The translations under genes and the position numbers were made by a program. Positions 1 to 28,407 of a DNA stretch of 28,407 nucleotides are shown here, one piece after another; the first letter of the stretch is position 1, and every line of letters starts with the position of its first letter. The notes beneath the pieces are model-generated. The model was not told where the DNA came from, did no database searches, and saw only the letters and a program-made list of their open reading frames with translations. Origin of the DNA: Chloroflexota bacterium (GTDB taxonomy: Bacteria; Chloroflexota; Anaerolineae; Aggregatilineales; Phototrophicaceae); NCBI GenBank assembly GCA_026706395.1, contig JAPOYU010000006.1, positions 1 through 28,407 of the forward strand, in the 5' to 3' direction.

Positions 1-101
1 TGTGCGAGATTCGAAACCAGCGGACCCGGGGGGCAGGTCCCCGGCGCTTCCACTCATCCGTGCCGCCTTGTGTTCCGCGAGGCGGTTTTGCGTTCTTTGG
101 C
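1..101. other. Non-coding left edge with GC-rich hairpin
   Basis: No convincing coding frame is seen before the lipoprotein start at 118. Positions 26-44 form a perfect 6-bp inverted repeat (CCGGGG / CCCCGG) around a 7-nt loop. An overlapping alternative pairing GGACC (22-26) / GGTCC (36-40) also exists. There is no T-run after it, so it is not a classical intrinsic terminator. It may be the end of a structured RNA or of a gene that lies outside the window. I could not fit a tRNA T-arm or a known small RNA to it. Confidence 0.3.
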
Positions 102-107
102 TATAAT
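102..107 (+). promoter_or_regulatory. Consensus -10 box TATAAT close to the start codon
   Basis: A perfect TATAAT ends 10 bases before the ATG at 118, and no TTGACA-like -35 is visible at the usual distance. Transcription starting about 7 bases after the box would give a leader of only a few bases, so the mRNA may be leaderless or nearly so. This agrees with the absence of a Shine-Dalgarno sequence before that ATG. Confidence 0.4.
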
Positions 108-117
108 CTCCCACACT

Positions 118-912
118 ATGACTCTAAGGCTGTCTATCGTAATCTGTACGATCCGTATCATCTTCTTGTCGTCGCTACTCGCCAGTTGCGCTTCCACGGC
201 GCCGCAGATGACTGCTACTGCCGTCTACAGCCATGCCCGGGCAAACATCGAAAGTCTGCGCGCAACCGCTACCGTTGTCCGCGCGCGTATGAAGACCACG
301 CTTGAATACGCCGGCACTCGCGTCGCGCAAGCGGAAGATGCCGCTGGATTACTGCGATTCAGTCTGATCAGCCTCGGCACCGACACAAACTTTGTCGAGA
401 CCAGCGTCAGCCTCATCGAGAGCTTCCCAACGGTCGTTTCGCAGCCGTCACCAGCCGACACTCGTGCACAGGCTGTGGGCTTGATAACGTCGATACCTCC
501 CCCGACAGACCTTCCGGTCGCTGCTGCCACGGCGCAGGCAACGAATCCGCAGCCGGTCTTAGACAACGACCAACCTCGCCTTGAAAACATAGTGATGGCG
601 TCTGGCGTCGACGACTACGACTGCGCAGTCGACTCGAATCCCGTATTCACGCCTCAGTCAGCGGAAGTTTATGTCGTAGCGGAAGCATTCAATGTTGCGG
701 CCGGCGCCACTATCTCATCGCGCTGGTATCGCCGTGGCACTGAAGTCGCGTATTTCAGCTTTCAAGCGGAAAATGACATCAATGGCAACTGCATCTGGTT
801 TTTCATCGACCAGACGGATACCGCTTTCACTCCCGGTTCCTGGAGTGTCGAAATACGCGTTGACGACATCCCGATTGGCACCCCAATTGCTTTCCTGATC
901 GCCGACAATTGA
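118..912 (+). CDS. Putative lipoprotein of unknown function
   Basis: The 264-residue product starts with a typical lipoprotein signal: a short basic start (MTLR), a hydrophobic stretch, and the lipobox LASC, with the cysteine at about residue 24. It is therefore probably lipid-anchored outside the cytoplasmic membrane. An upstream in-frame start at 70 would put 16 extra residues before the signal peptide and overlap the -10 box, so ATG 118 is preferred. After the lipobox comes a Ser/Thr/Ala-rich, partly helical region (residues about 25-150). A C-terminal domain (about residues 160-264) looks like a beta-sandwich and ends in a motif resembling FTPGSWSVEIRVDD, a style common in secreted proteins of Chloroflexota. 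No catalytic residues are apparent and the function is unknown. It stands alone, with its own -10 box. Confidence 0.75.
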   Translation: MTLRLSIVICTIRIIFLSSLLASCASTAPQMTATAVYSHARANIESLRATATVVRARMKTTLEYAGTRVAQAEDAAGLLRFSLISLGTDTNFVETSVSLIESFPTVVSQPSPADTRAQAVGLITSIPPPTDLPVAAATAQATNPQPVLDNDQPRLENIVMASGVDDYDCAVDSNPVFTPQSAEVYVVAEAFNVAAGATISSRWYRRGTEVAYFSFQAENDINGNCIWFFIDQTDTAFTPGSWSVEIRVDDIPIGTPIAFLIADN

Positions 913-969
913 AGTTCTGCTTAAGCAGTAATTGGCGGTTGACAGATAGGCCGGCGCCACGGTTGCAGA

Positions 970-998
970 TTGGCATCGTATACAACTGCTGGCATAAT
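970..998 (+). promoter_or_regulatory. Sigma-70-like promoter for the STAS-like gene
   Basis: TTGGCA (970-975) and CATAAT (993-998) are separated by exactly 17 bases, which fits a housekeeping promoter. The predicted transcription start is about 40 bases before the ATG at 1047. A purine-rich GGATAAGGG stretch just before that ATG can serve as ribosome binding site. Confidence 0.5.
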
Positions 999-1046
999 AC
1001 TCCGTATGGCAATGTGTGAACGCGGTCGTTGTACAGGATAAGGGAC

Positions 1047-1439
1047 ATGGCAATCGTCACCCGCTGGGACAACAAAAAAAAGACTTTCATCCTGCTGGAG
1101 TTCGAGTCAGAATGGACTTGGGATGAACTCGAAGAAGCAGTGCAGAAAGCCGACAGCCTGATCGGCAGTGTTCACCACTTTGTTGATCTCATCATTGACC
1201 TCGAAGGCGCGTCTATCCCCCGCGACATACTGACTGGGGCGAAGAACCTCTTGGCAAGCGGCGAGGCGCGGCCGAACGAAGGCGCCCGCGTTGTTGTCGG
1301 CGCGAACGGCGCGCTTCGCACCATCTACCAGACCCTGCAAAAGACTATGAATAACGACGTGAACGGGCGAGAAGTATTGTTCGCGCCAAGCTTGTCCGAT
1401 GCTCGCGCCATCATCCGCGGCTTGGCGCTGGATCGCTAG
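1047..1439 (+). CDS. Small STAS/SpoIIAA-like protein
   Basis: The 130-residue soluble product has no signal peptide or membrane segment. It opens with a beta-rich part (TRWDNKKKTFILLEF), then an acidic helix beginning WTWDELEEAV, then a strand-turn segment HFVDLIIDLEGASIP. The last half alternates helices and strands and ends in an ALRTIYQTL helix and a helix with DARAII. This beta-alpha layout resembles short STAS/SpoIIAA-like proteins, which often act as regulators or protein-binding modules. The assignment rests on pattern only. The ATG at 1047 is chosen over the TTG at 1029 because a purine-rich ribosome binding site lies between them. The gene has its own promoter and its stop overlaps a possible tiny ORF on the other strand. 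Confidence 0.6.
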   Translation: MAIVTRWDNKKKTFILLEFESEWTWDELEEAVQKADSLIGSVHHFVDLIIDLEGASIPRDILTGAKNLLASGEARPNEGARVVVGANGALRTIYQTLQKTMNNDVNGREVLFAPSLSDARAIIRGLALDR

Positions 1440-1534
1440 CTCAGCGCAGTCATTAGCCTCCCGATGCCAGCGCGATTCTCCATCTCAATCCAGGCTTCGA
1501 CCTCTCTGAGCAAGAGCCGCCCGCGCTTTGACAT
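1436..1534 (-). CDS. Possible 32-residue ORF or gene remnant
   Basis: This short ORF begins MSKRGRLLLREVEAW and ends GRLMTALS. It is strongly helical and basic at the start, and reads like a piece of a natural protein. Its TAG overlaps the TAG of the convergent STAS-like gene inside one CTAG. No good ribosome binding site is visible, and an in-frame TAG lies 9 bases upstream of its ATG. It could be a real micropeptide, the leftover end of a decayed gene, or chance. Most of the remaining gap between 1440 and 1617 shows nothing except the promoter of the next gene. Confidence 0.2.
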   Translation of the reverse strand: MSKRGRLLLREVEAWIEMENRAGIGRLMTALS

Positions 1535-1585
1535 GCCAGGTGCCTAGCCTTTTGGGGAGGTGCTTTACCTGTTGCAATGCCGCTA

Positions 1586-1606
1586 TGTTATAGTCCTAGC
1601 AGGAGG
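1586..1606 (+). promoter_or_regulatory. Extended -10 promoter and strong RBS of the ABC exporter
   Basis: TG-T-TATAGT (1586-1594) matches an extended -10 element; no good -35 is present at 17 bases. A perfect AGGAGG lies at 1601-1606, about where transcription should begin, and 11 bases before the ATG at 1618. The predicted leader is thus very short and consists mostly of the ribosome binding site. Confidence 0.45.
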
Positions 1607-1617
1607 CGACTGAATCT

Positions 1618-3558
1618 ATGATGATGAAAGGCGGTGGATGGTTTCGCTACTGGCATGGCGCCGATTCAACGGTGAAGCCGAATGTCACCCGGCGATTGCT
1701 GCAGCGAGTGCTTGCCTATGCCAGACCTTATCGCCTGCAAATAGCCGGGATGCTCGCTACGATCTTGTTGACAACCGGGCTCGGCTTGCTTAGCCCGCTC
1801 ATCTTTCGCGAAATCATAGATTCGGCCCTGCCGGAAAAAGACATAGGCAAGCTCAACCTCTTGGTTCTCGGCCTGCTTGTGATCCCGCTGGCCAGCGGCG
1901 GCATCCGAATCATTCAGCGAAAACTCAACGTTGCTGTGGGCGAAGGCGTGATCTACGACCTGCGCGTCTCACTCTATCATCACCTTCAAAAGATGTCGCT
2001 TCGCTTCTTCACCAACACGAAATCCGGCGAGTTGATGAGCCGCCTGAACAACGATGTGGTCGGCGCCCAGAACGCCATCAGCAATACGATTGTCTCGATC
2101 GTCACTAACGTCATCACCGTAGTGGCCACGCTCGCCGTCATGATCAGCATGAAGTGGGAACTCACCATACTTGGCGTTCTCGTGCTGCCCTTGTTCATCT
2201 TCTTCGCCCGGCGGATTGGCCGTCGGCTAAAAGAGATTGCCCGCGAGCAGATGAGCTACAACGCGCAAATGAACGCCATGATGAACGAGACGCTCGGCAT
2301 TAGTGGTGCGCTTCTGGTCAAGCTTTTTGGCCGCATCGACGCCGAAGTCGAACACTTTGAAAAACGCGCCGCCGATGTCCGTGATTCGGGCATTGAACGC
2401 GCTGTCTTGGGCACTCAGTTCTTTGTGCTCATTGGCTTGGTCAGCGTCGCCGGCACTGCCCTCGTGTACTGGATAGGCGGTATTCTGGTTATACAGGACC
2501 AGTTTACTATCGGCGACATTGTCGCGTTTGTAGCATACCTCACGCAACTTTATACACCCCTGCAGGCTTTGACCAATGCCCCGGTCGACTTCGCTCAATC
2601 TATCGTCAGCTTTGAACGGGTCTTCGAGATAATCGACCTGCCATTGGAAATTGAAGAGAAACCCGATGCCATCGCCCTAACTGACGTCCGCGGCGAACTG
2701 ACCTTCGTTGATGTCACGTTCCGCTACGAGATTGACAGGCGTCAATTGCTCACCGATGTCGAGCGAATTGGGCGAATGGACCATGTAGCGGCGACGCGCT
2801 CAGGCGATCCCGCTCAGCGCGAAAACGGCATCACTTCGGTCGCAGCCAGTCATCAAGCGCGAGAGCTGGCGCTGGACAAGCTATCATTCAGCATTTCGCC
2901 CGGCCAACTCGTCGCCCTGGTCGGACCAAGCGGCGCTGGGAAAACCACGCTGACTTACCTGATCCCCAGACTTTATGACCCGTCTGCAGGTTGCATCAGG
3001 CTCGATGGGCAGGACCTACGTAACTTGACCTTGAGCACTATGGCGGAAAACATCGGCATGGTGACGCAGGAGACTTACCTCTTCCACGACACCATCCGCA
3101 CTAACCTGCTCTACGCCAAGCCAGAGGCGACGCAAGCTGAAATCGAAGCGGCGGCCAAAGTCGCTCACATTCACGATTTCATTACCGGTCTGGGTGATGG
3201 TTATGACTCCATCGTCGGCGAACGCGGTTATCGCTTGAGCGGGGGCGAAAAGCAGCGTATAGCGATTGCGCGCGTCGTCTTGAAGGACCCTCGCATCCTC
3301 GTATTGGATGAGGCAACCAGCCACCTTGACAGCCAGTCGGAGGCGCTAATCCAGGATGCGCTTAGCCATATCATGCGTGGTCGCACCAGCATTGTAATTG
3401 CCCATCGGCTGAGCACGATTCTCGCTGCCGACCTCATACTTGTGCTTGATCGCGGCATGATCGTAGAACAGGGTACACATGCGCAACTGCTCGAAGCGAA
3501 CGGCCTTTACGCGAATCTTTACGAAACGCAATTCAGCCATCAGCGTGAACTGGCGTGA
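1618..3558 (+). CDS. ABC exporter, fused membrane and ATPase domains (MsbA/multidrug type)
   Basis: This 646-residue half-transporter has a six-helix exporter domain (residues about 40-330) followed by an ATPase domain, and would work as a dimer that uses ATP to export lipids, drugs or peptides. Visible ATPase motifs are the A-loop Tyr370 (FRY), Walker A GPSGAGKTT (436-444), Q-loop VTQETYLF, signature LSGGE (540-544), Walker B LVLDEAT with catalytic Glu565, and H-loop His596. The D-loop reads SHLD instead of the usual SALD. Between A-loop and Walker A there are about 66 residues, where roughly 28 are usual, so a polar insert of about 38 residues (about 373-412) sits in the antigen-presenting side of the ATPase domain. 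The substrate cannot be told. The nitrilase-family gene follows 15 bases later and is probably co-transcribed. Confidence 0.92.
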   Translation: MMMKGGGWFRYWHGADSTVKPNVTRRLLQRVLAYARPYRLQIAGMLATILLTTGLGLLSPLIFREIIDSALPEKDIGKLNLLVLGLLVIPLASGGIRIIQRKLNVAVGEGVIYDLRVSLYHHLQKMSLRFFTNTKSGELMSRLNNDVVGAQNAISNTIVSIVTNVITVVATLAVMISMKWELTILGVLVLPLFIFFARRIGRRLKEIAREQMSYNAQMNAMMNETLGISGALLVKLFGRIDAEVEHFEKRAADVRDSGIERAVLGTQFFVLIGLVSVAGTALVYWIGGILVIQDQFTIGDIVAFVAYLTQLYTPLQALTNAPVDFAQSIVSFERVFEIIDLPLEIEEKPDAIALTDVRGELTFVDVTFRYEIDRRQLLTDVERIGRMDHVAATRSGDPAQRENGITSVAASHQARELALDKLSFSISPGQLVALVGPSGAGKTTLTYLIPRLYDPSAGCIRLDGQDLRNLTLSTMAENIGMVTQETYLFHDTIRTNLLYAKPEATQAEIEAAAKVAHIHDFITGLGDGYDSIVGERGYRLSGGEKQRIAIARVVLKDPRILVLDEATSHLDSQSEALIQDALSHIMRGRTSIVIAHRLSTILAADLILVLDRGMIVEQGTHAQLLEANGLYANLYETQFSHQRELA

Positions 3559-3573
3559 ACCGGGTCAACCGCA

Positions 3574-4344
3574 ATGAGGGCGACTATCACGCAACTGGAC
3601 CCAGGCGAGCTTGAATCAGATTGGCAGCGTCTCGTCCGCCATGTGGAAGATAATCGGGCACAGCTCGTCCTGTTGCCGGAGATGTGCTTCGCCCCCTGGT
3701 TCTGCGCGGAACCGGCGCCGCAGGATGCAACCTGGAATCGCGCGGTCGCGGGGCACGAAGCTTGGCTCGAGAGGCTGCCTGAGTTGCCTGTGGACATAAT
3801 CGCTGGCACCGCGCCGCGAAACATCGGCGAAAAGCGCCACAACATTGCCTTCCTTTGGACGCGACAGGATGGGCTTCAATGGACGCACAGCAAAACTTAC
3901 TTGCCGAATGACGACGGCTATTGGGAGGCGAATTGGTACGATCGCGCGCCGATCGATTTCCAAGTGACGCGCATAGCCCAGTTGACGATTGGATTCATGA
4001 TCTGCACCGAGATCTGGTTCCTGCATCACGCCCGTGATTATGGCAAGCGCGGCGCGCATCTGCTTCTCAATCCGCGCAGTACTCCCTGGCACACCAATGA
4101 CAAATGGCTGGCGGGCGGGCGAACCGGCGCAGTCGTCTCCGGCGCATTTTGCCTTTCGTCTAACCATGCTGGCCAAGTAAACCGCGTCAAATTGGGCGGC
4201 GCGGGCTGGGCCTGCGACCCTGACGGGAACGTGCTCGCCACAACAAGCGATGAAGAGCCATTCGTCACGGTCGATCTTGACCTAACCGCCGCTGAGGCGG
4301 CAAAATCGACCTACCCGCGCTATGTGGACGATAGCCCACTCTAG
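3574..4344 (+). CDS. Carbon-nitrogen hydrolase (nitrilase superfamily)
   Basis: The 256-residue product belongs to the nitrilase/amidohydrolase superfamily, which hydrolyses amide or nitrile C-N bonds with a Glu-Lys-Cys triad. The triad is visible: Glu36 in LLPEM, Lys107 in HSKTYLPND, and Cys144 in GFMICTEIWF. The residues after the cysteine are Thr-Glu rather than the frequent Tyr-Asp or similar, so it probably represents a less common branch. Length fits a complete single-domain enzyme, and there is no signal peptide, so it is cytoplasmic. It follows the ABC exporter by 15 bases with no strong ribosome binding site, suggesting a shared transcript. Substrate is unknown; omega-amidase-like or N-carbamoyl amidase-like activities are possible. 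Confidence 0.85.
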   Translation: MRATITQLDPGELESDWQRLVRHVEDNRAQLVLLPEMCFAPWFCAEPAPQDATWNRAVAGHEAWLERLPELPVDIIAGTAPRNIGEKRHNIAFLWTRQDGLQWTHSKTYLPNDDGYWEANWYDRAPIDFQVTRIAQLTIGFMICTEIWFLHHARDYGKRGAHLLLNPRSTPWHTNDKWLAGGRTGAVVSGAFCLSSNHAGQVNRVKLGGAGWACDPDGNVLATTSDEEPFVTVDLDLTAAEAAKSTYPRYVDDSPL

Positions 4345-4357
4345 GCGCCGCTGTCGC

Positions 4358-4387
4358 TAGACAACCGTCGCAGCCCTCTGCTACGAT
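4358..4387 (+). promoter_or_regulatory. Candidate promoter for the pth gene
   Basis: TAGACA (4358-4363) and TACGAT (4382-4387) are 18 bases apart. The first matches five of six consensus bases and the second four of six. A transcription start near 4394 would give a leader of about 24 bases before the ATG at 4418. Confidence 0.35.
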
Positions 4388-4417
4388 ACAGTGAAATCAA
4401 CGCCTTCTGAGTGACAC

Positions 4418-5455
4418 ATGTCTTCCAAGAATCTGATCGTCGGCTTGGGCAATCCCGGGGGGAAATACGCGAAGACTCGCCATAACATCGGCTTCCAAGT
4501 TGTCGAGGAGTTGGTGGCGCGTTACAGGCTCGGCGCCGGCAAAAGCGAGAGGCGCGCGCGGACTTGGGACGGTCATATCAAGGGCCTGCGGGTCAAACTT
4601 GCTCAGCCGATGACCTACATGAACCGAAGCGGAGAATCCGTGCGCCAACTGGTGGACTATTATAAAATCCCGATTTCGAATCTACTCGTCATTCATGATG
4701 ACCTTGATACGCCTTTTGGCATACTCCGTTTACGTCAAACGGGCGGGCATGGTGGGCAGAATGGTCTGCGCAGCATAATCCAGCACCTTGGCAGTAAGGA
4801 CTTCGCTCGTCTGCGCTTTGGCATTGGCCGCCCGCCCGGCAGAATGGATCCGGTTGATTACGTGCTGCAACGCTTCCAAGGCGACGATGTGATACGCGCT
4901 AGTGAACTGGCCGGACGCGCCGCTGATGCTGTTGAGGTTTGGCTGAGCGAAGGCATTGAGCAGGCTATGACCCGTTTCAATGGCGACGCGGTTGGCATAG
5001 GCCTAGCGCCAGCCAAGCGCGACCTCGAGAAGCAGCTTGCGATCGCGCAGCGCGCTCAGGAATTAGCCCCCGCAGACGCAAAGCCTCTTATGAAGCTCAT
5101 CGCTTTGCAGAAGAAACTGGGACACATCGACGCCGCCGTCGAAAACCACTTGAAATTGGCGCGTCTTTTGGACAGCCGGGGCAACTCAACGCTCGCCATA
5201 GCCGAAAAGGTGAAGGCAGTTTCGATTCGTCCATCACTTGTCACTGTGCAACGCGAGATCGCTGAATGGTTCTTGACGCAAGGCAACACGAAGAAGGCCG
5301 TGAATCGGTATCTAATCTTGGCGCAGCATCTCTGCGAACAGTCTGACAAGGCCACGGCTGTGGCGGAAGTAGAGCGCGCGCTTAAGATCAATTCGCAGCA
5401 TCCAAAAGCGCTGGAAATGTTGCGAACGCTGAAGGTAACATCCGCATCGAAGTAA
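4418..5455 (+). CDS. pth: Peptidyl-tRNA hydrolase with C-terminal TPR-like extension
   Basis: Residues 1 to about 188 are a complete bacterial peptidyl-tRNA hydrolase, which releases stalled peptides from tRNA so that both can be reused. The active-site set is intact: Asn12 and His22 (GNPG, TRHNIGF), Asn69 (MTYMN), Asp95 (IHDDLD) and Asn115 (GGHGGQNGLRS). Bacterial Pth normally ends at about 190-200 residues, but here the frame continues for about 150 more. That extension is all helical, with helix pairs such as LMKLIALQKKLGHIDAAV, AEWFLTQGNTKKAVNRYL and AVAEVERALKINSQHPKAL, typical of three or four TPR repeats. No stop or frameshift is seen at the junction. The extension could bind a partner such as the ribosome or another rescue factor. 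The serine hydrolase gene follows 40 bases later. Confidence 0.93.
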   Translation: MSSKNLIVGLGNPGGKYAKTRHNIGFQVVEELVARYRLGAGKSERRARTWDGHIKGLRVKLAQPMTYMNRSGESVRQLVDYYKIPISNLLVIHDDLDTPFGILRLRQTGGHGGQNGLRSIIQHLGSKDFARLRFGIGRPPGRMDPVDYVLQRFQGDDVIRASELAGRAADAVEVWLSEGIEQAMTRFNGDAVGIGLAPAKRDLEKQLAIAQRAQELAPADAKPLMKLIALQKKLGHIDAAVENHLKLARLLDSRGNSTLAIAEKVKAVSIRPSLVTVQREIAEWFLTQGNTKKAVNRYLILAQHLCEQSDKATAVAEVERALKINSQHPKALEMLRTLKVTSASK

Positions 5456-5495
5456 GCCGGGTAATACCCATCACATAAATAAGCAGGAGCGTCAC

Positions 5496-6704
5496 ATGCA
5501 AGCTATTTCGCCCGAAGTCGTCGGAATATCAGCCGAACGCTTAGCTCGTATCAACGTTAAGCTTCAGGAATACGTCGACCAGGCTAAAGTCCCAGGTTTT
5601 ATCACGCTGGTAGCGCGTGATTCAGAAGTTGTGCATTTTGAAACCTGCGGCTACCGGGACGCTGAAAATCAGCTTCCGATGGCGAAGGACACCATCTTCC
5701 GCATCTACAGTATGACGAAGCCGATTACGTCCATCGCCTTGATGATGCTGCATGAAGAAGGCAAGTTCCAGCTCTTTGAACCTGTCAGCCGGTACATAAA
5801 CGCTTTCGGCACTACCAAGGTGTTGAAGGGCTACGACTACATGGGGCAGCAGCTAATCGCGCAAGACCCTCCGATGACCATCCACCACCTGCTGACCCAT
5901 ACCGCTGGCTTGAGTTATGGATTCCACTTTGACACGCCAATTGACGACATGTATCGCGACTCCATCTTCCGCAGTGAAACCGCCACCTTAGAGGAGAAGA
6001 CCGTCGGCATGGCCTCGCTTCCTCTGCGGTTCCAGCCCAGCACGGCTTGGTACTACAGCATCGCCACGGACATCTGCGGCTATCTTGTCCAACTGCTTTC
6101 CGATATGCCATTTGAAGACTTCCTTGCTGAGCGAATCTTCCAGCCGCTGGGCATGAAGGACACTGCGTTTCATGTGCCCGCTGACAAGGTGGAACGCTTT
6201 GCCAAGCTCTACCAGCACAACATCCAGGACGGCAGTTTCGACGAATACACAGGCACGCCTCATATTCCCTGGCATGACTTCACCAAGCCTGCGAGCGCCC
6301 CATCGGGAGGCGGTGGCTTGGTCTCCACCATGTCGGATTACTGGCAATTCGCCGCTATGCTCTTGAACGAGGGAGAGACGAGCGATGTTCGCATCATCGG
6401 GCGCAAGACGCTGGAGTATATGACGCGCAACCACATCAAGCCCGAACTCCTGCCTCTTGCGATCGGCTTCGCCAAGATGCCCGGCAGAGGCTTTGGCTTG
6501 GGCTTCGATGTGATAATCGACGCAGCCCAAACCGGCGTGCTCAACTCGGATGGCAACTACGGCTGGAGTGGCGCCGCCGCGACCAACTTCTGGGTTGACC
6601 CACAGGAGCAACTGGTCGGAATCATCATGACTCAGCTGATGGACAATATGCTGCCTTTCCAGCAAGATTTCCGCGCGCTTACTTATCAGGCGCTGGTGGA
6701 CTAG
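5496..6704 (+). CDS. Beta-lactamase-fold serine hydrolase (class C / esterase EstB type)
   Basis: The 402-residue protein has the penicillin-binding/beta-lactamase fold of the S12 family. The nucleophile motif SMTK gives Ser72 and Lys75. The second motif is Tyr187-Ser-Ile in WYYSIATD, the form seen in EstB-like esterases rather than the YxN of true beta-lactamases. The third motif region is GWSGAAATNFWVDP starting at residue 356. It is therefore more likely an esterase or peptidase than an antibiotic-resistance enzyme. There is no clear signal peptide, so the protein is probably cytoplasmic. The start is supported by AGGAG at 5485-5489, six bases before the ATG. It may be read through from pth. 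Confidence 0.88.
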   Translation: MQAISPEVVGISAERLARINVKLQEYVDQAKVPGFITLVARDSEVVHFETCGYRDAENQLPMAKDTIFRIYSMTKPITSIALMMLHEEGKFQLFEPVSRYINAFGTTKVLKGYDYMGQQLIAQDPPMTIHHLLTHTAGLSYGFHFDTPIDDMYRDSIFRSETATLEEKTVGMASLPLRFQPSTAWYYSIATDICGYLVQLLSDMPFEDFLAERIFQPLGMKDTAFHVPADKVERFAKLYQHNIQDGSFDEYTGTPHIPWHDFTKPASAPSGGGGLVSTMSDYWQFAAMLLNEGETSDVRIIGRKTLEYMTRNHIKPELLPLAIGFAKMPGRGFGLGFDVIIDAAQTGVLNSDGNYGWSGAAATNFWVDPQEQLVGIIMTQLMDNMLPFQQDFRALTYQALVD

Positions 6705-6800
6705 GGACCGACTCACGCTAAACTCATCGCATCCAAGTCCCGTCCCTGACTATCTTGAGCGACATACACCGCAACTCGACTAGTCCGCCGACAGTCGCTC

Positions 6801-6809
6801 TGATATACT
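6801..6809 (+). promoter_or_regulatory. Extended -10 promoter of mfd
   Basis: TG-A-TATACT is an extended -10 element 35 bases before the mfd ATG. There is no convincing -35, as is usual for this promoter type. The 140-base gap between the serine hydrolase and mfd holds nothing else recognisable. Confidence 0.45.
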
Positions 6810-6844
6810 GACGCCTTCCAGGTTCACTACCGAGCAAGACAATC

Positions 6845-9800
6845 ATGTCGCAGAAACTCGCGGGTTTGCTCGATGCTCTCCGGGGCACAGCCAGCTACCG
6901 GCAATTGCTTGGTGACTTGTCGGCGCGTCAGCCGCACGAGGACTTCAACGTTGTGCGCTCGGCCCGGCCCTTCCTGCTGGCGGCCTTAGCTGCGGATTGG
7001 CCCGGCCCGCTTATCTACCTGACATCGGCCGCGCGTCGCGCCTACAACGTCAGCGAGCAACTGCCGCTTTGGTTGGACCAGCCCGAACGACTACATCGAT
7101 TTGCCGAGCCTTCGACTCTATTTTATGATCGTGCGCCTTGGGACTTCAGCGTCATTCGCAGTCGGATCGCTACCTTGTCCGCGCTGGCTTATCCGCAGGG
7201 GACGCGCCAACCCATAGTTGTAGCATCAGCACGCGCCTTGATGCAGAAGACTATGCCGCCAGCGGAGTTTCTCCAGGCCACGATAGAATTGCACCAAGGT
7301 GAGCGGCGCCAAATGGAAAGTCTCATCTTGCGCTGGATCGGCATGGGTTACGAGCCAGCGGCATTAGTCATCGAACCGGGCAGCTTCAGCCGCCGTGGCG
7401 GCATCCTTGATATCTTTCCGCTAGCGAGCGAATATCCCCTGCGTATCGAGTTTTTTGACGATGAGATCGACAGCTTGCGGCGCTTTGATCCGGCCGACCA
7501 ACGCAGCATTGACCGTGTGCAGTCGGCGCGGATCTATCCTGCGCGTGAGGCGCTTCCTCGGTTGACAGAGTCAATTGGCGCTTGGCTGGAACAGTGGGCG
7601 ACAGCCACCGGCACTGACCCTGACGATGTATCCAGCGCCAGCGCCGATATTGAATCGCTAAAACAGGGTAGTGCCTTCCCCTGCCTCGAACACTACCTGC
7701 CGTACCTATATGGGCGGCCAGCCAGTTTACTCGACTACGCAGGAAAGGAGACTCTAATCCTGATCGAGGACCCGCCCTTCCTGGAAGAAGCGGTGCTGGA
7801 GGCTGCGGAAAACGCCGAGTCCAATCGCAGCGAAGCCGAAGCAACCGCGCAGATAGCGTCCGAACACCCGCTGCCGTTTCTGACCTGGAATGAACTTGAG
7901 TCGAAACTTGAGAGCCCGCGTTCAGTTCCGCTTTCCACCATAACTGGTTCCGCGACCAGGACGCCATTCTCACCCGGAGAACGATTTGGCGGTCAACTGC
8001 GGTTGATGCTCAATCAAGTTCGAAAGCAAATGCTTCGCGGCGAAAGCGTCGTCATCATGACCGAGCAGGTCGAGCGCTTGGAAAACCTGTGGTACGAGCA
8101 AGACGCCTCCACAATGATCCCGACCGTCAGCGAGATAGACGATGTCCCGCCGCCAGGCGCGCTACGATTCGTTCGCGGGTCGGCGGCCGAAGGCTGGTCG
8201 CTCCAAGGCGAACAACGCCTACTGCATTTTATAACGGATGCTGAGATCTTCGGCTGGACCCGCCCAGAGCCGCGGCGTCGGCTCGAGAACACCGGAAGGG
8301 CCCGCGCAAAGCCAGCCGATTCCAGCTATACCGACTGGCAAGAAGGCACTTACGTGGTCCATGTCGATTATGGCATTGGCAGGTTCAAAGGTTTGCGCCA
8401 CCGCAGTTTCAACAACAGCGAGCGCGAGTACCTGCTGGTCGAATATCGCGGCGAAGACACGATTTACGTGCCAATCCACCAAGCCGACCGGCTCTCGCGT
8501 TACGTCGGCCCCAATGACAAAGCGCCCCCGCTGAATCAACTGGGCAAAGCCGACCAGTGGATTAAGGCGCGAGACAAGGCGCGGCGCAATGCCGAAGAAG
8601 AAGCGCGCGAGCTGCTATCCATTTATAGCCGTCGCGCGGTAGCCGTCGGCCACGCATTCAGCGCCGACTCGGCTTGGCAGCACGAGATGGAAGCTGGCTT
8701 TCCGTTCGTCGAGACAGAAGACCAGTTGCGCGTCATCAACGAAGTCAAAGCCGATATGCACGACCACAAGCCTATGGATCGTCTGATATGTGGCGATGTC
8801 GGCTTCGGGAAGACTGAGGTCGCATTGCGCGCCGCTTTCAAAGCCGTGCAAGACGGCGTGCAAGTGGCCGTGCTCGTGCCGACTACCGTCCTGGCTCAGC
8901 AGCATTTTGATATCTTCCGCGCGCGACTGGCCGCCTTTCCCGTTGAATTGGAAATGATGTCTCGCTTTAGAAATGCCTCGCAGCAAAAGTTGATTGTCGA
9001 CAAGCTGGCCTCCGGCGAAATTGACATTGTCATCGGCACACATCGGCTCCTGTCCGACGACATCCGTTTCAAGAAACTTGGCCTGATAATCATCGACGAA
9101 GAGCAGCGTTTTGGCGTCAAGCACAAGGAGCACTTCAAGAAACTTCGCTCGCGAATTGACATACTGACGCTGACCGCCACTCCGATACCGCGCACGCTTT
9201 ATCTCAGCCTAAGCGGCATCCGTGATATCAGCATGATACAGACGCCGCCGGAAGAGCGGTTGCCCGTTATCACACAAGTAGGGTCTTGGGACGACAAGCT
9301 GAGCCGACGTGCCATCATGCGCGAACTCGAGCGCGGCGGGCAGGTCTTTGCCATTCATAACCGGGTCAAGACCATTCATAACCTCCGCAACAAGATCGAA
9401 CGCGTCGTACCGGAAGCCTCTGTCGCCGTTGCGCATGGGCAGATGTCTCCCCGCGCTCTTGAATCCGTAATGTCGGAGTTTTCCCGGGGTGAGTACGACA
9501 TCTTGCTGTCGACATCAATCATAGAAAACGGGATCGATATGCCCCGGGTCAACACGCTGATAGTTGATCGAGCGGACCATTTCGGAGTCGCGCAGCTCTA
9601 TCAACTCCGCGGTCGCGTTGGCCGCTCGGCACAGCAAGCCTATGCCTACTTCTTTCACGACCGCGGAACGCTCACGGAAGAGGCGCGAACACGGCTGGAA
9701 ACCCTGGCCGAGAATACGCGGCTTGGCGCAGGCTTTCAAATCGCCATCCGCGATTTAGAGATGCGCGGCAGCGGCGATATTCTTAGCATGCGGCAATCAG

Positions 9801-10357
9801 GGCATATCGCCAGCGTCGGCTTGCATCTATACACGGAAATGCTGCAGCAAGCTGTTCAAGATCAGCGCGGCGCCAATGTGGATGATAGGGACCCAGCGCC
9901 CGCCTCCGCCCGCGACCGCATCATCATCGACCTGCCGCTGCCAGCCTATTTGCCGACGGACTGGATACCTGAAATGGCATTGCGCCTTCAACTCTATCGC
10001 CGCATCGGAAACATCCAAAGACTGGATGAGGTGGATGCGATGCGCCGGGAATTGGTCGATCGTTTTGGTCCGCTGCCAGCGGCCGTCGACGGCTTATTGT
10101 ACCAGATACAGGTGAAGGTGATGGCCTTGGGGATACGAGCTACTCACATTCGCCTGCCGCGTGAGCACGTCTTGATCAAACTTCCCTACCTGGCGACGGT
10201 CCGGCGTGAACTGCTGGCGCTGACGTTGGGCCACGATATCGAAGTGACGCGGACGGAGGTACGCATTCCGGCCGAAGAGGACCAATGGCAGGGACGACTT
10301 CTGATTATACTGGAGAAGCTCGCTGAGCGAGTGAATCTAATGACTACAGCAATATGA
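6845..10357 (+). CDS. mfd: Transcription-repair coupling factor Mfd
   Basis: Mfd pushes RNA polymerase stalled at DNA damage off the template and recruits UvrA for excision repair. The 1170-residue protein has the full layout. The N-terminal UvrB-like part (about residues 1-330) includes GSFSRRGGILDIFP. The CarD-like RNA polymerase interaction domain begins near residue 503 (YVVHVDYGIGRFKGL). The RecG-like translocase has Walker A GDVGFGKT (650-657), DEEQ (751-754), TATPIPRTL and the terminal GRVGR motif. A C-terminal TRCF domain follows with LRLQLYRRI. No frameshift or missing motif is seen and length matches the family. Translation start has no strong ribosome binding site. The next gene starts only 31 bases after the stop. 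Confidence 0.97.
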   Translation: MSQKLAGLLDALRGTASYRQLLGDLSARQPHEDFNVVRSARPFLLAALAADWPGPLIYLTSAARRAYNVSEQLPLWLDQPERLHRFAEPSTLFYDRAPWDFSVIRSRIATLSALAYPQGTRQPIVVASARALMQKTMPPAEFLQATIELHQGERRQMESLILRWIGMGYEPAALVIEPGSFSRRGGILDIFPLASEYPLRIEFFDDEIDSLRRFDPADQRSIDRVQSARIYPAREALPRLTESIGAWLEQWATATGTDPDDVSSASADIESLKQGSAFPCLEHYLPYLYGRPASLLDYAGKETLILIEDPPFLEEAVLEAAENAESNRSEAEATAQIASEHPLPFLTWNELESKLESPRSVPLSTITGSATRTPFSPGERFGGQLRLMLNQVRKQMLRGESVVIMTEQVERLENLWYEQDASTMIPTVSEIDDVPPPGALRFVRGSAAEGWSLQGEQRLLHFITDAEIFGWTRPEPRRRLENTGRARAKPADSSYTDWQEGTYVVHVDYGIGRFKGLRHRSFNNSEREYLLVEYRGEDTIYVPIHQADRLSRYVGPNDKAPPLNQLGKADQWIKARDKARRNAEEEARELLSIYSRRAVAVGHAFSADSAWQHEMEAGFPFVETEDQLRVINEVKADMHDHKPMDRLICGDVGFGKTEVALRAAFKAVQDGVQVAVLVPTTVLAQQHFDIFRARLAAFPVELEMMSRFRNASQQKLIVDKLASGEIDIVIGTHRLLSDDIRFKKLGLIIIDEEQRFGVKHKEHFKKLRSRIDILTLTATPIPRTLYLSLSGIRDISMIQTPPEERLPVITQVGSWDDKLSRRAIMRELERGGQVFAIHNRVKTIHNLRNKIERVVPEASVAVAHGQMSPRALESVMSEFSRGEYDILLSTSIIENGIDMPRVNTLIVDRADHFGVAQLYQLRGRVGRSAQQAYAYFFHDRGTLTEEARTRLETLAENTRLGAGFQIAIRDLEMRGSGDILSMRQSGHIASVGLHLYTEMLQQAVQDQRGANVDDRDPAPASARDRIIIDLPLPAYLPTDWIPEMALRLQLYRRIGNIQRLDEVDAMRRELVDRFGPLPAAVDGLLYQIQVKVMALGIRATHIRLPREHVLIKLPYLATVRRELLALTLGHDIEVTRTEVRIPAEEDQWQGRLLIILEKLAERVNLMTTAI

Positions 10358-10388
10358 TGTTTGCATCTGTCGAGTAGGAACCTTGCTA

Positions 10389-12365
10389 ATGGCAATCGCG
10401 CATGCTTCCCTTTGGCATCCCAATTTGCGATTATCTACACAGAGCGCCAAAAACGCAGCGATCATGGCTGCGACGTGTCTGATCCTAATAAATGTACTTC
10501 TCCACGCCCAGGTATACGACAACCGAAACTATCGTGAGGATGAAATCGTTGTCGTTCATTTGTCGCTGCTATTTTCGCCGTCAAAGCTTGTGCAATATTT
10601 GGCGGCAGATACTCACCCGCCCGGCTGGCAACTCACCGCGAACGCTTGGATCGAAGCATTTGGCATTAGCGAAGACATCACACGCTGGCTCTCAAAACTC
10701 ATTAATCTCATAACATTCGCATTGATTTATCAGCTAGGTAAACACATCTGTGGCAGGCGCGTTGGCTTGTACGCAATCGTCCTGCTAGGCGTTTACGGAT
10801 TCGCCAGCAGCGCCATGAATGAATTGCGCCCCTATCCCATGTTGATTATGCTGACTACGGCGCTGCATCTGTTATTTTACCGTTGGTTGCACAAGCCGAC
10901 GTCGGTGTTGATGCTCACCTATACTTTTGTCGGCATCGCAGCAATCTACACGCATTTCTTTTCTTTCTTTGTTTTCCCAGCTCACGCCGTCTGTATGTTG
11001 CTGATCACGCGCTTCGACCGCAATTTGTGGCTGAACTCATTTATCATGTGGGCTTTTATCGGCACATCTTTCCTCGGCTGGCTCTTGCCCTTCCTGCAAG
11101 CAATTACCGTGGTCGTGCCGGGCGGCATCTATTACGCCATTCCTCCAGGCTGGGAGGGTCTGCGGCTGTACTACAACGGCAGCAAGTTCGAGCCCGAAAT
11201 CATCTATCAGCTCCTCATGTTGCTCAGCCCATTTGCCCCGTCAATATCGCGTCGCTTCAGCGCCGCCAACACTCCTCTGCGGTTCGAGCGCCGATACACG
11301 CTGCTATATCCTTTGATTCTGCTTATTATGACGGTTTTCATAGCCTACGCTGCTGATTCATTGGTACGCAACTTTTCGCAACGAAATGTGGTCATGTTTG
11401 CTCCGCTCATAGCCGCTTGTATGGCGTTGAGCCTGCGCTTGCTCCCGACCATAGCGGCGCTGGCGCTTCTGTCACTCCTGATTCTCCATGCCCCGCAGAG
11501 CATTGAAGTACAAACTTCAAACGCGCCTTACCGTGAAATTGTCCAAGTAATGAAAACAAGCTACGAAACAAATAGTATCGTTGTCACCGAGTTCAACTGG
11601 GCGTGGCGTTGGCTCCTTGGCGCCGCCTATTATTTGATGGACTTCACACCGGACAAGATGCCCAAAGAGCGAATTTTCCATCTTGTTGAGCCTCGTGATA
11701 GCGCGCATCCACCACACTACCCCGACGAGCTGGTAAATATCTATCACAGGTTTCACCATGAGGTCTTTGCTAACCGGCTTCCCGAACATCAACAGCTCTG
11801 GCACTTGCAGGAGGGTGGCGGAAACGAACTGGGCGTTGAATTAAGAGACTGGCTCAACCGAAACTATGCGCACATCCGCACAGTAAGTTGGGACGAAGAG
11901 TATGAAACGAGCTACAGCCTGTCCGAATACGCGCGCGTCCCGGCTCATGATGGGCCTATTCTAGATGTCGGAGAGAGCCTGCATCTGTTCGCTTGGGAAC
12001 GCCATGAATCGATTGACTCCGCCCCATGCCAGACGGTAACTATTGAAAGTTGGTGGCAGATTCAAACGCCAGACTCGACGCCATACACAATCAGTATCAT
12101 CCTCGCCGACTCAGACGGCGATGGCCAGCTTGCGATCGAAAACTCAGTGCCGGCCGACCAGTTCACCAGCGATTGGGTACCGAACCGGTTCTATCGCGAC
12201 CGCACAAGCATCGCTATTCCTTGTGATATCGGCAGCGGGAATTACGACCTGCTACTGGCGGCCAAGGAATCGATGAGCGGCGAGCCACTCTTGCTGGCAT
12301 ATCCGGGCAGGGAGGCATTCGGCAAGGAGCATTACCTAACAACGCTGGTTGTCGCGAACAGCTAG
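10389..12365 (+). CDS. GT39/ArnT-like membrane glycosyltransferase
   Basis: The 658-residue protein has a membrane-embedded N-terminal half (about residues 22-390) with some ten hydrophobic helices and a soluble C-terminal half. The first outside loop contains Asp51-Glu52 followed by an HPP motif at 76-78 in ADTHPPGWQL. This is characteristic of GT-C fold glycosyltransferases of the GT39/ArnT group, which transfer sugars from polyprenyl-phosphate donors to proteins or lipids on the outer face of the membrane. The C-terminal half (about 390-658) is mainly soluble, with a probable beta domain near its end. AGGAA (10376-10380) lies eight bases before the ATG at 10389, which is preferred to the TTG at 10383. 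Acceptor and donor are unknown. It may be transcribed from mfd. Confidence 0.8.
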   Translation: MAIAHASLWHPNLRLSTQSAKNAAIMAATCLILINVLLHAQVYDNRNYREDEIVVVHLSLLFSPSKLVQYLAADTHPPGWQLTANAWIEAFGISEDITRWLSKLINLITFALIYQLGKHICGRRVGLYAIVLLGVYGFASSAMNELRPYPMLIMLTTALHLLFYRWLHKPTSVLMLTYTFVGIAAIYTHFFSFFVFPAHAVCMLLITRFDRNLWLNSFIMWAFIGTSFLGWLLPFLQAITVVVPGGIYYAIPPGWEGLRLYYNGSKFEPEIIYQLLMLLSPFAPSISRRFSAANTPLRFERRYTLLYPLILLIMTVFIAYAADSLVRNFSQRNVVMFAPLIAACMALSLRLLPTIAALALLSLLILHAPQSIEVQTSNAPYREIVQVMKTSYETNSIVVTEFNWAWRWLLGAAYYLMDFTPDKMPKERIFHLVEPRDSAHPPHYPDELVNIYHRFHHEVFANRLPEHQQLWHLQEGGGNELGVELRDWLNRNYAHIRTVSWDEEYETSYSLSEYARVPAHDGPILDVGESLHLFAWERHESIDSAPCQTVTIESWWQIQTPDSTPYTISIILADSDGDGQLAIENSVPADQFTSDWVPNRFYRDRTSIAIPCDIGSGNYDLLLAAKESMSGEPLLLAYPGREAFGKEHYLTTLVVANS

Positions 12366-12391
12366 ATTGCCGAATTCGGTCTCTCATCTTC

Positions 12392-12865
12392 TCATGCTCG
12401 CGCCAGGTCGACAAATGTTCCGCTGGTCATCGCTTGCAGCGTCTCCAGCTCAATCGGAAAGATCGCATTCGCCGCGCCACCGGCAGCGTATACCGTTTGG
12501 AAGCGCCTTAATGTGTCGTCAAGGTAGACATCAACAGTGCGACGATGCGCGAGCGGCGGCACGCCCCCGGGCGCATAACCCAGCAGGTCCAGGCATTGCG
12601 CTGCCGTCATCATGCGAACCTTCTTCCGCCCGACGCCGAATATCGCCGCCAACTTGCGCTCATCAATCGTTTGATCGCCACTGGCTAGCACAAGTACGGG
12701 TGTAGACTTGTTGACCATGAATCCCAAACTCTTGACGATCTGGCCCAGTTGACAGCCAACATTGCCAGCTGCCTCTTGTGATGTCGCCGTAGAGCTTCCA
12801 AACTCAACAACCTTTGTATCATGATTAATTTTGGCAAGCGCCGCCTGCACATCTTTCACGCCCAT
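12392..12865 (-). CDS. YbaK/EbsC-type aminoacyl-tRNA deacylase
   Basis: This 157-residue protein matches the YbaK family, which removes wrongly attached amino acids from tRNA, typically cysteine from tRNA-Pro. The catalytic lysine is Lys45 in GQIVKSLGF. Other family marks are KLAAIFGVGRKKVRM, the GYAPGGVPPLAH stretch (residues 96-107) and AGG at 128-130. The ATG at 12865 gives the usual short N-terminus. A GTG at 12874 is a good alternative, since AAGGAA lies six bases before it, and the longest frame opens at a TTG at 12907. The gene converges on the glycosyltransferase gene with a 26-base gap holding a perfect CCGAATTCGG palindrome, and diverges from the dioxygenase gene. Confidence 0.88.
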   Translation of the reverse strand: MGVKDVQAALAKINHDTKVVEFGSSTATSQEAAGNVGCQLGQIVKSLGFMVNKSTPVLVLASGDQTIDERKLAAIFGVGRKKVRMMTAAQCLDLLGYAPGGVPPLAHRRTVDVYLDDTLRRFQTVYAAGGAANAIFPIELETLQAMTSGTFVDLARA

Positions 12866-12884
12866 CACTTGCACAATGGCTTCC

Positions 12885-12918
12885 TTGTAATTTAGACTTA
12901 ACGGCAAGGATTGTAATT
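12885..12918. repeat. Direct repeat TTGTAATT in divergent intergenic region
   Basis: Two identical 8-base copies lie at 12885-12892 and 12911-12918, 26 bases apart, in an AT-rich patch between the YbaK-type gene and the dioxygenase gene. They could be operator half-sites or part of divergent promoters, but no clean -35/-10 pair could be fixed on either strand. The first copy overlaps the possible longer N-terminus of the YbaK-type gene. Confidence 0.25.
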
Positions 12919-12961
12919 GAATTCAGGCAAAGCGCAACGTGTGGCGCAGGAGGCGTAAGCT

Positions 12962-13774
12962 ATGCAAGTCGATGTTCAAAGTTTTAGGGATCGCGGCTGC
13001 GTCACCGTTTCCGGATTGTTCTCGGACGCCGAGGTGGAAAGCTTGAAGCGCCATTACATGGAAATGCGGCGCAGCGGGACCTATCCCGGCGACTTTGGCG
13101 GAATCAATATGCAACGCAATGATCCGCTCAAACACTACCCCCGTCTCATCCACATGCACCGTTGGGATCAAGCAAGCCTCGACTGGATGATCGACCCGCG
13201 CTTGGGCAGCGTCTTCCGGCGACTGCTGGGTAAAGAGCCGCTGGCTGTGCAAACCATGCTGTATTTCAAACCGGCTGGCGCACGTGGCCAAGCCTTGCAC
13301 CAAGATCAATTCTACCTTCGCGTGCAGCCGGGAACATGCATCGCCGCCTGGATGGCGCTTGACGATTGCGATGAAGAAAACGGTTGTCTACAAGTAGTTC
13401 CGGGCAGCCATGAGTTGCCGGTTCTCTGCCCGGTCGAAGCCGATGCCAGCAAGAGCTTCACTGATGTCACTGTGCCTCTCTCCGCTGATATGCAACCCGA
13501 ACCCGTTATCATGAAGGCGGGTGATGTCTTCTTCTTCAATGGTCAATTGATCCACGGCAGCTTCCCGAATCGCTCGGATTCCCGCTTCCGCCGCGCGCTC
13601 ATTGGGCATTACATTGATGCCGATGCGGAGCAAGTCGCGAAATATTATCACCCGGTGCTGCGCTTTGATGGCGCCACGGTCGATCTTGACATCGCGGAAG
13701 GCGGCGGACAGTGCGGCGTATGGGTGGACGAAGATGGGACGGAAGTTGTAGAAATGAGCGGCCAGTTGGCCTAG
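12962..13774 (+). CDS. Phytanoyl-CoA dioxygenase (PhyH) family protein
   Basis: The 270-residue product is a member of the non-heme Fe(II)/2-oxoglutarate-dependent PhyH family, which hydroxylates or halogenates small molecules. The iron ligands are visible: His113 and Asp115 in ALHQDQFYL and His198 in LIHGSFPNRS. Arginines in RFRRAL (208-211) are placed to bind 2-oxoglutarate. EENGCLQVVPGSH is another family signature. The length is normal. AGGAGG (12948-12953) lies eight bases before the ATG, so the start is secure. The enzyme is soluble; its substrate cannot be predicted. Its stop overlaps that of the opposite-strand gene in one CTAG. Confidence 0.9.
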   Translation: MQVDVQSFRDRGCVTVSGLFSDAEVESLKRHYMEMRRSGTYPGDFGGINMQRNDPLKHYPRLIHMHRWDQASLDWMIDPRLGSVFRRLLGKEPLAVQTMLYFKPAGARGQALHQDQFYLRVQPGTCIAAWMALDDCDEENGCLQVVPGSHELPVLCPVEADASKSFTDVTVPLSADMQPEPVIMKAGDVFFFNGQLIHGSFPNRSDSRFRRALIGHYIDADAEQVAKYYHPVLRFDGATVDLDIAEGGGQCGVWVDEDGTEVVEMSGQLA

Positions 13775-14298
13775 TCCGCGTAAACCTTGCCGCCGACGCG
13801 CTCGAAGTTATCGCTCGGCTGCGCCAATTCCCCCTGTGGGTGTCGCTGCGGCAACATGCTGAGCAAGATGCGCCTTCCGCCCGCCTCAGCATAGTAGACG
13901 TGTAAAGCCTGGTCCGGCTTCAGCTTGAGCCGTTCCGCCAGCCGATGGTCGAAGCGAATCGCGTCGCCCGACTTGCTTGCCAGAGTGGTCTTGCGCCAGA
14001 GCTTCCAGCGTGCCGGCAGTCCCTCAGCGTATAGCACACGATAAGACAGCTTTACCCGGGCGAATAGCACGGCGCGCATGCCAATCGTCAGTAAGAATCC
14101 GGCGACCAGAAGCAGAACAATCACTCGTCCAGCCAAGCCGTAGCGCGCCACAAGCAAGACCAGAGGCACAGTAAGCAGCAGCAATGTCGTCAGCGGTTCC
14201 GTAATAAGTTGCCGCCATTGCCGTGACGAAAGTCGACCTTCACGATTGCGCTTAAGATCTTCTCGCGCCGCTCTTGTTAACTGCTCGCTGCTGTTCAT
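13771..14298 (-). CDS. Small two-helix membrane protein, unknown function
   Basis: The 175-residue product has a basic N-terminal helix (residues about 1-30), two hydrophobic segments (about 35-52 and 57-80), and a polar C-terminal domain of about 95 residues. The C-terminal domain reads as mixed alpha/beta (FDHRLAERLKLKPDQALHVYY). The helical hairpin should anchor the protein with both ends in the cytoplasm. I recognise no family. It starts six bases after the EamA stop, so the two are almost certainly one transcript and may be translationally coupled. Confidence 0.7.
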   Translation of the reverse strand: MNSSEQLTRAAREDLKRNREGRLSSRQWRQLITEPLTTLLLLTVPLVLLVARYGLAGRVIVLLLVAGFLLTIGMRAVLFARVKLSYRVLYAEGLPARWKLWRKTTLASKSGDAIRFDHRLAERLKLKPDQALHVYYAEAGGRRILLSMLPQRHPQGELAQPSDNFERVGGKVYAD

Positions 14299-14304
14299 TA
14301 CGCC

Positions 14305-15222
14305 CTAGCCCGCCTCATGTGCGATGCTGACATCTATCCGGTTCCGCGGCCGAAATTGCAGGGCAATTACACTGCCTACTATCAGGGCCGCGCCCAGCCA
14401 TTGTATCGCAAATATCGCCTCACCCAATATAGCCATCGACATAACCATCGAGAGCGGCGGCTCAACTGTGCTGACCAAAGACGCCCGCGCCGCTCCGATT
14501 CTTTGGATGGCGATGTTGATCGCGAAGACGGGCAAGACAGTGCCCAAAACGGCGATGCCGACAAGCGTAACCAGCGTTTGAGGATTCTGCGGCAATTGCA
14601 AGCCGCGCAGCGGTATCAGCAGCAGCATAACCAGCAACGTGCCGAGCATCATCCATGCGCTCGATCCAGACAGGTCGACAACGCCGTTCAGCGCTCGCTT
14701 GGATAGAATGTAGTAGATGGCCACGATTACGGCGTTTCCCAGCACGAGCAAAACTCCAAGCCAGTCGCCGACGCTAACGCCGAAGAAATTCGGCACGGTC
14801 AAGACTACACCCGCAAGCGCCATCGTCAGTGCCAGCCAGGCGCGGTAGCCGATACGCTCACCCAGCGCAGCAGACAACAAAACGACCATCGCCGGATAGG
14901 TGTAGAATAGAACGATGTACGTGCTGGCCGGCAGACGTTCTAGCGCGAAGAATGCCGCCAGCACAGCCGCCGATATCATGACGCCAATCAGCAACACTTG
15001 CTTAACCGGCGCATCACTCTTTCGCGATAATGAAGCGGATCTTCTCCGGTATACAACCATCACCCACATCACAGGCACGGCAACGATGAAACGCCAAATC
15101 GCGATGTCCATTGGCTCAAGCATAGAATGCAAATACGTGATCTTCACCAGCGACGGCATGGCGGAAAAACCGGCGGCCGCAAGTATGATCCAAATGAACC
15201 CTTCGCGTTCTTGACGTGTCAT
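14305..15222 (-). CDS. EamA/DMT-family transporter
   Basis: The 305-residue protein has about ten hydrophobic helices in two similar halves, each ending in the pattern of EamA domains. Marks include the opening FIWIILAAAGFSAMPSLVKI, YIVLFYTYPAMVVLLSAALG in the first half and ASLVSTVEPPLSMVMSMAILG in the second. Such carriers export or import small metabolites such as amino acids, sugars or nucleosides; the substrate is not predictable. No ribosome binding site is clear before the ATG, and an AT-rich TATAGA element (15237-15242, minus strand) could start a nearly leaderless message. It lies 122 bases downstream of nuoN on the same strand. Confidence 0.88.
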   Translation of the reverse strand: MTRQEREGFIWIILAAAGFSAMPSLVKITYLHSMLEPMDIAIWRFIVAVPVMWVMVVYRRRSASLSRKSDAPVKQVLLIGVMISAAVLAAFFALERLPASTYIVLFYTYPAMVVLLSAALGERIGYRAWLALTMALAGVVLTVPNFFGVSVGDWLGVLLVLGNAVIVAIYYILSKRALNGVVDLSGSSAWMMLGTLLVMLLLIPLRGLQLPQNPQTLVTLVGIAVLGTVLPVFAINIAIQRIGAARASLVSTVEPPLSMVMSMAILGEAIFAIQWLGAALIVGSVIALQFRPRNRIDVSIAHEAG

Positions 15223-15260
15223 AGCTGATCAGTGGTTCTATATTTTCAATTTCAGTGCTG

Positions 15261-15290
15261 CGCTTGCGTCAACCGGATGCGTGACAAGCG
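15261..15290 (-). terminator. Weak hairpin downstream of nuoN
   Basis: CGCTTG (15261-15266) pairs with CAAGCG (15285-15290), and TCA pairs with TGA inside, with a two-base bulge and a 10-base loop. There is no T-run after it in the minus direction, so it may be a processing structure or chance. Without it, no terminator separates nuoN from the EamA gene. Confidence 0.22.
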
Positions 15291-15344
15291 ACGAGCCAGT
15301 GTCGAAAGTTTAATCCTGGGGCTCGTGGCAAACGTGGCGGCGAA

Positions 15345-16883
15345 CTAGGCGATGCTTACCATGCTGACCAAGTTGGTCGCCAGAGGGTAGAAAATGCCAA
15401 AAACCAGCGTGCCGGCTAGCGCGATATTGACTGCCCAGCGTACATACTGCGTGTCCAAGGGAGGCTGCAAATCGCCATCACTATCGCGGAGATACATGTT
15501 GACCACCACGCGAATATAATAGAAGGCGCTAACAACACTTGTAAGTACGCCGATAACCGCCAGACCGAAAAGTCCGGCCTGTACAGCCGCGGAGAAGATC
15601 ATGAACTTGCCAACGAAACCGGCGGTCAAGGGAACGCCGGTCAAGCTGAGCATGAATATCGCCATCGCCATCGCCAGCAGCGGCCGAGACTGCGCCAAGC
15701 CGTTGATGTCATCGATGTTGGCCCCGCTGCCATCTTCCCGCTCGATCGTCATGACCACGGCGAATGCGCCCAGATTGGTAAACATATACGCCAGCATGTA
15801 GACCAAAGCGCCTTGCGTCGCAGCGTCAATGACGTTTGCGCTGCCGGCCGCAGCCACAGCCACCATGATGTAGCCAGCGTGCGCAATCGACGAATATGCC
15901 AACATACGTTTGAGATTGCGCTGAGAAATGGCCACGAAATTGCCTAATACGAGCGTCAGGATTGCGATGATTGTGGCCGTAGCCTGCCAGGCCACCGCAT
16001 CGCCATCCGCCAGCACTAGCACGGAAAGTCCGGTGATGAGGACACGCAGCAGCGCCGCAAAACCACCGATCTTCGCTGTCACGCTCATAAAAGCGGTGAC
16101 GGGCGTCGGCGCCCCTTCATAGACGTCGGGCGTCCACATATGGAAGGGCACAACCGCGACCTTGAAGCCCAAACCCACGATCAGCAGCGCCGTCCCCACC
16201 AGCAGATAGAATGTCGCGCTGGAGGTCCCGCCGACGATGTCGCCCGCGACTTCGAAGATTTGCGGGATGTTCGTCGTGCCGGTGGCGCCATAAATCAGTG
16301 CAGCGCCGAAGACCAAAAATGCGCTGGAAAAAGCGCCCAGGATGAAATACTTCATGCCGCTTTCTTCGGACTTCAGCGCCAAGTCGCTGCCGTCGTTCTT
16401 GATCGAGCGGAAGGCGGCCAAGATGTATAGCGGGATACTCAGCAATTCCAGCGCGACGAAGATTATGATCAAGTCGTTCGCGCCGATCATGAACATGGCG
16501 CCGGCCGAAGACAGCAGAGCGAGGATATAGTATTCGCCGCGATGAATATCAGCCCGCTTGAGGTAATCCCAACTCATCAGAATCGCGATCAGCGTGGCGA
16601 TAAGTATCACGAAGTTCAGGAAGCCGGTGAACTCATCCGCGATGAACATGCCATATAGCGCCACCTGCTTGCCTTCAGCCGGTGAATAAACGCCGATATT
16701 CGCCAGAAAACTTATGCCCAAACCGACACATGCCAAGATCGGCGTCCAGTGCTCGCGCTCCTCATCAACGAAGAGGTCAACTATCACAAGCAGCAGTGTC
16801 CACGCCATCAGCAATGTGCCGGGCAGCGTTGAAGCCAGGTTGGAACCCGTGAGAAACTCCGCAATAGACGGCGACTCAAACAT
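15345..16883 (-). CDS. nuoN: NADH-quinone oxidoreductase subunit N
   Basis: NuoN is one of the three antiporter-like proton pumps of complex I. The 512-residue protein has about 14 helices. The essential charged residues are in place: Glu146 (FVALELLSIPLY), Lys178 (EESGMKYFILGA), Lys241 (GFKVAVVPFHMWTPDVYEG) and Lys325 in RNLKRMLAYSSIAHAGY. Length is within the normal range and no large insert is seen, unlike its neighbours NuoJ and NuoL. AGGAG lies just before the ATG and overlaps the nuoM stop, with only eight bases between the genes. It is the last gene of the operon. Confidence 0.97.
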   Translation of the reverse strand: MFESPSIAEFLTGSNLASTLPGTLLMAWTLLLVIVDLFVDEEREHWTPILACVGLGISFLANIGVYSPAEGKQVALYGMFIADEFTGFLNFVILIATLIAILMSWDYLKRADIHRGEYYILALLSSAGAMFMIGANDLIIIFVALELLSIPLYILAAFRSIKNDGSDLALKSEESGMKYFILGAFSSAFLVFGAALIYGATGTTNIPQIFEVAGDIVGGTSSATFYLLVGTALLIVGLGFKVAVVPFHMWTPDVYEGAPTPVTAFMSVTAKIGGFAALLRVLITGLSVLVLADGDAVAWQATATIIAILTLVLGNFVAISQRNLKRMLAYSSIAHAGYIMVAVAAAGSANVIDAATQGALVYMLAYMFTNLGAFAVVMTIEREDGSGANIDDINGLAQSRPLLAMAMAIFMLSLTGVPLTAGFVGKFMIFSAAVQAGLFGLAVIGVLTSVVSAFYYIRVVVNMYLRDSDGDLQPPLDTQYVRWAVNIALAGTLVFGIFYPLATNLVSMVSIA

Positions 16884-16891
16884 GCTCTCTC

Positions 16892-18496
16892 CTAGCGAAC
16901 GAACATGGCGACGATGCTATCGACCGAAACATCCAGCAAGTTGAAGAAGACGATCGGCTGCAAACCCATCCAGAAGATCATAACGATGATCGGTATATAG
17001 GCGGCCTTCTCGTACCATGTCAGCTTGTAGCCTGCTTCATCAGCCAGCGGATTCCTGAGCTCGCCCATGAAGACGTGCTGGAACATCTTCAGCAGGTAAA
17101 CCGCCGCCAGGATGACGCCAAGTGTGCCAAACAGCGTGAAAGCGAAGCCAAGATAATCACTGCCCAGCGAACCCAGCAGAATCGTAAATTCGCCGATGAA
17201 GCCGTTGAGGCCGGGCAATCCCATGCTGCTCAGCGAGATGACCAGGCTGATCGCGCCAAAGAGCGGCATGACTTTCCAAATCCCGCCATAGTCCGCCATC
17301 TCTTTCGTGTGCCAACGTTCATATAGCATGCCGACAATGAGGAAAAGGCCGCCAGTGCTGATGCCGTGATTGACCATCTGCAGCGTCGCGCCCTGCAAGC
17401 CTTGCGAATTCAGCGCGAAAATGCCCAGCACGACGAAGCCCAAATGGCTGACCGAAGAATAGGCGACCAGCTTTTTAACGTTGTCCTGCGCATAACTAAC
17501 CCAGGCGCCGTAAACAATGCCGACCACGCCGAGGAATGCGATGGTCGGCGCCCAAGCCACCGTCGCCTCCGGGAATAAGTTCAAATTGAAGCGCACGATG
17601 CCGTATGTGCCCATCTTCAAGAGAACGCCAGCCAGTATCACCGAGCCGGCTGTCGGCGCTTGAACGTGCGCGTCCGGCAGCCAGCTGTGGAAGGGGAAGA
17701 TCGGCACTTTGATCGCGAAGGCCACCAGGAAGCCCAGGAAGAGGAAACTCTCCACCGAATCCAGGAGGAAGCCGTCCCCGCCCTCGCCTTCGGGACCAAG
17801 CGCGTCCCAATAGGTGCCCTCGCCATCGAAGTTCTGCACCTTTTCGATCACGCCAACATCGCCGCCGGCGCTGTACGTGCTGAAGGTGCCGGAGCGATTG
17901 CCGACGTACAAAATCGCGATCAGCATCAGGATCGAGCCAGCCATTGTATAGAGGAAGAACTTTACAGCGGCGTAGATGCGCTCTTCCGCGCCCCAAATGC
18001 CGATGAGGAAGTACATCGGCACAAGAGTCACTTCCCAAAAGACGTAGAAGATGATGAGATCGTGCACGACGAAAACGCCGAGCATCGACCACTCAAGAAG
18101 CATCAAGAAGATGTAGTAGAGCTTTTCGCGCCCGCGCTCCTCAAAGATATGACTGCCAAAAGAACCGAGAATCGATATCGGCATAATAAAGGTCGTCAAG
18201 AGGACCAGCAGCATGCTGATGCCATCGACGCCGACGAAGTAGCTCACATTAATGACAGACTCGCCAAGCGAGACTTCCGCCCAGGTATTCCGCTGCACCA
18301 TCTGTAGTTCCGACGTACTCGGATCGAAATTGATCCACATCACCACCGAGGCGACAAATGTCACCAAACTCGTGACAAAAGCCACCCACTTCAGGTTGGC
18401 CTTCTGCGTCTCACCATTCATGAACACCAGAATGGCAAGTCCTATCAAGGGCAGGAACAGGGTGATTGTAGTAAGCGAAAGTCCAGTTACGTCCAT
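16892..18496 (-). CDS. nuoM: NADH-quinone oxidoreductase subunit M
   Basis: NuoM is the middle antiporter-like proton pump. The 534-residue protein keeps Glu155 (FWEVTLVPMYFLIGIWG), Lys179 (AVKFFLYTMAGS), Lys263 (AIKVPIFPFHSWLPDAH) and Lys294. The loop between helices 6 and 7 (about residues 200-248) is longer than usual, about 48 against some 22 residues in E. coli. It is rich in Gly, Asp and Glu (for example GPEGEGGDG) and should face outside the cytoplasm. This is the place where NuoL carries its large insert. AAGGAG (18508-18513) precedes the ATG and overlaps the nuoL stop. Confidence 0.97.
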   Translation of the reverse strand: MDVTGLSLTTITLFLPLIGLAILVFMNGETQKANLKWVAFVTSLVTFVASVVMWINFDPSTSELQMVQRNTWAEVSLGESVINVSYFVGVDGISMLLVLLTTFIMPISILGSFGSHIFEERGREKLYYIFLMLLEWSMLGVFVVHDLIIFYVFWEVTLVPMYFLIGIWGAEERIYAAVKFFLYTMAGSILMLIAILYVGNRSGTFSTYSAGGDVGVIEKVQNFDGEGTYWDALGPEGEGGDGFLLDSVESFLFLGFLVAFAIKVPIFPFHSWLPDAHVQAPTAGSVILAGVLLKMGTYGIVRFNLNLFPEATVAWAPTIAFLGVVGIVYGAWVSYAQDNVKKLVAYSSVSHLGFVVLGIFALNSQGLQGATLQMVNHGISTGGLFLIVGMLYERWHTKEMADYGGIWKVMPLFGAISLVISLSSMGLPGLNGFIGEFTILLGSLGSDYLGFAFTLFGTLGVILAAVYLLKMFQHVFMGELRNPLADEAGYKLTWYEKAAYIPIIVMIFWMGLQPIVFFNLLDVSVDSIVAMFVR

Positions 18497-18511
18497 GGGA
18501 ACGCGTTCTCC

Positions 18512-21016
18512 TTAAGCGCCACTTTGGAGCAGAGCCTGAATAAATGGTATGAGCATGAAAATGATCACAACAGCTACGCCGACGAATAGCACGACTGCGT
18601 AAAGGCGCACATAGCCGGTCTGCGAACGGCGCATCCAGTTTGCCGCGCGCTGCACGAAAATGCCGACGCCGTTGACCGTGCCATCCACGATTCCCAAGTC
18701 AATGGGCCGGCTGAGCAAATCCCCAATAGTATCGAAGCCGCGCTTGATGATCCGATCGTGGAAATAATCGTGCAGGAACTCCCAATCGACACGGATGGCC
18801 AGGAAGTCGGCCAGCCTGTTGAAGGGCCGCTCGATTATAGTCGAATAGAACTCATCCCAATAAAGCCGACCATTCGCCAGCTTGAACAGACCCCGCGTAG
18901 GCGCGCTCGTTTCCAATTGATCGCGTTTGTCGCTCGCCAAGCCCTTGCCCTTGTAAACGCGATGGGCGGCCACAATCGAAACGATACCCAGAACCAGGGC
19001 AACGCCCGCGATTAGCAGGTTGAAGTCCAGCGTGTGTCCGCGGGAGACGCTGACCAGACTGTGTTCCAGGAAATGCTTGAATTCGTAGGGATGGTAAATG
19101 CCGTCGATTATCGGCGTCGCTTTTGGCACATTAATCAAGCCAATGACACAGGTGAATATCGCCAGCACAACCAAGGGCAACAGCATGGCGCCGCTGCTTT
19201 CCGGCGCTCGCTCGGCCGCCTCGCTGCGAGCATCGTCAAAGAAGACCAGAACAACCTGCCGCCACATGTAAAAGGCGGTGAAGGCCGCCGCTGCCAACAG
19301 CACGCCAAAGGCGATGAAGCCGCTTGTTTCGTTCAGCTCAAAGCCTTCGAACCAGGCGTCAGCCAGAATCTCGTCTTTCGACCAGAAACCGGCGAAGGGG
19401 AAGATCCCCGCCAAGCCCAAAGTCCCAACCAGGTAGGTCAAATACGTGATGGGCATGCGCTTGCGCAGGCCGCCCATGTTGCGCATGTCCTGCGGATCAA
19501 AGTCGTCGTCCTGGTGCTCGTCGTGATGATCGCCATGTCCCTGATCATGTGCGTGATGATGACCGTGCTCCACGCCATGTATGACGGAACCGCTGCCGAG
19601 GAAAAGCAGCGCCTTGAACACTGCATGCGTCACCAAGTGGAACATCGCGGCGACGTGGGCGCCGATGCCAACCGCCGCCACCATGAATCCAAGCTGTGAA
19701 ATCGTCGAATAGGCCAGCACGCGCTTGATGTCCCACTGTCCCAGAGCGATGAAGCCGGCCACCAGCGCCGTACCTGCGCCAACCAACGTGATGATCAACC
19801 CGAGCACATAACCGGCGTGGTTGAGTTCCCACAAGAATACATTCGACCGAACCATCAAGTAGACGCCGGCCGTGACCATCGTCGCGGCATGAATCAGCGC
19901 GCTGACCGGCGTCGGACCCGCCATCGCGTCCGGCAGCCAGATAAACAGCGGTATCTGCGCTGACTTTCCGGTCACACCCAGAAGCATGAAAAGCGCAATC
20001 AAAAAGATGACATCTTCAAAGGCGATCTGGAAGCCGCCGAAGTCGACCATTTCGCCCTTGCCGAAGCGCTCGGTGGTCTGCCCAAATACGCCCAGCAGAT
20101 CGGTATCAAAGTGATGATTGTCACAGTAGAGCGCGCGGATATCGCTCGCCAGCGGATTCGATTTTCCATGGTCGTCATCGCCATGGTCATCGTCATGCGC
20201 GCTCGCATCGGCGGGCACGCATTTGTACTTTGAGCCATGTCCGTCATCCACGTGGTCATCGGATCCGGCCGTTTCCGTTTCCTCTTTGTGCTCCGCGTCA
20301 GCCTCGTGCTCTACCAGGCCGTTGTGCTCGCGCCAATTCACCAGGTACTTCGCCTCGGTGTTGGGCAGCTCGCCCGCCTTGACGAAGTCAAGTGTGCCAA
20401 AAGTCCAGAAGATCAAGAACATCGCCATCAGCAAACCGAAGTCGCCGATGCGATTGACGACGAAGGCTTTGCGCGCCGCGTTGCTGTTATTCCAGCCTTC
20501 CGGCGCCTTCTTGTCCCACCAGAATCCTATCAACAGGAAGGAGCATAGCCCGACCCCTTCCCAGCCGACGAATAGCATCAGGAAGTTATTCGCCGTAACC
20601 AGAACCAGCATGAAGGCGAGGAACATATTCAAGTAAGCGAAAAAGCGCGGATACCACTTGTCGCCGTGCATGTAGCCGCGGGCGTAAAGATGAATCAAGG
20701 AGCCGACGCCGGTGACGACCAGCATCATCGTCACACTGAGCGAGTCCACCCGCATCTGCCACGTGATTTCCAAGCCGATCGATTCGATGCGCAGCCAGCC
20801 ATCAAAGAACGGCGGATTGACCACTGCCGCGCTACCGCCGGTTCCCGTAACCCAAGACAGCAAAAACAGCGATACTATGAAGGCGAGTATCGACGCGAAA
20901 CAACCGATATAGCCCGACCACTTCTCCCCCAGGCGCGCCCCAAAGAAGAAGTTGATAATTGCCCCGAGCGCCGGAACGAATATCACCAGTGGAACTAGAA
21001 GTGGCAGATTTTCCAT
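18512..21016 (-). CDS. nuoL: NADH-quinone oxidoreductase subunit L with His-rich inserts
   Basis: NuoL is the distal proton pump, with the long lateral helix at its C-terminus. Glu153 (FVGWEGVGLCSFLLIGFWW), Lys351 (GKSAQIPLFIWLPDAM) and Lys431 are conserved. At 834 residues it is about 220 longer than E. coli NuoL (613). One difference is an insert between helices 6 and 7 (region 213-328), roughly 95 residues over normal, acidic and His-rich at 237-283 with repeats of the DDDHGDDDHG kind. Another is a short loop at 480-506 with about ten His in GHHHAHDQGHGDHHDEH. By NuoL topology the first faces outside the cytoplasm and the second the cytoplasm. Both are in frame, with conserved helices directly on each side. 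They may bind metal ions; this is inference. Confidence 0.96.
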   Translation of the reverse strand: MENLPLLVPLVIFVPALGAIINFFFGARLGEKWSGYIGCFASILAFIVSLFLLSWVTGTGGSAAVVNPPFFDGWLRIESIGLEITWQMRVDSLSVTMMLVVTGVGSLIHLYARGYMHGDKWYPRFFAYLNMFLAFMLVLVTANNFLMLFVGWEGVGLCSFLLIGFWWDKKAPEGWNNSNAARKAFVVNRIGDFGLLMAMFLIFWTFGTLDFVKAGELPNTEAKYLVNWREHNGLVEHEADAEHKEETETAGSDDHVDDGHGSKYKCVPADASAHDDDHGDDDHGKSNPLASDIRALYCDNHHFDTDLLGVFGQTTERFGKGEMVDFGGFQIAFEDVIFLIALFMLLGVTGKSAQIPLFIWLPDAMAGPTPVSALIHAATMVTAGVYLMVRSNVFLWELNHAGYVLGLIITLVGAGTALVAGFIALGQWDIKRVLAYSTISQLGFMVAAVGIGAHVAAMFHLVTHAVFKALLFLGSGSVIHGVEHGHHHAHDQGHGDHHDEHQDDDFDPQDMRNMGGLRKRMPITYLTYLVGTLGLAGIFPFAGFWSKDEILADAWFEGFELNETSGFIAFGVLLAAAAFTAFYMWRQVVLVFFDDARSEAAERAPESSGAMLLPLVVLAIFTCVIGLINVPKATPIIDGIYHPYEFKHFLEHSLVSVSRGHTLDFNLLIAGVALVLGIVSIVAAHRVYKGKGLASDKRDQLETSAPTRGLFKLANGRLYWDEFYSTIIERPFNRLADFLAIRVDWEFLHDYFHDRIIKRGFDTIGDLLSRPIDLGIVDGTVNGVGIFVQRAANWMRRSQTGYVRLYAVVLFVGVAVVIIFMLIPFIQALLQSGA

Positions 21017-21046
21017 ACCTCAAACGCCTCTTTCGACGGCGGTCCG

Positions 21047-21355
21047 CTAGCCTTGCATTTGACGCAATTCGTCAATATTGATGCTTTGACGCTCGCGGAA
21101 TATATTTACGATCAATGCCAAACCAATAGCGACTTCAGCCGCCGCCACCGTCATCACAAAGAATACGAAGACGTGGCCATTGACCTGGCCCCATTCGCGC
21201 GCGAATGCCACCAAGGCCAAGTTCGCCGAATTCAACATCAACTCAACCGACATGAATAGCAGGATCGCATTGCGACGCATGAGCACGCCGAGCGCCCCCA
21301 TCAAGAATAGCACCATACTGAGTACAATATAGGGCTCAGTGCCGATTGGGTTCAT
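21047..21355 (-). CDS. nuoK: NADH-quinone oxidoreductase subunit K
   Basis: NuoK is a three-helix subunit in the proton path between the quinone site and the pumps. The 102-residue product starting [13 protein letters not shown] has the family's normal size. Its conserved Glu residues lie in [20 protein letters not shown] and in [16 protein letters not shown]. The frame opens upstream inside nuoJ, but the ATG at 21355 has a good purine-rich GGGAGAGGG site in front and gives the family's normal N-terminus. Gaps of 19 bases to nuoJ and 30 bases to nuoL show tight operon packing. Confidence 0.96.
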
Positions 21356-21374
21356 CGAATGCCCTCTCCCGCTG

Positions 21375-22760
21375 CTATTCGGAGTCGTCGTCAGAGCCAC
21401 CCGGCAGCTTCGCCAGGTAGTCGCCGCTCAGAACATCTGCGCCGGTCTGCTGCGATATAACGCTGACAAGCGGGCGGTTTACACGCCGACGGCGGTTGAT
21501 CCGCCGGCGTTCCGCTTGGGCCAAGGCATCCGGCCGCGCCAATACAATTACGCCAATCAGCGCCACCAGCAGCAACATACCGACCAGCATCACCGGCAAG
21601 ACATATTCAATGAAGAGAACCTGCCCCACTGCTTCAGGGCTGCCGAAGGCGGGTTTCGCAATAGCGGTGAACACGGCAGCGCGATAAGTCGGCTGACTGC
21701 CGGGGATGCCGGGTTCCTGCACCAGCACCCGTGTTTCAATCACGCCCCGCGACGCCTCGTAATCCGCCAAGGTCCGCAGTACTGATTGATCCTGATCGAC
21801 GAATGCCAAGTTATAAGCCCCTTCTTCAAGCTCCAGGCTGATCTTTTGGCCGGCCGGAAGCTGGTTAATCAAGACGCGATGGGGAATCACCGAACTGCAG
21901 GAGTCGTCTTCGCAAAGACTGCGACGGTCGGTGTATTGACCGATATCGATCAGCGAAACCTGTTTGTCGGTCACAGCATTGAAGACCGCCAGACGCATCG
22001 TGCCAACGCTCGGCGCCCTGACATCATCTTCCAGCAGCACAATATCAACGATGCCCTCAACGTTTTCATAGAACACGACAGAATGCGCAGAATCGGCAGT
22101 CAAATCTACAGTTTCGGTTAGCAATGGGCTCGTGGCGAATTCGGCGAGTTCCACTCCGGCAATCACGTTGTATGCGCCGGCTGGCAATACAGAATAGTGT
22201 TGAGTCGCATCGCGCGCATAATCGTAAGCAACATCATCAACACGCCAATCATCCAAACTATTGTCGGCGCTGTCGAGCATAACCGTGCCCGTGACAGTGC
22301 CTTCCAACGTCATAGACCTACCCATGTCCACTATAGTGAACGACTCGCCCTCGCCGGCCGGAATCGCATTGATGACACGTACTTGCGCTTGCGTATCCGG
22401 CTGCTCGACAGATTCGTCGGCCAGCATGTCTGACGCGAGAGGAAAGGCGAAGATCATTAATAATATGATCGCCACTGCTGTGCCGGCGAAACCCAGCCAG
22501 CGCAGTCGACCTGACGTATCCGTGGTTGCCTCCGCGCCGAGCAACATGATGACAAAAAGGAAAAGGACCATGATGGCGCCGGTGTACACGGTCACCTGCA
22601 CCATCGCCAGGAAGGGCGCATCCAGCATCAAATACAAGAAGGCAACGCAGCCAAAGTTAACGATGAGAAACAGGGCGCTATGAACTGCGTTTTGCCGCGT
22701 AAGCATCATGCCAGCCGCAAGGACTGCCACAAAACTCACGACCAGAAACAACCATTCCAT
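21375..22760 (-). CDS. nuoJ: NADH-quinone oxidoreductase subunit J with large DUF4397-like insert
   Basis: NuoJ is a five-helix membrane subunit normally of about 170-200 residues; this one has 461. Helices 1-4 are normal (about 3-21, 27-46, 50-73, 88-108), with the [20 protein letters not shown] core. Helix 5 appears only at about 380-408 ([14 protein letters not shown] then [14 protein letters not shown]). Between them, residues about 115-372 hold two similar beta-rich domains. The first has [13 protein letters not shown], then [11 protein letters not shown] and [11 protein letters not shown]. The second has [12 protein letters not shown], then [20 protein letters not shown]. This pattern is that of DUF4397 domains found in secreted proteins. 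NuoJ topology puts the insert outside the cytoplasm. Cys283 and Cys288 could form a disulfide or bind metal. The tail after helix 5 is Arg-rich, as expected for the cytoplasmic side. Confidence 0.94.
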
Positions 22761-22793
22761 ACCAGCTATGTCCCAGACCGGACGCGATTGTGC

Positions 22794-22822
22794 ACTTTAG
22801 CACAAACAACATCGCCCTTCAA
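22794..22822 (-). promoter_or_regulatory. Internal promoter before nuoJ
   Basis: On the minus strand TTGAAG (22817-22822) and TAAAGT (22794-22799) are exactly 17 bases apart, in the 98-base gap between nuoI and nuoJ, the largest gap inside the operon. A start near 22787 would give a leader of about 27 bases. It would allow nuoJ-N to be made separately from the upstream part. Confidence 0.45.
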
Positions 22823-22858
22823 TTTACAATGCTTTCGTTTGCGACCCAGAGCGCGTCA

Positions 22859-23353
22859 CTAGGACGGATCTTCCATGTCGGGTATCGACCGATCAAATGA
22901 CCCCGGTTCAACCGCCTGCGGTGTGGCCGGCGCGCCTTCCTGCGGTGGATCAATCAGCATGTCTTTGACATAGATCGCGTCGCGTCGGTCAGTGAACGAC
23001 ATCTGATGTTCATGGCCCAACTGAATCGCTTCGGTCGGACAAGCGTCTTCACAGTAACCACAGAAGATACAGCGCAGCATGTTGATCTCATAAGTCTTGG
23101 CATAACGTTCGCCCGGACTGTAGCGCTCCTCGTCGGTATTCTCCGCCGCCTCCACCCAAATGGCGTCCGCCGGGCAAGCCGCCGCGCATAGCGAACAGCC
23201 GATGCATTTTTCCAGGCCGTTTTCAAAGCGGCGCAGATGATGACGCCCCTTGTAACGATCATGGAATTTCTGCACCTGTTCCGGATACTGAACGGTCACA
23301 GCGTCGTCCATCAAGTGCTTTAAGGTTGTGGCAAATCCCTTGACTACGTTCAT
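22859..23353 (-). CDS. nuoI: NADH-quinone oxidoreductase subunit I
   Basis: NuoI carries two [4Fe-4S] clusters that pass electrons to the quinone site. The 164-residue product shows both motifs: Cys50, 53, 56 and 60 (CIGCSLCAAACP), and Cys95, 98, 101 and 105 (CIFCGYCEDACP). The C-terminal 35 residues after the second cluster are acidic and Pro-rich (PPQEGAPATPQAVEPG), slightly longer than in many NuoI. The ATG at 23353 is preferred over an upstream TTG at 23362 because AGAGG (23363-23367) is correctly spaced only for the ATG. Confidence 0.97.
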   Translation of the reverse strand: MNVVKGFATTLKHLMDDAVTVQYPEQVQKFHDRYKGRHHLRRFENGLEKCIGCSLCAAACPADAIWVEAAENTDEERYSPGERYAKTYEINMLRCIFCGYCEDACPTEAIQLGHEHQMSFTDRRDAIYVKDMLIDPPQEGAPATPQAVEPGSFDRSIPDMEDPS

Positions 23354-23406
23354 ACTCTGCAACCTCTAGCTATATAGTCTCTCGTGCTGAAACTTTCGCT
23401 AATGAA

Positions 23407-24978
23407 CTAATCGCCCGCTCGCTTCAGAGCAGTCTCCCCGCTTTCCAAAACGCGATCCTCTTCCGGCGTACGCCCGAAACTTGCCAGCCCCTCCAAGGCT
23501 CTCACTTGAAAGCGAATATGAACCAAGGGGATAGCGATCAGCATGCCCACCAGGTGGACCAGCGCCCAGCCCAGTCCACGCCGCTCGCCGGTGTATGCCG
23601 GGTCGTCTTCCAGCGGTATCGCTTCTTCGCTGTCTCGGTCGCGGCTCATGCGGCGCAGCGCCAATCCGCCAACGACGAGTACAATCACGAATACTGCGCC
23701 GGAGACTACAGGATAAGCGTCGCCGCCAACGGCGTCCCCAACGACGATCGCGACTGCCGTCCAAGCAACCGCCAACAGCGCCAGCGGAATCATCACTTTC
23801 CAGCCGAACTGCATTAACCGGTCATAGCGGATGCGCGGCAGGGTCGCCCGAATCCAGATCATGCCGCATAACACCAAGAACACCTTGCCGATGAAAATGA
23901 CCGGCGCCAATATCGGCAAGCCATCCATCGGCCACAGGTGGTAACCGCCGAAGAATACCGCTACCGCCACCAGGCTCACCGCGATCATGCCCAAGTATTC
24001 GGCCATCATGAACAGGGCGAATTTCATGCCGCTGTATTCGGTCATATAGCCCTGCGTCAATTCCTGCTCGGCTTCAGTCAAATCAAACGGTGCGCGGTTG
24101 GTCTCCGCCAAGAGCGCCAGGATTAGCACGGCCGCCGCCAGCGGATTCTGGAAGACGAACCAATCCCAGATGTTGCGCTGCGCGTCGATGATATCGCCTA
24201 TCGCCATACTTCCAACGATCATCACCGGCACGGCGAGCGTCAAGCCAAAGCTGAGCTCATAACTAATCATCTGCGCCGATGCCCGCAGCGCGCCCAACAT
24301 GGCATACTTGTTGTCGCTGGACCAGCCGGCCAGCACTACGCCATAAGTCGCGATGCTGGTGATCGCGATCACCCAAAGGACGCCCACGTTGGAATCAACC
24401 AGGCCCTGAGGCACCTGATACCAGACATCGCCCAGCGAAGGCGCAAACCAGGGCAAGACCAAATCGGGCCCCATCGGAATCACCGCAGCGATCATAAGAA
24501 TCGGAATCACTTTGATCATCGGCGCCAGCCGGAAAACCCACTTGTCCGCGCCAGCCGGGAGCAAGTCCTCTTTGAAAACGAGCTTGACGCCGTCGGCCGC
24601 CGGCTGAAGGAATCCCAGCGGACCGACGCGATTCGGCCCGACCCGATGCTGCAGGAAAGCCAGGAGACGCCGTTCCAGCAACGTGGTATAGGCAAAGCCA
24701 GTGACGATGGCAAATGCGAAACCGGCCGCAAATATGATCGGCCACAACGCCGAGCAGCCGGCATCATCTTCACACAGAATCACATTTTGCACGCGCGCTT
24801 CCGGGTTGAGCAGCATGCCAATCGCGCCTTGGCGTCCATTGAGGTTGCCAGCGTCATCAAAGCCGATCCAAGCCGCGATCGCGCCGAGATTGGCGATGAC
24901 CAGCGCCAGCACGAGCAAAGTAACGCCGATTGCCGCGAGGACGCCAACTGCGATGCCTATCTTCAAGTTACGGCTCAT
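23407..24978 (-). CDS. nuoH: NADH-quinone oxidoreductase subunit H with extra N- and C-terminal parts
   Basis: NuoH forms the quinone-binding site at the base of the membrane arm. The core is intact: LLERRLLAFLQHRVGPNRVGP (residues 100-120, slightly shifted), and the acidic ETNRAPFDLTEAEQEL (292-307). With 523 residues it is far above the E. coli length of 325. An extra N-terminal helix (about 8-38) leads into a loop of about 40 residues with Cys69 and Cys75 (ILCEDDAGCS) before the normal first helix. After the last core helix comes an extra helix at about 422-442 and another hydrophobic stretch at about 470-488, plus a charged tail. The loop with the two cysteines should face outside the cytoplasm. 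AGAGGAAG precedes the ATG. Confidence 0.95.
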   Translation of the reverse strand: MSRNLKIGIAVGVLAAIGVTLLVLALVIANLGAIAAWIGFDDAGNLNGRQGAIGMLLNPEARVQNVILCEDDAGCSALWPIIFAAGFAFAIVTGFAYTTLLERRLLAFLQHRVGPNRVGPLGFLQPAADGVKLVFKEDLLPAGADKWVFRLAPMIKVIPILMIAAVIPMGPDLVLPWFAPSLGDVWYQVPQGLVDSNVGVLWVIAITSIATYGVVLAGWSSDNKYAMLGALRASAQMISYELSFGLTLAVPVMIVGSMAIGDIIDAQRNIWDWFVFQNPLAAAVLILALLAETNRAPFDLTEAEQELTQGYMTEYSGMKFALFMMAEYLGMIAVSLVAVAVFFGGYHLWPMDGLPILAPVIFIGKVFLVLCGMIWIRATLPRIRYDRLMQFGWKVMIPLALLAVAWTAVAIVVGDAVGGDAYPVVSGAVFVIVLVVGGLALRRMSRDRDSEEAIPLEDDPAYTGERRGLGWALVHLVGMLIAIPLVHIRFQVRALEGLASFGRTPEEDRVLESGETALKRAGD

Positions 24979-24996
24979 ACGCGTCTTCCTCTAATG

Positions 24997-27531
24997 TCAG
25001 TCCGCAGAAGCGACTGCTTCCGCAACCCGGCTGATCGTCCCAGCAGTTAAGGACAGCGGGACGGCCGCGTCCGTCATATGCCGCGTCAGCCCGACAACGC
25101 CCGCAGCTATCTCGTCGCTTATTGACGCCCTTACACGAACTGTCGACTCGCCAGCGCGTATCTCCACGACATCACCTTGAACGATGCCGAACTGCTGAGC
25201 GTCAGCCGGATGAATGAGCGCAAATGGCGCCAGTATCCGCGGTTCCATCAGCAATGACGGGCGGAAACTCCGCTGCCGGTTGTAAAGCCGCGTGATCGGC
25301 ATGATCAGCAATTCACCTTCGGCAGCGGTCGGACCCTCGGATTCTTCCACGTCGAGGGACTTGAGCTTCATCCCTCCGTCCGCCACGGATGGTATCTGAA
25401 CGCCTATGCCACCCGTGTTGGTATATGCTGTGCCCCCATAATACTGATCGCGGCCGCCGACATCGGGGAACTGCCGCTTAACTTGCGCCAGCGTCTGGTA
25501 GCGCATGCCCTCAAGCTCGCTGACGTTCTTGCTGATTTCCAGCATAACCGCGCCGGCCGACGGCTTGAGATGGCTCATCCCCATTTCCTGTCTGATGCTG
25601 CCGAAGAGCTTCCAGGCCGGCAGCGCTTGCCCAATGGGACCTTGCGCCAGGTAGAAGCGCTGCACACGCCGCTCGCCATTGACAAAGCTGCCATCGCGCT
25701 CCGCAAATGTCTGAATAGGCAACGCAAAGTCGGCAAAGTCCGAAATGCCGTCATCAAAGAAATTCGCGTAAATCACGGTCTCGACTTGACTCAGCCAGGT
25801 ACGAGCCGCCGGATCGTCATCGAGCAATTCCGCCTGCGCCACAAACAGCACCTTCGGCGGCTTCGCCAGGATGTCCATACTCGCATCAGGTGTATAGCCC
25901 AAGTAATGTAAACCCATGCCGTTCGCGCCAGGCAGCGGCGAAAGCAGACCGCTATTGCGCTGCCCGGCATGACCGGTATCGATCAGGAAATTGGCTGCCG
26001 TCCGCGCCAGCGCTCGACTGCCTTCCAGTGTCAATCCCTCGGCGCCGACCACGATCACAAGATTCTCCGCCTTGTGCAAGCGCTCTGCAATCGCTTTGTG
26101 ATTCTTCTTGAGGTCGCGCATGACGGCCACGGCTTCACCGGCGTCATACCGAATTGAATCGCCTTCGACCACCTTGTCATTGCGCGCGCCTTGCAAGGCG
26201 AAATCTTCGAGCCGCGTATCACGCGCGTTGGCCACGACCAGAAATGCGCCGCGATCTTGCGCCTGCTTCAAGCGCAGCCGCCAAATCGGTACTTCTTCCT
26301 CCAGGTCACAGGCGATCACCAGAATCGCATCGCCCTTGCCCAACTGACCGAGATTACTGCCATAACCGACACCGACTTCCGCGACCGCTTCCGCCCCGCC
26401 ATGGGTCGGCGGCCACGCGCCCAAACGAGAACTGCCCAGCCCTTCCATCAGCCGCCGCAATTCCCAAAGGTCTTCGTTAGACATACCGCTGCCGGCTATT
26501 GCCGCGACATCACCGCCCGCGTCTCGCAATATCTGGGCGATCTCAGAGATGGCGCTGTCCCAACTCGATTCGCGCAGTGTATCGCCCATTCTGGTCCGCG
26601 GAACTTGCAGGCGGTCGTCACTTCGCGTGTAATGGTGCCCGAAGCGCGTCTTATCGCTGATCCAAATTTCGTTGACCAACTCGTTTTGTCGCGGCATCAC
26701 CCGCTTGATCATCGCCTTGCCCCCGAAATCCCGGTCCAGGCGCATACTGAGCGTGATGTTCTCGCCGGCGGCGTCCCACGGCGAAATACTCGGCACTTCG
26801 GTCAATTCCCAAGGCCGCGCGCCAAAACGAAAATCGGAGGTGGTCAATGCGCCAACCGGACAAATGTCAGTCGTGTTGCCGCTGAAGTAGGTATCGAATC
26901 CCGGGTCCGAATTGGTAATGATCTGCAAGCGCCGTCCACGCTCATGGAAGGCCAGCACATCGTCGCCGACAATCTCATCCTGAAAGCGAACACAGCGCGC
27001 GCATTGGATGCAGCGCTCCTGATCCAGAAAGATCAGATCGCCGAGCGGATAATGTTTTTCCAACAATTGCTTGTCTTCAAAGTACATTCGGGACGCTTGC
27101 GGCCCATGCTGCATCGTCAAGTTCTGCAGTGGGCATTCCCCACCCTTGTCGCAGATCGGGCAGTCCAGCGGATGACTGCTGAGCAGAAACTCAAGGACAT
27201 CGTTGCGCGCATCGATAACTTGCTGCGTATTTGTCTTGATATGCATGCCATCGCTGACGGTCGTGGTGCAAGCCGTCTGCAATTTGGGGAAATACCGGAT
27301 CTGTGGCGAACCATCGTCATTCAGCGCAATCTCGCCGGTTGCGCGATCTCTCGCCGGACTGCCCAATTCCACCAGGCACATGCGGCACATGCCCACCGGG
27401 TCCATCTTGGGATGGTAGCAAAAGACCGGGATGTCATTGCCAGCGTGCCACTTGGCCGCATCCACCAGGTTCGACCCGGCCGCTACTTCAAAGTCTGTCC
27501 CATCGATGTTGATCTTCACCGTATCGGACAT
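24997..27531 (-). CDS. nuoG: NADH-quinone oxidoreductase subunit G
   Basis: NuoG holds several iron-sulfur clusters of the peripheral arm. The 844-residue protein shows a [2Fe-2S] set at Cys38, 49, 52 and 88. A [4Fe-4S] with His120, Cys124, 127 and 133 follows (HPLDCPICDKGGEC), and a second at Cys174, 177, 180 and 224 (CIQCARCVRF, DICPVG). The rest is a molybdopterin-oxidoreductase-like domain, with an ADFALPIQTFAERDGSFVN stretch and a C-terminal molybdopterin-dinucleotide-binding-like part; in complex I this domain is structural and no molybdenum is bound. A fourth optional cluster motif is not evident. GGAGG lies directly before the ATG. Confidence 0.97.
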   Translation of the reverse strand: MSDTVKINIDGTDFEVAAGSNLVDAAKWHAGNDIPVFCYHPKMDPVGMCRMCLVELGSPARDRATGEIALNDDGSPQIRYFPKLQTACTTTVSDGMHIKTNTQQVIDARNDVLEFLLSSHPLDCPICDKGGECPLQNLTMQHGPQASRMYFEDKQLLEKHYPLGDLIFLDQERCIQCARCVRFQDEIVGDDVLAFHERGRRLQIITNSDPGFDTYFSGNTTDICPVGALTTSDFRFGARPWELTEVPSISPWDAAGENITLSMRLDRDFGGKAMIKRVMPRQNELVNEIWISDKTRFGHHYTRSDDRLQVPRTRMGDTLRESSWDSAISEIAQILRDAGGDVAAIAGSGMSNEDLWELRRLMEGLGSSRLGAWPPTHGGAEAVAEVGVGYGSNLGQLGKGDAILVIACDLEEEVPIWRLRLKQAQDRGAFLVVANARDTRLEDFALQGARNDKVVEGDSIRYDAGEAVAVMRDLKKNHKAIAERLHKAENLVIVVGAEGLTLEGSRALARTAANFLIDTGHAGQRNSGLLSPLPGANGMGLHYLGYTPDASMDILAKPPKVLFVAQAELLDDDPAARTWLSQVETVIYANFFDDGISDFADFALPIQTFAERDGSFVNGERRVQRFYLAQGPIGQALPAWKLFGSIRQEMGMSHLKPSAGAVMLEISKNVSELEGMRYQTLAQVKRQFPDVGGRDQYYGGTAYTNTGGIGVQIPSVADGGMKLKSLDVEESEGPTAAEGELLIMPITRLYNRQRSFRPSLLMEPRILAPFALIHPADAQQFGIVQGDVVEIRAGESTVRVRASISDEIAAGVVGLTRHMTDAAVPLSLTAGTISRVAEAVASAD

Positions 27532-27572
27532 TCAGGCCTCCACATCACCGGCGCAACTTCCTCGCACATAGC

Positions 27573-27914
27573 TTAAATGCGCCTCTCGACCACTCTTAAT
27601 CCATAGAGCGCGCGGTCTCGCATCACCTGTTCGACCAGGAGCCAACTCCGCCTGTCGTCCATGTCTTCCGCAAGCGTCGCCGCCGCTTCAAAATCGAACT
27701 TCGCCCGCTCATACTCGCCCCGCTCCAGAAAATGCTCGCCTCGCAACACCAGGAGTGTTATCGAGTCAGGCGCTTCTTCAATGGCCTCGCTTAACTCGCG
27801 CAGCCGGCGATAGAATACGCGCTCGCGCTCCGGCGGCGGCTGATAGACTGCGCGAACCAGCCTGCCAAGCAGGCCGCGCCGGTTCACATTTCCGCCTTCA
27901 TGTTCTATTTGCAT
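27573..27914 (-). CDS. Small TPR protein inside the nuo operon
   Basis: The 113-residue soluble product sits eight bases after nuoF and 41 bases before nuoG. It has no signal peptide. A basic segment (about 12-40, LLGRLVRAVYQPPPERERVF) is followed by helices LRELSEAIEEAPDSITLLVL and GEHFLERGEYERAKFDFEAA, which fit a TPR hairpin (about residues 50-88). It is not one of the fourteen standard Nuo subunits. Its place between the genes of two partner subunits suggests a role in assembly or as an accessory subunit of the NADH-binding module; this is inference. Confidence 0.75.
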   Translation of the reverse strand: MQIEHEGGNVNRRGLLGRLVRAVYQPPPERERVFYRRLRELSEAIEEAPDSITLLVLRGEHFLERGEYERAKFDFEAAATLAEDMDDRRSWLLVEQVMRDRALYGLRVVERRI

Positions 27915-27922
27915 GAGATTCG

Positions 27923-28407
27923 CTATCCCTGCACATGCTGGTGGAAATCGTCGGGAAAATGACGAATCGTATGAATAATCGGGTTGGCGGCGAAGTCACC
28001 TAAAGCGCAAAGCGTTGTCCCGGCCATATTCTCAGCCACGTCGGCGATGCGTTTAACATCGTCGGGGGAGCCGCGCCCATCTAAGATACGGTCAATAACC
28101 TTGTCCAGCCAATACGTGCCTTCGCGGCATGGTGTGCATTTCCCGCAGCTTTCGTGCTTGAAGAACTTCGTTACCTTTGACGCGACCCAGGTCATATCGA
28201 CGGTTTCGTCCATGATGATGATGGATGCCGAACCGATGATGGTTCCGATTTTCTCCGCGTCCTCGTAGCTCATCGGCGTATCCAGCACCTCGTCAGTCAA
28301 GGGCACGAGCGGTCCCGAACCACCCGACGGCAACATCGCCTTGAAAGCGCGGTCGTCATACAAAGGACCGCCGGCGTGTTTATAAAGCAGCTCGCGAAAT
28401 GTCGTGC
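27923..28407 (-). CDS. nuoF: NADH-quinone oxidoreductase subunit F, C-terminal part
   Basis: The 3' part of nuoF runs off the right edge; the frame stays open from the edge (TTFRELLYKHAGG) to the stop at 27923-27925, so the internal TTG at 28363 is not the true start. NuoF binds NADH and FMN at the tip of complex I. The visible part has LPSGGSGPLVPL and the [4Fe-4S] ligand motif ESCGKCTPCREGTYW, with the fourth cysteine in TTLCALGDFAANPI. The N-terminal FMN and NADH domains lie outside the window. Confidence 0.95.
   Translation of the reverse strand, partial: TTFRELLYKHAGGPLYDDRAFKAMLPSGGSGPLVPLTDEVLDTPMSYEDAEKIGTIIGSASIIIMDETVDMTWVASKVTKFFKHESCGKCTPCREGTYWLDKVIDRILDGRGSPDDVKRIADVAENMAGTTLCALGDFAANPIIHTIRHFPDDFHQHVQG

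Follow-up and report, generated by a model that had tools for sequence, protein, structure and literature searches.

The window, a stretch of 28,407 nucleotides, carries on its minus strand the end of an NADH-type nuo operon comprising part of nuoF, a 113-codon ORF, nuoG, nuoH, nuoI, nuoJ, nuoK, nuoL, nuoM, and nuoN, with gene names assigned from matches and gene order. Between nuoI and nuoK, as in its relatives except for three loci (L062, L072, and L078), sits a nuoJ of 461 amino acids with an ATG start (21375–22760; coordinates are on the minus strand unless stated otherwise), for which the ORF, Pfam, relatives, and a predicted model together place a pair of DUF4397 domains between the fourth and fifth helices. 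An earlier note on this DNA had described a 461-residue NuoJ with an insert, and both the ORF and the similar proteins of relatives confirm it.

Helices 1–4 (residues 2–110; 22431–22757) are placed by hydropathy, the model, and the Pfam family PF00499 (Oxidored_q3), which matches in two stretches, the best at residues 16–119, with an E-value of 3.8e-37 and 127.7 bits against a cut-off of 33.2. Helix 5 (residues 375–411; 21528–21638) is likewise seen in the hydropathy profile and the model, and the FpoJ model also matches this last helix (376–411). The insert lies between helices 4 and 5, as had been claimed, and comparison with plain relatives and the model delimits it to residues 116–372 (21645–22415); the bounds proposed earlier were 21645–22418. 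Helix 5 is followed by a conserved, basic C-terminal tail (residues 412–461; 21378–21527), defined by alignment and charge and probably cytoplasmic. Relative to NuoJ/Nqo10/ND6 proteins of PF00499, the window NuoJ gains ~257 residues between helices 4 and 5, which fold as two domains, and its basic tail is longer, with a conserved motif, RRRxNRPLVSVxSQQTG, that is not usual in NuoJ. The insert is a two-domain DUF4397 ectodomain within a five-helix NuoJ that keeps all five helices; this anatomy is nearly certain, while the function of the ectodomain is something we infer.

The DUF4397 relationship proposed in the earlier note was upheld by the HMM search suggested there: PF14344 scores 39.8 bits against a cut-off of 30.6 (E 7.9e-10) in the window NuoJ, in one stretch only (177–265), and Pfam found no second DUF4397 unit in this protein. 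That the insert nonetheless holds two units, also as proposed, follows from three observations. Unit 1 matches unit 2 in a profile–profile comparison over 51 sequences (94% probability, E 1.2e-7), Pfam places DUF4397 in two stretches in one of eight relatives scanned (L060; one stretch in the other seven), and both predicted models contain two separate beta-sandwiches, unit 1 at residues 124–246 (22023–22391) and unit 2 at residues 252–368 (21657–22007). The anticipated beta-sandwich fold is thus borne out by structure prediction. Plain BLAST of the window's unit 1 against its unit 2 gave nothing useful (E 0.093). Unit 2 includes Cys283 and Cys288 (21897–21914), a pair that is invariant only among 35 close relatives and is not general among relatives.

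A protein search with the window NuoJ returned 1182 proteins at E ≤ 0.001 among 7999 candidates scored, and both Pfam families are labelled in 119 of the 120 homologues listed, the exception, P0095, being without DUF4397. From 297 relatives found by scanning genome contigs, the 80 best were retained; NuoJ measures 395–520 residues in 79 of these 80 loci, and L080 is cut by a contig end. All 51 loci that were aligned and scanned match both families (DUF4397 at E 0.01). The earlier note had allowed that separate genes might have been joined in assembly. The unusual length of the protein favors such an assembly or annotation artefact, but the architecture is a single open frame in many independent MAGs, on contigs of up to 4.5 Mb, and we give the artefact practically no credence. 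One listed protein, P0053, has NuoJ and NuoK fused in a single 571-residue frame, probably through a frameshift in one contig.

A profile built from the insert plus helix 5 (A3, 51 rows) was run on 154 genomes of the order, which is probably Aggregatilineales; 145 match at E 1e-20, and the match reaches helix 5 in 132. Among the remaining 22 genomes, three hold an inserted NuoJ in pieces on separate contigs (G434, G436, G535), nine have a plain NuoJ beside nuoI (G415, G438, G439, G440, G544, G546, G549, G550, G552), seven have only a plain NuoJ that was not seen beside nuoI (G441, G456, G483, G537, G547, G548, G551), and no PF00499 match was found in three (G479, G496, G545). Draws from the class and the phylum give minimum counts, because scoring was limited to a few top candidates in each genome. 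Of 400 genomes drawn evenly across the phylum, 373 have PF00499, at least five match the insert profile at E 1e-20, and at least two reach helix 5, both in the order; in the class draw of 199 genomes, at least 11 match, and of these at least 10, every one from the order, extend into helix 5, the eleventh match being a DUF4397 in a 2509-residue frame. These draws rule out a phylum-wide trait. The insert is conserved, and confined to one Chloroflexota order and to one complex I copy.

The insert is strongly acidic, with a mean of 13.6 Lys and Arg against 37.0 Asp and Glu over 51 rows and a net negative charge in all 51, and the tail that follows helix 5 carries a net positive charge in 47 of the 51. 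An acidic insert and a basic tail together make it most likely that the tail lies inside and the insert outside, which supports the earlier suggestion that the loop faces away from the cytoplasm. Such an outward position would fit the E. coli structure, where, in the excerpts available from PMC8357420, NuoJ Ser145 and Glu142 are placed along a putative connection to the periplasmic surface.

The neighboring NuoH (523 amino acids; 23407–24978) is also modified, with ORF and alignment showing an N-terminal extension, an outer Cys pair, and a C-terminal extension. The pair, C-x5-C at residues 69–75 (24754–24774), is followed 38 residues on by GPN in the conserved first loop, and sits in an N-terminus that is presumably outside, on the same side as the NuoJ insert, if the known ND1/NuoH topology applies. 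A C-x(3-5)-C in the N-terminal extension, ending 38 residues before GPN, is present in all 71 inserted rows, one of which is flagged as short upstream, in 4 of 15 plain type 1 rows (L131, L134, L136, L137; 4 of 13 without L149 and L150, which are type 1 only by a weak nuoI hit), and in none of the 27 type 2 rows checked. Excluded from the count were eight duplicate loci, 11 rows in which the anchor is missing (among them L073, an inserted locus with an incomplete NuoH), and those loci, 9 of the 80, whose stretch contains no NuoH; L106 and L130 represent the same operon. A check set of 11 further insert-bearing genomes from the split group and its neighbors (G008, G532–G534, G536, G538–G543), searched with the window NuoH, gave nine type 1 NuoH proteins, all with the pair at distance 38 and eight of them encoded on a different contig from nuoJ or at a great distance from it; the pair is missing from all 11 type 2 NuoH proteins of this set, in which G533 and G539 yielded no type 1 NuoH with a readable start, and six pieces lack the anchor. 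The outer Cys pair of NuoH goes with the NuoJ insert, and it does not need the insert, since four operons combine the pair with a plain NuoJ. Among 15 chosen operons, the clade is also marked by an aromatic PWF...WY loop in NuoH (residues 176–187; 24418–24453), longer than in plain relatives, and by longer NuoM and NuoL loops. The window NuoL (18512–21016) has long His/Asp/Glu-rich loops before and after its conserved middle helices, including an HD/HG-repeat-rich stretch, and the first of these loops is much longer in the insert clade than in plain relatives.

Insert-bearing genomes also encode a second, plain NuoJ: a further PF00499 match in a frame of 174–290 residues occurs in all 34 insert-bearing genomes tested (of 132). 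In nine plain operons read from such genomes (L111–L119), two NuoM were seen in eight, antisense frames hiding the second-NuoM region of L115, and the window's nuoF, nuoG, and nuoI had no match beside the plain NuoJ in any of the nine. Other bacteria, too, are known to have complex I variants with two NuoM. Among nine insert-bearing stretches (L120–L128), nuoG is seen in eight and not in L126, which is from the genome of L078; in L062, L072, and L078, a nuoJ-K-L-M-N block stands apart from nuoH, nuoI, and nuoG. In unsplit operons, the NADH module goes with the insert-bearing copy. Presence in only one of two copies would suit an ectodomain that holds a neighboring respiratory complex or electron carrier on the outer side, and an acidic surface could bind a basic partner; we rate such a supercomplex tether as quite unlikely.

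The order of events was approached with a FastTree phylogeny of 57 type 1 operons, all from MAGs (H, I, K, G, L, M, and N; 3164 columns; near-identical operons thinned and split operons left out). Five plain operons without the NuoH pair (L129, L132, L133, L135, L138) lie at the base of the order, followed by L131 with (L134, L137), which have the NuoH pair and a plain NuoJ, and then by the insert clade (support 0.99; next node 1.00). Nested in that clade, with support of 1.00 alongside L060/L061/L070/L071, L136 combines a plain NuoJ of 202 residues with a retained NuoH pair, which is most simply read as loss of the insert. The operon tree suggests that the NuoH cysteines came first and the NuoJ insert second, with one later loss. 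Beyond what the earlier note could see from the sequence, the insert is order-wide, occurs in only one of two complex I copies, and probably followed the matching change in NuoH. If the domain pair had entered a permissive outer loop a single time and then been passed on as a functionless passenger, the clean loss in L136 and the fast divergence of unit 1 would make sense, but its retention in 132 of 154 genomes across a deep evolutionary span, with the acidity conserved, speaks against this; we consider such a neutral insert improbable, and the least likely of the functional readings. The strong variation of unit 1 between relatives is as compatible with a loose surface as with a docking site.

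A likely source is at hand in the same genomes. Six stretches with DUF4397 frames were fetched from insert-bearing genomes and five proteins scanned; three (L151, L152, L154) combine tandem DUF4397 with SH3_3 and two (L155, L156) with Fasciclin. The insert profile matches DUF4397 pairs well, for example at E 5.3e-31 in a 965-residue frame. These proteins share with the insert the family, the tandem arrangement, and the genomes, but their N-termini, judged by eye, look secreted, and they are not part of a membrane enzyme. The insert probably derives from such secreted multi-DUF4397 proteins, capture of a ready-made pair being the simplest origin. The long DUF4397 proteins L151–L154 adjoin an adenosylhomocysteinase-like frame, named by eye, in four of four cases.

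What the ectodomain does may be approached from its surroundings. In mitochondrial complex I, accessory subunits sit on the intermembrane-space side, and they offer a model for a purely internal brace, in which the domains would span NuoH, NuoA, and NuoJ and make the heel of the membrane arm more rigid without an outside partner. The outer changes of NuoH, on the branch just before the insert and also in genomes with unlinked nuoH, speak for it, as does a precedent in E. coli, where, in the passages available from PMC8357420, core subunits grow their own stabilizing parts, a 94-residue NuoG loop and NuoB, NuoI, and NuoF tails that stabilize the peripheral arm. Those extensions differ from the insert in being cytoplasmic and in lacking a folded Ig-like pair. 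Against an internal brace, L136 lost the insert yet keeps the NuoH pair, and the partners of DUF4397 in these genomes are surface-type domains. We regard the internal brace as unlikely, though ahead of the tether and the neutral insert.

Tentatively, and at not quite an even chance, we favor over all three a fused, outward docking and bracing module beside NuoH that stands outside pumping, a reading suggested by its acidity, by the surface-type domains that accompany DUF4397, and by the change in NuoH. The cap, partner-binding, and envelope-anchor roles proposed in the earlier note are candidates as well. The ectodomain would project from the outer membrane surface beside NuoH as the fused counterpart of a supernumerary subunit, and this acidic module would hold the complex to an envelope partner, either a wall or surface component or a neighboring respiratory complex, with no part in proton pumping. 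Complex I runs without the module, given the plain copies, the basal relatives, and the one loss. A broader scenario, possible but doubtful, is that the order evolved a surface-anchored complex I, first by the NuoH Cys loop and then by capture of an adhesion-type Ig-like pair in NuoJ, so that an NADH-fed pump would be tied to the envelope or to neighboring complexes while the plain copy stays free.

Few proteins in biology are as conserved as the core membrane subunits of complex I, and we know of no other NuoJ or ND6 with folded domains inside. A literature search by titles and abstracts found no description of a NuoJ with such an insert; as far as searched, the architecture is unremarked, though visible in precomputed Pfam labels. 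The second, plain NuoJ of insert-bearing genomes and the NuoH outer Cys pair of the insert-bearing type are new. A structural parallel is the ectodomain of the mammalian PepT1/PepT2 transporters (SLC15), where, as in the models of NuoJ, a tandem Ig-like fold stands between two helices; the PepT ectodomain binds trypsin (PMC4597091). Identity is 13%, the profile match to PepT2 (7pmy_A) has an E-value of only 0.0016, and PepT is a transporter and not an electron-driven pump; the likeness in fold may or may not reflect shared descent. AlgF domains and the HGSNAT luminal domain give single-domain matches from other systems and share the fold only. With decorated and plain NuoJ in the same genomes, a plain base, relatives with the NuoH change only, and one loss, the order constitutes a natural experiment, which makes testable how a core pump subunit gains outer-face scaffolding without separate accessory subunits.

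Two further features of the window were noted by eye. The 113-codon ORF between nuoF and nuoG (27573–27914) looks TPR-like and is matched at the same place in seven of nine insert-bearing stretches (L120–L125, L128), and a peptidyl-tRNA hydrolase-like protein of 345 amino acids (4418–5455, plus strand) carries an extra, TPR-like C-terminal half.
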